A stretch of DNA of 64,000 nt from Microcoleus sp. FACHB-68 (lineage in GTDB: Bacteria; Cyanobacteriota; Cyanobacteriia; Cyanobacteriales; Oscillatoriaceae): assembly GCF_014695715.1 (NCBI RefSeq), contig NZ_JACJOT010000013.1, forward strand, positions 434,001 to 498,000. Direction: 5' to 3'. Below the pieces are notes generated by a model. That model did not search any database. It saw only the letters and a program-made list of their open reading frames with translations, and was not told the origin of the DNA. The translations under genes and the position numbers were made by a program. Position 1 is the stretch's first letter, and every line of letters starts with the position of its first letter. Below, one piece after another: positions 1-64,000 of this stretch.

Positions 1-434
1 AAGTCAAGTCATTAATAAGTAACAGTCAAATTTATCTCACCCTCGCCCTATAGGTACTATCGGTGAGGTCAGGAAAAAATCCCCATAAAAATCGTTTAGC
101 AAAATTGTAGTAAGAGCTTCCTAATCGCGTTTGATTTTTGCCCCTGTTCAAATATAAGTAGCTTTTTTATTGCATGAATATTAGTGTTGACTTTTACACT
201 TTTTAGATTTACTATATAAAATTTTTTAAAAAATGAAATTTAATTTTCTAGTCACACAAAAATAACAATTACCCTATCAGCGGAATTTTATTCTACCAAA
301 AGAGTAATATTTACCTTGGGTTTCTGCAACAAATTTTGGTAAATTCACGAAATCGTGTTGCAGCTTTATCGAGGAGTTAATTATACTGGTTTTGATAAGC
401 TTTTTTTAAGTAACGGAGTCTGGGAGGGATGAAG
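1..434. other. AT-rich upstream region, no gene seen
   Basis: No convincing coding sequence lies in this stretch. It is strongly A/T-rich with long T and A runs around 155-255 and probably holds the promoter of the sensor kinase that starts at 540. I could not place a -10/-35 pair with confidence. The left edge of the window may cut an upstream gene, but no open frame enters from it. Confidence 0.5.
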
Positions 435-507
435 AAAGCTATAAAGTTGAGTTTGCCGGCTTTTAAGCGGTATGAGCCTACCTCCAACTCAACATCTTAT
501 AGACTTT
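435..507 (+). promoter_or_regulatory. Leader hairpin upstream of the ethylene-receptor-like kinase
   Basis: The arm 435-453 pairs with 486-507. The core GTTGAGTT (446-453) matches AACTCAAC (486-493) exactly, and the pairing continues outward through CTATAA (439-444) with TTATAG (497-502) and AAAG with CTTT, with only small bulges. About 18 pairs close a 32-base loop. The 3' arm ends 33 bases before the ATG at 540 and is not followed by a T-run, so it looks like a leader RNA structure or a protein-binding site rather than a terminator. Confidence 0.45.
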
Positions 508-539
508 GATCCCTGATTAATACTTCTAAAAAAAATAAA

Positions 540-3500
540 ATGTTGGAATTATTCAAAAATCTTTTCGCTTGGGAACCATTTCTACCTCACGGACATTGCT
601 TCCTCTGGAAGCCTGGGTTAGTGGGGCTTCATATTGTTTCCGACTCGATTATCGCCCTAGCCTATTATTCAATTCCCATCACGCTGCTCTATTTTGTTCG
701 TAAGCGACAAGACTTACCCTACTCCTGGATGCTTCTGCTATTTAGCACCTTCATCCTCGCTTGTGGCACCACTCACCTGATGGAGATTTGGACGCTTTGG
801 CATCCCACCTATTGGCTGAGTGGATGCCTCAAAGCCATCACCGCGTTTGTTTCTTTATTAACGGCTGTTGAGATGCTGCTATTAGTGCCTAAGGCACTTG
901 CGCTTCCTAATCCTGTACAGATGGAAGCAACAAACGAAGAACTAGAGCATGAAATTGGCGAACGCAAGTTAGCAGAAGCAGCTCTAAAACAGGCTCGCAG
1001 CGAGTTAGAAGTTAGGGTAAAAGAACGCACGGCTCAACTCGCAAAAGCTAATCAGGAGTTGCGGCATGAAATTAGTGATCGCAAACAAGCACAATCTGCA
1101 TTGCAAGCCTCAGAAGCCAGACTGAAAGAAGTGCTTGACAACACCGGCGCTTTCATTTCCTCTGGACGTATCCATCCTGACAAACTTTGGGAATATGACT
1201 ACTATTCCCCTAATGGAGAGGAAATTTTTGGCTATAAGGGAGAAGAGTTTGCTGCCGATCCAAGTCTGTGGTTTTGTCGAATTCATGCCGAAGATATTGA
1301 GACGATCATTCTGCCGATTATGGAAGATTTGTATGCTGGATGCCAAATAAATATAGAGTATAGATTTCGTCATAAAAATGGCAGTTGGCGCTGGTTATAT
1401 AACAATTTGGTTGCGAAAAAATACGAATCTGAGGATTTCTGGTTTCTCACCGGCATCGTTATTGACATCACCAACCGCAAACAAGCAGAAACAGCATTGC
1501 AGGAAAGCGAACAGCGCTTTGCAGCTTTGGCAGAAGCCGCGCCTGTCGGTATTTTCCGCACCGATGCTCAAGGCAATTGCGTGTACGGCAACGAACGCTG
1601 TTTTGAAATGATCGGACTTTGCCTAGAGGAATCGATAGGAGCCGGCTGGACGACAACTATACATCCGGATGATCGGGATTGCACGATTGCCGCTTGGTTG
1701 AGTTTTGTACAACAGGGCATTCCCTATCACTGCGAACACCGCTTTCAGCGACCCGATGGTAGCGTTATCTGGGTGTTAGGACAGGCGATTGCTGAAAAAG
1801 ATGCCGAGGGAAATATCATCGGTTACATCGGCACTATTACCGATATTACAGAGCGCAAACAAGCCGAACAACTTTTAAAAGATTACAATCAAGTTCTCGA
1901 ATTTCAGGTGCAAGAACGCACGGCTGAACTTAGCCGAATGAATACTTATTTAGAGCAGAAAATTGAAGAACGCAAGCAAATAGAAGCGCAATTACGACGC
2001 AGCGAAGCGAAACTATCAGCTATCTTAGATAACGCAGGTGTTTGTATTTATATCAAAGATTTGAATGGCACTTACACCTACGTCAATCGCTTAACTGCGG
2101 AGCTTTTTGGACGGAACGAATCTGAAATTATTGGAGCGAATGATCGTGATTTTTTTGCAGAAGAGTTCGCTGTAACTTACAGAGAAAATAGCGCTCAGGT
2201 GATCAAAACGGGTGTTGTCCATCGCTTTGAGGAAGTCGGGATTGATTGTCAGGGAGAGCTTCATAACTATTTATCTACCAAAGTTCCTTTAAAAAATTCC
2301 GATGGCGATATCTATGCTATTTGCGGGATTTCCACAGATATTACGGAAATCAAGAAGGCAGAAGCAGCACTGCGGCAAAGTGAAGAACGAATGCAGGCAC
2401 TTTTGAGGGCAATACCCGATTTGATGTTTCGGCATCGGGTAGATGGTACTTATCTAGATATCGCGGGAAATGACAGTTCCTTACTGCTACCGCGCGAAGC
2501 ACTCATTGGCAAAAAGATACAACAGACCCCTATTCCCGAACCCATTAAAACCGGCCTGCTGGAACGTTTCAAGGCAGCAGTGGCAACCGGAACGCTGCAA
2601 ATTTACGAACACGACCTCAAACAACCCGATGGAATGCACAGCTACGAGACGCGCATCATGAAAAGCAGTGCTGATGAGGTCGTTTGTCTCGTGCGCGATA
2701 TCACCGAACGCAAGCACTCGCAAGCCGCCCTAGAAGAGAGCAAAGAACGCTACCGGACTGTAATCGCAGCGATGGCAGAAGGGATTGTCTTGCAAGACGC
2801 CGATGGTGCGATTCAAACTTGTAATCTCAGCGCCAAACGCATTTTGGGTTTGTCTTGTCAGCAAATGATGGGGCGAACTTCCCTCAATGCCGGTTGGCGA
2901 TCTGTTCGCGAAGATGGTTCGCTTTTCCCCGAAGAAGAACACCCGGCATTGATAACGCTGCGAACCGGCACCGCTTGCTCTAACGTCGTGATGGGAGTCC
3001 ACAAACCGGATAGTAGTTTTACTTGGATTTCAATTAATTCTCGGCCTTTATTTCGAGCCGGCGAACCGCTTCCCTACGCAGTTGTCGCCTCATTCGCGGA
3101 TATTAGCGCTCGTAAGCAGGCAGAAGCGGCATTGCGGCAAAGCGAAGCGCGTTATCTTGCGATTATTGAAGATCAAACGGAACTGATCGGTCGCGCCTCA
3201 CCCGATGGAACCTTAAGGTTTGTCAACGAAGCTTTCTGTCGATTCTATGGGAAGACACGCGAAGAACTCGTCGGTCACTGCTTTGAACCTGATGTGTTGG
3301 AGGAAGACCGGGAAAATGTTACAAGACTGATTAAGACGCTTAGTGTCGATAATCCGCTCGTGATTATCGAACATCGGGTCACTGCCAAGGGACAACAGGT
3401 GCGTTGGACGCAGTGGATTAACCGAGGAATATTCGACGAAGAGGGTCAACTCCTAGAGTTGCAAGGGGTTGGACGAGATATCACTGAACGCAAGGAAATG

Positions 3501-6500
3501 GAAGAAGCGCTTCGGGAAAGCGAAGCGATGCTATCGAGCATTTTTGATAACGCCGGCGCTTATATTTTCATTAAGGACTTAGATAGTCGCTACACCTACG
3601 CTAACCGTCCCATCTTGGAATTATTTGGCTGTAGCAAAGAAGAGATTATTGGTGCAGATAATTCCAAGTTTTTTGATGCAGAAACAGCTCAACGCTTGCG
3701 AGAAAGTGATTTGCAGGTTATTGAGAGCGGCGAGGTGTGGCAATCCCAAGAAGTTGCTATCAGGAAACACTCTGGGGAGGTGCATTACTATTGGGCCGTG
3801 AAAGTTCCCCTTAAACGCGCCGATGGGAGTATTTACGCTCTTTGCGGGATCTCAACCGAGATTACCGAACTGAAACGAACAGAAGAAGCGCTACGGCACA
3901 GCGAATCAACGCTTCGCAGCTTCTTTGATAGTGGCTCGATGTTGATGGGCATTGTTGAGCTTTATGACGACGACATTCTGCATCTTTCCGATAACTTATC
4001 AGCAGCGCGGTTTTTCAACACGACCCCAGAACTGATGAAAAATCGGTTCGCAAGTGACTTGGGAGTGCCGGCAGCACACCTACAACAGTGGATTGATCGC
4101 TACCGAGAAGCTTTACACACTCAAGCTGCCGTGCAATTTGAATATACTCACGAGACTTCAAGCGAGCAGAAGTGGCTTTCTGTAAGCGTTTGCCCGATTG
4201 GAACCGGCCCTAGCGGTCGTCCGAGATTGTCTTACATTGTTGAGGACATCAGCGAGCGCAAATGGGCAGAAGAGGCTCTACAGTTAAGCGAAAGCCGGCT
4301 CAAACATCTAACGGCTAGTATTCCGGGAACCCTTTACGCCTATGCACATTATCCTGATGGTTCAGCCAAGTTTGAATATATCAGTCTCGGTTGCCAAGAA
4401 ATGTTTGAGGTCGAGCCGGCACGGGTCATAGACGATGAAAATCTTATGTTGAACCAAATGTGCCCCTATGACCGACCCAGGTATGAAGAGGCTGTTGCTC
4501 GCGCCATTCAAAACGTGCAACCGTTTACTTCCGAATGGCGCAATATTGCTCCTTCTGGAAAACAAACATGGCTGCGCGTCCAAGCCCAACCGGAATGCCG
4601 TGAAGATGGCACTAAAGTTTTGCACGGCGTGATATTAGATATCACGGATCGCAAACAAGCGGAAGAAAAGCTTAAACAGGCCGAGCATAAATATCGCACC
4701 TTAATCGAACAAATTCCAGGCGTTGTTTATATCTCTGCGATTGCAGCAACGACTGAGCAAGCTTATATCAGCCCTCAAGTGCAACAGTTGCTAGAGATTT
4801 CTCCCGAAGAATGGTCTCCTGGGTTCTGTAATAGTTGGACTAATTATGTGCATCCAGAAGATCGCCATCGGGTTTGGCAAGCCGTAAACACTGCGATTTC
4901 GACGGGAGAACCATTGAGTGTCGAATATCGCATGATTACTGGTAATGGCAAAACGATCTGGATTAGAGATCGTGCCCATCTCGTTTCGTCTGCCGGCGGA
5001 CAGACTCAAGTGCTTCAGGGTTTAGCTTTCGATATTACCGACCGCAAGCAAATGGAGCAAGCCCTGCAAGAGAGCAACGAACGTTTTCAGCTAGCAGCAT
5101 CAGCAGTTAAAGGATTTATCTACGATTGGGATCTCAAACAGAATATCGTTCTAAGGACACAGGGACTATTTGAAGCCGTTGGATACCGCCCCGAAGAAGC
5201 CGAAGCTAAAGTTGATTGGTGGAACGAACAAGTCCACCCAGAAGATTTAGCCAAGGTTTCCCAGCAGCTATCCGTAGCATTTGCTAGTGAAACTCAAAAT
5301 TACTACGTGTTAGAATACCGACTTCGCCATCGAGATGGTCACTACGTTTACCTATCAGATTATGGGACGATCGCCAGAGATGCAAACGGACAAGCGATTC
5401 GAGCAGTCGGTCACGCAATAGATGTTAGTGATCGCAGAGAGGCAGAAGCCGCCTTGCAAAAAGCACTCCAAGCTGCCCAAGCCGCATCCATTGCTAAAAG
5501 CCGCTTTCTGTCTAATATGAGCCACGAACTGCGTACCCCTCTCAACGCCATTCTTGGTTTTAGTCAGGTGATGGTTCGCAGCCATTCTCTTTCCGCTGAA
5601 CACAAAGAGCAGTTAAAAATCATCAATCGCAGTGGCGAACATTTGCTTAATTTAATCAACGATATTCTGTCAATGTCCAAAATTGAAGCCGGTCAGACCA
5701 CGCTCAACCAAACTCGCTTTGACCTGTATCAGCTACTTGACAATTTAGAACAGATGCTTAAAATAAAAGCGACTTTCAAAGGGTTACAGCTAATCTTTGA
5801 ACGGGCATCAGATATTCCTCAATACGTGCAAACTGATGAAAATAAATTGCGTCAAGTCTTAATTAACCTGCTGGGAAATGCTGTTAAATTCACGACGGTT
5901 GGTCATGTCGCATTGCGAGTCAAAAAACGCGAACTTTTAGAAGTTAAGGATCGGGTACTAGAAAAAGCTTACTTTCAACATCTAAAAGTTGAAACTTGTC
6001 TATTATTTGAAGTTGAAGATACGGGACCCGGTATTGCCTCCCCTGAAATTGAAACTTTATTTAACCCTTTCGTGCAAACAGAAACGGGACGCAAATCAAT
6101 GGAAGGAACTGGGTTAGGGTTACCTATCAGTCGGCAGTTTGTACAGATGATGGGAGGAAATATTACAGTCAGCAGTCAAGTCTCCAAAGGAACCATTTTT
6201 AAATTTGATGTTCTTGTGCGCGAGGTTGTTGGGATTGATGAAAAAAGTTTATCGAACACCCAGCGAGTGATTGGATTAGAACCAAACCAGCCAACCTATC
6301 GTATCCTGGTGGTGGAGGATGTGGAAGAGAACCGTCAGTTGCTATTAAAATTGCTTGAACCTTTAGGATTTCAAGTGCGAGAAGCGGTTAACGGTGATGA
6401 AGCAATTGCTTTGTGGTCAACTTGGAAACCGCACCTGATCTGGATGGATATGCGGATGCCAGTTATGGATGGTTACGAAGCAACTAGAAAAATTAAAGCT

Positions 6501-6965
6501 TTGGAACAGCAAAATGCGGGGGTACAAGAGAATAATAGCTTGACTCTGGCCGGCAGAACTAAAATTATTGCTGTAACCGCTAGTGCTTTTGAGGAACAGC
6601 AAGCTAGAATTTTGGCAGCCGGTTGCGACGACTTCATACATAAGCCTTTCCGGGAGTCGCTACTGTTCGACAAGATAGCTCAACACCTCAAAGTGCGCTA
6701 TATCTACGAAGAAGACTATCAAAGCGACTCACCTCAGTTAGAAGCGCCCAGAAAACTTACCCCACAAGATTTGAGCATCATGTCTCCTGAGTGGATAGCG
6801 CAGCTACACCAAGCAATACTTTGTGCAAATGAACCCTTAATTTTGAAGCTAATCGAACAAATTCCCGATGCTGAAGCTTCTTTAGCCCATAATCTTACGG
6901 ATTTGCTCAATAATTTTCGTCTGGATCTGCTTTTTGATTTAACTCAAGAATTTAATCATGAGTAG
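540..6965 (+). CDS. Ethylene-receptor-like multi-PAS hybrid histidine kinase
   Basis: A 2141-residue membrane sensor kinase. Residues about 25-120 form three membrane helices matching the plant ETR1/cyanobacterial ethylene-binding domain: SDSIIALAYYSIP holds D35, Y42, I45 and P46, and CGTTH holds C75 and H79, the counterparts of the ETR1 copper and ethylene-site residues. Coiled coil follows to about 185, then eleven PAS/PAC units (about 190-1630), each closing with a DITxRK-type motif. Next come a HisKA box with phospho-accepting H1662 (SHELRTPLN), a HATPase domain (DTGPGI, GTGLGL) and a receiver with D1970. It should autophosphorylate and pass phosphate to its own receiver. The stop overlaps the next gene, a diguanylate cyclase. 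Ligand identity is inferred from the conserved residues; the PAS domains could bind other cofactors. The ATG follows an A-rich stretch without a strong Shine-Dalgarno. Confidence 0.9.
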   Translation: MLELFKNLFAWEPFLPHGHCFLWKPGLVGLHIVSDSIIALAYYSIPITLLYFVRKRQDLPYSWMLLLFSTFILACGTTHLMEIWTLWHPTYWLSGCLKAITAFVSLLTAVEMLLLVPKALALPNPVQMEATNEELEHEIGERKLAEAALKQARSELEVRVKERTAQLAKANQELRHEISDRKQAQSALQASEARLKEVLDNTGAFISSGRIHPDKLWEYDYYSPNGEEIFGYKGEEFAADPSLWFCRIHAEDIETIILPIMEDLYAGCQINIEYRFRHKNGSWRWLYNNLVAKKYESEDFWFLTGIVIDITNRKQAETALQESEQRFAALAEAAPVGIFRTDAQGNCVYGNERCFEMIGLCLEESIGAGWTTTIHPDDRDCTIAAWLSFVQQGIPYHCEHRFQRPDGSVIWVLGQAIAEKDAEGNIIGYIGTITDITERKQAEQLLKDYNQVLEFQVQERTAELSRMNTYLEQKIEERKQIEAQLRRSEAKLSAILDNAGVCIYIKDLNGTYTYVNRLTAELFGRNESEIIGANDRDFFAEEFAVTYRENSAQVIKTGVVHRFEEVGIDCQGELHNYLSTKVPLKNSDGDIYAICGISTDITEIKKAEAALRQSEERMQALLRAIPDLMFRHRVDGTYLDIAGNDSSLLLPREALIGKKIQQTPIPEPIKTGLLERFKAAVATGTLQIYEHDLKQPDGMHSYETRIMKSSADEVVCLVRDITERKHSQAALEESKERYRTVIAAMAEGIVLQDADGAIQTCNLSAKRILGLSCQQMMGRTSLNAGWRSVREDGSLFPEEEHPALITLRTGTACSNVVMGVHKPDSSFTWISINSRPLFRAGEPLPYAVVASFADISARKQAEAALRQSEARYLAIIEDQTELIGRASPDGTLRFVNEAFCRFYGKTREELVGHCFEPDVLEEDRENVTRLIKTLSVDNPLVIIEHRVTAKGQQVRWTQWINRGIFDEEGQLLELQGVGRDITERKEMEEALRESEAMLSSIFDNAGAYIFIKDLDSRYTYANRPILELFGCSKEEIIGADNSKFFDAETAQRLRESDLQVIESGEVWQSQEVAIRKHSGEVHYYWAVKVPLKRADGSIYALCGISTEITELKRTEEALRHSESTLRSFFDSGSMLMGIVELYDDDILHLSDNLSAARFFNTTPELMKNRFASDLGVPAAHLQQWIDRYREALHTQAAVQFEYTHETSSEQKWLSVSVCPIGTGPSGRPRLSYIVEDISERKWAEEALQLSESRLKHLTASIPGTLYAYAHYPDGSAKFEYISLGCQEMFEVEPARVIDDENLMLNQMCPYDRPRYEEAVARAIQNVQPFTSEWRNIAPSGKQTWLRVQAQPECREDGTKVLHGVILDITDRKQAEEKLKQAEHKYRTLIEQIPGVVYISAIAATTEQAYISPQVQQLLEISPEEWSPGFCNSWTNYVHPEDRHRVWQAVNTAISTGEPLSVEYRMITGNGKTIWIRDRAHLVSSAGGQTQVLQGLAFDITDRKQMEQALQESNERFQLAASAVKGFIYDWDLKQNIVLRTQGLFEAVGYRPEEAEAKVDWWNEQVHPEDLAKVSQQLSVAFASETQNYYVLEYRLRHRDGHYVYLSDYGTIARDANGQAIRAVGHAIDVSDRREAEAALQKALQAAQAASIAKSRFLSNMSHELRTPLNAILGFSQVMVRSHSLSAEHKEQLKIINRSGEHLLNLINDILSMSKIEAGQTTLNQTRFDLYQLLDNLEQMLKIKATFKGLQLIFERASDIPQYVQTDENKLRQVLINLLGNAVKFTTVGHVALRVKKRELLEVKDRVLEKAYFQHLKVETCLLFEVEDTGPGIASPEIETLFNPFVQTETGRKSMEGTGLGLPISRQFVQMMGGNITVSSQVSKGTIFKFDVLVREVVGIDEKSLSNTQRVIGLEPNQPTYRILVVEDVEENRQLLLKLLEPLGFQVREAVNGDEAIALWSTWKPHLIWMDMRMPVMDGYEATRKIKALEQQNAGVQENNSLTLAGRTKIIAVTASAFEEQQARILAAGCDDFIHKPFRESLLFDKIAQHLKVRYIYEEDYQSDSPQLEAPRKLTPQDLSIMSPEWIAQLHQAILCANEPLILKLIEQIPDAEASLAHNLTDLLNNFRLDLLFDLTQEFNHE

Positions 6966-8520
6966 TGACCAAGCATCTACTTTTCCTGAAGATATTCTCA
7001 TCGTTGATGATAGCGCGGACAACCTAAGAGTTTTGTCTACGATACTTGCTGAGCAAGGATATTACGTGAGAAAAGTAATTAATGGAAAACTGGCTTTAAT
7101 AGTCGCGCAAACCGCTCCACCGGCTCTAATTTTACTTGACATTTTGATGCCCGATTTGGATGGCTATGAAGTTTGCCGATTGCTGAAAGCGAACCCACTA
7201 ACAGCGGAAATTCCAGTAATTTTTATCAGCGCTCTTGATGATATATTTGATAAGGTTAAAGCCTTTGATGTCGGCGGAGTGGACTACATTACGAAACCTT
7301 TCCAGGCGGCAGAAATTTTAGCTCGGATTAAAAGTCAATTGACGATTCGAGGCTTTTATATTCAACTGCAACGGCAAGCACAAAAACTCACCGACCAAAA
7401 TAAATGCTTACAACAAGAAATTAAAAAACGCCAACGCGCTGAAGCAGAAACCAATCTTTTATTGAAGATAACGCAAGCAATTAGCGCATCGGAAGATTTT
7501 CCTTCGGCTTTAGAAGTAACTGTTCGCCAAGTTTGCGAAACAATAAGTTGGGATTTGGGAGAAGCTTGGATTCCTGATGAGGAGCGTGAGGTTTTAGAAT
7601 ATAGTCGAAGTTGGTATTCTAGCGAAGCGAACCTAGAAAAGTTTCAACTTGAGAGCAAGACCTTAACCTATGCCCCAAATGTAGGACTGCCGGGACGAGT
7701 TTGGATATCTAAACAACCGGAGTGGATAGAAGATGTTTCTGTTGCCAAAGACCCAGTTTTTTTTCGGTCTGATCTTGCCTTAGAAGCTGGACTCAAAGCA
7801 GCGTTAGGGATTCCTATTGTTCTTAACAACCAAGTCTTAACAGTTTTGATTTTTTTTAAGAAAGAAAAGCTTGAACCCAAACAGCGATTGATTGAGCTAG
7901 TTAATGCCGTTGCTACCCAATTAGGTTCGCTTGTTCAGCGCAAAAAGGCTGAATCCGCTCTCAAAGAAGCTAACCTGAAACTCCACCGGCTTGCGACTTT
8001 GGATGAGTTGACAGGAGTGGCGAATCGTCGTTGTTTTAATGAATACTTGAATCAAGAGTGGCGGCGGATGGCACGAGAGAAATTACCCTTGTCTTTAATT
8101 TTGTGCGATCTAGATTATTTTAAACAATATAACGATACTTATGGTCATTTAGCCGGAGATTTTTGCTTGCAGAAGGTCGCAAAAACAATTCGCTGCACGC
8201 TCAACCGGCCCGGAGATTTAGTTGCTCGTTATGGGGGTGAAGAATTTGTGGTAATTTTGCCGAATACCCATGCTAATGGAGCTTTACAAATTGCTGAAAC
8301 TATGCGAAATGAAGTTGAAAATCTTAAGATGGATCATGCCCAATCTGATATCAGTCAATATGTGACTTTGAGTTTGGGCGTTGTTAGCTTAATTCCTCAA
8401 AATCCACTCAACCCTTCAATTTTAATGGCTGTAGCGGATAAGGCACTTTATCAAGCTAAAGCTCAGGGAAGAAACTGCTCAGTTTTAAAACCTTTGGATT
8501 TAGAAAATTTAGAATTATAA
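6958..8520 (+). CDS. Response regulator with GAF and GGDEF (diguanylate cyclase)
   Basis: 520 residues: a receiver (about 12-130, phospho-acceptor D61 in LILLDILMPD), a short coiled coil, a GAF domain (about 165-315) and a GGDEF domain (about 340-510). The active-site signature is GGEEF, and five residues upstream is an intact RxxD (RPGD) inhibitory site, so an active cyclic-di-GMP synthase with product feedback is expected. The ATG lies inside the end of the upstream kinase gene (ATGAGTAG), implying translational coupling. The natural reading is that the kinase phosphorylates this receiver and so sets c-di-GMP output. The partnership is inferred from the overlap; the domain calls are direct. 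Confidence 0.92.
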   Translation: MSSDQASTFPEDILIVDDSADNLRVLSTILAEQGYYVRKVINGKLALIVAQTAPPALILLDILMPDLDGYEVCRLLKANPLTAEIPVIFISALDDIFDKVKAFDVGGVDYITKPFQAAEILARIKSQLTIRGFYIQLQRQAQKLTDQNKCLQQEIKKRQRAEAETNLLLKITQAISASEDFPSALEVTVRQVCETISWDLGEAWIPDEEREVLEYSRSWYSSEANLEKFQLESKTLTYAPNVGLPGRVWISKQPEWIEDVSVAKDPVFFRSDLALEAGLKAALGIPIVLNNQVLTVLIFFKKEKLEPKQRLIELVNAVATQLGSLVQRKKAESALKEANLKLHRLATLDELTGVANRRCFNEYLNQEWRRMAREKLPLSLILCDLDYFKQYNDTYGHLAGDFCLQKVAKTIRCTLNRPGDLVARYGGEEFVVILPNTHANGALQIAETMRNEVENLKMDHAQSDISQYVTLSLGVVSLIPQNPLNPSILMAVADKALYQAKAQGRNCSVLKPLDLENLEL

Positions 8521-8854
8521 ATATCAGTCATTTTATGAGCAGCGAATCTCCAGCTTGAGTCTGCGAATTGAATTGCTAAACACAAGTACAAATACCCTGC
8601 CGGCAGCCTATTCAGAAGCACTGCCTGATGGGGTCTTCTCTCAAAATGTCAAATCTCAAAATGTCAAATCCATAGCTGATCACGAAAATCTTTTTAAAAG
8701 AACTCAATGGGAAGTAGATAAGAATTTTAGCAGCTTTTAACTTTTAAGCGATCTGAGGAGAAATTAATTTTAAAATAAATTAGCTCTGCTTTACTGCCGG
8801 CAGCAGAAACGTCAAAATAGGGATGACGATTTCTTTCTGGCGCAAATTTGACTG
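8521..8854. other. Intergenic region with a 15-bp direct repeat
   Basis: No convincing gene. An open frame of 61 codons (8555-8740) begins only at TTG, has no ribosome-binding site and resembles nothing I know. It contains two perfect tandem copies of TCTCAAAATGTCAAA (8639-8653 and 8654-8668). The stretch before dnaG probably carries the dnaG promoter. Confidence 0.5.
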
Positions 8855-10873
8855 ATGGACACTCCCCGCCTACATCCAGACACCATTGAAGAAGTTAAGC
8901 AACGCGTTGATATTGTCGATGTTATCTCCGAACACGTCGTACTGCGAAAGCGCGGGAAGGATTATGTGGGTTTGTGTCCTTTCCATGAGGAAAAATCACC
9001 CAGCTTTACAGTAAGTCCTGGCAAGCAAATGTACTACTGCTTTGGCTGTAATGCCGGCGGTAATGCGATTGGATTTCTCAAGGAAGTGGGGAAGCAATCC
9101 TATAGCGATGTCGTATTAGATTTGGCGAAGCGGTATCAAGTGCCGATTAAAACCCTGCAAGCCGAACATCGGCAGGAATTTCAGCGCCAAATTTCCATCA
9201 GAGAGCAATTGTATGAAATTCTAGCGATCGCATCCAGTTTTTACCAGCACGCGCTCACGCAACCTCAAGGCAAATTGGCGCTGGATTACCTACAATCTGA
9301 GCGGCAACTGAGCCAAGAAACGATTCAGCAGTTTCAGCTAGGTTACGCGCCTGCCGGCTGGGATACGCTTTACCGCTATCTGGTGGAAGTGAAACAGCAG
9401 CCGGTGCAGTTGGTGGAACAAGCCGGTTTAATTGCACCGCGCAAGTCGGGAAGCGGCTATTATGATCGATTTCGTGAGCGTCTGATTATTCCCATTCACG
9501 ATATCCAAGGACGAACGATCGGGTTTGGCGGCAGAACTTTGACGGATGAGCAACCGAAATACCTCAATTCTCCGGAAACTGAGCTATTTGATAAAGGCAG
9601 AACGCTGTTTGCCCTAGATAAAGCCCGAAATGCGATTTCTAAAGAAGATCAAGCGGTGGTAGTAGAGGGATATTTTGATGCGATCGCGCTTCACGCTGCC
9701 GGTATTGCCAATGTTGTGGCTTCTTTGGGAACTGCTCTGAGTTTAGATCAAGTACGTCAGCTGCTACGCCACACAGAATCGAAGCAAATTGTGCTTAATT
9801 TTGATGCGGATAAAGCCGGCACGAATGCGGCAGACAGAGCAATTGGAGAAATTTCGGATTTGGCTTATCGAGGTGAAGTACAGTTACGAATTCTTAATAT
9901 TCCCGAAGGTAAAGATGCGGATGAATTTCTCAAAACTTATTCTTCCCAGCAGTATCGAGAACTTTTAGCAAATGCTTCTCTGTGGCTTGATTGGAAAATT
10001 CAGCAAACTTTGCTTGAGCGCAACTTGACACAAGCGGATCAGTTTCAGCAAGTGGCGACGGCAATGGTAAAGTTACTGTGCAATATTTCTAATGATAATC
10101 AGCTCACTCATTACATTAATCGCTGTGCCGAACTTTTGAGCCAAGGAGACTCTCGCCGGCAACCTTTGTTAGCTGATAATCTTCTGAGTCAAATTGTTCG
10201 TTACTGCGACGAACTTCTCAGCCATGATGAGTCGTGCCGGTTTGCGCCGTTTATCGAAAGTCGCTTACAACAAAATAAGCGACGTTTCGTGCGTCGTGCC
10301 GGCACCCCCAAGTCAAATCCGGATCAAGCACTTCCGCTTTCTTCTGAACGCAATCTTTTAGAAAAAGCCGAAGCTTTACTGCTGCTGATTTATCTTCACT
10401 ACCCCGAACACCGGCAGGCTGTAATGGATGCTTTAGAGGAACGAGATTTAGAATTTAGTTTATCTCATCATCGATTTTTATGGCGGCAAATTTCAGAGAT
10501 TCCCGCTGCCGGCTCAACACCGGCACAGCTTATTTCGACGCTTCAAGATCGTTGCTTGGAGTTGTCTGAGGATATGGCTGTTATTTCTCCCCTATTTTAT
10601 TTAGATGAAAGAACAAAACAGGAAATTCTGCGTACTCCGCTGGTTATTCGCGCTGCTGCTGCTTCTATAGAGCGGGTAATGTGTGAGAAACGCTATCGTT
10701 TATTTCTGGATTTATGGCGCAATACAGACAGCAAAGCAAATCCTGATCTTTTTGAGTCTTATTTACAGCAACTTTATGCGGAACAAGCTCGCATTCAAGA
10801 ATTAGATCGGCAGCGTCATACTACGTTTTCTGATTTGGTACAGTTACCTTGGATCGGGAATTTTGTATCTTAG
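8855..10873 (+). CDS. dnaG: DNA primase DnaG
   Basis: 672 residues, full length for bacterial primase, which makes RNA primers for replication. The N-terminal CHC2 zinc finger is present with ligands C41, H44, C62 and C65 (CPFHEEK, then YYCFGCNAGG). The RNA polymerase core with TOPRIM fold follows: the EGYFDAI glutamate and the NFDADKAG acidic motif are intact. The C-terminal third (about 440-672) is the less conserved DnaB-helicase-binding region. The ATG is preceded by ordinary AT-rich sequence. No intein or frameshift is visible. Confidence 0.97.
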   Translation: MDTPRLHPDTIEEVKQRVDIVDVISEHVVLRKRGKDYVGLCPFHEEKSPSFTVSPGKQMYYCFGCNAGGNAIGFLKEVGKQSYSDVVLDLAKRYQVPIKTLQAEHRQEFQRQISIREQLYEILAIASSFYQHALTQPQGKLALDYLQSERQLSQETIQQFQLGYAPAGWDTLYRYLVEVKQQPVQLVEQAGLIAPRKSGSGYYDRFRERLIIPIHDIQGRTIGFGGRTLTDEQPKYLNSPETELFDKGRTLFALDKARNAISKEDQAVVVEGYFDAIALHAAGIANVVASLGTALSLDQVRQLLRHTESKQIVLNFDADKAGTNAADRAIGEISDLAYRGEVQLRILNIPEGKDADEFLKTYSSQQYRELLANASLWLDWKIQQTLLERNLTQADQFQQVATAMVKLLCNISNDNQLTHYINRCAELLSQGDSRRQPLLADNLLSQIVRYCDELLSHDESCRFAPFIESRLQQNKRRFVRRAGTPKSNPDQALPLSSERNLLEKAEALLLLIYLHYPEHRQAVMDALEERDLEFSLSHHRFLWRQISEIPAAGSTPAQLISTLQDRCLELSEDMAVISPLFYLDERTKQEILRTPLVIRAAAASIERVMCEKRYRLFLDLWRNTDSKANPDLFESYLQQLYAEQARIQELDRQRHTTFSDLVQLPWIGNFVS

Positions 10874-10901
10874 ATTGTTTGTGGGTGTTGATAGGTTTTA
10901 A

Positions 10902-10936
10902 TTTTTAACCGCAGATGAACGCAGATAAACGCAGAT
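10902..10936. repeat. Dispersed CAGAT intergenic repeat, copy 1
   Basis: Contains TTTTTAACCGCAGATGAACG followed by further GCAGATAAAC units. The same core, TTTTTAACC(A/G)CAGAT with 10-base spaced CAGAT copies, recurs near 22913, 32034, 34075, 34851 and 51044 in both orientations. It lies just after the dnaG stop. Confidence 0.7.
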
Positions 10937-11020
10937 GTTTGCGATAGCTTAATTTCGTTAATGGAGATTAAAGATGCCGGCACGGGTAATGTCTATGGCA
11001 GCATCACCCGTGCCACATCA

Positions 11021-11530
11021 TTAATCACAGTAAAGCGTTTCACGCGTATCTCTACCCGTGACTGGATTTTTCCCTGTCGCTATCTGACAAAGCAATTTCT
11101 GGGTATCCTCGCGCAGCAGCACATCGGTAAAATCTGCGCCGTCAATTGTGGCACCTTCAAATTTGGTGTTAAAAGCGAAGGCACCTTCTAAAATTGCGTT
11201 GGATAAATTGACTTTGGTAAAACGAGCAGTGTCTAAGGTGGCGTTTCGCATATCCGCCCCCTCAAAATTTGCTCCATCCAGATACGCTCCAAACAAGCTA
11301 ACGCCCTGCAGATTGGTATGGCTGAAATTGCTACCGCGCAGGTTGGCTTTGTTAAAGCTGGAGTCTGTCAGGTTTTTGCCTGAGAAATCCATGTTGACGA
11401 GAATTTCTTTGTCGTATTCATTCGCAAACGCAGGGGTTGCTATAGCGCCAAGGGCTGTCAGGCAGGCGACAGTGCACAAGAGTGCGCTGAGGAGGATTGC
11501 TGGGATACGCTTAATAAAGCTATGATTCAT
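11021..11530 (-). CDS. Exported pentapeptide-repeat protein
   Basis: 169 residues from the ATG at 11530. A clear Sec signal peptide (MNHSFIKRIP, hydrophobic stretch, cleavage near PAFA/NEYD) is followed by about 19 pentapeptide repeats of the A(D/N)LxX type (for example ANLRG, SNFSH, TNLQG, ANFEG), which form a right-handed quadrilateral beta helix. The C-terminal tail has two cysteines. Cyanobacterial and chloroplast proteins of this shape reside in the thylakoid lumen or periplasm; their biochemical role is unclear. A GTG 20 codons upstream (11590) is possible but would bury the signal peptide, so I prefer the ATG. Confidence 0.8.
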   Translation of the reverse strand: MNHSFIKRIPAILLSALLCTVACLTALGAIATPAFANEYDKEILVNMDFSGKNLTDSSFNKANLRGSNFSHTNLQGVSLFGAYLDGANFEGADMRNATLDTARFTKVNLSNAILEGAFAFNTKFEGATIDGADFTDVLLREDTQKLLCQIATGKNPVTGRDTRETLYCD

Positions 11531-11680
11531 TCGGTTTTTAGGTTGATAGGAAACCTTATCCTTAACAGGGTATAGCCGGCAGGCTGCCACTGTTTGATGA
11601 GGGGAATAAAAGTAACGACTGTTACCGATGCTTCCTATCTCGTAATCCTACCAGTTAAATGAACGCTGTGAGTTTGCTTT

Positions 11681-12217
11681 ATGCCAAGCTTTCCCTCATC
11701 CCCGTCTGCCGGCGAGAACCGTAAACCTGACACCGGCACGCTTGGGGAAAATTTGGTGGCTGTGTGGTTGCAGCAGCGCGGTTGGGTAATTCTACGCCGG
11801 CGGTGGCGCTGCCGGTGGGGAGAGATTGATCTCATTGCTCAGCAAGCGAGTAAATCTGAGTGTCGATTGCAGGAGACAGCCTTGGCGTTTGTGGAAGTTA
11901 AGACTCGTCGCCGGTGGAATTGGGATGCCGGCGGACTTTTGGCTATCACTGAGCAAAAGCAAGCAAAACTGAGGAAAGCGGCTGGGATGTTTTTGGCAGA
12001 GTGCCCGGAGTTGGCTGATTTACCCTGCCGATTTGATGTGGCGCTTGTTAGCTTTCAGCCACTCGCGCCTAAGCAAATACAAGATTGTGAAATAGGGACG
12101 GATGCCGGCACTTACGCTTTCGGGCAACCAATTATATTAGGTCAATCCGTCTTCGCTCCAGGTTGCAAACTCACGCTTATCGATTACATTGAGTCAGCTT
12201 TTGCTGAAGACGGTTAA
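11681..12217 (+). CDS. YraN family (UPF0102) endonuclease-like protein
   Basis: 178 residues with the YraN/UPF0102 pattern: GxxGExLAxxWLxxxG (LGENLVAVWLQQRG), the acidic motif WGEIDLIA, and FVEVKTRR. Together these make the E-D-ExK active-site set of the restriction-endonuclease-like fold. The family is near-universal in bacteria and linked to DNA processing, but its substrate is not established. The N-terminal 18 residues are Ser/Pro-rich and longer than usual, and a C-terminal extension from about residue 130 follows the catalytic core. Confidence 0.88.
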   Translation: MPSFPSSPSAGENRKPDTGTLGENLVAVWLQQRGWVILRRRWRCRWGEIDLIAQQASKSECRLQETALAFVEVKTRRRWNWDAGGLLAITEQKQAKLRKAAGMFLAECPELADLPCRFDVALVSFQPLAPKQIQDCEIGTDAGTYAFGQPIILGQSVFAPGCKLTLIDYIESAFAEDG

Positions 12218-12239
12218 GTAAGCTCAACACTCACAACCC

Positions 12240-12647
12240 TTAAGCTAGCGTTTCCGGGCAGTATCCTAATCCTTTTACAAACTGCCGGCGAAATTCTTCA
12301 ATTTCTCCACGATCTGGATGTCCGTGAGAAACCACTGCCACTTGATAGCGACGCATGACATCAATCGGAGATTGTCCGTTTTCTAAGCTCCACAGCGCCA
12401 TTTGCAGCCTAATTCCGGGCATATAGGAAATTCCTACTTCATTCATGAACGCTCGAAAGTCGCCATCAGTCTGGGATTCTAACGGCTGGCTCATCTTGAC
12501 CCGAATTACCCAGCCATCTATCTGATGAATAACGCTCATGAACTCCACGGGAAGATGGCGTGCGCTGTGCAGGTACTCAGCGACTCTCAGGGTCAAGCTG
12601 GCATTGGCAAGGTAATAAAGGTATTCCATCTTTTCGGGGGTCTGCAT
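12240..12647 (-). CDS. Conserved cyanobacterial hypothetical protein
   Basis: 135 residues, soluble, no signal peptide or membrane segment. I do not recognise a named domain. It begins MQTPEKMEYLYYLANASLTL, has mixed alpha/beta character with a central IHQIDGWVIRVKM strand-like segment and a charged C-terminal third (RGEIEEFRRQF). It converges on the yraN-like gene, 22 bases away. Codon use looks native. No function is proposed. Confidence 0.6.
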   Translation of the reverse strand: MQTPEKMEYLYYLANASLTLRVAEYLHSARHLPVEFMSVIHQIDGWVIRVKMSQPLESQTDGDFRAFMNEVGISYMPGIRLQMALWSLENGQSPIDVMRRYQVAVVSHGHPDRGEIEEFRRQFVKGLGYCPETLA

Positions 12648-13612
12648 ACGCTACTGTTATATTGTCGCGAAGTGCCAGTGCTTATGACTACGGGAAAAGC
12701 CCGATCTTTAATGGGTAAGTTTCCCCAATTCACTTCCTCATTAAACATTTTTATTCTAGAAAATAATAAAATTATCTTTAGTCATCTAGCTAAAGATATA
12801 TTTTTGAAGTTTGCACTTCAATATTTTTAAGCGGTCTGTAGCGTTGAGGCTTCCCTTGGCACTGCCGGCTTGCGATCGCTGATTTCTAAATATTTTTTTT
12901 ATTTTTACAGAAAACGCGCTCATTTTATATTTGAAATTTTAGGCAGAATCGGATTTAACGGTTAAAACGCAAAGGTTGCCGCTTATTCTTTCTCGCGAAT
13001 CCATGAATGAGACACGCTTTCAAAGCAGATAATTTTTTGTCAGAGAGCCGGTATTTTTGCTCAAGGGCAAAGCAATCATCGTAATTCTGTACTTCCAAAC
13101 TTTTTACACAAGCCCGCTATCTGCTAGAAGTTTTCCCTCTTTTTTTAAGGAAAGCGGTAGCTTTTGACACTCTATAGCAATATCTAATCATTCCTTACAA
13201 TTTAGTTGCAATAATTTAATGTAACGCCGTGTTAAGCTATTGGGCTTTTTGAGAATATTTTCTATTTATTCAACGAACTTACGTGATTTGAAGCCTTTAA
13301 TAGGATAAAATCAATTTTCTAGAATCAAGGGAGCTGTCTGACTACTTACAAAAAAGTCTGGCAGTGAACGCTTAACACCTGATTCTACCGTCGGCGTTGT
13401 GTGAAGAACAAAAGAAAAAACAGAATTTTTCACCGGCTCGATTTCAATTTTGATAAATTTTTGTAACGGCTGCCAAATGGGCGAATTGCAAATTTTGACA
13501 AAGAAATAGATATAGGAGATAATTACAAGGTTTTTCGGTTAAATTTCCCCATCTTCCCCCATCCAGACGAACACCGAGGGAAGCGAGTACAACCTTGTTA
13601 GAAGCGAATAAT
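12648..13612. other. Long intergenic region upstream of queA
   Basis: About 960 bases without a supportable gene. It has an A/T-rich block near 12740-12830, a HIP1 octamer (TTGCGATCGCTG, about 12870) and several short hairpins, none with a clear T-tail. It must contain the promoters of queA (rightward) and of the minus-strand hypothetical (leftward). A reading frame at 12525-12830 overlaps the neighbour in antisense and looks spurious. A small RNA gene is possible, but I see no family signature. Confidence 0.5.
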
Positions 13613-14770
13613 ATGCCGATCCACTCCTCATCTGTTAATTCACCCGCAGCCGGCAGTGAATGGGATCGGTCATTGATGGCTTATGATTACGAACTTCCAG
13701 CGGATCGAATTGCTCAAAATCCAGCCGTGCCCAGAGATAGCTCCCGCTTGCTGGTGGTAGATTCCCCCACTGAACACAGCCATCGGATTTTTCGGGATTT
13801 AGCCGATTTGCTCAAGCCGGCAGACTTGCTGGTACTCAACAACACCCGCGTTATCCCAGCCCGATTGTATGGACGCAAACCCACCGGCTCTGTGGTCGAA
13901 GTGCTGTTACTAGAGGAGCGGCAGGAGAACATCTGGCTGGCTTTAGTCAAACCGGGGAAGCGCTTCAAAGCCGGCTCAAAAATAGAATTTGAACCCCAAA
14001 AATCTTCAAATTCCCCAATTTCAAGCCGGTTGAGCGCCACAGTTGTCGGCACAGATGAAGCAACCGGCGGGCGCTTGCTGCACTTCGAGCTTCCAGAAGC
14101 CATCCCCCTGAGCCAGATGTTAGAAGCATTCGGCTATATGCCCCTGCCGCCCTACATCACCAACTCGGCTGCCTCACCGGCACAGTATCAAACCGTCTAC
14201 GCCCAGCAACCAGGGGCAGTTGCGGCACCCACGGCTGGGCTGCACTTTACTGACGAATTATTTGGCCGGTTGGCTGAACGCGGCATCAATCACGCATTTG
14301 TGACGCTGCACGTTGGCGTGGGGACATTTCGACCTGTGGAGGTTGAGGACGTGACAACCCACAAGATGCATGAAGAATGGGTAGAGGTGCCGGCAGCCAC
14401 CGTAGAAGCGATCCGTCAGACGCAGCAGAAGGGAGGGCGGATCATTGCAGTGGGCACTACCGTGGTGCGATCTCTGGAGGGGGCGGCTGCGAATGGCCGG
14501 CTACAACCGTTTTGCGGTAAGACCAATTTGTTTATCTATCCCGGCTATCGGTGGCGAGTCGTGGAGGGGCTAATTACGAATTTTCACTTGCCCCGATCTA
14601 GCTTGTTGATGCTGGTGAGTGCGTTGGTGGGGCGTGAGCGCTTGCTGGATTTGTATCGGGATGCAATTGAGCAGGAGTATCGTTTTTACTCGTTTGGCGA
14701 TGCGATGATAATTTTGCCGGCGGCACGCATAGCAGGAATTGCTAATGATAGTGATCGTGCTAATGGCTAA
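13613..14770 (+). CDS. queA: tRNA preQ1(34) S-adenosylmethionine ribosyltransferase-isomerase
   Basis: 385 residues from ATG 13613. QueA transfers the ribosyl part of S-adenosylmethionine to preQ1 at tRNA position 34, giving epoxyqueuosine. Signatures are intact: YDYELPxxxIAQxPxxxRDxSRLLV near the start, [14 protein letters not shown], and [13 protein letters not shown], then [13 protein letters not shown] and [21 protein letters not shown] at 13595 is an alternative start. The stop codon lies inside a heptamer repeat. The gene contains six GCCGGC sites, an extreme local density. Confidence 0.96.
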
Positions 14771-14831
14771 TGGCTAATGGTCGATCAAGCTTTGCTTTCA
14801 ATTGTCAACGATTAGCGATTAGCCTTTAGCC
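14759..14831. repeat. Inverted heptamer (TAATGGC) repeat between convergent genes
   Basis: The end of queA runs into three heptamer steps of GCTAATG type (14759-14780). A complementary set, GATTAGC twice plus a variant, lies at 14809-14831. The arms can fold into an imperfect hairpin between queA and the convergent rpmF. The queA stop codon is itself part of the repeat. Heptanucleotide tandem repeats (STRR) are a known class in cyanobacteria. Confidence 0.55.
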
Positions 14832-14846
14832 CAACTGCTTTGCTGA

Positions 14847-15020
14847 TTATTCTTCGTCGTCATCCTCCTGATCGGGTGGATAAACAAAGCTGGAGCGTTT
14901 CGTTAAAATCGACTTGCCTAGGGAGAGGGCTTTCTGCGCTTGCTGGACTGCTTTGTGCTTCCAGGTTGCTTTACGCTTATCGCGCTTGGATTTTGATGTT
15001 TTCTTCTTAGGGACGGCCAT
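14847..15020 (-). CDS. rpmF: 50S ribosomal protein L32
   Basis: 57 residues. It begins [20 protein letters not shown], the classic bL32 start, and continues with [10 protein letters not shown]. As in other cyanobacteria and chloroplasts, it ends in a short acidic tail ([10 protein letters not shown]) and lacks the C-terminal zinc-binding cysteines seen in many bacteria. It converges on queA. The leader contains one arm of a long inverted repeat. Confidence 0.96.
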
Positions 15021-15038
15021 GACAGTAAGTGCTGCTAA

Positions 15039-15146
15039 TTTTTGACAATTCCCTATTGTAAGGCATTCTCTGCCGGTTAGCAGGTTTTTGGGGAAAACTC
15101 CATTCTGCCCCCTAAAGTGTGATAACAGGAGTGGGAATTGTCAAAA
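15039..15146. repeat. Inverted repeat flanking the rpmF upstream region
   Basis: TTTTTGACAATTCCC at 15039-15053 is matched by GGGAATTGTCAAAA at 15133-15146, a 14-bp perfect inverted pair about 80 bases apart, 19 bases upstream of the rpmF start. It could be a pair of binding sites for one regulator or the ends of a small decayed element. TTGACA within the arm also resembles a -35 box. Confidence 0.5.
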
Positions 15147-15239
15147 TTATTATGGATAGCCAAGCCAAGCATTCTAAAACATGGGAAATTAGATAACCTA
15201 GGTTGGTTAGAGCAAAGCGAACCTTGCGTTTTACTTCGA

Positions 15240-16235
15240 TTAAACGTTGCCGGTTGGGATGCTGCTAACTAACTGCTGGCAAAGTGTGTTTAAAAGAGTA
15301 TCGTTCTTATCAATCATATCTTGTGCAAGGCGTTTCAGGCCGATGATATTTCTGGAATTCGCATCATCCAGATGATTGCCAACATCCCCCAGTAAGCTAG
15401 TTTGAAAGCGGTAATAACGATTGGTTCCTTCTTCTAGAGCCGGCAATAAAAGCCTGAGTTGATAGTCTACCGTATCGCTGCTGCCATCAAAAACAACGTG
15501 AAGAATGGGTTGCGCCCATTGAAGCAGTCCCCAGTCCTTTACTTTATCGTAAAAAAGTCTGGTACTTAGCTCTCCTGTTCCCAATGAGACAACGAGAAAA
15601 TCAGTGGCATTTGGATAAGTATCTTTAGCTTCCACATAGGCACACATGGCGGGGTTGTTGGCATAAACACCTCCATCAATTAATGCATAGTAATCTGTTA
15701 GATCATGGTTTTCTAATTTGAGCGGTTCAAAATAAGTCGGTGCAGCCGAAGTAGCCCGCGCCACTTTTCTCATGGGAAAATCCCGCTCATAGTCATTTTT
15801 AGCTTTTCGGCTTTTAAAAAAATGGGGCCGGCGCTGCTCAATATCATAGCTGGGAACGATAATTTCGGTCAGAGCTTCACTTAAACGGGTGTTACCAAAA
15901 TACTTTTCTAAAACGGATTCAATGCCGTCTGCTGGATATTTTTCGTCTGTTAAAGCTCTCAGTTTTGCAAAAGTTTTAGGTGAAAAAATTGTCTCACCTT
16001 CTTCTTCATACATTCTGACTAAATTTTCAGCTTTGTACTGAGGTTGTTTGCTATTTCTTTTTGGTTTTGTTAAAGCCAATGCCAACAGCCCTCCTGTTGA
16101 GGTGCCCGCAATTAAATCAAACATCTCTGAAATTCGCTTTTGCGTTCTAGCTTCTATTTCAGCTAAAACCATCGCTGGAATAATTCCGCGAATTCCGCCT
16201 CCATCAATTGCTAGAACTTTAACTACATTTGACAT
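15240..16235 (-). CDS. Patatin-like phospholipase
   Basis: 331 residues of the patatin/PNPLA fold. DGGGIRG (11-17) forms the oxyanion hole, GTSTGG carries nucleophile S46, and DGG (D187, in LIDGGVYANNP) completes the Ser-Asp dyad. There is no signal peptide, so a cytoplasmic or membrane-surface lipid acyl hydrolase is expected. This subfamily (CBASS effectors such as CapV, and stand-alone lipases) often starts VLAIDGGGIRG. No cGAS-like cyclase sits beside it, so a defence role is not supported. The gene stands alone with its own AT-rich upstream region. Confidence 0.9.
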   Translation of the reverse strand: MSNVVKVLAIDGGGIRGIIPAMVLAEIEARTQKRISEMFDLIAGTSTGGLLALALTKPKRNSKQPQYKAENLVRMYEEEGETIFSPKTFAKLRALTDEKYPADGIESVLEKYFGNTRLSEALTEIIVPSYDIEQRRPHFFKSRKAKNDYERDFPMRKVARATSAAPTYFEPLKLENHDLTDYYALIDGGVYANNPAMCAYVEAKDTYPNATDFLVVSLGTGELSTRLFYDKVKDWGLLQWAQPILHVVFDGSSDTVDYQLRLLLPALEEGTNRYYRFQTSLLGDVGNHLDDANSRNIIGLKRLAQDMIDKNDTLLNTLCQQLVSSIPTGNV

Positions 16236-16712
16236 GGTGTTATCCTCAAAAAAACTAGCAACATTTACCTATCAAGTGGCAGCATCTGTGAATCTTTCCA
16301 CTTTGAGAAGCTAGGGTAAATTCTTAATTTTAGCTTCTCTTTTGTGATAACCTTCTTTATTCCTTAACAAGGTTTTTCAGCGTGGGGTTCACAACCGGCA
16401 CTTAAGATGAGTGTTAAAGTAACATACCGGGTACAATCGCGCCAAGAGGGGTGTGAACTCTGTTACTTGTATCATTCTTTGAGCAATTCCTCACGACTGA
16501 AACCGGCTTCATCAGTAAATTCTCTTAAAACTGCATCATTGTCGGCATTTTTGGATAGATTGAACCCTGCTTTAGGCACTGGCGAAGATATGGAAATGGC
16601 ATAACTGCTTTAATTGTAGATATTTTGATAATTTTAAAATAGATATTTTATTATTTTATTATTTTTAACAGAAACCCGTCTCTAATCCAGTCAACTTCCT
16701 CTCCCTCAGCAC
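16236..16712. other. Intergenic region with a possible 35-codon remnant
   Basis: No solid gene. On the minus strand, 16472-16579 from a GTG encodes 35 residues ending DAVLREFTDEAGFSREELLKE, which has the look of a real helical protein tail. The frame is closed upstream by TAA and no ribosome-binding site is seen. It may be a tiny gene or the 3' end of a lost one. A plus-strand frame at 16407-16604 overlaps it and looks accidental. Confidence 0.35.
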
Positions 16713-19700
16713 TTAATACGACCAAGCTTTAACTTGACAGCGTTTTAAATAAATTTGAGCGACTTGATCTTCTGGATTTTTAGCTAAGCAATTTTTAAAA
16801 CATTGTGCAGATTCAAGAAACTTTTCTTGATTGTAGAGAGATAAAGCTTCCTCAAAAAGTTGCACAGTCATTAGCTTTCCCTCTCGAATTTTATCAGAAT
16901 CGGCATCAAACACTTCATAGACCGTTACTAATTCTGATTTTCCCTTCACTGTAACTTTATCAATTAGGCGAATAGAATAGTCATTTGGATGCTGGAGGTG
17001 AGAAAAGGTATGGTGAGAAATTAACAAAGACACCCCATAATTTTTCGTCAGTCCTTCAATGCGAGAGGCTAAATTTACCGCATCACTAATCACCGTTCCA
17101 TCCATTCGGTTGTGTCCGCCAACAGTGCCTAACATCAAAGAGCCGGTATTAATGCCAATGCCAATTTTAATCGGGGATCTACCGGCTTGTTGCCTATCTT
17201 GATTATATTCTCCCTGGCGTTGTAGCATCGCAAGGCCGGCTTTAACCGCCCGATCCGCACTGTCTCCAAACAAAGCCATAATTGCATCCCCAATATATTT
17301 ATCAATAAACCCATGATTGCTGGCAATTGCCGGCTCCATGCGAGAAAGATAAGAATTAATAAATTGGAAATTTTCTTCTGGCGTCATTGTTTCACTGATC
17401 GTCGTGAAGTCCCGAATGTCGGAAAACAAAATCGACATATTTTGTTGTACGGCATCGCCGAGTTTGACATCAATAATACTTTCCTTATTCAAAAGTTGAA
17501 GAAATTCGTGGGGAACAAAACGACCGTAAGCTCGACTGATATTAGCGAGGTTAATGTGAGTTTTAATTCTTGCTAAAAGTTCATATTTGGAAATCGGCTT
17601 AGTTAGATAATCATTCGCACCGGCATCCAATCCTTCTACCAAATCCGCAACTTGATTTTTTGCCGTTAAAAGCACAATGGGAAGTTCATGAGCTGGAAAA
17701 TTTTCGCGCAGTTCCCGGCAAACTTCATAGCCTGTCATTTTTGGCATCATTACATCCAGTAAAACTAAGTCGGGTTGGAAACCTTTCTCAAATGCAGCCA
17801 GTGCCTCGATCCCATTTGCCGCTTGAATAATGGCATAATTTTGCAGCGACAAATGATTGACCAGAACCTGAAGATTCACCGGCTCATCATCTACGATCAG
17901 AATCTTAAACTGTGAGACAGATTCCGGATGAAAAATTGAAAGTTGAGAAGATTGGAAACCCGCCGCGAGAGATGGAGGATGGGAAACCGCAGGGATGGGA
18001 GAATGCGTTTGTGAAGAGGTTTCTTGTTCTTCTCTTTCCAGCTTCCTTTCTTCAACAGATGCCGGCAGCGTAAACGTAAACCGAGAGCCAACGCCTGGGG
18101 TCGATTCAACCCAAATTTCCCCATTATGTAATTCGACTAACTGTTTAGTCACCGTTAAACCCAAGCCGGTGCCGCCATATTCCCTAGCTGTCGATCCATC
18201 CGCTTGCTCAAAAGATTCAAAGATTCTGTCTAATTTATCTTTGGGAATCCCAATGCCAGTGTCGGAAACAGTAATCGCGAGTTGGGAATTGGTTGAGGAT
18301 ACCGCTAAGTCTTTTTTAACCAATTCCGCTGAAATTTCTACTATGCCAGATTGCGTAAACTTAATCGCATTTCCAATTAAGTTATACAAAATTTGTTGAA
18401 CCCGATTCTCATCGGCATTTGCCATCGGCAGATCCGGAGAAATTTTATTAATGAGCTGTAAATTTTTTTTGCCAACTAGCGCTTTACTAAGAGTTAAAAC
18501 TACCTCAGTGATTTCTCTCATTCCCACCGGCTTCAGTTGTAGTTCAATATTTTTATGTTTGAGTTTCGAGAAATCGAGAAGATCGTTAACCAGCGTGTTC
18601 AGCCGGTGTCCGCTTTGCGCGATCATCAATAGATTTTGCTGTTGCAATTCTGACAGTTGCCCAGTCGCTCCATCTATCATCGACTCGGCAATCCCAATCA
18701 TCCCATGCAGCGGGGTACGCAATTCGTGAGAAGTATTTGCCAAAAATTCATCCTTGATGCGATCCAAGTGCTGCAATTCCGCATTTGCCGCCATCAGCGC
18801 CGCCTCACTGTTTTTCAGCGCCCCTGTAGCCCGTGCAACAGCTTCTTGCAGTTTTGCCGGCCATCTGACCAAAATGTAAACCAAGCCACCCGCAACCAGC
18901 GCCAGCACCCCACCTCCCAACTTCAACCATTTGGAAATCGGGGCTTGGCTTGGCCATCCCTGTGCCGGTACTGCCGCCAACTGCCACGAACCATTTGGCA
19001 GCGTCACTGACAAAATGACTGGATCTTGCTGATAAATTTTCTCATCGCCGAAAAAGACTTCCCCAGTATCCCCTAACCCATCCTTGCCACGAATGGTGTA
19101 GTGAAGTTTCGCGGAAGGATCGATTAGTCCTGCGTCTTGCAACAAGGTATTTTTGTCAATGATGATGCCAACCATCCCCCAGAAATCACCACTTTCAGGC
19201 GCTTGTCCAGGGGGAGTCAGAAAAACCGGCGTGCGGCTGATAAATGCCACCCCCTGCGGCACTAAATCAATCGGGCCGGCAACGACCGTTTTTCGGGTTC
19301 TAATTGCCCGTTCGATTGCTTCGCGTTCTTCCGGGATACTCATCGGCTCAAACCCGATAGCCGCTTCATTCCCTGCTAGGGGATACAGATGAGTCACCAC
19401 TAGATTTTTATAAAGTGCGACACTGCGAATCCCCCGTTGCCGCGCCACGATCACTTCAGCCAGACTTTCAAATTGCTTTTGGTCAATATCGGGATTAATA
19501 GCCGAAACATAAGCCACCAATCCCCGTTCAAGAAAAAGCCGCTGGTTTAATGCGCCTTCAAGGCGAGCTCTAACGGCACTCAACTCACTAAGAGCAGTGG
19601 CGCGATGTTGCTCTTGAAACCGTTTTTGTTCAGAATAATCCAGTACCCCAGTAACACCCAAAACCATCACGAAGGCGAATGAGGCGGCGAAATAGGGCAA

Positions 19701-19772
19701 TAAGTGAATTTTCCTGCCGGCTTCGGGAGTGTTCTGAGAAAGTTTAGGTACAAAATAAGTTAAAAATTTCAT
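16713..19772 (-). CDS. CHASE sensor hybrid kinase with receiver and adenylate cyclase domain
   Basis: 1019 residues. Order: a transmembrane helix (about 27-45), an extracytoplasmic CHASE domain (about 70-250), a second helix (about 285-305), HisKA with H349 (TSHELRTPLHGM), HATPase (DTGIGIPKDK, GTGLGL), a receiver with D673 (LVLLDVMMPK), a class III cyclase domain (about 755-940) and a TPR-like tail. The cyclase keeps both metal aspartates (LFSDIRDFT) and the adenine-selecting lysine in FIDKYIGDAIMALFG, so cAMP rather than cGMP is expected. It resembles the cyanobacterial CyaC plan, with CHASE replacing the N-terminal receiver. One protein thus joins ligand sensing, phosphorelay and cAMP synthesis. 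The ligand is unknown. Confidence 0.92.
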   Translation of the reverse strand: MKFLTYFVPKLSQNTPEAGRKIHLLPYFAASFAFVMVLGVTGVLDYSEQKRFQEQHRATALSELSAVRARLEGALNQRLFLERGLVAYVSAINPDIDQKQFESLAEVIVARQRGIRSVALYKNLVVTHLYPLAGNEAAIGFEPMSIPEEREAIERAIRTRKTVVAGPIDLVPQGVAFISRTPVFLTPPGQAPESGDFWGMVGIIIDKNTLLQDAGLIDPSAKLHYTIRGKDGLGDTGEVFFGDEKIYQQDPVILSVTLPNGSWQLAAVPAQGWPSQAPISKWLKLGGGVLALVAGGLVYILVRWPAKLQEAVARATGALKNSEAALMAANAELQHLDRIKDEFLANTSHELRTPLHGMIGIAESMIDGATGQLSELQQQNLLMIAQSGHRLNTLVNDLLDFSKLKHKNIELQLKPVGMREITEVVLTLSKALVGKKNLQLINKISPDLPMANADENRVQQILYNLIGNAIKFTQSGIVEISAELVKKDLAVSSTNSQLAITVSDTGIGIPKDKLDRIFESFEQADGSTAREYGGTGLGLTVTKQLVELHNGEIWVESTPGVGSRFTFTLPASVEERKLEREEQETSSQTHSPIPAVSHPPSLAAGFQSSQLSIFHPESVSQFKILIVDDEPVNLQVLVNHLSLQNYAIIQAANGIEALAAFEKGFQPDLVLLDVMMPKMTGYEVCRELRENFPAHELPIVLLTAKNQVADLVEGLDAGANDYLTKPISKYELLARIKTHINLANISRAYGRFVPHEFLQLLNKESIIDVKLGDAVQQNMSILFSDIRDFTTISETMTPEENFQFINSYLSRMEPAIASNHGFIDKYIGDAIMALFGDSADRAVKAGLAMLQRQGEYNQDRQQAGRSPIKIGIGINTGSLMLGTVGGHNRMDGTVISDAVNLASRIEGLTKNYGVSLLISHHTFSHLQHPNDYSIRLIDKVTVKGKSELVTVYEVFDADSDKIREGKLMTVQLFEEALSLYNQEKFLESAQCFKNCLAKNPEDQVAQIYLKRCQVKAWSY

Positions 19773-19877
19773 ATTTTATGAAGATGAGAGCGACCTCTCT
19801 TCAACAGCGGTGGTTTTAGAGGATGATGTATTCTGATGTTTTATGGTATAAGGTTGTCGAAATTATGCCTTAACAAT

Positions 19878-21092
19878 TTAGTCAAGGACTTCTAACACAG
19901 ATTTGGGTGATAATTTATCTTTAAACCAGACAATTCGCGCCGGCACATCTTTGAGATTAACCCCGGCTTTTTCTAAATTCAATCGCTCAGAAATCGCCAA
20001 AATTAAGTTATCGCGATCTGACCGGCGCACTTGAGCAAATTTCTTTTGCAAATATTCAGGTCGCCAGTAGCCAACAATTTCTAGCAAAAATGTGCGACCG
20101 TCGGGATGTACCAGGCGAAAGTCTGGAATCATCACACTCCCAGGAATGGGAATTAAATCCACTTCTCTTTCCAAAACCCAATTCGTTTTCATTGCGTCCC
20201 ACCTGTCCGCAAAAGATGCTTCTAGCATACTGTCATAAGGCTTGCCGGGGGGGTAGTGACTGACTAAACCGCACTCAGAGTCAAGGGCGAAGCGCCCCGT
20301 TTTCCAGTCGCCGGTGTAGAAGTCGCGGGTTTGCAGCGTTGCCTTCATACTCCATTTCGTGACGTGCAGCAAGGCGGGGATCATTTTAGCGAGGGCGAGT
20401 CCGTAGCGCGTGCTCGGTTTAAATAAGCTGGTCGGGCCATCGATAGTGATGGTGAAACCGCAATCGGCATCGCCTTCAATATAAGCCATTAGTTGAAAAA
20501 GTTTGAGATAGCGGAATAAAAGCTTATACTCACCGGGAACGTTGCGGTGGGCGTTGAGGGTAAGGTGGGTGGCGCGGTAAAAAACGCCCTGTACTTGGGA
20601 AAGGTTGTAGCGGTGCAGCAAGCTTTCAGGTGTGGGTGCCTCAAATTCAGTGAGAATCTTATTTTCGTTTAAATCGGCATAAAGGCCGGCTTTGATTTCC
20701 ACCGGCAGCACTTCCCGTTCTAATTCCTGACTCAGTTGCGTGGCGAGTTTGTCGAGGGTTTTTTCGGTGGCGTGGCTGCTGGGGACGGTTTCTGCTGCTA
20801 GCGCAAACACACGCTGCCGCAATTGTTCAGGATCGAGGGGACTGATCGCTTCAAAGGTGCAAAAGCTGCTTTTGAGAAGGTGCGCGAGTCCGCGTTTGAG
20901 CCCGTAGTCGGGACTGTCGCCTTCGAGTTCGAGGAGTTGCCGGTCGAGTTCTCCTTGCGTCGCACCCTGGCAGTCTTGGAAACAAGTGATAATTTCTAAG
21001 GCGATTGCCAGATGTTTAGAATCAATTTTAAGGCATTTGGGAACGATGGTTTCGCCCTGAAGCCGGTGCATCAATAAATCAGTTGGGAGCAT
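19878..21092 (-). CDS. DUF790 / Bax1-type nuclease
   Basis: 404 residues matching DUF790, the family of archaeal Bax1, a structure-specific nuclease that binds the XPB helicase. The N-terminal part (MLPTDLLMHRL) and the middle YNLSQVQG/LFRYLKLFQLM region are typical. The C-terminal nuclease core shows DSMLEASFADRW, IPDFRLVHPDG and FLLEIVGYWRPEYL, giving the E-D-E set of a PD-(D/E)xK-like site. An XPB-type helicase lies about 4.3 kb upstream on the same strand (25389-26990), separated by an MFS and an exported repeat protein. A shared nucleotide-excision or fork-repair role is inferred from family knowledge and proximity. Confidence 0.85.
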   Translation of the reverse strand: MLPTDLLMHRLQGETIVPKCLKIDSKHLAIALEIITCFQDCQGATQGELDRQLLELEGDSPDYGLKRGLAHLLKSSFCTFEAISPLDPEQLRQRVFALAAETVPSSHATEKTLDKLATQLSQELEREVLPVEIKAGLYADLNENKILTEFEAPTPESLLHRYNLSQVQGVFYRATHLTLNAHRNVPGEYKLLFRYLKLFQLMAYIEGDADCGFTITIDGPTSLFKPSTRYGLALAKMIPALLHVTKWSMKATLQTRDFYTGDWKTGRFALDSECGLVSHYPPGKPYDSMLEASFADRWDAMKTNWVLEREVDLIPIPGSVMIPDFRLVHPDGRTFLLEIVGYWRPEYLQKKFAQVRRSDRDNLILAISERLNLEKAGVNLKDVPARIVWFKDKLSPKSVLEVLD

Positions 21093-21195
21093 GAAAAATT
21101 ATTCATCACTTTTAACTTTTTAATTGTGCCTGATCTCCTCACACTCCTGGGAATTATATCAACTATTTTTTTGTTGTAAAAATTACAAAAGAAGA

Positions 21196-21214
21196 GGCCG
21201 GCATTGTGCCGGCC
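21196..21214 (-). terminator. Likely terminator of the MFS gene
   Basis: A perfect 8-bp stem, GGCCGGCA-TTG-TGCCGGCC. Read on the minus strand it is followed by TCTTCTTTTG and then more T-rich sequence, so it fits a terminator downstream of the MFS transporter gene. Confidence 0.55.
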
Positions 21215-21277
21215 CTACAGATAAATTTGCTGGGAGTTTTGCCAAAAATTTGCAATGGCCGGCGATACTGTCTGACT

Positions 21278-22624
21278 CTATGCCGGTTGTGGCTTTGTTG
21301 GCAGCGCTGTTCGCAGGCTCCATAAGCCGACAGCAATCCCGCCAACCAAGACTGCACCCGTCACAAAACAGACGCTATAGCCAAAGGTTTTGGCCAGCCA
21401 GCCACTCATAAAACTACCCACAACGGTAGAAATACCAATCATCGCGTTATACACGCCAAGGGCTGTGCCTTCTTGACCTTTGGGAGTAAGGTTGGCAATG
21501 GTTGTCATGCTAGATAAGTTAATCGCTGCCCAAGTAATGCCGGTTAGCAGGTGAGTTAGCCCAACGATGATCAAGCTTGCCGGTGTCGGTTGCATGAACG
21601 CGACTGTGGCAAAAATGAGAAAAATTAAAACCCGCAACCCTGTCGCTACAGCTTGCAGCGTTACGCCGTTTCGGTGTTTGATAAATCTGCCGGCGGGAAT
21701 GTAGAAAAATGTTTCCACGATGGCTTTGCTAACGGTAATTAAAAGTACCTGAGTATTGGTTGCCTTTAATACATCCGTCAGAAAAATCGGGAAAGGAACA
21801 AATACGATTTGAATGGCAAAGAAAAAAGAAATAGAACACAAATAATAAAGTATCAAAGGACTCTCTAGCAATTGCGAAGTTTGACGCAAAATCCCTGGAT
21901 GCAGGATAAAATAAATCATCCGGGACGAGTAAATCCGCGCCCTTTCTTCAATTACGCCGACTGCGAGACGTCCGCGTAGTTGGGGTTGAAAGTGCCGACG
22001 GGAACGGGCATTTTTCGGTTCTTTCACCCAGTACAGGCATAAAATTAAACTCAGGGAAGCAAAGCCGCCGGCGAATAGTAATAAAGCCCGCATTGAGCCG
22101 GTAACGCCCCAATATTGAGGCATCAACGCCAGCCAAGCTGCACCGAGTACAACCCCTGCGACAAAACTCCAACCGCTAATTTCATAGAAGCGGCTGAAAG
22201 ATTCTGCCCTCTCATCTTCTGGCACACTATCTAATACTAAAGCTGAAGCAACAGGTGTCACGGCTGCCATCAAAAATCCGACTAGAAAACTCCAGAGCAG
22301 AATGTGTGAAACGTTTTGCTCTAAAGCGATGAGGCAAGTAAAAACGGCAAACCCAAGAAACCCAATGGTTAAAAAAGGGCGGCGGCGTTTCATCATGTCA
22401 GAAAGGTTGCCCCAAAAAATGAAAGCCACGACGCCGGCAAGGGAGATAATGGAGTGAATGTTTCCGACATCCGCGACACTCCCGCCGGCAACCTGCACGA
22501 TGAATAAAGGCAACAAGGTGATGAGCAAACCTTCGCCTAACTTGTAGGGAACGAAAGCAAAAAACCAAAGAGGAACCGATAGATGCGAGCGCATGGAAAG
22601 TATCAATCCTTGTCTTGTTAACAT
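21278..22624 (-). CDS. Major facilitator superfamily transporter
   Basis: 448 residues with about 12 hydrophobic helices. It carries an MFS loop 2-3 signature variant (WGNLSDMMKRRRPFL) after helix 2. The central loop (about 195-235) is charged. It is likely an inner-membrane transporter of small molecules; the substrate cannot be read from sequence, though the general look is of sugar- or drug-exporter-like families. The ATG at 22624 has AAGGGA six bases upstream, supporting this start over the internal Met11. Confidence 0.85.
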   Translation of the reverse strand: MLTRQGLILSMRSHLSVPLWFFAFVPYKLGEGLLITLLPLFIVQVAGGSVADVGNIHSIISLAGVVAFIFWGNLSDMMKRRRPFLTIGFLGFAVFTCLIALEQNVSHILLWSFLVGFLMAAVTPVASALVLDSVPEDERAESFSRFYEISGWSFVAGVVLGAAWLALMPQYWGVTGSMRALLLFAGGFASLSLILCLYWVKEPKNARSRRHFQPQLRGRLAVGVIEERARIYSSRMIYFILHPGILRQTSQLLESPLILYYLCSISFFFAIQIVFVPFPIFLTDVLKATNTQVLLITVSKAIVETFFYIPAGRFIKHRNGVTLQAVATGLRVLIFLIFATVAFMQPTPASLIIVGLTHLLTGITWAAINLSSMTTIANLTPKGQEGTALGVYNAMIGISTVVGSFMSGWLAKTFGYSVCFVTGAVLVGGIAVGLWSLRTALPTKPQPA

Positions 22625-22982
22625 AATTTTCCCTTTAGTCGGTGATTCAGCAGTTTGCTTCGTTAGGAAATATGGGTTTAATTGCAGAGGCTGCTAAATT
22701 TCGTTTTTATGGCAAATAAAGAAAATAGAAAAGCACGCTTTCAGCGATTTTTAAATTTTACGCTCACAATTCTAGTTCATCCGGGATTTTGTATCCAATT
22801 TGACGCGTTTTTTTATACTGAATTTGTCAAGTTTTTTATCAACTATCTAAACCCATATTTTTACAGGCTTTCAAAAAAATATGAGGGTTATAAAATTAGA
22901 GATATAGGCAAATGCACGCAGATAATTCTAAACAGTATCTACGTGCATCTGCGTGTATCTGCGGTTAAAAAACAATCAAGCG
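22625..22982. other. Intergenic region holding dispersed repeat copy 2
   Basis: The gap between the MFS start and the end of the exported repeat protein. A plus-strand frame at 22682-23050 runs antisense into the neighbour and lacks support. The AT-rich part (22680-22900) probably holds the MFS promoter. Confidence 0.45.
22913..22972. repeat. Dispersed CAGAT intergenic repeat, copy 2
   Basis: A palindromic arrangement: TGCACGCAGATAA at the left and CATCTGCGTGTATCTGCGG then TTAAAAAA at the right, with TATCTACGTGCATCTGCG between. It ends 10 bases before the stop codon of the exported repeat protein. Same family as the copies near 10902, 32034, 34075, 34851 and 51044. Confidence 0.65.
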
Positions 22983-25298
22983 CTAGCGGAAACAGGCAAG
23001 ACGTTTCTGTGCTAAATCCCGCTCTGCGACGTTTTGAATATTTTGAGTGACTTGTAAAGCTCTGTCATATTGCTTGGCTTCAGCATATTTAATGGCAATT
23101 GTTTCATAGAGGCTGGCTCTGTCAAATTCATCCTCAACTTGAATACTCTCTGTAACGTTCATTATTTGAGATTCCGGGCCGGCAATTGTACCTGTGACTG
23201 CAATAGCTTGAGCTAAAACTTCGTCAACTCGCTCTGTTTGGCCGGCTTCGATATGTTTATCAGCTAGTAAAAGCAGGATTCGGGCGTGCGCTTGCGGATT
23301 GTTGACTAGAGAATTAGCCGAGGAAATGGCAGCACTGTACTGTCCAGATTGAATTGCTGCTTGGGCTATCTCTTGCAACTTGTTGTTTTTGTGATCCTCA
23401 ATGCTGATTGCTTTCACAAACGGCAAGGCAAGTTCGTATTGTTCAGCTCGAATCAATTGGTGAGAAATGCCGGTTAAAAGATTCGTATTTTCATTGACTT
23501 TCTGTGAGGCTTCTAAGGCTTGTGCTATAATAATTTCAGCATTTTTTTGTTGGCCGGCTTTGGATGTTTCCAAGCCAATAGCAGCAAGGGCGTAACTTTT
23601 CTGCTCGGCATCTGCAATCGCATTTGCCTCTTGCAGTGTTTGGGATAGTAGCGCAGAATTTTGAGACTGAAGCGCAATTGCAGCTATAATTTGAAATTGA
23701 TAAAAAGGCGAATAACTGACAAGACTGCGAGCAACTTGCACTGCTTTGTCTGATTGGCCGGTTTTGGCATAAGCAAGTGCAACTTGATATAAAGTTGGTT
23801 CTTTTAATTCATAGCCAACGGAATTTGGAATAATTTGAATGGCTCGCAAAGCAATATCATAATTTCCAGCTTCTAGGGCTTGCAGAGAAAGTTCTCGTAA
23901 ATTTCCTGCTTGTTGCATACTATCTGGCAAGTCTAGGGAATTCCCGGCTTGTTTAAAGACCTCCCCTAGTTTTTCACCGGCTAGAATGGCATAGTTGTAG
24001 AAACCGGCTTTGGTGTAGTTGCGAAGCATCTCCCCACTGACATCTAGTTTTTGACGGACATCCTTAATTTCTGCGACTGAATTAAATGCTTGATTTGCAA
24101 CTTGGGAGGCTTTTTCCGATTGCCCCATTTTGGCGTATTGCAGCGCAATAGAACCCAATGCTCTCGCTTTTAGTTGAGGTTCGCTAATGGCTTGAACTCC
24201 CGTCAAGGCTGCATCCGGTTCGCCGGCTTGTGCGTATTGAATCACAATCTCTGAAACTAACGCTGCCTTATTGTATGGCTGAGATTCAGTTTGAGCCACT
24301 TTCAACGCTTGCGAAAAAATTTCAAATCCCCCATCTTTGTTACCGCTTTTAACAGAAGTTGTGGCAATATTCGTTAAAGCTTTTGCCTGTACTTGAATGG
24401 GTTTGATGGTTGTAGCAAGTTGGGTGGCTTGCCGTAACTGTCCATTTTTGGCATACTGGCTAGCGATGCCGGCTAAAGCAGTTCCTTGATAATACTCAGC
24501 ATCCGTTATTTGTTCGGCAACTTCAATCGCTTTTGTATAGTTGCCGGCTTGGGCATAAGAAAGGGCGATTGGCTCTAAAGTCCACGCTTTTTGATTGCTA
24601 TCAGTATATTCAATTGATTGCGAGACTTGCAGTGCTTGAGAAAGAATTGGTGTCGCTTTATCAAACTCATTCACTGCCACATAGGCTTTAGCAATCGCTG
24701 TAAGTGCTTTGGTTTTAGACTCAGCACCCTGAATTGTTTTTTCGCTTTGTAGTGCTTGAGAAATCAGTTCAGACGCTTGTGATGTCTGTCCAATTTGGGC
24801 GTAGAAGCCGGCAAGAGAACTCAAAGCATTTGTTTTTACCAAACTAGAGCCGGCGCTCAAACTTTGCGTTAATTGCAGTGCCGGTGATAAAAGCGTTTGC
24901 GCTCTTTCTTTTTTCCCGCTTTCCTCGTATCGCTCAAGTATTTGACTTAAGACGCCCGGTTGATTGTTAGAGCCGGCAACAATTTCTTCAAGGAAACTAG
25001 CTGTAATTTGCTCGTCTGTTAAGTTTTGGAGGCTTTTAAAGGCTTGAAGAAGCGTTTCCTCGGCTTTCTCAGTCTGCTCTATATAAGCCTGCTGCTGAAA
25101 CTGCTCCAGCAACTGTCGAACTCGTCCCGAAGCTTTTTGATTTTTATCTACTTGACACTCGCTACTTACTTGGGTTTGAGCTAGCTTAATATTCGCTGAA
25201 CTCTCAACTCTAGAAGTTTGAAAAGCTTGACTAAAATTGCCCAGGAAAAAGAAACCTCCCAAGCAACTAGCACTCACCAGCAACCACAGCTTTTTCAT
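22983..25298 (-). CDS. Exported helical-repeat (TPR/SEL1-like) protein
   Basis: 771 residues from the ATG at 25298. An N-terminal signal peptide (MKKLWLLVSASCLGGFFFLG, cleavage near FSQA) leads to an almost entirely alpha-helical body of about 15-18 degenerate TPR-like units of 34-40 residues (recurring pattern A-x-AYAKxGQxxKAxxVA). TPR solenoids are protein-protein scaffolds, here probably in the periplasm or lumen. No catalytic domain is visible. An ATG six codons upstream (25316) is an alternative start. It lies 72 bases after the XPB-type helicase on the same strand, so co-transcription is possible but no functional tie is evident. Confidence 0.7.
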   Translation of the reverse strand: MKKLWLLVSASCLGGFFFLGNFSQAFQTSRVESSANIKLAQTQVSSECQVDKNQKASGRVRQLLEQFQQQAYIEQTEKAEETLLQAFKSLQNLTDEQITASFLEEIVAGSNNQPGVLSQILERYEESGKKERAQTLLSPALQLTQSLSAGSSLVKTNALSSLAGFYAQIGQTSQASELISQALQSEKTIQGAESKTKALTAIAKAYVAVNEFDKATPILSQALQVSQSIEYTDSNQKAWTLEPIALSYAQAGNYTKAIEVAEQITDAEYYQGTALAGIASQYAKNGQLRQATQLATTIKPIQVQAKALTNIATTSVKSGNKDGGFEIFSQALKVAQTESQPYNKAALVSEIVIQYAQAGEPDAALTGVQAISEPQLKARALGSIALQYAKMGQSEKASQVANQAFNSVAEIKDVRQKLDVSGEMLRNYTKAGFYNYAILAGEKLGEVFKQAGNSLDLPDSMQQAGNLRELSLQALEAGNYDIALRAIQIIPNSVGYELKEPTLYQVALAYAKTGQSDKAVQVARSLVSYSPFYQFQIIAAIALQSQNSALLSQTLQEANAIADAEQKSYALAAIGLETSKAGQQKNAEIIIAQALEASQKVNENTNLLTGISHQLIRAEQYELALPFVKAISIEDHKNNKLQEIAQAAIQSGQYSAAISSANSLVNNPQAHARILLLLADKHIEAGQTERVDEVLAQAIAVTGTIAGPESQIMNVTESIQVEDEFDRASLYETIAIKYAEAKQYDRALQVTQNIQNVAERDLAQKRLACFR

Positions 25299-25388
25299 CT
25301 CTGTAACAACTATCACTTACCTTAAAAGATTCACCAGAAGCTACTCAGGTTCCTGATAATTTTCTTTCTATCTTCGTCTGGAAAAAAA

Positions 25389-26990
25389 TTACTCCTCTGT
25401 TCCCTCGTTATCCTGCTCCTTTGCCTCCTCACCCCATTTTTCCTTCGACTCAGCCGCACGCTTAGAAACTCGCTTAGAAACGCCATACAGAGGCGTTGGT
25501 GCTTCAGGGGATATAGAAGGATCAGTTTTAGGGGAAGGCAAAATTTCTAGCTGCCGGTATTTCTTCTCATCCTTCTTAGCCTTTTTCTCCAAGGGTTCTT
25601 CACGTTTGTGCGGTTCATATTTATTCTCTCCTCGGCGGCGCTGAGACGTTCCTTCCTCAGCCGTATCTTCCGCTATAACTTCATATAAAATTGCGACTTT
25701 ATCCCGATCCGTTCCCCTTCGCAAAACTCGCCCTAACCGTTGAATATACTCGCGCTGAGAACCTGTCCCCGATAGCAAGATGGCAACTTTAGCATCTGGC
25801 ACATCAACACCCTCATTTAAAACATGAGAGGCTACTAAAGCTTTATATTCACCGGCTTTAAATCGGGTGAGGATTTCATGGCGTTCTTTAACAGGTGTTT
25901 GATGGGTGAGCGCGGGAATTAGAAATTCCTGAGAAATGCGGTAAACCGTGGCATTATCTGCCGTGAAAATTAAGATACGTTCCGGGTAATGTTGGGCTAA
26001 TAAATCTGCCAGAATTCGCAATTTTCCGCCCGTTCCGAGAGCGATATCTTTGGCTTGCCGGTGGGCTAACATGGCGCGTCTTCCTGCCGGCGATCTGCAA
26101 CTGGCTTGCACAAATAGCTGCCAGCCTTTGATACTGCCGAGGGAAATATTGGATTCCCGCAAAAATTCGTTGCGAGTTTTAATCAGTTCCGTATATTGAT
26201 CACGCTCTAGTTTAGAAAGTTTGACTTTAATCTGTACAATTTCATGGTTAGCAAGTGCGCCGCCGGCAAGTTCTTCTGCCGTCTTGCGATAAATTTCTGG
26301 GCCGATTAAAGTATTTAAATCGGAATGCTTCCCATCTGTGCGCTCTGGGGTTGCAGTCAATCCCAGCCGGTAGGGGGCGATCGCATACTCTGCAATCACG
26401 CGGTTGAAGTCGGTGGGCAAGTGATGACACTCATCAAACACAATCAGGGCGTAGCGGTTGCCCAAAGTTTCTGCATGAATGGCGGCGCTGTCGTAAGTTG
26501 CAACAAGAATCGGGGTGCGATCGCGTGAACCTCCCCCCAGCAATCCCACTTCCACATCTGGGAAAGCTGCCTCTAAATGTGCATACCATTGGTGCATCAA
26601 ATCTAGCGTGGGAACCACAACCAAGGTGCTGCGGGGGGTGGCTTGCATTGCCAGTTGCGCCAAATAAGTTTTACCGGCAGCCGTCGGCAATACCACCACC
26701 CCGCAACGTCCCGCCTGCTTCCACGCTAGCAACGCTTCACTTTGATGGGCGTAAGGTTCCATTTCCATACTGGCATTGAGTTCCAGCGGTTCAAATGCCT
26801 TGGCTTCGTCGCTGATTTGGGTGCCTTCGGCTTGCAGCGCTTCCATGAGAGGGCGGTAGTCGATGGCGGGGATGCGAAATTTCTCAACGCGATCATCCCA
26901 CGTTGCAAATTCCACCCAGGCTTTACCTCTTGGGGGTGGGTGCAAAATGAGTGTGCCGCGATCAAATGTAATGGTAGATGTACGCGCCAT
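25389..26990 (-). CDS. XPB/Rad25-type superfamily 2 DNA helicase
   Basis: 533 residues from the ATG at 26990 (the 22 codons upstream of it look untranslated). The N-terminal damage-recognition-like region (FDRGTLILHPPPRGK, about 1-90) precedes a helicase core: Q-region YAHQSEALLAWK, Walker A LPTAAGKT, DECHH as motif II, motif III GLTATPER, and a C-terminal lobe with VASHVLNEGVDVPDA and QRLGRVLRR. This is the XPB family, which opens DNA for nucleotide excision repair and transcription restart in archaea and eukaryotes. The C-terminal 80 residues are charged and low-complexity. The Bax1-like DUF790 nuclease 4.3 kb downstream is the expected partner. Confidence 0.9.
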   Translation of the reverse strand: MARTSTITFDRGTLILHPPPRGKAWVEFATWDDRVEKFRIPAIDYRPLMEALQAEGTQISDEAKAFEPLELNASMEMEPYAHQSEALLAWKQAGRCGVVVLPTAAGKTYLAQLAMQATPRSTLVVVPTLDLMHQWYAHLEAAFPDVEVGLLGGGSRDRTPILVATYDSAAIHAETLGNRYALIVFDECHHLPTDFNRVIAEYAIAPYRLGLTATPERTDGKHSDLNTLIGPEIYRKTAEELAGGALANHEIVQIKVKLSKLERDQYTELIKTRNEFLRESNISLGSIKGWQLFVQASCRSPAGRRAMLAHRQAKDIALGTGGKLRILADLLAQHYPERILIFTADNATVYRISQEFLIPALTHQTPVKERHEILTRFKAGEYKALVASHVLNEGVDVPDAKVAILLSGTGSQREYIQRLGRVLRRGTDRDKVAILYEVIAEDTAEEGTSQRRRGENKYEPHKREEPLEKKAKKDEKKYRQLEILPSPKTDPSISPEAPTPLYGVSKRVSKRAAESKEKWGEEAKEQDNEGTEE

Positions 26991-27185
26991 CAGTTGGTTT
27001 AGTTGCCGGTTCCCCGTTATTTTAAGGGAGTCTGAGCTGATTTGCAGGCGCACAGTTTAGGCTGTGTGCAAACCGGCTGCTATTCCTTGGGGAGTAGATT
27101 GCACATCTGTTGAAAAATTTTGAGCTTTTTTTTAATAACTGCGTTACAAAAGTATAGAGTACCTTAATAAAAGTACAAAATAGCC

Positions 27186-27809
27186 ATGATCGATGTAAGC
27201 TGGGAGTTTAGGCTACGGCGACTGGCAACAATATTGTCTGTCGCAATTTTGACACTGGCGCTAATGGCGGCAATTACGGGCGGGCTTTTGGCGTTTTATT
27301 ACCAACCGAGTGCCGGTGGTGCTTATAATTCGCTGGAAACTATCACCAATGAAGTTCCGTTTGGTTGGCTAATTCGGAGTGTGCATAATATTGCCGGTAA
27401 TGGATTAGTTGGGCTGGGATTAATTCAAATTGTGGTGATGTTTCTGGGTGAAAAGTTTCGCCGCAGTTGGATTGCCGGTTGGATTAGCAATATTTTGCTC
27501 GTTTTGACGGCAATTGGTTTAGGTTGGACTGCAATGCTTTTAGATTGGAGTCAGGAAGGTTTCTGGCGTTTCCGCATTGAGGTGGCAACGATTGAGGCGA
27601 TTCCTTTAATAGGCTCCCAATTAGTTGCAATTTTAACAGGTGGTAGCGGGGTGAGTACGGTGACTGTGCAACATTTATATGCCCTACACAGTTACGCCTT
27701 GCCATTGGGTGCAATCGCTTTGGCAACTGTGCATTTAATCAGTCTGTTGATGTTGCAGCAACAGGAAAGAAGGGAAAAGCAAAACGAACTGCTTGAGGCA
27801 AATAGTTAG
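27186..27809 (+). CDS. Divergent cytochrome b6-like membrane protein
   Basis: 207 residues and four membrane helices, similar in length and plan to PetB (about 215). Compared with cytochrome b6, three of the four haem-ligand histidines are present: H67 (RSVHNIAG), H168 (LYALHSYALP) and H183, with the normal 15-residue spacing in helix D. The position 14 after H67, where b6 has its second helix-B histidine, is Q81 (LIQIVVMF). The covalent-haem cysteine of b6 (C35) is a leucine here. So at most one normal b haem is predicted, and this is a paralogue and not the photosynthetic PetB. No petD or Rieske subunit is adjacent. Its electron-transfer partner is unknown. Confidence 0.8.
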   Translation: MIDVSWEFRLRRLATILSVAILTLALMAAITGGLLAFYYQPSAGGAYNSLETITNEVPFGWLIRSVHNIAGNGLVGLGLIQIVVMFLGEKFRRSWIAGWISNILLVLTAIGLGWTAMLLDWSQEGFWRFRIEVATIEAIPLIGSQLVAILTGGSGVSTVTVQHLYALHSYALPLGAIALATVHLISLLMLQQQERREKQNELLEANS

Positions 27810-27843
27810 CCGGTTGTTTTGAAGAAAAAATGTGTTTGGCTTT

Positions 27844-27889
27844 AAAGGCAATTCTTCTGTGCCGATTTATTTTTAGGAGAATTGCCTTT
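27844..27889 (+). terminator. Stem-loop after the cytochrome b6-like gene
   Basis: AAAGGCAATTCTTCT (27844-27858) pairs with AGGAGAATTGCCTTT (27875-27889) at 14 of 15 positions around a 16-base loop. It starts 34 bases past the stop codon. The trailing sequence is only moderately T-rich, so it may act as a terminator or a 3'-end stabiliser. Confidence 0.55.
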
Positions 27890-28057
27890 ACTATCTTTAA
27901 GCCAAAGAAGTTTATTATAAAGAAATAACGATCAAATAATTATCAAATCGCAAATATTTTACTGATATGACTTGGGGACAATGTCAATTTACGGAATAAA
28001 CAAGCTTTAGTGATATCTAAAATTAATGCCGGCAGAAATTTTCCCCTATTCTCAACC

Positions 28058-28843
28058 TTATAATTGCTCTGGATCAATCCCCAGCGAACGCAACCTTTCT
28101 TCTAACGCTTGCGCCCTAAGTCGTTCCTGTTCTAACAACGTTTGCGTCTGCTCAAGTTGCTGCTGCACTACCTGCTTTTGTTGCCGTTCCTGTTCAGTTC
28201 GTTCTTCTGACCATAACAGCAGATTTCCTTCAGCATCCCACCAACGTAACCAATGGCCGGTTCTCAGTTCGTGGCTACCTTCCCAAACTCCTAAAAATAA
28301 GTCTAAACCTGGAATCCAATAACGCCCCGGCTCATTCGGTTTTTGGGTTTTATAGTGCCCAGATTCTAGAGCATAAACCTCAATGCGACCTGTATCTGGT
28401 CGGAAAATCACATAGATGGGAACTTGAATAACTTGTTCATAAAAGAACCATTTGCCCACACTTTCAGTAAACTCAACAGAATATTCTTCACCGTAAGTTG
28501 CTGATAGAAACTCCATCACGACTTGCGGGATCGTTCCTTGTGTGTGCGGTGTGTAGCTGCGACGGGGTTTGCTTGACTGCCAAGGCTGCACCGGCTTCAC
28601 ATACATCCAGTCTGGTGCTTTGCAGATCATTCGCTCGTCTATCGCCGCACACAAGGCAAAATTAGACACGATCAGCGCTTCTTGCGATAACTCAGGCAAG
28701 AAGCTCAAAGGTTGACTCAGTGCCGCTGCAATTAAGGGCTGGTCGGTATTTTCCACAGGATCGTCAGGCAGGATAAAATCATCGGGCAGTAAGGGCCAGG
28801 TAATTGATAGTTGGTGGACGGGTTTTTGAGTGACGGCAGACAT
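28058..28843 (-). CDS. Uma2 family (DUF820) restriction-endonuclease-like protein, long form
   Basis: 261 residues. Residues about 45-195 have the Uma2/DUF820 layout (PQVVMEFLSATYGEE, a strand-rich nuclease-like fold, YALESGHYKTQ, IPGLDLFLGVWEG). A Gln/Glu-rich coiled coil follows (about 210-255) and ends LGIDPEQL, a tail common to cyanobacterial Uma2 proteins. These proteins are numerous in cyanobacteria and carry a PD-(D/E)xK-type fold; cleavage activity and biological role remain unproven. Its stop lies 248 bases from the cytochrome b6-like gene. A second member lies at 32162-32866. Confidence 0.82.
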   Translation of the reverse strand: MSAVTQKPVHQLSITWPLLPDDFILPDDPVENTDQPLIAAALSQPLSFLPELSQEALIVSNFALCAAIDERMICKAPDWMYVKPVQPWQSSKPRRSYTPHTQGTIPQVVMEFLSATYGEEYSVEFTESVGKWFFYEQVIQVPIYVIFRPDTGRIEVYALESGHYKTQKPNEPGRYWIPGLDLFLGVWEGSHELRTGHWLRWWDAEGNLLLWSEERTEQERQQKQVVQQQLEQTQTLLEQERLRAQALEERLRSLGIDPEQL

Positions 28844-28905
28844 AATTTAACCTCATCCTGGTGCCGGCTTAAAATGTTATATATATCTTAAACCGTTTTC
28901 TATTA

Positions 28906-29364
28906 TTAAGCCTCATTTCCCACAAGTGGCACCACAGAAATTAATTCAGAAAAGCGGTTAAAATCTGCAACATGGTGCGTGAGTAATTGACCAATTCCAT
29001 AAACTAACATCGTGGCAACAATATTCGCATCGTGTACTTGCCGGCCACCGACAGGTATTTCCTCCATCAGCCTTAAAAGTTGTTCCGTTACCTCTGCATT
29101 ATCTTCAGCCACGCGAAATTGAGTTTGAAATAGGCGAACATCCTCAATCAATACCTCAATAGGATGGACATTAGTAAATTGCTGAGGACGAGTCAGGGTG
29201 GCTAAATATTCCCGCAATACCTGCCGGCTGATCCATAACTCGCTGCCAGCATCATAAAGGCGTTGAATCGCCTGTAGCGCAACTTCGTGAAACGGAGACT
29301 CTTCAACATTCGCGTACACTAGAATGTTGGTGTCGAGAAAAAATATAGCGTTATTTTCCATCAT
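28906..29364 (-). CDS. PIN-domain ribonuclease toxin (VapC-like)
   Basis: 152 residues from the ATG at 29364, which overlaps the end of the upstream antitoxin-like gene. It is a PIN domain: FLDTNILVY supplies the first acidic residue, REYL the second, and HDANIVATML the third and fourth positions. PIN toxins cut RNA, often tRNA or rRNA, when freed from their antitoxin. The closely coupled small gene upstream supports a toxin-antitoxin pair. An alternative start lies six codons upstream. Confidence 0.82.
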   Translation of the reverse strand: MMENNAIFFLDTNILVYANVEESPFHEVALQAIQRLYDAGSELWISRQVLREYLATLTRPQQFTNVHPIEVLIEDVRLFQTQFRVAEDNAEVTEQLLRLMEEIPVGGRQVHDANIVATMLVYGIGQLLTHHVADFNRFSELISVVPLVGNEA

Positions 29365-29593
29365 CACCATAAATATCCTCACGTCTCAGGGAAAGGTCAG
29401 CCGGCCAAGCGCCGTAACTGCGTACTGGGAAGTTTAGCGGGGGACGTTCTTTTTTTGTTGCCGGCACTTCATTCACCGGCTTTTCATCAATTACTAGCAC
29501 CACGTGATGCTCACCTGGGGTAATATCTGGAGGTAACTGCACCGTCATTTGGCGATTTTCTGTGACTGTAGCAACCGTTTCAATCATTTTCAT
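29351..29593 (-). CDS. Antitoxin-like partner of the PIN toxin (VapB-like)
   Basis: 80 residues: an N-terminal beta segment (ETVATVTENRQMTVQLPPDI) of the kind that often binds DNA or dimerises in AbrB-like antitoxins, and a charged C-terminal half (LSLRREDIYGDDGK) likely to block the toxin active site. Its stop overlaps the toxin start (ATGATGGAAAATAA), the usual coupled toxin-antitoxin layout. The family assignment rests mainly on context. Confidence 0.68.
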   Translation of the reverse strand: MKMIETVATVTENRQMTVQLPPDITPGEHHVVLVIDEKPVNEVPATKKERPPLNFPVRSYGAWPADLSLRREDIYGDDGK

Positions 29594-29724
29594 AACATTA
29601 TTTCGATTTCTAACTATGACATAATTATCTTATCTTGAAATTCTGGCATTTTGTGGAGTGGTGCCGGCACCCACTGCTTATTACTCAATGCTGTAGTAAA
29701 CTTTATTCAGCATTGAAAAAAACT

Positions 29725-30492
29725 ATGCAAAAAGATAACGAAATTGCTGTTGAATTCCGGGAGGTGAGTTACACCGTTAACCACCGGAAACTGGTGTCAG
29801 ATTTAAATTTCACCGTCCGTCAAGGAGAAGCGCTGGTACTTTTGGGACGCAGCGGCAGCGGCAAAACTACCACGATGAAACTGATTAATCACCTGCTGAT
29901 ACCCACCAGTGGTGAAGTTTTGGTGCAAGGTAAACCCACAACTGAATGGAACCCGATTCAACTGCGTCGGCGTATCGGTTATGTGATTCAAGAAATCGGG
30001 TTATTTCCCCATTTCACAGTTGAGAAAAATGTCGGTTTAGTGCCGGCTTTGGAAGGTTGGAAACCCAAGCAAATTAAAACACGAGTTTATGAATTATTGC
30101 ATCTAGTTGGCTTAGCTCCAGAGGACTTTGTAAACCGATATCCCCATCAACTTTCTGGAGGACAACGTCAGCGGGTTGGTGTCGCTAGAGCACTCGCTGC
30201 CGATCCGCCGGTGATGTTGATGGATGAACCTTTTGGCGCACTCGATCCGATTACACGATTGGAAATTCAAAAAGAGTTTGGCCGGCTGCAAAAAGAATTA
30301 GGAAAGACGGTCATTTTTGTTACTCACGACATTCAAGAAGCATTCATTTTAGCCACGCGAATTGGTTTAATGGAGGAAGGTCGAATGGTGGTGTTAGGGA
30401 CGTCGGCAGAATTTTTGCGATCGCAACACCCAGAAGCCTGCGCTTTTATGGCTTGTCTGAAATCGCTTGAACCAACGCAGGATGGGCAATGA
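29725..30492 (+). CDS. Osmoprotectant ABC transporter, ATP-binding subunit
   Basis: 255 residues from ATG 29725 (30 codons of upstream open frame look non-coding). Walker A is GRSGSGKTT, the Q-loop is IQEIGLF, the signature is LSGGQRQRVG and Walker B is VMLMDEPFGALD, followed by the H-loop VTHD. The sequence is closest in plan to OpuCA/OpuBA (glycine betaine/choline/carnitine). No CBS domain follows the ATPase, so an ionic-strength switch of the OpuA type is absent. Its stop overlaps the permease ATG by four bases. Confidence 0.88.
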   Translation: MQKDNEIAVEFREVSYTVNHRKLVSDLNFTVRQGEALVLLGRSGSGKTTTMKLINHLLIPTSGEVLVQGKPTTEWNPIQLRRRIGYVIQEIGLFPHFTVEKNVGLVPALEGWKPKQIKTRVYELLHLVGLAPEDFVNRYPHQLSGGQRQRVGVARALAADPPVMLMDEPFGALDPITRLEIQKEFGRLQKELGKTVIFVTHDIQEAFILATRIGLMEEGRMVVLGTSAEFLRSQHPEACAFMACLKSLEPTQDGQ

Positions 30493-31124
30493 ATACTGAT
30501 TTTTTTCTGTTTAAATACGCCACAGAAATTCTAACACGCACCGGCGAACACTTATTACTCGTGGGGATTTCCATTGCCATTGCTACTTTAGCCGGCATTC
30601 CTTTGGGAATTTTAATCACCCGCAAGCCAGGATTTATCAAGCCTATTTTGGGTTTTGCCAATGTTATGCAAACGGTTCCGAGTTTGGCACTTTTTGGCTT
30701 TTTGATTTCTGTGCCATTGCTGGGGGGAATTGGCAATAATCCGGCAATTGTCGCGCTTATATTGTACTCGCTGCTGCCGATTATCCGCAATACATATACC
30801 GGAATTATCGGGGTAGATCCAGCAGTTCGAGAAGCCGGTCGCGGGATGGGAATGACTGATTGGCAACTGCTTTATCAAGTCGAAATTCCGCTGGCACTGG
30901 GCGTTATTTTGGCGGGTGTGCGAGTCGCTACTGTGATTGCCATTGGTATTGCAACCATCGCACCGGCAATTGGTGCCGGCGGCTTAGGGGTGTTTATTTT
31001 TCGGGGTATTTCTGTCGTCAACAACCAGCTAATTCTTGCTGGGGCAATTCCGGCAGCCGCGCTGGCATTACTTGTAGATTTTGCCATCGGTTGGTTTGAA
31101 AAACAATTAATGATTGAAAAGTGA
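30489..31124 (+). CDS. Osmoprotectant ABC transporter, permease subunit
   Basis: 211 residues, five to six membrane helices, of the OpuCB/ProW-like family. The EAA-type loop is seen as VREAGRGMGMTDWQLLYQVEIPLALGVILAG, with the inter-helix motif P-L-A that docks on the ATPase. It overlaps the genes on both sides, so the three subunits are translationally coupled. The ABC module appears to have a single permease gene, which should form a homodimer. Confidence 0.88.
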   Translation: MNTDFFLFKYATEILTRTGEHLLLVGISIAIATLAGIPLGILITRKPGFIKPILGFANVMQTVPSLALFGFLISVPLLGGIGNNPAIVALILYSLLPIIRNTYTGIIGVDPAVREAGRGMGMTDWQLLYQVEIPLALGVILAGVRVATVIAIGIATIAPAIGAGGLGVFIFRGISVVNNQLILAGAIPAAALALLVDFAIGWFEKQLMIEK

Positions 31125-32041
31125 AAAGACTTCTTTGTTTTGCTTTTTGCATTTTGACTTTTGCCTGTATCGTTGCCGGCTGCAATACAAACAAAGCCGG
31201 TGGTGGCGGCGGTGACATTGTGATTGGCTCAAAAAATTTCACAGAACAAGTCATTTTAGGAGAGCTTGTAGCGCAGCAGATCGAAGCAAAAACCGGCTTA
31301 AAAGTTGAAAGAAAACTTAACTTAGGCGGCACCGGCATCTGTCACGAAGGCGTAAAGTCTGGCCAACTAGATGCTTATATTGAATACACCGGCACTGCTT
31401 TCACTTCTATTTTAAAAGAGAAAACAATCAGCAACCCTAAAGCAGTTTACAAGCAGGTTAAACAACAATATGCCAGTAAGTTTGAGTTAGAAGTAACAGA
31501 ACCATTAGGTTTTGAAAATACCTTTGCAATGGTTGTGCGCGGCGCAGATGCTCAACGCTTGAATATTGCCACACTTTCGCAAGCCGCTAAATATACACCC
31601 CAATGGCAAGCCGGCTTCGGTTACGAATTTATTGAGCGAGAGGATGGATTTCCGGGATTAGCTAAAACTTACGGGTTAAAATTTGAAAAATCTCCCAAAA
31701 TTATGGATTTGGGGTTAATGTATCGAGCGTTAGTCGAGAAAAAGGTCGATATGGTTGCCGGCAACTCAACAGATGGTCAAATTGCCACGTTAAATTTAGT
31801 AATTCTCAAGGATGATAAGCAATATTTTCCTCCTTACGAAGCCGTGCCAATTGTCCGCAAGGAAACTTTAAGAAAACACCCCAAATTACGCGAAGCATTC
31901 AAGGCATTGGGAGGAATCATCACTGCCAAGGAAATGCAGCAAATGAACTATCAAGTCGATGGAGAATTTCGCAAAGTCGAAGAAGTCGTGCGTGATTTTT
32001 TACAAGCAAAAGGATTATTAAGCCGCCAGCAAAACAGATAA
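31121..32041 (+). CDS. Osmoprotectant ABC transporter, substrate-binding lipoprotein
   Basis: 306 residues from a GTG start inside the permease stop. A signal peptide ends in the lipobox IVAGC. The mature part is an OpuAC/ProX-type binding protein: IVIGSKNFTEQVILGEL, then GGTGICHEGVKSGQLDAYIEYTGTA, DLGLMYRALVEKKVDMVAGNSTDG. It should deliver glycine betaine, choline or a similar compatible solute. The last codons (AACAGATAA) are part of a dispersed repeat, so the C-terminus was probably shaped by repeat insertion. Confidence 0.88.
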   Translation: MKRLLCFAFCILTFACIVAGCNTNKAGGGGGDIVIGSKNFTEQVILGELVAQQIEAKTGLKVERKLNLGGTGICHEGVKSGQLDAYIEYTGTAFTSILKEKTISNPKAVYKQVKQQYASKFELEVTEPLGFENTFAMVVRGADAQRLNIATLSQAAKYTPQWQAGFGYEFIEREDGFPGLAKTYGLKFEKSPKIMDLGLMYRALVEKKVDMVAGNSTDGQIATLNLVILKDDKQYFPPYEAVPIVRKETLRKHPKLREAFKALGGIITAKEMQQMNYQVDGEFRKVEEVVRDFLQAKGLLSRQQNR

Positions 32042-32153
32042 ACACAGATAGCTAAATTCTATCTTTATCTGTGTTTATCTGTGGACGCAGGTGGAACTTG
32101 GATGACGAGCGCAGCACATTCAAGTTTCACCTGCGGAATCTGTGGTTAAAAAA
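32034..32153. repeat. Dispersed CAGAT intergenic repeat, copy 3, with nested inverted repeats
   Basis: ACAGATAAACACAGATA (32034-32050) and TATCTGTGTTTATCTGT (32066-32082) form a perfect 17-bp inverted repeat. Inside the next part, GCAGGTGGAACTTG (32087-32100) and CAAGTTTCACCTGC (32121-32134) pair at 13 of 14 positions. The block ends TCTGTGGTTAAAAAA. The stop codon of the binding-protein gene falls within its first arm. Confidence 0.75.
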
Positions 32154-32161
32154 TCTTTCCT

Positions 32162-32866
32162 CTATCCAAACTCCTCTGGATTAACTCCCATTTCTAACAG
32201 CTTTTGCCGTAAACGTTCCGCTTTTGCTTCAGCATTTTCTGCTCGTTGGCGTTCCGCCTCTGCGCGTTGGCGTTCTTGCACTTCCGCTTCTTCTGGAGTG
32301 GGAACCAGTTCTCTCTCTGGGGTAAAAAACCGCAACTGTTCTTCTAAAATACCTAAATACAATTGCAATTCCTCACTCCAAAGCCATTCCCGCTCATTTG
32401 GCTCAATCTCTTCATAGCGACGGTAGATGAGCTTAAACCCCTTGAATTCTAATTTATAAGGGTCAAACCAAAAATATTCAGGAGTGCGAAAAATATCTTG
32501 GTAAAGCTGTTTTTTTAACCCTCGGTCAGTTTGAGCCGTACTATCAGAAAGAATTTCTAGAATTAAGTTAGGATACTTGCCGTCTTCTTCCCAAACAACC
32601 CAACTTTTGCGCTCTTTGCGTTCGGTGTTTAAAACAACAAAAAAATCTGGCCCCCGCACGTCTTCTGATTTACGTTGCCGGGTGCTGTAGTAAATACTCA
32701 TGTTTCCGCCGGCAAAGAAATCCTGCCGGCTGCCCCACAACCGTTCTAAGCAGGTTAATAGTAGAATTAATTGTTTCAGATGCCGGTAAGTTTCCAATTG
32801 TGGTTCCTCACTCAGTAAATCGCCGGCTGGAAACACTGGAATCTCAGATGGAGTGCTTTCTACCAT
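32162..32866 (-). CDS. Uma2 family (DUF820) restriction-endonuclease-like protein
   Basis: 234 residues. A core with VRGPDFFVVLN and PNLILEILSDST, the D and ExL positions of the Uma2/DUF820 nuclease-like fold, followed by RGLKKQLYQ and FDPYKLEFKG. The C-terminal 60 residues are a Glu/Arg-rich coiled coil (RQRAEAERQRAENAEAKAE) ending LLEMGVNPEEFG, the tail found on many cyanobacterial members. Function is unproven; it is a relative of 28058-28843 but clearly divergent. Confidence 0.85.
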   Translation of the reverse strand: MVESTPSEIPVFPAGDLLSEEPQLETYRHLKQLILLLTCLERLWGSRQDFFAGGNMSIYYSTRQRKSEDVRGPDFFVVLNTERKERKSWVVWEEDGKYPNLILEILSDSTAQTDRGLKKQLYQDIFRTPEYFWFDPYKLEFKGFKLIYRRYEEIEPNEREWLWSEELQLYLGILEEQLRFFTPERELVPTPEEAEVQERQRAEAERQRAENAEAKAERLRQKLLEMGVNPEEFG

Positions 32867-33039
32867 ATCGCATAGCCCAGATAGCAGCAGCTTATGTTGA
32901 TTTTTAATTCTATTGTATCGAAGTATATGCTAAATAAAAATAGTATAATTGTTTAAGAGATGGAAAAATTTATAGCTTCATATTAACTCGCTCTAAAACT
33001 GCTTTTGTCGTAATTGATATAACTCAATAAGTATCAAAA

Positions 33040-34056
33040 ATGGTTACATCTGACGCAATTTTACTCAACGACTGGCACGTTGTAGCCAAATCGGAAGACT
33101 TGCCACCGGCAACCATCCTGCCGGCACGTTTGTTGGGAGAAAACTTAGTGTTGTGGCGCAACGGAGATCACATCATGGCATGGAAAGACGTGTGTCCTCA
33201 CCGAGGTGCGCGTCTTTCGATGGGGAATATCTCCGGTGATACCCTCATTTGTCCCTATCATGGCTTAGCTTACGATACTAAAGGACAATGTACATACATA
33301 CCTGCCCATCCAGATTTACTGCCGCCGGCACGCGCCCATGTTCAAACTTACCAGGCATACGAATTTTATGACTTAATTTGGGTGCGTCTTGGCGCAGATT
33401 CGCAAGCCATAATCAAAGATAAAAAAGACGATTCCGAGGTTGAGTCCATCATCCCACCTTCCTTTCCAGAGTGGGAAAATCCAGCTTTTCGCAAATTCCT
33501 CTGCGGCTCTTACAAATACCATTCCAGCGGATTTCGAGCCATTGAAAATTTCCTAGATGTGTCCCATTTCCCATTCGTGCATGATGGATTGCTAGGCGAT
33601 CGCAACCGTACCGCCACCGCAGACTATGAAGTGGAAGTCGAGAAAAATGGCATCTCACTCCGCAATGTGCGCGTCTGGCAACCCGATCCAGACGGCACCG
33701 GCACGGGAGGAGAAGTTACTTACAATTACCGCGTCTTGCGCCCCCTGACGGCGTATTTTGTGAAGCAGTCGCCAGCCGGCGAATTGACAATTTTCTTTAC
33801 CGTCACGCCGGTGAATGAGGAAGAATGTTTAGGGTGGATGTGGATCACCATGAATTACGGGCATGAGATCCCAGAAGCAGAATTACGAGCATTTCAAGAT
33901 AAAGTTGTCCGGCAAGATATTCCGATTGTGGAATCCCAGCAACCTAAGCGTCTCCCATTAGATTTGCCGGCAGAATTTCACCTACCTTGTGATCGCGCCT
34001 CCATAGCTTATCGTAAATGGTTAAAACAATTCGGCGTTACTTTTGGAACAGTTTAG
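33040..34056 (+). CDS. Rieske non-haem iron oxygenase
   Basis: 338 residues. The Rieske 2Fe-2S motif C-x-H...C-x2-H is complete (C52, H54, C71, H74: CPHRGARLSMG, then CPYHGLAYD). The mononuclear iron site shows D173-x2-H176-x4-H181 (NFLDVSHFPFVH). This is the ring-hydroxylating/PaO-like oxygenase class, which includes chlorophyll breakdown enzymes and demethylases such as VanA; the substrate cannot be told from sequence. No reductase gene is next to it. It runs divergently from the Uma2 gene and is followed by a dispersed repeat. Confidence 0.9.
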   Translation: MVTSDAILLNDWHVVAKSEDLPPATILPARLLGENLVLWRNGDHIMAWKDVCPHRGARLSMGNISGDTLICPYHGLAYDTKGQCTYIPAHPDLLPPARAHVQTYQAYEFYDLIWVRLGADSQAIIKDKKDDSEVESIIPPSFPEWENPAFRKFLCGSYKYHSSGFRAIENFLDVSHFPFVHDGLLGDRNRTATADYEVEVEKNGISLRNVRVWQPDPDGTGTGGEVTYNYRVLRPLTAYFVKQSPAGELTIFFTVTPVNEEECLGWMWITMNYGHEIPEAELRAFQDKVVRQDIPIVESQQPKRLPLDLPAEFHLPCDRASIAYRKWLKQFGVTFGTV

Positions 34057-34074
34057 ATTAGATAAAATCACCGA

Positions 34075-34157
34075 TGCACACAGATAAATTATCTGTATAT
34101 GCCTGACGGCACGCTGCGCTATCATCTGCGTTTATCTGCGTGCATCTGCGGTTAAAA
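34075..34157. repeat. Dispersed CAGAT intergenic repeat, copy 4
   Basis: Starts GCACACAGATAAATTATCTGT and ends ATCTGCGTGCATCTGCGG then TTAAAAA. It sits immediately after the Rieske oxygenase stop codon and shows the same palindromic logic as the copy at 22913. Confidence 0.65.
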
Positions 34158-34206
34158 ATTTTCTAATTCCAGTTTTTTCTAAAACCCTCACTTACCAACA
34201 CCGGCA

Positions 34207-34794
34207 TCACAACGAAACCAACTCCGGATTAGCAATCGTGCGGCGAATAGCATTCGCTTGTTTAATATACTCACCCTCACTTAAAACCGGCACTGCCCCT
34301 TCCATTGAAATCGGTTCAACCAGATCGATCCAAGATTTGCAGCCACCGTATTCTGGGCGATATGGAATAACTTGTGGTTGCGGAAGTTTATAAGCCCGCA
34401 GTAGCAGCACATAAATCGGCTGGCGCGGCTTCCATTTGAGACGTTCGCTAACAAATTGCTCGTTCCAAATATGATAAGGTAACAGTGCCTTAATTGCCGG
34501 CTCGTGAGCAACTGGGAAAATATCAGTAATTTCAGCCCAGCAACCAATCCGAACCGTTTCCGGATGCCAGCCAGACTCCACCGGCATCACCTTGCCGGCA
34601 TATTCAGATTTCAGCAGATTCGGCTGTTGATGCTCATAAGTTGGGTAGAGAAAAACCTTGTCGTAATCAACACGAAAGCGCCCATTTTCTTCGCGTATGC
34701 CGCCTTTCCGCAGCAGAATGATAGTTTTGCCGGCTTCCAGGGCATCGACGGCGACAGCCCATTCTTTCAGTGCGTGAGAAGTCATTAATTCCAT
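34207..34794 (-). CDS. DUF1802 family protein
   Basis: 195 residues from ATG 34794. It matches the DUF1802 family, found in cyanobacteria and other bacteria: HALKEWAVAVDALEAGKTIILLRKGGIRE at the start, then FLYPTYEHQ and WNEQFVSERLKWKPRQPIYVLLLRAYKL. The first segment resembles the LLRKGGI motif associated with this family. No enzymatic role is established. A GTG three codons upstream could also serve as a start. It runs antiparallel between two dispersed repeat copies. Confidence 0.82.
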   Translation of the reverse strand: MELMTSHALKEWAVAVDALEAGKTIILLRKGGIREENGRFRVDYDKVFLYPTYEHQQPNLLKSEYAGKVMPVESGWHPETVRIGCWAEITDIFPVAHEPAIKALLPYHIWNEQFVSERLKWKPRQPIYVLLLRAYKLPQPQVIPYRPEYGGCKSWIDLVEPISMEGAVPVLSEGEYIKQANAIRRTIANPELVSL

Positions 34795-34850
34795 AGCAAC
34801 CACATCACCTCTTTCTTTCAGATTAAACTACCAAACCTTAACTTGACACA

Positions 34851-34890
34851 GACCTATCTGCATTAATTTGTGGAATCTGCGGTTAAAAAA
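34851..34890. repeat. Dispersed CAGAT intergenic repeat, copy 5 (short)
   Basis: TGACACAGACCTATCTGC, then ATTTGTGGAATCTGCGG and TTAAAAAA. A degenerate copy in the divergent promoter region between the DUF1802 gene and the aldo/keto reductase. Confidence 0.5.
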
Positions 34891-34927
34891 CCAAATATAC
34901 TCAAAAAAGCAGAATTAAAAAATAAGC

Positions 34928-35890
34928 ATGGAAACACGAACTCTAGGCACATCTGACGTGAAAATTACCCCAATCATTATGGGGACTTGGCAAACCGGCA
35001 AAAGAATGTGGGTGGGAATTGAGGATGCCGACAGCATAAAAGCATTGAAAGCTGCCTATGATGCCGGGATCACAACCTTTGATACCGCAGAAGTTTATGG
35101 GGAGGGACACTCAGAACGGATAGTCGGAGAAGCGCTCTCATCTGTACGGGATAAAGTCGTCTACGCAACGAAAGTATTCTCGAATCATCTCAGCCGTAAT
35201 CTAGTGATTGAAGCGTGTGAGCGTTCCCTGACAAATCTCAAAACAGATTATATCGATCTTTACCAAATTCATTGGCCGGCTGGAACTTGGAACAGTGAAT
35301 TTGTGACAGTTGAAGAGACGATGGGCGCTCTGAAGAGATTGAAGGAACAGGGAAAAATTCGAGCGATTGGCGTGTCTAATTTTTCTCGCGGACAGATAGA
35401 AGAAGCTTCACTGTATGGACAGATTGATAGTTTACAACCGCCCTATTCTTTATTTTGGCGTTGGGTGGAAAAAGAGACAATGCCTTATTGTGTTGACAAG
35501 AATATTTCTATTCTCGCATATTCTTCACTTGCACAGGGATTATTAACCGGCAAATTTGGCCCCGATCACAAATTTGAGGAAGGCGATAACCGGGCAAAAA
35601 ATAAGTTGTTTGCCGATAAAGAGAATTATCAACGAGTGCAGGAAGCTTTAAATAAATTGCGTCCGATTGCCGAACGTAATCAGTGCAGCCTCGCTCAGTT
35701 ATCTTTGGCGTGGTTAATCGCTCAACCGCAATCTAGTGCAATTGTTGGGGCGCGGAATGCAGAACAAGCAACCGCAAATGCGAAAGCCGGCACTCTTAAA
35801 TTATCGGCAGATGATTTAGCAGAAATTGATACCATCGGGCGCACTGTTACAGATAATTTAGATGACAATCCAGTGATGTGGGATTTTTAA
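34928..35890 (+). CDS. Aldo/keto reductase
   Basis: 320 residues, the usual length. The catalytic tetrad of the family is visible: Asp and Tyr in FDTAEVYGEGHSE, Lys in YATKVF, His in YQIHWP. NADPH-binding elements (GVSNFSRGQIEEA, then GARNAEQATAN) are present. It should reduce carbonyl compounds or, in reverse, oxidise alcohols; the substrate is unknown. It starts with ATG 34928 downstream of a dispersed repeat, with the divergent DUF1802 gene on the other side. Confidence 0.92.
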   Translation: METRTLGTSDVKITPIIMGTWQTGKRMWVGIEDADSIKALKAAYDAGITTFDTAEVYGEGHSERIVGEALSSVRDKVVYATKVFSNHLSRNLVIEACERSLTNLKTDYIDLYQIHWPAGTWNSEFVTVEETMGALKRLKEQGKIRAIGVSNFSRGQIEEASLYGQIDSLQPPYSLFWRWVEKETMPYCVDKNISILAYSSLAQGLLTGKFGPDHKFEEGDNRAKNKLFADKENYQRVQEALNKLRPIAERNQCSLAQLSLAWLIAQPQSSAIVGARNAEQATANAKAGTLKLSADDLAEIDTIGRTVTDNLDDNPVMWDF

Positions 35891-36026
35891 TGACCCGGCA
35901 ATAATTGGATTGCTTAATCATTAATGACTAAGCGATGCTGTCGGTTCTCTTTTTCCTCCTTTTCTCCATCATTTAGAAGTCGGAAAAAATGCTTTAATTG
36001 AATAGAGCATTTACGCCTAAATCCAA

Positions 36027-36896
36027 ATGGCAAAAGCAGACACCGGCAGCAAACGATTAATCAGTCTAGATCCGAATGGATGGGTGCAATGGGTAACACA
36101 GCGTCCTGATATCGAAGCAGACGAAATTATCAGTTCTGAATTTCAATGGATCGGGCGAGAAAGCGATGTCATCGTCAAAGTAAGCAGCCCGGAAACAGGA
36201 GAATTTCTCGTACTAAACGAGCTACAATTTCGCTATGACACTCGGATGCCAAAGCGGATGCGGGCTTATGCGGCGCTGGCAGAAGAAAAATATAACTTGC
36301 CGGTTTATCCCGTCTTGATTAACATTTTTCAGCCAGAAACAGCCGTCCAAATTCCCAACCGCTATGAATCCAACTTTCTCGGCTTACAAGCACGTCAAGA
36401 TTATCGCGTCATTAACCTTTGGGAAGTAGATGTTGAGGTGGCATTTCAACCGACACTCAAAGCCTTACTTCCCTTTTCTCCCTTACTCAGGGGTGGGGCG
36501 CAGGAATCTGTCGTCGTTCGGGCTATCCAAATCCTACGAAGTGACCAACAGTTAAGCGAGTTGGAAAGCCTCTTAGGTTTCTTTGCCACCTATGTTTTAA
36601 ACCCCGTCCGAATTCAACAAATCGTGAGGTTTGATATGGCAATTTTAGAGCAATCTCCCATGTATCAGCAAATGGTACAGAAAGAGCAGAAACGATTAGC
36701 CTTGCGGATATTGCAACGCCAGCTTCCACGCAAATTTGGAGAGGTGCCGGCTACTGTACAAACTGCCCTAGAAGCCTTAAATGGGGATCAACTAGAGGAA
36801 CTGCTAGAGGTGCTGATTGAAGTCAATTCTCTGGATGCGTTTATCAGTGCAATTCCCGCTGCTGAGGAAAATGAGCCAGGTGAGGCGCTTTTCTAA
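36027..36896 (+). CDS. DUF4351-containing Rpn-like nuclease
   Basis: 289 residues. The N-terminal half (about 20-170) has the Rpn/PD-(D/E)xK layout (FQWIGRESDVIVKV, then LVLNELQFRYDTRMPKRM, an E-x-Q-type catalytic strand). The C-terminal domain is DUF4351 (about 215-280): LRILQRQLPRKFGEVP, then LNGDQLEELLEVLIEVNSLDAFISAIP. Such proteins are common in cyanobacteria and related to transposase-like or recombination-promoting nucleases. It sits 185 bases before the HEAT-NACHT receptor gene; a truncated relative follows that gene (40172-40351). Confidence 0.82.
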   Translation: MAKADTGSKRLISLDPNGWVQWVTQRPDIEADEIISSEFQWIGRESDVIVKVSSPETGEFLVLNELQFRYDTRMPKRMRAYAALAEEKYNLPVYPVLINIFQPETAVQIPNRYESNFLGLQARQDYRVINLWEVDVEVAFQPTLKALLPFSPLLRGGAQESVVVRAIQILRSDQQLSELESLLGFFATYVLNPVRIQQIVRFDMAILEQSPMYQQMVQKEQKRLALRILQRQLPRKFGEVPATVQTALEALNGDQLEELLEVLIEVNSLDAFISAIPAAEENEPGEALF

Positions 36897-37080
36897 AGCA
36901 AAATTTTACGGTTAAACTGAATTGCCAACCTGTCTGAGGGTTGCCGGCATTGTGCTGCGGTACTTTTAGCGAAAATCCACCGGCACTCTCAGCCGGCTTG
37001 CGTAAACGTGCCTGATTAAAATGTAGATATTATTATTCCAATTGCTGAGGTTGTTCAACTCAACAACAACTTCTACTCAA

Positions 37081-39954
37081 ATGACTAAACATCGCCGGCA
37101 ATCTCTGTTCGCTGCATTCACCGTTCTTTTCCTGTCTCTGACATTGCCCGTACTGGTAGCCGGCAGTGCTTGGGCGCAAAATCAACGTGGGAAAGATGCC
37201 GGTGTCACACAGGTTGCGCCCCTGATCGAGAAATTAAAAACCGCTGATGAATTTAACCGTGACGAAACGATTGAAGCGTTAGCCAAACTTGGCGCACCCG
37301 CCGTTCCCCAACTCATCAAAGCCTGGGAATCTGATAATTTGCTAGTCCGCCAAGGTGCAGGCGATGCACTGGAAAAAATCGGTGAGCCGGCTGTCCCGGC
37401 CCTGATCAAAGCCTTGGAGTCCAAGAATAAGCGAGTGCGCTGGCTAGCGGCTGCTGCGCTAGGTGACACCGATAACAGTGAAGGCGTTCCGGTTCTTGTC
37501 AAAGCACTAAAAGATCCGGATACACGAATGCGCCGTATTGCTGCCCAGTCTCTAGTAGGAATGAGCTTCGATAGCTCAAAGTCGGCAGCATTGTCGGCAG
37601 CATTCAAAGCCGCTGTCCCCGACTTGGTTAACGCTCTCAATGACAAAGATGCAGACGTGCGTAGCCATGCGGCTTGGTCGTTGGTGTGGATGGGCATAGA
37701 AGCCAAAGCTGCTGTCCCTGACTTGGTTAACGCTCTTAACGACAAAGATGCCTACGTGCGTAGCAGTGCCGCTTCTGCCTTAGACAGCATCGGCACAGAA
37801 GCCAAAGCTGCTGTTCCCGGCTTGATTAACGCTCTTAAAGATGAAAATGCTCGCGTGCGTGCCAATGCCGCTTCTGCCCTGGGGAGCATCGGCACAGAAG
37901 CCAAAGCTGTTGTCCCTGACTTGGTTAACGCTCTTAACGACAAAGATGCAGACGTGCGTGGCAATGCCGCTTCTGCCTTGGGGAAGATCGGCACAGAAGC
38001 CAAAGCCGCTGTCCCTGACTTGGTTAACGCTCTCAAAGATGAAAATGCCTACGTGCGTAGCCGTGCCGCTTCTGCCTTGGGGAAGATCGGCACAGAAGCC
38101 AAAGCCGCTGTCCCTGACTTGGTTAACGCTCTCAAAGATGAAAATGACGAGGTGCGTGGCAATGCCGCTTCTGCCTTGCAAAGCATCGCGCTTAGCCTTC
38201 AAGAAAAAGCAAACACCCTATCACCAAAGGAGTTGGATAAAACAATCTCAGACTTGGAGGCAGCTTTAAAAATCCTCGAAGCGCCTAAAGCTGAATTCTC
38301 AGCAGACAATATTAGAACTTTTCATCTGTCCCTCAACGCCCTCAAAGCCCAAAGAAATGCCAATTTAACCTATTGGATTCAGCAAAATCCCTGGCGAGCC
38401 GGCATCCTTTTCTATCTCCTCTTCTTCCCCTCCCTATGGTTAACAATTTTCTGGCTGCGTCCCCGGTGGCTGTTGCGAATTAACGACGCCCTCAAACCCT
38501 ACGAATTTAAACTCCCTGAAACCTTGGGAGGCGCACCCATCCGCATTCGTGACCTCACGTTTTTCAGTCTTTTTGTTTACCATCCCAGAGTTCTTGATGC
38601 CTGGGTTGCTAAACATATCGAAACATTCCATGAAGAATTTAGCAAGCTAGAAACCGTCAAACGTCGTGCCACCTACGTCCCCGTTGATGTTGAACTCGAC
38701 GATAAAAAAATTTCCTTAGAGGCTACAGAGTTGCAAGCTACCTTCAACAAAAAGCGTATCTGCTTGCTGCTCTATGGCGAAGGCGGCATTGGCAAAACCA
38801 GCATCGCTTGTCAGATGGCACTGTGGGCAATGGAGTCAGATCAAACCAAACGTCTCTGCAAACACCGGCAGCTTCCCATTCTCATAGAAGAAGAACTCAG
38901 CACCCAAATTCCCCAAGGCAAACATCCGTTTCTAGAAGCGATTCGAGGAAAGCTGAAAACCCTCACCCACCATCCCCAAGCGATTGATGAAACCCTGGTA
39001 AAAAAATTGCTGGAACAACGCCGCCTTCTGGTCATCGTAGACCACTTTTCAGAAATGACCGAAGCCACGCAAAAGCAAATTGACCCGGATTCATCAGAAT
39101 TTCCCATCAATGCTTTAGTCGTTACTTCGCGGCTGAAAAGCAGCCTCGGCAAAGATAGCAAAACCACGATTCAACCCCAGAAAATACAAGGCGCTAAGCT
39201 TGCAGATTTCATGGAAAAATACTTGGATAAACTGGGTAAACCATCTCTATTGAAAGGGCCTGATTTTCACAAATTATGCGCTGACTTTGCCAGACTCTTA
39301 GAAGAGGCAGAAAGGCAACAAAGAAGTACCACAGTTTTATTGGCTAGATTGTATGCTGATTTAGTGATAGCCAGAAAAGAAGGCAAAAAAGATGAGAATT
39401 TGCCGGAAACAATCCCTGATTTGATGTTAGAATATGTCAATGAAATTAACCGGGATGTCGCAACAAACCGGCTCGATGAGCGCACGGTTCATGCCGATGC
39501 CAAAGCCATCGCTTGGGAATGCTTGAAACCCACTTACAAACCGGCAACTGCTAAATTTAAAGATGCGATAGCGGCGCTCTCTGCCTTAAACCCGCAAGAC
39601 GTAGAAATTCGCCTCAAATATCTGGAAGAAACACTCCGCCTGATTCAAACCGTAGGCGCAGCAAAAGAAGACATCCGGTTTACCCTCGATCCGGTAGCTG
39701 AATATCTAGCCGGTTTGCATTTAATTGATGTTTATGGCAATAACGATAGCAAATGGCAAGGTTTCTTAACCGTAGCTGAATCACAACCGGGTTTTCCCGA
39801 TGCGATTAAAGGCTTTTTGCTGGCAGTACGCGATTGCTATTTAACAAAAATTCCAGGCGCAAAAAATAGCGATTTTCTCCCCAAAGAAATTGAACATCGC
39901 TGTATTCCCAGTGCCCCACCGGCACCTGTACAGCCCGTGCCAGTGTCCCCGTAA
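37081..39954 (+). CDS. Transmembrane receptor: exported HEAT repeats, membrane helix, cytoplasmic NACHT NTPase
   Basis: 957 residues from ATG 37081, which gives an excellent signal peptide ([20 protein letters not shown], cleavage near SAWA/QNQR). A TTG 13 codons upstream is an alternative. Residues about 45-385 are HEAT/PBS-lyase-type repeats, including six 33-residue units ([16 protein letters not shown]) at about 176-373. A strong helix (about 439-461, [18 protein letters not shown]) is followed by Arg-rich residues, so by the positive-inside rule the C-terminus is cytoplasmic. It carries a NACHT-type NTPase: Walker A GEGGIGKT with K572, Walker B region [10 protein letters not shown], then a helical tail. 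The reading is a receptor that senses outside and signals through a STAND NTPase inside. No effector domain is recognised; the ligand and partner are unknown. NACHT STAND proteins are known defence sensors, but a defence role here is only inferred. Confidence 0.85.
37606..38199 (+). repeat. Six 99-bp coding repeats inside the HEAT-NACHT receptor
   Basis: Six in-frame 99-bp units encode [11 protein letters not shown]..., ending GTEA, with no length change. Units 4 to 6 are very similar at DNA level, so the block probably grew by recent unit duplication. Sequence changes cluster in the DKDAxVR loop and following helix. Confidence 0.85.
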
Positions 39955-40043
39955 TCAGAGCGATGCCGGCTATTTTTCCAAGAACCTACCCCTTGCCCTC
40001 CCTTACCAAATTCGGTTTTGATAGGCTGCTAACTCAAGCTTTT

Positions 40044-40168
40044 AGTCAGTTTCAACTGACTTAAGCTATGAGACAGGGACTTAAGTCCCTGGCGGAGTAA
40101 GCGCCCCACCGAGAACCCGCCTGGGATTCAAATCCCAGGCTAATAGCAAAAGTCCACTAAAGAGGACT
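40044..40168. repeat. Chain of four palindromes (miniature-element-like)
   Basis: In order: AGTCAGTTTCAACTGACT (40044-40061); the perfect palindrome CAGGGACTTAAGTCCCTG (40074-40091); a 10-bp stem GCCTGGGATT/AATCCCAGGC with a CA loop (40119-40140); and AGTCC...GGACT (40151-40168). Four adjacent hairpins in 125 bases with no coding content, directly abutting the DUF4351 remnant. It looks like a small palindromic mobile element or its residue. Confidence 0.7.
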
Positions 40169-40171
40169 CAT

Positions 40172-40351
40172 ACCAAAGAGTTAACTCAGATTCGCTTTGG
40201 TGAGGTGCCGGCAGATATACCCACTACCCTACAGGGATTAAATTTAGAGCAATTAGAGGAATTGGCGGATGTGGCTGTAACCGTGAATTCCCTCAATGAG
40301 TTTATCGCCTCTATTCCTCCCTCATCTGAAAATGCAACAGAGCCGGCATAA
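40172..40351 (+). pseudogene. 3' remnant of a DUF4351 gene
   Basis: This frame encodes TKELTQIRFGEVPADIPTTL, then LNLEQLEELADVAVTVNSLNEFIASIP and a TAA at 40349-40351. It aligns with the C-terminus of the intact DUF4351 protein at 36027-36896 (RKFGEVPATVQTALEALNG..., VNSLDAFISAIP). The N-terminal nuclease part and a start codon are missing, and the remnant begins just after the palindrome chain, so it is the tail of a gene lost or cut by rearrangement. It also lies only 94 bases before the TPR gene. Confidence 0.8.
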
Positions 40352-40445
40352 TCTACCCGAATTGAGAGGGTGACGGGGCGACAAACCGGCACACCCAAGC
40401 CGGCAAGTAAAATTAAAGGGAACGCCATCACCCGTAACCCCAACC

Positions 40446-42323
40446 ATGTCAGACTCACTGAGCGAGCGCTACCTAGCCTTTATCGAGCAAATTGTTGAAA
40501 TCACCCTCAAAGGGCAAATTCGCTCAAAAGAACAGGTTTATCAAATGCTTGTGGAAGGCATAGAAGCCGGCACTGGCGAAATTTTTGAACGCAGTTTAGA
40601 TGAACAATTAAACACCGCCCAATCTGTAGTAAAAACTGAAAAAGATGAATTAAAGCAAGCCAAAGCCAACCGCCGGCTGAGAGCGATTAAAACGATTCAA
40701 ACCGAGTGGGAACGCTGGCAAAAAGAAAATAGAGTGTCTGGTGCCATTGCATCCGCTATTCAACAAATTCTCAACGCAGATGAGCGTGATCGCCTTACCG
40801 TTGTGTTGCGCGTACTCGATCCTAACCAAAAGCAGCCGCTTACCTTAGAGCAACTGCAACAACTGGCAAAATTATTGCATCAACAACTCACGCAAATTGC
40901 CAACCCCGACTTAGCGCAAGATGTGCAGCAAATTCTCACCGGCATCACCGCAGGATTGGAATCTTGGCAACGACTCGAAGGCAATCTTGTTAGCTGGATT
41001 TACGAAAGACGTAGCCAAATCGGATTTGCCGGCACTCCTGAGCAAAATGGCCCTTGGGCGTTATGGGCAAAACAAGTCAGCAGTCCCTTCCCTAAAGCCT
41101 TATTTAATGCAATTTCCCTCAATCAATCTATCGTTGAAGCCACTGGCAAGCAAGCCAGTTTAGAACCGGCAGCATTAATTGAATTAGCAGTAATTTTGCA
41201 GTGCTTGCAACGAGGTTTAGTTGCCTGGTTTGATAAACTGGTTTATGACTCGAAAGTTGGTGCAAAGCTTTCCATTTCCACCTTCTTAACCTTTGCCGCA
41301 ATTTGGGTTCAGTTAGCCAATGGCTTTGAGCGAGCAACCAGCCTTAATTCCAGTAATCGAGAACGCTTAGCCAATGGCTGTTTTCAAGTTACATTACAAA
41401 TTCTCCGAGCTTTCTCTCAACGCGAATACTTTCCGCTTTATGGGGGAATTTTTGCCTCGTTTTCAGGTAGCTACTTGCGAAATACACTCGATTATCTGAG
41501 TGAACCGCTGCGACAAGTGGAAGGAACCCAAGAAAAAGCTCGAATCCTCACACTTTTAGGCTATTCACAACACGCTCAAGGTCGTTATGAGCAGGCAATT
41601 GTCTTTCATGAACAAGCCTTGGAAATTGCCCGTGAAGCCGGTGATCGTCCCTGTGAAATTGCCAATCTCAATCACCTCAGCCGCACCTGCGTTGCTCAAA
41701 AAAACTATGCCGGTGCAATTAGTTACAGTCAACGCGCCCTTATTTATTCTAGGCAAGCCGGTGATCGTTTAGGAGAAGCAAACGCTCTCGCAAATTTCGG
41801 TTTTAGCGAAGTATTCCAAGCCAAACAACAAGAACAATTAGAACCGGAAGTTTATGAGAGTGCGATTAACTACTTAGAGCAAGGTTTGCAATTAGCAGAA
41901 AAATTAGGTGATCGTCAAAGTCAAGCCCTTTGTTTCAGCAGTCTCGGCATCGCTCACGTTGTTTTAGATCAACCTGAAGAAGCCCTCAACTATCTAACAG
42001 ACGGGTGGAAAACTGCCCAAATGTCAGGAGATTTATATCTACAAGGTCTGAATTTGGCTTACTTAGCGCAAGTTTGCTACAGTTTAACCGCCATTGGCAA
42101 TGCTGTGGCTTACGGTGGTTTGGGAATGTATATTTTAGAGCAAATTGGTGCAAATGAGTGGCGGCAACCGGCAGGCTTGTTGACAATCTTACAGGGTCAA
42201 TTAAGCCTTGAATTTCAAAATCTTTTGGAGCAGAAGCGCCCTACTATCATTGCAGTCATTGGGGTAGATGGCTATGACTACATCCCCGAACTGTTAGAAA
42301 GATACCTGAAATCTTTAGAGTAA
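40446..42323 (+). CDS. TPR-repeat protein
   Basis: 625 residues. The N-terminal half (about 1-330) is helical, with a short coiled coil near 60-95; I do not recognise it. From about 360 to 560 there are roughly five TPRs (ARILTLLGYSQHAQGRYEQAI, EIANLNHLSRTCVAQKNYAGAIS, QALCFSSLGIAHVVLDQPEEAL). It is cytoplasmic by prediction, with no signal peptide or helix. It lies downstream of the HEAT-NACHT receptor and could be its cytoplasmic partner; that is inference from proximity only. The DUF4351 remnant and palindromes separate them. Confidence 0.75.
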   Translation: MSDSLSERYLAFIEQIVEITLKGQIRSKEQVYQMLVEGIEAGTGEIFERSLDEQLNTAQSVVKTEKDELKQAKANRRLRAIKTIQTEWERWQKENRVSGAIASAIQQILNADERDRLTVVLRVLDPNQKQPLTLEQLQQLAKLLHQQLTQIANPDLAQDVQQILTGITAGLESWQRLEGNLVSWIYERRSQIGFAGTPEQNGPWALWAKQVSSPFPKALFNAISLNQSIVEATGKQASLEPAALIELAVILQCLQRGLVAWFDKLVYDSKVGAKLSISTFLTFAAIWVQLANGFERATSLNSSNRERLANGCFQVTLQILRAFSQREYFPLYGGIFASFSGSYLRNTLDYLSEPLRQVEGTQEKARILTLLGYSQHAQGRYEQAIVFHEQALEIAREAGDRPCEIANLNHLSRTCVAQKNYAGAISYSQRALIYSRQAGDRLGEANALANFGFSEVFQAKQQEQLEPEVYESAINYLEQGLQLAEKLGDRQSQALCFSSLGIAHVVLDQPEEALNYLTDGWKTAQMSGDLYLQGLNLAYLAQVCYSLTAIGNAVAYGGLGMYILEQIGANEWRQPAGLLTILQGQLSLEFQNLLEQKRPTIIAVIGVDGYDYIPELLERYLKSLE

Positions 42324-42391
42324 TTAGACTATTTGCAAGCGTTGATTTTTTGTTTAACCCCCACCAACCCGCTCAATTACACTTCAAGGGC

Positions 42392-42495
42392 GCATCCCAG
42401 ATCGGCAAAAACATTAGTAGTGGGAACAGCTTGTTCCCTGAGATCACAGCCAGCGGGCAAGATGCCCGCACTACTAATTTTCAAAAATGGGATGC
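42392..42495. repeat. Nested inverted repeat element
   Basis: Outer arms GCATCCCA/TGGGATGC (42392-42399, 42488-42495), middle arms ATTAGTAGTG/CACTACTAAT (42413-42422, 42469-42478), and two inner hairpins: GGGAACA-GCT-TGTTCCC (42422-42438) and GCGGGCA-AGA-TGCCCGC (42453-42469). A compact four-stem symmetric structure between the TPR gene and the transpeptidase gene. It resembles intergenic palindromic repeats seen in cyanobacteria. Confidence 0.7.
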
Positions 42496-42587
42496 TCCCC
42501 ACTTCAACCGGCACGCGCCCATCAACTTTTTGTCAATCACCCTGTTGTCAATAATGCAAAGAAAAAGGACGCTTGCGATTAGTTTTC

Positions 42588-43313
42588 CTACGGTTCTACG
42601 ACAACAGGTGTTCCAACTGACACCTTCTCAAATAAAGCTTGAACATCGCGATCAAACATCCGGACGCAGCCGTGGGAAGCTGCCTGTCCGACTGAATCTT
42701 CATTCGGCGTGCCATGAAAACCGATGACATCTTTTCCATCCGTCCAAAAGCCAATCCATCGGGTTCCTAACGGATTATCAGGCCCAGGCTCGACAAGTTC
42801 TCCCGTCCAGGGATGCTCCCAAGTTGGATTTTTGATCATTTGCATCACTTGATAGGTGCCCACCGGCGTTTCCCACCCATCCTTACCCACTGCAATTGGA
42901 TAACTAATTTGCATCTGGTTATCGCGATACACATAAACGCGGCGCTCGCCTAACTTAATCACCAAGCGGGTGCTGAGGCTGTCGCTGGCTGGAGAAGGTT
43001 TATTACTCGGAGAAATATTGGCAGGTTTATCGCTGGGTGCAATATCAGCAGGTTTATTGCTCGGAGCAATATCAGCAGGTTTATCGGTTGGCGCAATATC
43101 AGCCGGTTGCTCAATCGGCGGCGAGACACGTTGCTCAACCTGTGGCTTTAGCTCACCGGCAGCGCCTCCTTTCTGGGCAACCTCTAAAGCATCAGCTTGC
43201 CGGTGCCCCCACAGCAGTACCATTGTCGCACTCAAGCACAGCATTATTAATCTGTGCGTTTTGCCCATGCTGGAAGAACGATTTAGGGACTCTCCTCTCA
43301 CCATTGCTGTCAT
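42588..43313 (-). CDS. L,D-transpeptidase (YkuD domain) with a KPADIAP spacer
   Basis: 241 residues. An N-terminal signal sequence or anchor (about 16-40), then a repetitive Pro-rich spacer (about 70-105) with the unit KPADIAPSD four to five times, then an L,D-transpeptidase catalytic domain with GFHGTP and the nucleophile motif SHGCVRM. These enzymes make 3-3 crosslinks in peptidoglycan or anchor proteins to it, in the periplasm. The first ATG at 43313 is kept; Met16 at 43268 gives a shorter signal peptide. The spacer probably keeps the catalytic domain clear of the membrane. Confidence 0.88.
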   Translation of the reverse strand: MTAMVRGESLNRSSSMGKTHRLIMLCLSATMVLLWGHRQADALEVAQKGGAAGELKPQVEQRVSPPIEQPADIAPTDKPADIAPSNKPADIAPSDKPANISPSNKPSPASDSLSTRLVIKLGERRVYVYRDNQMQISYPIAVGKDGWETPVGTYQVMQMIKNPTWEHPWTGELVEPGPDNPLGTRWIGFWTDGKDVIGFHGTPNEDSVGQAASHGCVRMFDRDVQALFEKVSVGTPVVVEP

Positions 43314-44118
43314 CTCTTATCTCTAGCAAACGATTTATGCAAAATGACTGTCTAGAATTCACAGAAGCAGACCTTGCTTCGTTAGATTTTAAGGCATATC
43401 TATCTTAGCGTTTAAGATTGGATATAGAATTTTCCAAAAAAAAAGAAAGCTTTCACCGAACGCCTTGCTGGATAATACTTTTAATAACTTACGAACCCGG
43501 ACATTTATCAGTCATCCCGATTAATTTGATAACTTTTGATTAAAATTCCCCAGTTTCTTCAGGGATAACGCAACTTTTCATTCGATTTGTTCTTTTTAAA
43601 TGGGGGGTAGATGATAAATTTTTATTATGAGAGTAATGAAAACCCCGCCGGCAGCCCTAACTTCTCATCGTTTCTACAAAAGGGTTGGCTGTACAAAAGA
43701 GTCTGCTTATAAATGCTCCCTATAAAGTAAAATATCAGTAACCTCACTGAGCCGGCAGTAACCAGCCTCATTTTTAACCGTACTTATACGCAGTGGGGGA
43801 TAATGGGCCAAATTTCAAGTTTTTCGGCGGCTATATTTTAGACAAAAGGCATAAATCAGAGATTTTAAAAGTCGAGATGTATTATCAGCCTGATTCTGTA
43901 TTAAAACGCTGTAGGATTAGTACACTAGAGCAGGCGCATTAACTGATTTACTTGCTTTAACAGTCACGTTGGCTTTAAAAAAGCAAGATTTCAAATACCT
44001 GTGCGAATAGCAATTAGCTATACCTACAGGTAGATTTAACCGAAAGCTGCGAACGTTAAAATTTGGGCATAAAGGCTAAATCTATAAACGTTTTGCAGAG
44101 CCAAACTAACTTTAAGCA
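43314..44118. other. Long intergenic region upstream of the Thr/Pro-rich protein gene
   Basis: About 800 bases without a gene I can support. It includes a nested hairpin: TACCTGT (43996-44002) pairs with ACAGGTA (44026-44032) around an inner ATAGC/GCTAT stem. The region should hold promoters of both divergent genes. A regulatory RNA is possible, but no known family is recognised. Confidence 0.45.
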
Positions 44119-44156
44119 GTTAGTGTACTAACATAAGGTTCTCCTAAGTGAGGAGG
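44119..44156 (+). promoter_or_regulatory. Two hairpins, the second hiding the Shine-Dalgarno
   Basis: GTTAG-TGTA-CTAAC (44119-44132) is followed by CTCCT-AAGTG-AGGAG (44141-44155). The second stem contains the strong Shine-Dalgarno AGGAGG (44151-44156) that lies five bases before the ATG at 44162. Folding would block initiation, so translation may depend on temperature, a protein or another RNA. This is read directly from complementarity; no experiment is implied. Confidence 0.5.
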
Positions 44157-44161
44157 TTTTC

Positions 44162-44734
44162 ATGGGAATTGAAAGAATGAAATTACTGACAGGGACGACC
44201 GTTTCACTGTTGCTTTCCGCCATCTCAATGTATCCGGCAGTTGCCGGCCAATCTGATGTGATCGCTCAGCAGCAGCCTATTGCCCAAAACAATATGCCGG
44301 CTTCTGAAATGATTAGAGGCACCATTAAAAGTATTGTTGGCGATGTGGTCACGATTCAGGAGCCTGATGGTCGAGTCAGACCGCTGACCGTTCGACGACC
44401 GGAAAGAGGGGCACTAGGACTGGTGCCGGGAATGGATATCATTGCCAGGATGGAAAACGGGCGTGTCGTTGATCTCGCCAGAGCACCGATGATGAACGAA
44501 GAAACGGTGCGGACGACCTCGACGACGACCACAACCACCATGCCAACCGTCCGAGAGACGATGACAACAACCACCCCAACAACCACCCCAACAATGCGAC
44601 CGGAACCTGTTGTCCGACCGGCACCGACGATGACAACCACCCCAACAGTGCGACCGGCACCTGTTGAGGTTGAAACCGCACCCGATAATACCTATTATGA
44701 AGCTCCCGCGCAGCCGGTGAGAGGGCTGTGGTAA
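44162..44734 (+). CDS. Exported Thr/Pro-rich protein
   Basis: 190 residues. A signal peptide (MKLLTGTTVSLLLSAISMYP, cleavage near AVAG) is followed by a small beta domain (about 45-100: MIRGTIKSIVGDVVTIQEPD, an OB-like or SH3-like strand pattern) and then a low-complexity tail rich in Thr, Pro, Arg and Val (about 115-185, with TTTTTTMP and repeated MRPEPVVRPAP). The tail looks like a flexible surface or wall-spanning segment. The ATG follows AGGAGG at good spacing but within a hairpin. A clear terminator follows. The family is not recognised. Confidence 0.72.
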   Translation: MGIERMKLLTGTTVSLLLSAISMYPAVAGQSDVIAQQQPIAQNNMPASEMIRGTIKSIVGDVVTIQEPDGRVRPLTVRRPERGALGLVPGMDIIARMENGRVVDLARAPMMNEETVRTTSTTTTTTMPTVRETMTTTTPTTTPTMRPEPVVRPAPTMTTTPTVRPAPVEVETAPDNTYYEAPAQPVRGLW

Positions 44735-44778
44735 TTTCACTGCACAATTTTGTGGCTAATTAAAGCCTGATTAATTAA

Positions 44779-44812
44779 GTAATGCCGTCCTAAAGGACGG
44801 TATTGCTTTTTA
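44779..44812 (+). terminator. Rho-independent terminator
   Basis: GTAATGCCGTCC then TAA and AGGACGGTATTGC make a 10- to 12-bp stem followed by TTTTTAAG. It lies 45 bases past the stop codon of the Thr/Pro-rich protein gene and is a textbook rho-independent terminator shape. Confidence 0.88.
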
Positions 44813-45009
44813 AGCTGTATTACTGAACTTCATACTTAAGCCATTGCCGGTTTTACAGACGATTTTCACCGGCAACACAAACTATTTAAAAATGTCAGAT
44901 GAATTTAGCAACAGCGTCCATAACGGATGAACAATTCGTTAAAATCTGTTGCAGTCTTGATAGCAGAACTCATTATTTCTCTGCCACTGGTTCAATGTAG
45001 GCCCAACCG

Positions 45010-45729
45010 ATGGATGGAAATCAACCGGCTTACCTGTTTGATTTTCTTGGCGTAGATATCTCACGCTGCATTAAAGATGAAATTATTAACGGCTGGATAT
45101 TACTGAGCCGTAAAATTACACTTTATCTTGACCCGCAAACTGGCCAAGTTTTAAAGACTTGGCAAAATCCCTGGAGTGGTGAAACGCTCAACGTTATGCA
45201 TCGCTCTTACGACTACCAAGAATTTGAAATTCCTCAACAAATCAAGGCTCACATCGCCCCGGAAATTTCCTCAGTTTCATTAGATATTAACCTGAAATTA
45301 CCGAACCCACTGGCAAAAAATCCCAAATTTTCCGAGCATTCTCCTGAAGAATTTATTCAATCTTCAGATTCTTATAAATTTATTTTTCCTACAAAAATGC
45401 TGAGTGATGAAACCCTCACGCCCGCTGATAACCGCGCTGTCGCACTTTCCTACTACCGCATGGGGCCTTGGGAACCTTGGATGAAAATGAAGGGAAAACC
45501 CGGCTTTTTAGTTTTGAATTACACCGGAACTAAAACAGATGCCTTTGAAGAACTGCATCCAGAAATTAAAGCCCAAATACAGCAGAGAATGCCGCTGTTT
45601 TACGAGGCTCCAACCCATCGCTTACAGCGGTCTATCGCCACCAGTTGGAGCCGGTTTGACGAACAGTTTGATGGGTATTTAAGAGGTGAAGAATTTCCCC
45701 TGCCGGCCCCCGTTGCTGAAGAAGTTTAA
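45010..45729 (+). CDS. DUF1838-like protein
   Basis: 239 residues, soluble, no signal peptide. The sequence LDPQTGQVLKTWQNPWSGETLNVMH, followed by an all-beta middle and ALSYYRMGPWEPWMKMKGKPG, matches what I recall of the DUF1838 family. No catalytic role is established. It has its own AT-rich promoter region behind the terminator at 44779 and converges on the dienelactone hydrolase gene 20 bases away. Confidence 0.6.
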   Translation: MDGNQPAYLFDFLGVDISRCIKDEIINGWILLSRKITLYLDPQTGQVLKTWQNPWSGETLNVMHRSYDYQEFEIPQQIKAHIAPEISSVSLDINLKLPNPLAKNPKFSEHSPEEFIQSSDSYKFIFPTKMLSDETLTPADNRAVALSYYRMGPWEPWMKMKGKPGFLVLNYTGTKTDAFEELHPEIKAQIQQRMPLFYEAPTHRLQRSIATSWSRFDEQFDGYLRGEEFPLPAPVAEEV

Positions 45730-45748
45730 ATCATCCAATTTTGCCGGC

Positions 45749-46450
45749 TCAAGTTAAATGCTCCTGAAAAAACGCCATTGTACGGCTGTTGGCAAGCTCG
45801 GCAGCGGCTTGATCATAGGATTGACCGCCTTCACGAGCAAAGGCGTGAGAGACGCTGGTGTAAGAATAAACCGTCACCTGTGGATGACCGCTGAGCTGTA
45901 CCCTAATAGTCGCTTGGGCTTCAGGGGGGACAAACTGATCGCTCTCCGCAATATGCAGCATCAGCGGCTTTTGAATATTGCCGGTTTCATCAAGATTATT
46001 TTCAATGCCAACGCCGTAATAGCCCACATTACACGCAGCATCCGAACGAGTCGCCATTAAATAAGCCAACTTACCACCCAGACAGAAGCCAACACTCCCC
46101 ACCTTGCCGGTGCATTCAGGCAGTTGTCTGAGCGTATTGAGCGTGGCAATGAGATCCTCAACCCCCTTATCTTCATCAAAACCTTGAAAAAGCTGTAATG
46201 CCTTATTCCAGTCTTCTTCGCTATGGTCATCTAATTGCACTTGAGGCTGCTGCCGCCAGAACAAATCGGGCACAAGAGCAACGTAGCCGGCAGCAGCGTA
46301 AGCGTCGGCTAAACGCCGCATCACCTGATTCACGCCGAAAATTTCCTGAATGATAATCATGCCGGCACCGGCACCCGCAGTCGGAGTTGCCAGATAGCCG
46401 CTGAAACTGCCGCCATCTAAGCTTGCGATCGCAATCTCTTGAGCGCTCAT
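45749..46450 (-). CDS. Dienelactone hydrolase family alpha/beta hydrolase
   Basis: 233 residues. The DLH nucleophile elbow is GFCLGG with a catalytic Cys, then Asp in HIAESDQFVP and His in VSHAFAREGG. The family opens dienelactones and related esters in the cytoplasm; many members have other ester or carboxyl substrates. IIIQEIFGVNQVMRRLADAYA near the start matches the family's second conserved segment. It stands between convergent and divergent neighbours and shows no operon. Confidence 0.93.
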   Translation of the reverse strand: MSAQEIAIASLDGGSFSGYLATPTAGAGAGMIIIQEIFGVNQVMRRLADAYAAAGYVALVPDLFWRQQPQVQLDDHSEEDWNKALQLFQGFDEDKGVEDLIATLNTLRQLPECTGKVGSVGFCLGGKLAYLMATRSDAACNVGYYGVGIENNLDETGNIQKPLMLHIAESDQFVPPEAQATIRVQLSGHPQVTVYSYTSVSHAFAREGGQSYDQAAAELANSRTMAFFQEHLT

Positions 46451-46565
46451 AAATCTTGGTTATTCGTTAGTTATTGAGAAGCAATGTTGCGTGAGATGAG
46501 GCAGCGATGGCCAGCTTGTGATAAAAAAGGGACATCCATAAAACGCGGCAACTGGACATCAACCA

Positions 46566-47156
46566 GTGAACACACCCAGCCACGCTATCATCAATCTGGC
46601 CATTCTTGGCAAACACCAGCCTTCACCCGCGACTATTCCCATCGTTATCGGTGCGATTTTACCTGATTTACCGATATTTATCTTTTATTTTTGGGCAAAA
46701 TTCTTCCTTCGCCTGCCAGAAAAGCAGATTTGGTCTGAAGCTTATTATCAACCGTTTTGGCAAAACATCACGGCCACCTTCCATTCCATCCCCCTTGCAG
46801 TAATGGGTGTGGCGGTTGCTCACTACTGCGGTTGGCCGGCAGTTAAACAAATCTGTCTCAGTGCGATTTTACATTCCCTGTGCGACTTGCCCCTGCACAA
46901 CGACGACGCCCACCGGCACTTCTTCCCTTTCAGCAATTACCGATTTATCAGTCCCGTATCCTACTGGAACCCTAGACACAACGGCGCAATTGGGGCGCTG
47001 ATTGAACTGTTAGCGGTATTGGCCGCCACGTTCCCAGTTTTGGGTTTAATCAACTCTTGGGCCGGCAAGGGAATTGTAATTGTGATTGATTTAGTGTACT
47101 TGATTGGATACCTTAACTTTTATGGTCGGGCGATTTGGGGAGTCCTAAAAATGTAA
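46566..47156 (+). CDS. YdjM-like integral membrane protein (putative metal-dependent hydrolase)
   Basis: 196 residues from a GTG start (GTGAACACACCC). About five membrane helices. Conserved polar residues of the YdjM/DUF457-type family are seen: TPSHAIINLAIL, GAILPDLPIF and LHSLCDLPLHNDDAHRHFFPFSNYRF with several His/Asp in a metal-site arrangement. Related proteins are described as membrane-bound metal-dependent hydrolases, but activity is unproven. An upstream frame (46484-46666) overlaps in another phase and lacks support. Confidence 0.7.
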   Translation: MNTPSHAIINLAILGKHQPSPATIPIVIGAILPDLPIFIFYFWAKFFLRLPEKQIWSEAYYQPFWQNITATFHSIPLAVMGVAVAHYCGWPAVKQICLSAILHSLCDLPLHNDDAHRHFFPFSNYRFISPVSYWNPRHNGAIGALIELLAVLAATFPVLGLINSWAGKGIVIVIDLVYLIGYLNFYGRAIWGVLKM

Positions 47157-47295
47157 GGGCAGTGAAGCGCGAAGATCGGGCGTGCAGGAGTCACTCAACT
47201 CCAAATCCTTTCACTGGTGAACTCTTTTCCTCTCCCAATCTCCCCGATCTCAAGAAGTGCGCGAACTAACCGGCTAATTTTCTGAGGTCGCTTTA

Positions 47296-48705
47296 ATGTA
47301 CCGATTGCGTTGCTTAATGCTGCTTTTACTGCTGAGTGGTTGTAGTGGGAATGTCAAATCTGGCAAGCCTGCAGAACCGGCCAAGGGCGATAATCGCCCA
47401 GCAGTAAACCCCGCCCCAGTTGGGGAAGCACAAACCCAGCCAACCTTGGCACCTGTGGCGGCTTCTGCCCCACTTCAACGACAGGTACGCACCCGATCAC
47501 TCTCACCCAAACCGATTCGCATCACTGTGGAAAGTTTGCCCAAACCCTACCACAGTAACAGCGCCTCCCGCTCTCCTGACGTTGTGCCGGTGCCGGCCAA
47601 CCCTGTGCTCGATGTTCCTGCCGGCTTTACCGTCAATGTCTTTGCCGAAGGGTTAGAAAAACCGCGCTGGTTGGCACTCACCCCTAGCGGTGACGTGTTG
47701 GTGACAGAAACGCCCCAAAATCGTATTCGCCTGCTGCGCGACACCGATGGTGATGGCGTTGCCGATACAACTAAAGTGTTTGCTACTGCGGAAAACAAAT
47801 TGCATTTACCGCTAGGGATGGCATTTGCCGGCGGCTACTTTTTCCTCGGCAATACGGACGAAGTGCGGCGGTTTCCCTACACTGCCGGCAGCGATAAACT
47901 CACGGGTGCCGGTGAAAAAATCGCGGATCTTCCTGGGGAAGGCTATAACCAGCATTGGACGCGCAATGTGGCTGTCTCGCCCGATGGCCAGAAGCTTTAT
48001 GTTTCCATTGGTTCAGAATCGAATGCAGATGAAGAACCGCTTCCTCGCGCTTCTGTGCAGGTTATGAATAAGGACGGTTCTGAGCAAAAAACCTTTGCCT
48101 ACGGTTTACGCAATCCTGTGGGACTCGACTTTCATCCCGTCACCGACGAACTTTACACCGCCGTTAACGAACGGGATGGTTTAGGGGATGATTTGGTGCC
48201 AGATTACCTGACGCGGATTCGTCAAGGAGAATTCTACGGCTGGCCTTATGCTTACTTCTCGCCGGCCAACCTCGACCCTCGTTTGGTGAAAAACGGCCAA
48301 AGTTTGGAGGCGGAATTGGTGAAGCGCACCCAAACCCCTGATGTGCTGTTTCAAGCGCATTCAGCGGCTTTGGGATTACAGTTTTATGATGGCCAGACGT
48401 TCCCGGAAAAATACCGCAATGGGGCGTTTGTTGCCTTTCGCGGCAGTTGGAACCGCAATCAAGGCACAGGTTATAAAATCGTGTTTGTGCCCTTCAATAG
48501 CAGTGGTCGTCCCCAAGGCGGCTATGAAGACTTTGTCACCGGCTTTCTACTCGACCCATCTGGCCCAACGACTTGGGGGCGACCTGTGGGGTTATTGGTA
48601 ATGCCGGATGGCAGTTTACTGTTTACTGAGGAAGGCAACAACCGGATATATCGCGTGCAATATCAGCCGGCGGCAGTACAGAGGCCGGCGCAAAATCCTT
48701 CCTAG
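47296..48705 (+). CDS. PQQ-type sugar dehydrogenase-like lipoprotein
   Basis: 469 residues. A lipoprotein signal with lipobox LLLSGC gives a membrane-anchored exported protein. After a Pro/Ala-rich linker (about 20-100) comes a six-bladed beta-propeller like soluble glucose/sorbosone dehydrogenases: FAEGLEKPRWLALTPSGDVLVTE, RNVAVSPDGQKLYVSIGS, YGLRNPVGLDFHP and GRPVGLLVMPDGSLLFTEEGNNRIYR. The cofactor is likely PQQ, but binding residues were not mapped and many cyanobacterial relatives have no proven substrate. Confidence 0.85.
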   Translation: MYRLRCLMLLLLLSGCSGNVKSGKPAEPAKGDNRPAVNPAPVGEAQTQPTLAPVAASAPLQRQVRTRSLSPKPIRITVESLPKPYHSNSASRSPDVVPVPANPVLDVPAGFTVNVFAEGLEKPRWLALTPSGDVLVTETPQNRIRLLRDTDGDGVADTTKVFATAENKLHLPLGMAFAGGYFFLGNTDEVRRFPYTAGSDKLTGAGEKIADLPGEGYNQHWTRNVAVSPDGQKLYVSIGSESNADEEPLPRASVQVMNKDGSEQKTFAYGLRNPVGLDFHPVTDELYTAVNERDGLGDDLVPDYLTRIRQGEFYGWPYAYFSPANLDPRLVKNGQSLEAELVKRTQTPDVLFQAHSAALGLQFYDGQTFPEKYRNGAFVAFRGSWNRNQGTGYKIVFVPFNSSGRPQGGYEDFVTGFLLDPSGPTTWGRPVGLLVMPDGSLLFTEEGNNRIYRVQYQPAAVQRPAQNPS

Positions 48706-48727
48706 CCTCAGATGTTCTGGGAATACA

Positions 48728-48760
48728 AAGAAAAACCCCCTTTTCCGTGAGGAGAGGGGG
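48728..48760 (-). terminator. Terminator for the FtsH gene (possibly bidirectional)
   Basis: CCCCCTTTTCC and GGAGAGGGGG form a GC-rich stem. On the minus strand it is followed by TTTTTCTTTG, a proper T-tail, placing it 43 bases past the FtsH stop codon. It lies between the convergent dehydrogenase and FtsH genes, so it may also stop the plus-strand transcript. Confidence 0.7.
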
Positions 48761-48802
48761 CTGGTGTGAGGTGTCAAAAGGAAACTTTATACAAACAAGC
48801 GA

Positions 48803-50641
48803 TTAAGCAACCGCAGCCATTTTTACATCGTTGGTGGCTAGCAAGTCTTGCAGTTCATCAGCATCAACGGTTTCTTTTTCAATCAGCATATCTGCCAATT
48901 TGTCCAGAACTTGCCGGTTGTTGACCAATACTTCCTTAGAACGCTTGTAGGCTTGTTCGACGAGGCCGCGAACTTCATCATCAATGGCAGCGGCGGTTTC
49001 TTCTGAGAAATCACGTTCCGCCATAATATCGCGCCCCAAGAACATATTACCTTGTTGGCGACCCAGCGCAACAGGGCCGAGACGATCGCTCATGCCGAAG
49101 CGCATGACCATTTGCCGTGCGACTCGTGCGACTTGCTGCAAGTCGTTGGACGCGCCGGTGGTGACTTCTTCTTCACCGAAGATAATTTCTTCGGCGATGC
49201 GACCACCTAAAGCGACGGCCATTTGATTTTGCAGGTAAGACCGGCTATACAAACCAGAGTCCATGCGTTCTTCGCTGGGGGTGAACCAGGTCAAACCGCC
49301 GGCGCGACCGCGAGGGATGATGCTAATCTTCTGCACGGGGTCATAGTCGGGCATCAACGCACCAACCAAGGCGTGACCGGCTTCGTGATAGGCAACTAAG
49401 GTTTTGCGCTTTTCGCTCATCACGCGGTCTTTCTTTTCTGGGCCGGCAAGGACGCGGTCGATGGCATCATTGACTTCATCCATTGAGATTTCAGTCAAGT
49501 TGCGACGGGCGGCGAGAATAGCGGCTTCGTTGAGCAGGTTAGATAAGTCTGCGCCGGTGAAACCAGGGGTACGACGGGCGATCTTTTCCAGATCCACGTC
49601 TTTTGCCAGGGTTTTGCCACGGGCGTGGACGTTGAGAATTTCCAACCGGCCAGCATAATCAGGGCGATCTACCACAACTTGCCGGTCAAACCGGCCTGGA
49701 CGTAGCAAGGCGGAATCGAGCACGTCGGGACGGTTGGTTGCGGCAATAATGATGATGCCGGTGTTACCTTCAAAGCCGTCCATTTCCGTGAGCAACTGGT
49801 TCAGGGTTTGCTCGCGTTCGTCGTTACCGCCACCTAAACCGGCACCCCGCTGACGACCAACGGCGTCAATTTCATCGATGAAGACGATGCAGGGGGCGTT
49901 TGATTTGGCTTGTTCAAACAAGTCGCGGACGCGGGAAGCGCCGACGCCAACGAACATTTCCACGAATTCTGAGCCGGAGATGGAGAAGAAGGGCACGCCG
50001 GCTTCCCCTGCAACAGCTTTCGCGAGGAGGGTTTTGCCGGTTCCGGGAGGGCCAACGAGCAGCACGCCTTTGGGAATTTTGGCACCCACGGCGGTGAAGC
50101 GATCAGCATTCTTAAGGAAATCGACAACTTCACTCAGTTCTAGTTTGGCTTGCTCAATGCCGGCCACATCGCCAAAGGTGACTTGGGTTTGCGGTTCCAT
50201 TTGCACTCTGGCTTTCGATTTGCCAAAGTTCATCGCCTGAGAACCTGGGCCACTTTGAGCGCGGCGCAGCAGGAAGAATAAGCCCACTAAAAGCAGGATG
50301 GGGAAAAACAGACTGCTCAGTGCTTTCAGCCAGAAGCCGTCATCGGTTTGCGGCAATACTTCGATATTGACCTTGTTATCGGTCAATATATTGATCAGAT
50401 CAGGGTCGTTGGGGGGTAGATTGACTAAGAATTTGCCGTCTTGGGCTTGAACTAATGCTTTAGTCCGGTCGGCACTAATACTGACTTTATCTACTTTTTT
50501 CCCTTCAACTTCCTCAATAAACTGGCTGTATCGCAGCGTTTGCCGGCTGGGGGGTTGTTTGTCAAAAAATGCAGTAAATAGTGCAATGACAACAATTGCT
50601 AGCAATGCGTACAGTCCCGCATTTCTCCACCGTTTATTCAC
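48803..50641 (-). CDS. ftsH: ATP-dependent zinc metalloprotease FtsH
   Basis: 612 residues. Two membrane helices (about 8-26 and 108-125) flank a short exported segment, then an AAA+ module with Walker A GPPGTGKT, Walker [10 protein letters not shown] and arginine-finger region [10 protein letters not shown], and an M41 protease domain with zinc motif HEAGH (H419, E420, H423). FtsH hexamers extract and degrade damaged membrane proteins; in cyanobacteria they take part in photosystem II repair and iron regulation, depending on paralogue. The paralogue was not resolved. The opening [17 protein letters not shown] matches cyanobacterial FtsH. Confidence 0.97.
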
Positions 50642-51256
50642 CGGGATCGAGCCTCCTAAAACTTTTATTTTTTGACGCGGACAGTTAGTATTGTTTATGT
50701 AAACTAATATTAACCGATTTTCAGCTAAATGCGGTAGTGGGGTATTGGAGCCGGCAGATTAAGAGGGTAAAGCTGCGTCTGGTAAGGATTTGAGACGTTA
50801 AGCTTGAGAAGTGTCTGCTGGGGTTGCTAGGCGGTGGCAGGGTTCACGTCTGTTGATTTCCCTGCCGGTATCTGCTTAGTTGTTCTGCCGGCACAATGTC
50901 CAGCGCGATGGCTGCTCTCATTTGGGAAGAGTGGCAAGGTGACTGGTTACATTCTTAGCGTAGCGTGTGCATTTATGAGATTGCCGGTTGTTATTCATAT
51001 TCTGTAACGTTGAGCGTTTCACTGTGCCGGCAATGGGGATAAATTTTTAACCACAGATAAACACAGATAGTTTCTTCGTGTTGTAGCGTTGGCTAGCGAA
51101 GCCTAGTCTCTGTTTCCCGCCTATTACCCACTTAATCGGCAGAGGTGTTAGAAGAGTTGTTTGCGGAAGATAATTAAGTTTCCTTCTCTTTCACCCTAGA
51201 GGTTGGGTGAGGCTGAGTATGCTATTGATATCGGCAACTGCACCCATCTGTTACTT
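50642..51256. other. Intergenic region with GCCGGC clusters and repeat copy 6
   Basis: Holds the divergent promoters of ftsH and the NACHT-HEAT gene. Several TGCCGGC/GCCGGCA sites are scattered here, and one dispersed repeat lies at 51044. No gene was found; the open frame upstream of the ATG at 51257 starts at TTG 51203 and is probably untranslated. Confidence 0.5.
51044..51070. repeat. Dispersed CAGAT intergenic repeat, copy 6 (short)
   Basis: TTTTTAACCACAGATAAACA then CAGATAG. This is the half-element form of the family seen at 10902, 22913, 32034, 34075 and 34851, lying 187 bases upstream of the NACHT-HEAT start. Confidence 0.65.
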
Positions 51257-54200
51257 ATGAATCAACCGCGTAAACCTCACGGTGCCCCTGCCAAACCAGA
51301 GGCGATTAACTGGCGTGAAGTCTGCCGCAAAATGCTGCAATCGCGCCGACAACTTGCCAGCAATTTGTTGATCTCTGGTATTGAAATCACCATTAAAGAT
51401 GAATTGGGTAACATTGAAGATGATTTTTTGAACAATGTCCTTGCTAAGGGACAAAGTTACAAAAGCGGCGGCAAACGCCTGACGATTATTGGCGAACCCG
51501 GTGTGGGAAAAACCACGCAGTTATTAAAAATTGCGGATTGGTTGCTGGATGATACCCCAAGCGATACAGAAACCGAGTTTGTTAAACCGCTACCGATTTG
51601 GATTTCCTTGGCGCAGGTGAAAAAACCCTTGCACCAGTATTTAAGAGAAGATTGGTTGCGCGAGGCGGCGAAAGAATTGGATAGTGCCCCATCGGCATGG
51701 GTGGAAGAATTTACACAATTGCTGAAAGATGGAAAAGTGTGCTTGCTGCTGGATGGTGCGGATGAAATGGGGGTTCCCGCTCTACTAGGAACGCTGGCGC
51801 AATCGCGTATAAGTCCATTGTTGAACAACGTGCTGATGGTGATCAGTTGCCGGCTTAATGTTTGGGAAGCGGCGGGAAATACGTTGGGGGGTACGTTATG
51901 GTATTTTGACACTTATAAAATGCTGGGTTTCAGTTATAGAGAAAGCAGCAACCGGGATCAGGTCAAACAATTTATTGATAAATGGTTTAACAAGTATTCC
52001 TCAATTCTCTCTGATGTGGAAAGGAGCAAGGGAAGTCAATTACGCGCCGCATTAAACGAATCCGGAAAAGAGCGAATCAAAGATTTAGCCCGCTATCCGC
52101 TGCATTTGTCGCTACTGTGCTTCACCTGGCAATCTAGGCAAAGAAAATTGCCCGATACGAAAGCCGAACTTTATCAGATATTTGTTGAGGCGCTTTATGA
52201 GTCTAAAAACAGTGTTTATCCTACCACCCCAGCGCAGCGGAAAAACTTAAATGCTGCCCTTGGACAGTTGGCGATGAAGGCAATTGATCAGGGATACAAA
52301 TCAATTTTGCCCTACAGTTTAGTCAACGAAGCGCTAGAGAAATTGCATCCAGAATTATTTGAGCAAGCCCTCACCTTGGGTTGGCTGAATCCTGTGGGGG
52401 GTGACACCCTAAACCCACTCAAATCTGCTTACGTTTTTTATCATCCCACGCTTCTAGAATATTTTGCTGCGTGTGAAATTGAGGATTGGCAATTTTTCTT
52501 GAAACCCTTACCCCACAACATCGAGCGAGACAATTACCGCATCTTTGAACCGCGATGGAAAGAGGTATTTTTGCTATGGTTGGGGCGTTTGGATGTGCCG
52601 GCAGAACAGAAAGAGGAGTTGATTAATTCTTTAATTGAGTTTGAGGATAGGTGCGGCGACTGGGACGCTATTGATAGAGCAAATAAAGGATTCTATGAAT
52701 TTAGAGCCTATTTTCTAGCAGCAGCCGGTATAACTGAATTTTGCCAGTATTCTAAAAGCGATGAAATAGTTAGACAAATCGTTAAATGGGGCTTTGGTTA
52801 CGTTAACAAACAACAGGAGTGGCAAACCTATCTCAATCCTATTCAAGAGGCAGCGAGAGACGTGTTGCCCCAGACACAGCGATCCAAAGTGATCACCGCT
52901 TTAGTCGAGTTAACCTGCACCTGTCAGCCTGAAGGAACTCGCAGGATGGCGGCAGAAAGTTTAGGGAATATCGACCCTGGTAACTCTGATGCCATCGGTG
53001 CTTTAGTCGAGTTAATAGGTAATTCTCAATCCCCAGAAACTCCAAAGATGGCGACAGAAAGCTTGGTGAATATCGGCACCGGCAACCCAACTGCTATCGG
53101 TGCTTTAGTCGAGTTCATAGGCAACTGTCAGTCTGAAGATACCTGCTGGAGGGTGGCAGAAAGCTTAGGGAAAATCGACCCTGGTAACTCTGATGCCATC
53201 CGGGCTTTAGTCGAGTTGACCCGCAATTCTCAGTCTGAATTTACCCGCAGAATGGCGGCAGAAAGCTTAGGGAAAATCGGCACCGGCAACTCTGATGCCA
53301 TCCGTGCTTTAGTCGAGTTAATTTGCAACTGTCAGGATAAATATACCCGCAGTCGGGCGGCATATAGCTTGAGGGAAATCGGCACCGGCAACCCAGATGC
53401 CATCGCTGCTTTAGTCGAGTTAACTCGCAACTGTCAGGATAAATATACCCGCAGGATAGCAGCAGGATGCTTGGAGGAAATTGGCATTGGCAACCCAGAT
53501 GCCATCGCTGCTTTCGTCGAGTTAATTCACAACTCTCAGTCTGAAAGAATGCGCTATTGGGCGGCAGAAAGCTTGGGGAATATCGACCCTGGTAACTCTG
53601 ATGCCATCGCTGCTTTCGTCGAGTTAATTCGCAACAGTGAGTCTGAAGGAATGCGCTATTGGGCGGTAGACAGCTTGAGGAATATCGACCCTGGCAACTC
53701 TGATGCCATCACTGCTTTAGTCGAGTTAATTCGCAACTGTCAGGATGAAGAAATCCGAGGGATGGCGGCAGGATGCTTGGGAAATATCGGCACCGACAAC
53801 TCTGATGCCATCACCGCTTTAGTCGAGTTAATTCGCAACTGTCAGTCTGAAGATACGCGCAGTCAGGCGGCATATAGCTTGGAGTACATCGGCACCGGCA
53901 ACCCAGATGCCATCACTGCTTTAGTTGAGTTAACCCGCAACAGTGAGTCTGAAGATACCCGCTATTGGGCGGCAAAATGCTTGAGGAAACTCGACCCTGG
54001 CAACTCTGATGCCATCGCTGCTTTAGTCGAGTTAACTCGCAACTGTCAGGATGAAGATACCTACAGGATGGCGGCAGGATGCTTGGGAAATATCGGCACC
54101 GGCAACCCAGATGCCATCAGTGCTTTAGTCGAGTTAATTCGCAACTGTCAGTCTGAAGATACGCGCAGTCAGGCGGCCTATAGCTTGGAGTACATCGGCA

Positions 54201-54835
54201 TCGGCAACCCAGATGCTATCACCGCTTTAGTCGAGTTAACCCGCAACTGTCAGTCTGAAGATACCCGCTATTGGGCGGCAAAATGCTTGGGGAAACTCGA
54301 CCCTGGCAATAGAGATGCTATCCGTGCTTTAGTCGAGCTAGTTACTAACTCTCAGGATGAAGATACCCACAGTCGGGTGGCAGAATGCTTGGAGTATATC
54401 GGCATCGGCAACCCAGATGCTATCCGTGCTTTAGTCGAGCTAGTTACTAACTCTCAGGATGAATACACCCGCTGGAGGGTAGCAGAAAGCTTGCAGAAAG
54501 TCGATCCAGGCAACACTGATGCTATCCGTGCTTTAGTCGAGCTAATTGGCAATTCTCAGCATGACGAAGCCAGATGGAGGGCAGTACATAGCTTACAGGA
54601 GATTGTGGCGACACAGAAGCAACTGCTGAAGGTTGTCTCTGCTGTGAAAGATTGTTTATCCGATGAAACTTACGAAAATGACTTGATAGGATTCTATGAA
54701 TACTACAAAGTCATCTGGCAATGCGCCCAAAGTCTACCCTACCCAGACTTTTATCAAGCTTGGCACCGGCAGCCCCCCACCCATCCGGAAATGCCAGACA
54801 TCACCACTTGGGGAAACACCCCAGAGGCACAATGA
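51257..54835 (+). CDS. NACHT STAND NTPase with long C-terminal HEAT array
   Basis: 1192 residues from ATG 51257 (TTG 51203 is an alternative). A short helical N-terminus (about 1-75) has no recognised effector fold. The NACHT domain follows: Walker A GEPGVGKTT (G79-T87, K85), Walker B CLLLDGADE (D166), sensor region VLMVISCRLN, and a winged-helix segment with FYHPTLLEYFAA (about 395). From about 546 to 1117 it is an array of 34-residue HEAT-like units. There is no signal peptide, so it is cytoplasmic. STAND NTPases with repeat arrays act as sensors that oligomerise on ligand binding; several bacterial NACHT proteins are antiviral. A defence role is plausible but not shown by neighbours. Its architecture mirrors the receptor at 37081, with domain order reversed. 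Confidence 0.87.
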   Translation: MNQPRKPHGAPAKPEAINWREVCRKMLQSRRQLASNLLISGIEITIKDELGNIEDDFLNNVLAKGQSYKSGGKRLTIIGEPGVGKTTQLLKIADWLLDDTPSDTETEFVKPLPIWISLAQVKKPLHQYLREDWLREAAKELDSAPSAWVEEFTQLLKDGKVCLLLDGADEMGVPALLGTLAQSRISPLLNNVLMVISCRLNVWEAAGNTLGGTLWYFDTYKMLGFSYRESSNRDQVKQFIDKWFNKYSSILSDVERSKGSQLRAALNESGKERIKDLARYPLHLSLLCFTWQSRQRKLPDTKAELYQIFVEALYESKNSVYPTTPAQRKNLNAALGQLAMKAIDQGYKSILPYSLVNEALEKLHPELFEQALTLGWLNPVGGDTLNPLKSAYVFYHPTLLEYFAACEIEDWQFFLKPLPHNIERDNYRIFEPRWKEVFLLWLGRLDVPAEQKEELINSLIEFEDRCGDWDAIDRANKGFYEFRAYFLAAAGITEFCQYSKSDEIVRQIVKWGFGYVNKQQEWQTYLNPIQEAARDVLPQTQRSKVITALVELTCTCQPEGTRRMAAESLGNIDPGNSDAIGALVELIGNSQSPETPKMATESLVNIGTGNPTAIGALVEFIGNCQSEDTCWRVAESLGKIDPGNSDAIRALVELTRNSQSEFTRRMAAESLGKIGTGNSDAIRALVELICNCQDKYTRSRAAYSLREIGTGNPDAIAALVELTRNCQDKYTRRIAAGCLEEIGIGNPDAIAAFVELIHNSQSERMRYWAAESLGNIDPGNSDAIAAFVELIRNSESEGMRYWAVDSLRNIDPGNSDAITALVELIRNCQDEEIRGMAAGCLGNIGTDNSDAITALVELIRNCQSEDTRSQAAYSLEYIGTGNPDAITALVELTRNSESEDTRYWAAKCLRKLDPGNSDAIAALVELTRNCQDEDTYRMAAGCLGNIGTGNPDAISALVELIRNCQSEDTRSQAAYSLEYIGIGNPDAITALVELTRNCQSEDTRYWAAKCLGKLDPGNRDAIRALVELVTNSQDEDTHSRVAECLEYIGIGNPDAIRALVELVTNSQDEYTRWRVAESLQKVDPGNTDAIRALVELIGNSQHDEARWRAVHSLQEIVATQKQLLKVVSAVKDCLSDETYENDLIGFYEYYKVIWQCAQSLPYPDFYQAWHRQPPTHPEMPDITTWGNTPEAQ
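52892..54604 (+). repeat. 102-bp tandem coding array, 16 full units plus one partial
   Basis: Sixteen contiguous 102-bp units from 52892 to 54523 and a partial one to about 54604, with no insertion or deletion. Each encodes I(T/R/A)ALVELxxNxQxExxR..., a helix-turn-helix, ending in (G/D)(T/P)GN(S/P)DA. Units 9-11 (53708-54013) and 12-14 (54014-54319) are paralogous three-unit blocks; unit 10 and unit 13 differ at 5 of 102 bases by my count. Confidence 0.92.
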
Positions 54836-55048
54836 TTAACCTGAGACACCTTACGCCAAATTCTCGCCACTGCCGCTAACAGCCACCTGATTTTTTGGGG
54901 AGAAATCAAGGTGCTTTCCATTGCCCGCAGTAAATTTTTCGATCCCTATATTAATATCTTAAACTTTTAAAGGACGGATGGAAATAATTCCTCCGCCCTG
55001 CAATAATCTTTTAAAAGCAATTCGCTATAAGCTTCTAATTGGAGACAT

Positions 55049-56131
55049 TTAACGGACACTCCGCAAGGTAGGTAAGTGCTGGTAGTGACCGTTTTTTGAG
55101 AAGCGCTCTCCAATAATTTGCTGATAAACTGCCTCATAACCCTCAGTCATCCGCTGCACACTGAAGTTTTTGACAACGTGTTCTCGACAATCATAGCGAT
55201 TTAAGCCTGCTACTTTATCAATTGAGGCCACGCACTCGTCAACGCTATGACACAAGAAGCCGGTTTTCCCGTCTACGATAACTTCCTCCGTAGATCCCAT
55301 AGATATCGCAATTACGGGTGTACCAGAAACCATTGATTCAATCATGACTAACCCAAAAGGTTCGCGCCAGGTAATGGGGAATAATGTGGCGACTGCTCCT
55401 CCCACTAGGGCGTTCTTTTGCTCGTGGTTTGCTTCACCTAAATATTCAATTTGTTTGCCATCAATGTGAGGTTTGATTTGCTGCTCGTAATATTCCACAT
55501 CAACAACATCAACCTTGCCGGCCATTTTTAAGTTCCAGCCAGAACGTTTGGCAATTTCTATTGCTAAATGCGTTCCTTTTTCGGGAGATATCCGACCTAA
55601 AAATGCTAAGTATGGCGGATCTTGTGGCTTTTCGTGAAACTCATAAGTCGATGTGTCAATGCCATTGTAAACCGTTGCCACACAATTAAGGTCTAATCTG
55701 GGTTCACGCTGTGAATTAGAAATACTCACATAAGGCTGCCGGCGCGCGTGCGAAAACATTTTTTCGTTATCCGGCGTAAAAATCCCATGCAGGGTGTGAA
55801 CTGTTGGCGTTTTAACTAAATTGGCGTAAGGTAATGCCGCGCAACCCATGTGGGAGTGAATGATATCAAATTCATCAGCCTTTTCATACACCCGACTCAT
55901 TTGCAGCATTTCGTAAATGCTATACTCTTTTATCGAAGGATCTAACCGCATGGCTCGCGGGTGTACGGATTCTAACTTAGCCAGACTGATAGAATCTCCT
56001 GATGCAAATAGCGTTACTTCATGACCACGTCGGACTAATTCATCACAAAGCAGACCAACAACCAGTTCAATGCCGCCATAAGCTGGGGGTGGAACTCTTT
56101 CCCACAACGGGGCAACCTGGGCAATCCGCAT
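55049..56131 (-). CDS. Glycosyltransferase family 4 (GT-B fold)
   Basis: 360 residues. A typical GT4 start (MRIAQVAPLWERVPPPAYGG, then LCDELVRRGHEVTLFAS) and C-terminal nucleotide-sugar lobe (FLGRISPEKGTHLAIEIAKR, then EPFGLVMIE, the E-x7-E motif). It transfers a hexose from a nucleotide sugar, in the cytoplasm at the membrane, likely for glycolipid, exopolysaccharide or a compatible-solute glycoside. No other glycan gene is adjacent, so the pathway is unknown. It has a long AT-rich upstream region. Confidence 0.92.
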   Translation of the reverse strand: MRIAQVAPLWERVPPPAYGGIELVVGLLCDELVRRGHEVTLFASGDSISLAKLESVHPRAMRLDPSIKEYSIYEMLQMSRVYEKADEFDIIHSHMGCAALPYANLVKTPTVHTLHGIFTPDNEKMFSHARRQPYVSISNSQREPRLDLNCVATVYNGIDTSTYEFHEKPQDPPYLAFLGRISPEKGTHLAIEIAKRSGWNLKMAGKVDVVDVEYYEQQIKPHIDGKQIEYLGEANHEQKNALVGGAVATLFPITWREPFGLVMIESMVSGTPVIAISMGSTEEVIVDGKTGFLCHSVDECVASIDKVAGLNRYDCREHVVKNFSVQRMTEGYEAVYQQIIGERFSKNGHYQHLPTLRSVR

Positions 56132-56814
56132 ATATGATACCTCCTAAATAGTACGCAGGATTAAACTCTTTTTTTAATGAAGAGGCTGGTTTACATCGTA
56201 GGCTGTCTCTTCGAGCTACGCATCCTGCTAAAGAAGTAGTGCTTGAAATGCAATTTAGGAAAAAGTTTTTGACTTAGCAAGTCGAGTTTTATACACTTGA
56301 AAGTTCGGAAAACCGTACAAAACCTGCCTTGCTCTTATCTATTCCTTTGGTTAGATTAACGTTCAGGTGTTACAGGGATTCATCTCTACTTTGATAGACT
56401 TAATTTCGCTTTAATATGACTTTTGATATATGTTCAAAGGTTCACACCTGCCAAGATTAGCCCTGCCAGAACAGGTTGCCAACTATAGAATCTGAATATC
56501 TTAAGTTTAACACTTAAAGACAACGACAGCCAAAAAAATCACGGGAAAAGAGGGCCGATATTGATATCGGTGCCGGCAGCCTCATTATCTTTGATAAATA
56601 CAATATCATACTTATGAGTTGAGCGAACCCTCTCTGACTTCTTGGAAGCGGGTTGTTTGTTATTAACTTGCATCTTTTGTCTGCCGGCTCAGAGAGTTGT
56701 TACTGCCTTAAAACTTTCTTATTGACTATTCAAGTATCCCGATAGCGGTTACTGTATTAAGGGGAACTGCCGGCTCCCGATGAGGATAGCTCACAATCAA
56801 TAAATTCAATACCA
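56132..56814. other. Intergenic region, divergent promoters
   Basis: About 680 bases without a supportable gene. One exact palindrome, CCGATAT-TG-ATATCGG, lies near 56554-56570 and could bind a regulator of either flanking gene. Otherwise I see AT-rich promoter-like sequence only. Confidence 0.45.
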
Positions 56815-57120
56815 ATGATTACCTTTGTTAATGTCTTTACCGTTCTTCCAGAAAAGCAACAAGATGCTTTTCAAGCAATTCAGAAAGTTTATACAGATGT
56901 TGTTGCTCATCAACCTGGATTTATCTCCGCCAACTTAATTGTCAGTGATGATGGTGTGCGAGTCACTGCAATTGCAAAGTGGGAGAGCGAAGAAAACTTA
57001 AAAGCTCTGAGAAACACCCAAGGCTTTAAAGACTTGCATAATGAAAATTTTTATAACTCAATTATTTCAAACGATGGTCATGTGTACAGTACAGTCGTGG
57101 AAATTAACCCCCAAAAATAA
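56815..57120 (+). CDS. Antibiotic biosynthesis monooxygenase (ABM) domain protein
   Basis: 101 residues, one dimeric alpha/beta ferredoxin-like ABM domain: MITFVNVFTVLPEKQQDAFQ, then HQPGFISANLIVSDDGVRV and AIAKWESEENLKALRN. Such small proteins act as cofactorless oxygenases, haem-degrading enzymes or quinone-related oxidases; the family signature does not tell which. It lies 91 bases before the symporter gene and may be co-transcribed with it. Confidence 0.88.
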   Translation: MITFVNVFTVLPEKQQDAFQAIQKVYTDVVAHQPGFISANLIVSDDGVRVTAIAKWESEENLKALRNTQGFKDLHNENFYNSIISNDGHVYSTVVEINPQK

Positions 57121-57211
57121 AATAAATACAATAATTAGCAATAACTCTACTTGCAAACTCGGCTAAACAAACTAAGCGCCGCTTAGGCTTTTTATAGACA
57201 AGGGTGTGAAT

Positions 57212-58510
57212 ATGGTAGAAAACCGCAGACTCGATGCCTTTTCCCTAGCTGCATTGCTAGTATCGGCACATTACGGCTTGGGGTTTATCCTGGGAACGGC
57301 TGAAAAATCATTGACTTTGGGTGCCGCCGGCAGCCTTTATGCTGTCTCTCTGGGTTTAGGCACACTTGCACTTTTAGCACTGGCAAAGTTTTACTGGACA
57401 AACATTGAGCAAGTCTGGACTTTGTTGGGTAATCGCTATGGAAGCTCAGTAAAAATTGGTGTGGGTTTAATGTCGTGGGCGTCCCTGATTGGGATTGAAG
57501 CCGTCCAAATGATTTCAGGCGCTTTCATCCTCAAAGTTTTGGGGGTGCCGGTGCTTTCTAGTATGATTATTTTAGCTTTTTTGTTTACCCTTGTTTCCTT
57601 GCTGCCGGTGGAGAAAGCCGGCTTTTTATTTCGAGGATTGTTAATTTTAAATTTCTTGGCACTACTTTATGGACTCTGGGTGCTGCACGGTTTCTCTGAA
57701 TATTTACACCAGCCATTTAAGTTTGCCGGCTCACTCAAACAAATCAGTTCACCAGATTTAGCCGGCGTATCTCTATGTACAATTTTGCTGGTTTTGATTG
57801 ATATGAAGTACCAGCAATTTCTTGTCCAAGCAAAAAATGTGCAAAGCTTGTATCAAGGCTGTTTATTAGCTGCAGTTGTACTACTATTACTTGCTTTTTT
57901 ACCTTCCTCAGTTGTGGTTGCCGCTCAAACTGCGGAAATTTTGCCGGCAGGCATTGATGCCAAAGAAACCCTCCCATTTATTCTGTTGTGGATTGGCGGT
58001 GGCATTCACCAGCCTTTGGGTATTGTTTTGATTCTATCCTTATTAGTACCGGCACTCGGTGTTGGCAGCAGCATCTTGCGAGTGCAAACCAAGACAATTT
58101 TAGACTTTAACTTTTTGCCGGCATCTAACTTAAATCGGCTGCTTATCACTACAACCAACGTCTTGTTAAGTCTAGCCATTGCCTTGAAAGGAGGCGAAAT
58201 TGTCAATTTAATTGTCTCTTTTTATGCCGCTTATGTCTCCGCAGTATTTATCCCCTTTATTGTCTATCTGCTTTCTGAAACAGGAGGCTATAAATTCAAT
58301 AAAGCTAGCGTGATGTTGTCGTTATTCATGGGGAGTCTCTCCTCAATTTCTGTGCTGATCTTAATGCTAGTCACTCCCAAAACAGCAATATTTGGTAATG
58401 TCCAATTGAATATTATGGGTATGGGGATTTTATTTGGTGGGTTAGGTTTATTGCTCGGACAAGTGATAGAAAAATATTTCTCTGAATCAAAGTTCAGGGA
58501 AAAGATTTAA
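57212..58510 (+). CDS. Sodium:solute-symporter-like membrane protein
   Basis: 432 residues from ATG 57212, with AAGGG about 8 bases upstream; the GTG two codons earlier is unlikely. Around 12-13 hydrophobic helices; a segment like SAHYGLGFILGTAEKSLTLGAAGSLYAVSLGLG resembles the first helices of SSS family transporters. The substrate is unknown. Together with the small ABM protein it may form a two-gene unit. Confidence 0.72.
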   Translation: MVENRRLDAFSLAALLVSAHYGLGFILGTAEKSLTLGAAGSLYAVSLGLGTLALLALAKFYWTNIEQVWTLLGNRYGSSVKIGVGLMSWASLIGIEAVQMISGAFILKVLGVPVLSSMIILAFLFTLVSLLPVEKAGFLFRGLLILNFLALLYGLWVLHGFSEYLHQPFKFAGSLKQISSPDLAGVSLCTILLVLIDMKYQQFLVQAKNVQSLYQGCLLAAVVLLLLAFLPSSVVVAAQTAEILPAGIDAKETLPFILLWIGGGIHQPLGIVLILSLLVPALGVGSSILRVQTKTILDFNFLPASNLNRLLITTTNVLLSLAIALKGGEIVNLIVSFYAAYVSAVFIPFIVYLLSETGGYKFNKASVMLSLFMGSLSSISVLILMLVTPKTAIFGNVQLNIMGMGILFGGLGLLLGQVIEKYFSESKFREKI

Positions 58511-58727
58511 GCCGTTATTGAAACGCGGGGGTTGCCACAGTTTTTATTAAATTGCAGCGTCATCTATAGCAGTTTGAAAGTTGCCGCACCCCAGGTGTTG
58601 CAGAGGCCGATTTGAGAGATAATTTGCGCGAGCGGGATACAGATTCCCTGTACCTCACCGGCTTTAAAAGCGCTGTATCTGACTAAAACCGAGCGTTCGC
58701 TTAAAGTTGACAACCTGAACGTAAATA

Positions 58728-59273
58728 CTAGGCTTTCAAGAGTTCTTCTGGTAAATGCTTGATGATACGCTCAAAGGGTGCGGTGTCATCAAGACCCCGC
58801 ACCAGCACGAGAGACCCTTGGATCTGCAAAATAGTGTTTTCGGCTTTGCAACGTGCACGAGCCGGCTCGAATCCCGCCTCAATCAAAACTGTTGTCAAGG
58901 TATCGATCCAAACATTAAGGGCGCATCTTATTTGAGTGTGAAAAAGGTCTTTGGATTCTCCGAGTGCCAGCACAGCCAAAAGACAAGTTTGTTGACCATG
59001 ATTGTAAAACTTAGCCACATTTTTGCTCATGGCACAAATTCGCTCAGCCGGCTCGCCACTGCCGCGCAGCGGTGCGAGCACGCTTTCTTCCATGCAATCG
59101 TTAATTTGATTGAGAACGGCGGCAGCCATCTCTTCCTTGCCTTTGGGGAAATAGTGATAGAGGCTGGCTTTGCCTAACCCAGTGGCTTCTGAAAGTCGCG
59201 CCAGCGTCGCGCCCTCATAGCCATATTGCCGAAACACTTTTGCCAATCGGGCGATGAGTTCGTTTCTGGACAT
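58728..59273 (-). CDS. TetR family transcriptional regulator
   Basis: 181 residues from ATG 59273; the first ATG at 59327 would place 18 residues inside the operator. The N-terminal helix-turn-helix is clear (RLSEATGLGKASLYHYFPKGKEEM). The C-terminal ligand-binding part is helical with AENTILQIQGSLVLVRGL. It is divergent from a glutathione transferase gene, and two TetR-type palindromes lie between them, so it likely represses the GST-oxidoreductase operon and itself, releasing on binding an electrophile or xenobiotic. The ligand is unknown. Confidence 0.9.
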   Translation of the reverse strand: MSRNELIARLAKVFRQYGYEGATLARLSEATGLGKASLYHYFPKGKEEMAAAVLNQINDCMEESVLAPLRGSGEPAERICAMSKNVAKFYNHGQQTCLLAVLALGESKDLFHTQIRCALNVWIDTLTTVLIEAGFEPARARCKAENTILQIQGSLVLVRGLDDTAPFERIIKHLPEELLKA

Positions 59274-59304
59274 CTTTAGCACTTCTGTTGTCTGATTGAC
59301 ATTA

Positions 59305-59345
59305 TACCGACCGTTCGGTAAAGTCAATTAGACCGAACATTCGGT
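59305..59345. promoter_or_regulatory. Double TetR operator
   Basis: TACCGACCGTTCGGTA at 59305-59320 and ACCGAACATTCGGT at 59332-59345 share the half-site ACCGA with TTCGGT, with centres 26 bases apart (about 2.5 helical turns). They lie between the divergent TetR and GST genes. This matches the usual layout for a TetR dimer pair. Confidence 0.85.
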
Positions 59346-59375
59346 ACAGAATCGGAACAATTACAGGAGTGCCTA

Positions 59376-60011
59376 ATGATCGAGCTGTACAATCACGAGT
59401 TATCGGGAAATTGCTATAAAGTACGGCTAATGCTGTCGCTGCTTGGGTTAGAGCATGAGCTTGTGCCCGTTGATCTCATCAAAGGTGAGCAGAAAGCTGC
59501 AGAGTTTCTCAAGCTCAACCCGTTGGGACAAGTACCAGTTCTCACGGATGGCGAGGTGGTGATTCGGGACGCTCAGGCAATTCTAGTTTATCTGGGGCGG
59601 CGCTATGGCGGCGAAGACTGGCTGCCGGTGGAATCTGAATCTATGAGTAAAGTGGTGCAGTGGTTGACAGTGGCGGCGAATGAGATTCAACACAGTCTTG
59701 CCACGGCTAGATTATATTTCCTGTTCAACGCGCAGATAAATCTGGAGCTAGCTCAACAGAAAGCACATCAGATACTACAGATTCTAAATGAACATTTGGC
59801 AATGCGCTCTTGGCTTGAATGCGAGCGCCCAACTATTGCAGATGTCGCCTGCTTCCCCTATGTTGGACTGGGGGCAGATGGAAAGATTTCTCTAGAAGCT
59901 TATCCCCATGTAGTGACTTGGTGTGAGCGCATAAAGCAACTTCCAGGTTACATTGGTATGCCTGGTTTATTAGTTGTCACGTCTGCCCGTCGCCAATGGT
60001 TAACCGAATGA
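59376..60011 (+). CDS. Glutathione S-transferase family protein
   Basis: 211 residues. An N-terminal thioredoxin-fold domain (MIELYNHELSGNCYKVRLML, FLKLNPLGQVPVLTDGEVVI, IRDAQAILVYLGRRY) and an all-helical C-terminal domain (LECERPTIADVACFPYVGLG). GSTs join glutathione to electrophiles or isomerise them. ACAGGAG sits 7 bases before the ATG. Expected to be under the divergent TetR repressor. The next gene begins 13 bases after the stop, so they form an operon. Confidence 0.92.
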   Translation: MIELYNHELSGNCYKVRLMLSLLGLEHELVPVDLIKGEQKAAEFLKLNPLGQVPVLTDGEVVIRDAQAILVYLGRRYGGEDWLPVESESMSKVVQWLTVAANEIQHSLATARLYFLFNAQINLELAQQKAHQILQILNEHLAMRSWLECERPTIADVACFPYVGLGADGKISLEAYPHVVTWCERIKQLPGYIGMPGLLVVTSARRQWLTE

Positions 60012-60023
60012 AAGGAGCAGGCG

Positions 60024-60929
60024 ATGACATCCATGTATCATTCTGGAGAACTTGCGGTTCAGGCTCGTACCGGCGTCCAAGAAGAAGCCAAAGCCTTGGG
60101 TAAGAGCATTGGCTCGCTCATTAAGCCAACCGCACAAGCGTTCTTGCATACTCAACGACTGGTGATCACCAGCACAGTCGATGCCGACAATCGCGTCTGG
60201 GCATCTCTGTTGACTGGTGAACCTGGATTTGTACAAGTGCTGGCAGAGCAGATGATCAGAATTGATGCCGCACCCGTTACTGGCGATCCATTGCCTGAAA
60301 ACCTGCTATTGCAAAATGAAATTGGCATTCTCGCGCTCGATCTGGCAACCCGACGGCGCTTGAGGTTGAACGGCAATGCTGAAATACAGCCAGATAACAG
60401 CATTTACCTGCGTACCAAGCAGGTGTATTTCAACTGTCCTAAGTATATCCAGTCGCGAAAGTTAACTGCCGATGTTACTAAACTGCCGGTGCTGCCTGAA
60501 ATCCAACGTACACCAACGCTTACTTCCTTTCAGCAGCAGTGGATCGCACAGACAGACACATTTTTCATTGCCAGTTTCCATCCTGACAGTGGTGCCGATG
60601 CATCCCATCGGGGTGGGTATCCAGGTTTTGTCCGAATCTTGAACGCAAGTAAGCTCGTATTTCCGGATTATTCTGGCAATAATATGTTCAACACCCTCGG
60701 CAATATTTCCGTAAATCCGCTTTGCGGCTTACTGTTCATCGATTTTGAACGTGGCCGCACCATACAGGTTACAGGCAAGGCTAGCGTAATATGGGAGGCA
60801 GATCGCACAGTGGAATTTGCTGGTGCCGAACGCTTGGTGGAGTTTCAAATCGATGAGGTAATCGCGATCACTGGTGCTAGCTCACTACGCTGGCGCTTTG
60901 TGGAATACTCCCCATTCAATCCGAGCTGA
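60024..60929 (+). CDS. Pyridoxamine 5'-phosphate oxidase-like FMN-binding protein
   Basis: 301 residues with a split-barrel FMN-binding fold of the PNPOx-like class: QRLVITSTVDADNRVWASLLTGEPGFV, then IGILALDLATRRRLRLNG, then FFIASFHPDSGADASHRGGYPGFVRIL. Such proteins reduce or scavenge flavin-linked substrates. Its pairing with GST under TetR control suggests a detoxification module. The reaction is not known. Confidence 0.87.
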   Translation: MTSMYHSGELAVQARTGVQEEAKALGKSIGSLIKPTAQAFLHTQRLVITSTVDADNRVWASLLTGEPGFVQVLAEQMIRIDAAPVTGDPLPENLLLQNEIGILALDLATRRRLRLNGNAEIQPDNSIYLRTKQVYFNCPKYIQSRKLTADVTKLPVLPEIQRTPTLTSFQQQWIAQTDTFFIASFHPDSGADASHRGGYPGFVRILNASKLVFPDYSGNNMFNTLGNISVNPLCGLLFIDFERGRTIQVTGKASVIWEADRTVEFAGAERLVEFQIDEVIAITGASSLRWRFVEYSPFNPS

Positions 60930-60998
60930 ACTCAAGCGTACAACGAGAGAATTTGCTGTTTCTCTAAGCTCAAATCTTGATCAATTTCCCTAGTCAGG

Positions 60999-61490
60999 CT
61001 AGGGTCGAAGAATCCGGTGCATATCGAGAACTGGCGGAGCAATTTCGGTTTGCGTTAACAAATCGTGAATTTGTCCCCGATGATGTGTCTGGTGATTAAA
61101 AAAGTGTGCCAATAATAAATTTGCCGGATCAGCATGGATATTCCCTTGATTGTTTCGATATTCAATTGTCCGACTGAAAAATTCGTCTGTTAAAGTAGAG
61201 ATAAAAGTCTCGATTCGTTGATCTTCTAGCACCCGCGCTTCCCAAAGCTGATCAAAATCTTCATACAAAATCGCATTCAGACCTGTGGAAGCGATATTTC
61301 CACCCTCAAACCGCGTCATCCAAATGCGATCACCTACCATAATGTGGTTAAGTGTTCCGTGAATACTTTTAAAAAAGGCCGGCCTGATACTTTTGCGTTC
61401 TGCATCACTCAGTTGAGCGCAAACTTCATACAACCGGCGGTTTGCTAAAGTGTTGTAACGGGCGAGCATTTGGAAGTGTTGTCTGAGCAT
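60999..61490 (-). CDS. DinB family protein
   Basis: 163 residues from ATG 61490 (a GTG three codons upstream is weaker). A four-helix DinB/DUF664 metalloprotein with three conserved histidines in the positions expected (IHGTLNHIMVGD, then LLAHFFNHQTHHRGQIHDLLTQ). The family binds a metal and includes thiol-dependent transferases; many are stress-linked. It lies convergent to the FMN-binding gene. Confidence 0.88.
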   Translation of the reverse strand: MLRQHFQMLARYNTLANRRLYEVCAQLSDAERKSIRPAFFKSIHGTLNHIMVGDRIWMTRFEGGNIASTGLNAILYEDFDQLWEARVLEDQRIETFISTLTDEFFSRTIEYRNNQGNIHADPANLLLAHFFNHQTHHRGQIHDLLTQTEIAPPVLDMHRILRP

Positions 61491-61869
61491 AACGGCCACC
61501 GAGCAAATTTAATAAAGCGGTTCAGCTTTTTTCTACAGGATGAATAAGTTTATCATACCTGAAAAATATTACTTTCAGGAAAAACAACTGAATTAACGGT
61601 AATAAATTCAAATTCAAATTAAAAATACTCTTCGCTTTTGTTTAATATTATTTGAGTTTTAAGTAACATTCTTATTGTCTAAAATAACCGAATTCTTCAG
61701 TAAAAATTCAACCTAATATAGAAGCCAAGAATTTGAGTGTTGAAGGGATAGCGGGTAACATTCATCTATCACCGGCAGAGGTTTGAATCTCCACCTGGGG
61801 ATAGAGTCTGCCCTGTAATTGATAAGTCTAAGCTGGGTGTATTAACTCAATTAATCAGAGGAAAATGTT
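61491..61869. other. AT-rich intergenic region with a nested leader hairpin
   Basis: The AT-rich block 61510-61720 likely holds the divergent promoters. A nested stem follows at 61774-61812: GGCAGA and TCTGCC enclose ATCTCC-ACCT-GGGGAT. It precedes the small gene at 61870 and could be a leader structure. No gene is supported here. Confidence 0.5.
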
Positions 61870-62073
61870 ATGCCTAGTGGTCACGCCAGTCATAAAAGCA
61901 CTTCAACTAAACCCAATACGAATACTGAGGGACTGACAAATGCCGCTGCCGATCCCGCACAGGTAAGCGATGTTGCCGGTCTTGGTGATGATGATTCTAC
62001 GAGAACCGATGAAGCGCAAGAGAATGAGGCTGCTACCCAGCGTCCCGGTGACAACAACCAAGAATCAAGTTAA
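61870..62073 (+). CDS. Small hydrophilic protein
   Basis: 67 residues, very rich in Asn, Thr, Asp, Glu and Ser and nearly devoid of hydrophobic residues (for example TKPNTNTEGLTNAAADPAQ). AGAGGAAAA precedes the ATG at a good distance, so translation is plausible. The composition suggests an intrinsically disordered stress or dehydration protein, but no family is recognised. A hairpin lies upstream. Confidence 0.55.
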   Translation: MPSGHASHKSTSTKPNTNTEGLTNAAADPAQVSDVAGLGDDDSTRTDEAQENEAATQRPGDNNQESS

Positions 62074-62452
62074 GGTTTAGTGGGTTAGCGGATCGTGCCG
62101 ATCCTCGCGACCTTATTAAAATCAGCGGGATTGGCCCATCTTTACGCCGGCCCTTAAATAGCAAGTGCCGTTCAATGTGATTTCCACAGGTATCTGCTCA
62201 TTAACCTCAAACGATAGCCTTCGCCTCTATCTGAGGTTAGAAATTAATAGTGAAAAAATGCAGAGCTTGCTCTATAATAAAAGAACCTTGATTGACGCCT
62301 CGGTGCCCAAGCTGGTTGTCGAGGTTTTTTATTGCCGGCAGTTCGCAACCGGCTAGAAACTTGATGGACAAAGTTTGGAAGAATCTCATGGGACACTTCC
62401 AAAACAACCCGAAATGAGCAATCCTCAAAAAAATCTCATTGCTCAGGGAGCA
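62074..62452. other. Intergenic region with a terminator-like hairpin
   Basis: No supported gene; the frame at 62165-62356 is a likely artefact. At about 62298-62329, CCTCG and CGAGG close a loop and run into TTTTTT, a plausible plus-strand terminator for the 67-residue gene or its transcript. Confidence 0.45.
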
Positions 62453-63703
62453 TTACTCAAGGGGAATCTCTATAATAAATTCCGCCCCCTGTCCGGGTGC
62501 ACTCACACAACTAAGTTTTCCTCCGTGTTTTTCCACCACAATTTGATAGCTAATTGACAATCCCAAACCTGTGCCGCTGCCGACAGGTTTTGTCGTGAAT
62601 AAGTATTCAAATACGTGCTGTTGCACATCTTCTGGGATTCCTGGCCCATTGTCAGAAATCCGAATCACAACACCCTTCTCATCTGCCGTTAACTCTGTAT
62701 GAATTTTAACTATATGGCAAACTTCCTTGATTTCATTCGATAATCCCTCCTCACTAAACTCATCAATGGCGTCAATCGCATTCGCAATGATATTCATAAA
62801 CACCTGATTGAGCTGTCCGGGGTAGCACATTACTAACGGCAATGACCCATATTCTTTAATCACCTCAATAGCAGGCCGGTTCATCTTCCCTTTAAGCCGG
62901 TACTTCAAAATCAGCAGGGTGCTATCAAGTCCATCATGGATATTAAAGGCTACCTTAGAAGACATATCGGAACGAGAAAACGTTCGCAGTGACGTACTTA
63001 GCAAGCAAATGCGATCCGTTCCCTCTCTCATGGATGAGATCAGTAAAGGCATATCATTGACTAAAGCATCCAGACCAATATCCTGCATTTTCTTAGAAAT
63101 TTCTGGCCCTGGATCAGGAAACTGCTCCTGATAGAGATTTAACAGATCAATTAAGTCTTGAAGATACTCTTCAGCAATTTCAATATTGCCGGTAATATAG
63201 CCAACTGGGTTGTTAATTTCGTGCGCGACACCGGCAATGAGCTGGCCGAGGGCGGACATTTTTTCGCTTTGGATGAGTTGAGTCTGAGCAGATAACAGTT
63301 TTTGTTGATTTTCTCTGATTTGCCGTACCTGATCTAAAGCTCTGTTAATTGTAATTTCTAAGTCTTGAAAATCAATGGGCTTGTTGAGAAAGTCAAAAGC
63401 ACCCCGATTCATCGCCGTTCTAATATTTTTCATATCCCCATAAGCTGAAAGCACCACCGTTTTGAGGGTTGGATCTAAAACATTAATTTTATCAAGCAAT
63501 GTTAGACCGTCCATTTCTGGCATATTGATATCGGTGACGACGAGATCAACAGGAGATTCTGCTTTCAACTTGGCTAGCGCTTCTACCCCATTAGAAGCAA
63601 AAATTAAATCCAGCATTTTTGCCCTAATTTCTTTCCTGAAATGCCGTTTAATTAGGGCTTCAAAAGGCAATTCATCATCTACAAATAAAATTTTGGGTGG
63701 CAT
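62453..63703 (-). CDS. Receiver-histidine kinase (NtrB-like) protein
   Basis: 416 residues. A receiver first (about 5-120; acidic pocket FVDDE and phospho-acceptor Asp in VVTDINMPEMDG), a short coiled coil, then a HisKA-type region with HEINNPVGYITGN carrying the phospho-His and a HATPase domain ([19 protein letters not shown]). There is no transmembrane segment, so it is a cytoplasmic relay kinase. A second kinase gene lies 20 bases upstream on the same strand and runs off the window, so they are likely an operon in which the upstream kinase phosphorylates this receiver. Confidence 0.93.
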   Translation of the reverse strand: MPPKILFVDDELPFEALIKRHFRKEIRAKMLDLIFASNGVEALAKLKAESPVDLVVTDINMPEMDGLTLLDKINVLDPTLKTVVLSAYGDMKNIRTAMNRGAFDFLNKPIDFQDLEITINRALDQVRQIRENQQKLLSAQTQLIQSEKMSALGQLIAGVAHEINNPVGYITGNIEIAEEYLQDLIDLLNLYQEQFPDPGPEISKKMQDIGLDALVNDMPLLISSMREGTDRICLLSTSLRTFSRSDMSSKVAFNIHDGLDSTLLILKYRLKGKMNRPAIEVIKEYGSLPLVMCYPGQLNQVFMNIIANAIDAIDEFSEEGLSNEIKEVCHIVKIHTELTADEKGVVIRISDNGPGIPEDVQQHVFEYLFTTKPVGSGTGLGLSISYQIVVEKHGGKLSCVSAPGQGAEFIIEIPLE

Positions 63704-63723
63704 AATTTACTCCCGTTTTATTC

Positions 63724-64000
63724 TCACCGAACAACTGTTTGGCTCTCAAGCGCGTTTCTTGGCAAGACTATGATAAATTCTGTATGCGAGTCTAGAACGC
63801 TTTTTACTTTTATTTCTCCTTGATGCTGGCCGACAATAATTTCATGCGTGATAGACAAACCCAAACCTGTTCCCTCTCCAGGCGGTTTGGTTGTAAAAAA
63901 TGGATTAAATATTTTATCTATAATATCTTGTGAAATGCCCTCACCGTTATCTCCTATGTAAATTTCAGCACGGTCTTCCAAGTTGATAGCTTTTATTTCA
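63724..64000 (-). CDS. Histidine kinase C-terminal part, cut by the window edge
   Basis: The frame is open through the right edge ([21 protein letters not shown] at the junction). Visible residues are the HATPase N and G boxes: [33 protein letters not shown] and the terminal EIKVKSVL strand. The start, sensor and HisKA parts lie outside the window. The stop is 20 bases before the receiver-kinase gene, so the two probably share a transcript. Confidence 0.9.

Follow-up and report, generated by a model that had tools for sequence, protein, structure and literature searches.

The question raised by this locus is whether a single bacterial protein can hold a repeat sensor on one side of a membrane and a STAND-type switch on the other. 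The window analyzed here is a stretch of 64,000 nucleotides from Microcoleus sp. FACHB-68, and one of its genes had been read, in the original prediction, as encoding a signal peptide, an exported HEAT solenoid, one membrane helix, and a cytoplasmic NACHT NTPase. The reading frame, Pfam, and a full-length structure model (mean pLDDT 81.4, pTM 0.48) bear out these parts and their coordinates (Table 1). The ATG start is kept in the relatives, and a TTG located 39 bases upstream is a possible alternative. In addition to HEAT_2 and NCH4, Pfam reports NACHT (1.2e-3) with a score of 19.1 bits, below the cut-off of 26.7; among 11 other family members scanned, seven are above this cut-off, one is equal to it as printed, and three are below. 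The protein begins with MTKHRR, continues with a hydrophobic core that is followed by the site AWA/Q, and then forms about 360 residues of HEAT helices in the full structure model. The layout is real and recurrent: the same domain order is found again in relatives, which places it beyond chance.

Table 1. Features of the gene, in positions of the window
Feature	Positions	Strand	Basis
Whole gene, SP-HEAT-TM-NACHT-NCH4, 957 aa	37081..39954	+	Open frame from ATG to stop, Pfam; relatives with the same order
Signal peptide (residues 1-32), cleavage predicted after AWA	37081..37176	+	Basic n-region, hydrophobic core, A-x-A type site
HEAT solenoid, residues 42-400, predicted periplasmic or lumenal	37204..38280	+	HEAT_2 9.5e-66; modelled helices; no Cys
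Six 33-aa HEAT units, closely alike, hypervariable at some positions	37600..38193	+	DNA identity, pN/pS, in-concert evolution
Single transmembrane helix, residues 441-459, then RPRWLLR	38401..38457	+	Hydropathy 1.92; modelled helix 437-459
Walker A GEGGIGKT, residues 566-573	38776..38799	+	Invariant residues in alignments
Walker B	39025..39054	+	D, S, E invariant in 21/21 alignment rows
Winged-helix-region motif	39679..39711	+	Pattern matched in 33/40 members, 30 with LDP
NCH4, NACHT C-terminal helical domain 4	39784..39900	+	PF22731 3.8e-15

The NTPase had been described as having a normal Walker A and a reduced Walker B. The former is intact, and G566, E567, G569, G571, K572, and T573 are invariant in every row of two alignments (18/18 and 21/21). 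The latter does depart from the usual consensus DGhDE, since the first D and the E are kept and the second D is replaced by S; this is not decay but a conserved family signature, D-x-x-S-E, present in 38/40 members. Sensor 1 has the form T-[ST]-R, also in 38/40. The winged-helix-region motif FxLDPxAEYLA (searched for as an FxL[DEA]PxAEYLA-like pattern, unmatched in seven members) corresponds to FVHKTFQEYL in one cytoplasmic NACHT protein and to FRHQLIQEYY in another. In NLRs, a histidine of the winged-helix domain commonly, though not universally, faces or contacts ADP; the family motif has no His at what is presumably the same position. The best Foldseek matches of the inner half are NOD2 (E 5.7e-11), NLRP3, and NLRC4, over about 490 columns and with a TM-score of about 0.5; a sequence profile searched against the PDB retrieved no NLR and one weak ATPase match. 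Judged by its model, the inner half has the fold of an NLR-type NACHT module.

A survey of HEAT-TM-NACHT proteins found the plan repeatedly within a cyanobacterial family that matches Pfam NCH4. Family matches occur in 10 of the 60 related genomes and in 16 of the 386 sampled genomes of the phylum, the own genome being included in both counts and two of the sixteen (G205 and G232) being represented by fragments only. The own genome has three members; among named records, the nearest is a Microcoleus vaginatus MAG. A further search of genome contigs yielded 10 loci, and an NCH4 search yielded 17 matches in 13/292 genomes, each in a known family frame or fragment. We collected 44 frames and used 40 with a Walker A for a tree of NACHT halves; counts over 40 members leave out L052, a duplicate of L041, and four frames in which no Walker A was matched (L048, L067, L095, and L097).

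The tree separates 31 of the 40 rows, on one side of one branch with support 95/91. These rows, termed class A, include the window protein and have a long segment between the signal peptide and the helix. The nine other rows, termed class B, need not be one clade because the tree root is unplaced; they keep the signal peptide and the helix, and have outside a short linker rich in Pro, Ser, Thr, and Ala (385/728 residues). Scripted placement of HEAT in the 44 frames gave 22 with HEAT only before the helix, 8 with HEAT only after NACHT, and 14 unsorted. Of seven unsorted frames scanned with Pfam, four have HEAT before NACHT (L085, L088, L091, and L093), one has it on both sides (L089), one has it after NCH4 (L095), and one has no HEAT match (L096); the other seven unsorted frames are L042, L048, L067, L086, L090, L094, and L097. 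On this sequence-based sorting, class B is predicted to carry HEAT after NACHT, that is, inside.

Several frames lie at the margins of the family. A signal-peptide-HEAT frame without NACHT (L149:2123-3124, + strand) occurs in genome G039, in which no NACHT match was found and a TPR gene lies about 3 kb from the frame; it may reflect a loss of the switch. A HEAT protein of genome G084 (L145:1383-4301, - strand) has an N-terminus that resembles a lipobox by eye; it also contains hydrophobic segments and matches nSTAND weakly, and the plan may have arisen there with a different switch. Two copies are located on cyanobacterial plasmids: a Nostoc copy (L168:4308-7625, + strand) that is divided between two frames and carries an FGE-sulfatase domain C-terminal to NCH4, and a copy broken near transposases (L169).

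All features of a type I receptor, namely an export signal, an outside domain, one helix, and an inside signalling domain, are predicted in the window protein. Export of the arm is supported by three lines of evidence: (i) the N-terminal signals, (ii) the scarcity of cysteine in the arm, and (iii) a homologue from Rhizobium. As to the first, 39 members have the N-terminus in frame (L053 is left out of this count), and each of them carries a basic residue (K, R, or H) within 14 residues before the hydrophobic core, in agreement with the proposed signal peptide. A loose A-x-A pattern, counted with no shuffled control, is matched in 34/39, and the stricter W-x-Q or xxAQ form in 20/30 class A members; L060, L061, L089, and L090 have no clear cleavage site by eye and may be anchored.

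The helix itself has a hydropathy of at least 1.6 (rounded) in 37/40 members, the weak ones being L086 (1.37), the second copy of L062 (0.98), and L064 (1.36). In L086, a class A frame of genome G312 (5964-8471, reverse strand), the helix between HEAT and NACHT seems to be deleted, which may reflect decay or a different state of the protein. Structure prediction of the inner half (mean pLDDT 85.4, pTM 0.82) returned one long hydrophobic helix. In several relatives another hydrophobic stretch follows the helix, and a second membrane helix there would flip NACHT to the outside; this candidate was rejected, as the stretch is modelled as short strands.

Lysines and arginines flank the helix of the window protein as the positive-inside rule would have it (one before, four after). 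Over 40 members, 16 have more after the helix, 6 have equal numbers, and 18 have fewer, counted with the first segment mis-picked in L053, L042, and the first copy of L062 and the second in L086; family-wide, the rule is uninformative at the helix. This equivocal result favors a topology in which HEAT and NACHT both lie in the cytoplasm behind a non-functional signal peptide, a location that is common for HEAT arrays. Cysteine counts bear on the same alternative. Between the signal peptide and the helix, 31 proteins have 8 Cys in 11767 residues, and 25 of them have none, compared with 220 in 15056 residues of their NACHT parts. The window arm has 0 Cys in 405 residues scored, against 17 in 578 HEAT residues of the cytoplasmic NACHT-HEAT protein at 51203-54835. 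Low cysteine is not unique to exported HEAT, since the predicted-inside HEAT of class B is also poor in it (7 in 2309 residues); among seven other HEAT stretches, counts run from 0 in 549 residues, in a HEAT-only frame that lacks a signal peptide, up to 8 in 512. Set against the basic, hydrophobic start in every member with its N-terminus in frame, the cysteine-rich cytoplasmic protein, and the homologue described below, an all-cytoplasmic arrangement appears highly improbable.

That homologue is a Rhizobium phaseoli plasmid protein (two records; L167:2571-6371, + strand) annotated as YCF48-related, and it has the same NACHT half. It opens with an N-terminal hydrophobic stretch, followed by a PSII_BNR propeller (3.2e-59) and, at 729-747, a hydrophobic segment; its NACHT half aligns with the family by tblastn (27.8% over 90%) and by hhalign (probability 100, E 5e-42) and has no match to Pfam NACHT. 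Its signal peptide was read by eye, and an in-frame upstream start would add basic residues. Propellers of the YCF48 type are usually exported. An unrelated module where the arm would stand is consistent with a receptor whose outside part can be exchanged, and this protein is the strongest independent point for the topology.

We therefore consider it likely, with good confidence, that HEAT lies outside and NACHT inside. The type I plan of the original prediction is supported, by computation, with one amendment: cyanobacteria have plasma and thylakoid membranes, and hence the outside may be the periplasm or the thylakoid lumen, and not the cell surface.

The arm is not only exported by prediction but also diversified. 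The six units of the window gene have a mean DNA identity of 0.81. Artificial, HEAT-like alphaRep binders were varied at positions 18, 19, 22, 23, 26, and 30 (PMC3754942), which make up their binding surface; we matched the alphaRep register to the unit xxVRxxAAxALxxIG ourselves. At these six positions the window gene has pN 0.40 and pS 0.24, and elsewhere pN 0.11 and pS 0.25. Over class A (155 units of 27 genes) the four most variable columns are 19, 26, 22, and 18, whereas positions 30 and 23 rank eighth and ninth, behind 8, 11, and 33. Entropy at framework positions is biased low, because the unit-finding pattern fixes letters at several of them; it fixes none of the six. The positions randomised in alphaRep are thus among the most variable here, in natural arrays and not in an artificial library.

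For ten of the 27 class A genes, those with at least three alike units and taken with equal gene weights, the six positions have pN 0.384 and pS 0.215, a ratio of 1.79 (gene bootstrap 1.33-2.61), and the rest of the unit has pN 0.130 and pS 0.308, a ratio of 0.42; related genes are not independent, and the distances are uncorrected. With the all-site pS as a yardstick the ratio is 1.30 (1.11-1.55), and with the sample thinned to seven genes it is 1.85. It exceeds 1 in nine genes, the exception being L087. In nine genes, no more than 25 of 2000 random draws of six columns have a pN as high as the observed one; in L087 the number is 174/2000. Five class B genes have a ratio of 0.64 by their own pS and 1.23 by the all-site pS; as the class B value depends on the yardstick, and the all-site one gives no difference, no contrast between the classes is claimed.

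Hypervariability is not peculiar to NACHT receptors. Among seven HEAT frames listed without NACHT, three had enough alike units. One of them (L129; L143:3886-5532, - strand, G076) has pN 0.64 and pS 0.27, the largest pN at the six positions found here, and rules out such a restriction; two genes resembling vWA proteins by eye lie near it. The second, L111, lacks hypervariability (pN 0.48, pS 0.67). The third, L134, has a ratio above 1 but is reached by 572/2000 random sets, and proved to be part of the NACHT protein L147. The cytoplasmic NACHT-HEAT protein of the window has pN 0.43 and pS 0.31 at the same repeat positions. Hypervariability is thus a trait of some HEAT arrays and no proof of an outside sensor.

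The repeats of the arm evolve in concert. In three congeneric orthologues the first units correspond one to one (for the window gene, 0.87 to 0.88 between genes and 0.49 within), the inner units are about as alike within as between genes, and the number of units differs; near-relative frames of differing unit number are 975, 943, and 1106 aa long. Fungal NLRs likewise have high internal repeat identity, repeat-number change, and positive selection at interaction surfaces (PMC4986451). This likeness speaks for self or kin recognition in filamentous cyanobacteria instead of pathogen defence, with the solenoid reading a polymorphic envelope protein. Pathogen sensing fits the same pattern, however, and no polymorphic partner gene was identified among the neighbours; we regard allorecognition as distinctly unlikely.

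The reading to which we give slightly better than even chances is a one-protein transmembrane STAND receptor. The HEAT arm, in the periplasm or thylakoid lumen, would use the hypervariable face of its helices to bind a ligand, either a protein or an envelope component; this would cluster the receptor and release ADP-held NACHT modules inside, which could then assemble at the membrane. The output is the weakest step; a partner that diffuses in the cytoplasm might act, or the membrane helices might do so themselves once packed together. Candidate ligands would be phage, competitor, or kin factors. This reading is supported by the patchy presence with fragments, the class A branch, the export signals, the scarce cysteine of the arm, the one long hydrophobic helix in the model, the NLR fold, the excess amino-acid change at the six repeat positions, and the Rhizobium homologue.

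The signal could also run from inside to outside, with NACHT sensing a cytoplasmic trigger, the signal peptide and helix acting as an effector (a pore or an envelope change), and HEAT anchoring or gating it. Class B keeps the membrane part while its HEAT position differs, which makes that part the more constant feature, and HEAT after NACHT, as in the eight scripted frames, is the ordinary position of a STAND sensor. In class A, none of the 22 scripted frames has HEAT after NACHT (L089 is an exception by Pfam), and the outside part is both hypervariable and replaced in Rhizobium; a membrane effector is therefore unlikely.

The neighbourhood offers few clues to a partner. Genes around 43 loci fall into 39 neighbour clusters present in at least three loci, the widest in 10/43, and no effector or partner gene was identified among them; family annotation covered the window genes only, so that a partner may have been overlooked. 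Pfam and PADLOC found no effector domain in the window protein, and no relatives were found in phage records or viral contigs. Because an effector or partner gene was not identified, an immune role is one that we infer. The original analogy to eukaryotic surface immune receptors is plausible, since the solenoid is hypervariable, although the analysis turned up neither a ligand or effector nor a partner gene or a link to phage; a role as a non-self receptor is likewise plausible.

The downstream TPR gene (40446-42323), the most suggestive neighbour, with relatives at 8/43 loci compared, was rejected as a dedicated partner, as it occurs in 36 of the 60 related genomes versus 10 of 60 for the NACHT gene. 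A defence-system label is also unwarranted: PADLOC matched the HEAT part and gave weak ATPase matches, and the NCBIfam matches were below cut-off and mostly to HEAT lyase-type families. Just upstream of the gene (36027-36896, + strand) lies a DUF4351 gene with a weak Rpn-type match, whose relatives are found on either side of the NACHT gene at some other loci.

Much of the neighbourhood is common to several related genomes, and thus the gene looks vertical there. This would suit a regulator of envelope or thylakoid stress with a cellular ligand and no role in conflict, as would the YCF48 modules, which in Pfam bear the name of a photosystem assembly factor. The sparse distribution over the sampled genomes, the fragments, the plasmid copies, and the excess amino-acid change at the six positions argue against such a regulator, which we find improbable.

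Comparison with known systems places the transmembrane receptor apart from its relatives. In the open-access literature searched, we found nothing that describes an exported arm, HEAT or other, linked to NACHT by one helix. Antiphage bNACHT proteins have the order effector-NACHT-sensor with a C-terminal sensor, clade 6 has an NCH1 helical domain, and clade 14 lacks a discernible effector (PMC12169576). The window protein resembles these two clades in the NACHT module, clade 6 in the C-terminal helical domain, and clade 14 in lacking an effector; unlike Avs and bNACHT proteins, it has an N-terminal repeat domain, predicted to be exported, a membrane helix in between, and no effector domain found.

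With the animal NLRs NOD2, NLRP3, and NLRC4 it shares the fold of the NACHT module. Animal NLRs are cytoplasmic with C-terminal LRRs, whereas the window protein has a predicted-exported N-terminal HEAT arm and no His at the winged-helix position. The cytoplasmic NACHT-HEAT proteins (51203-54835 and L147) also combine NACHT with a HEAT array, hypervariable in the former as well, but carry HEAT after NACHT. The one at 51203-54835 (+ strand), the second NACHT protein of the window, lies 11 kb away and is cytoplasmic by sequence: its 16 alike 34-aa HEAT units are Cys-rich, its C-terminus has NCC-H, and its best hydrophobic segment reaches 1.16, so that it differs from the window protein in cysteine content and in lacking a strong hydrophobic segment. 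Fungal NLRs share repeats evolving in concert and repeat-number change (PMC4986451) but have WD, ANK, or TPR repeats and are intracellular. In Thiohalocapsa PB-PSB1, DGR-diversified NACHT/CLec targets are described, one of them predicted periplasmic (PMC10907252). These also fuse a diversified sensor to NACHT; they differ in a lectin fold, in diversification by reverse transcription, and in a sensor that is predicted to share the membrane side of NACHT. With one such prediction on record, the idea of a periplasmic NACHT sensor is not wholly new.

Taken as a family, these proteins may be membrane-spanning and NLR-like, with an evolving, alphaRep-like outside arm that can be exchanged, for instance for a beta-propeller, and with HEAT sensors on opposite membrane sides among the members; we give this an even chance. 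NLR-type switches are known as intracellular sensors, and a variable arm outside joined to an immune-type NACHT inside is not usually thought to be present in the bacterial relatives of animal immune sensors. If true, STAND switches can be operated from across a membrane, and the family would be a natural example of NLR sensing inverted from one membrane side to the other, for which the class B members, with HEAT inside, provide a matched comparison to class A. The repeats would also provide a natural set of binders for a direct search for the ligand.
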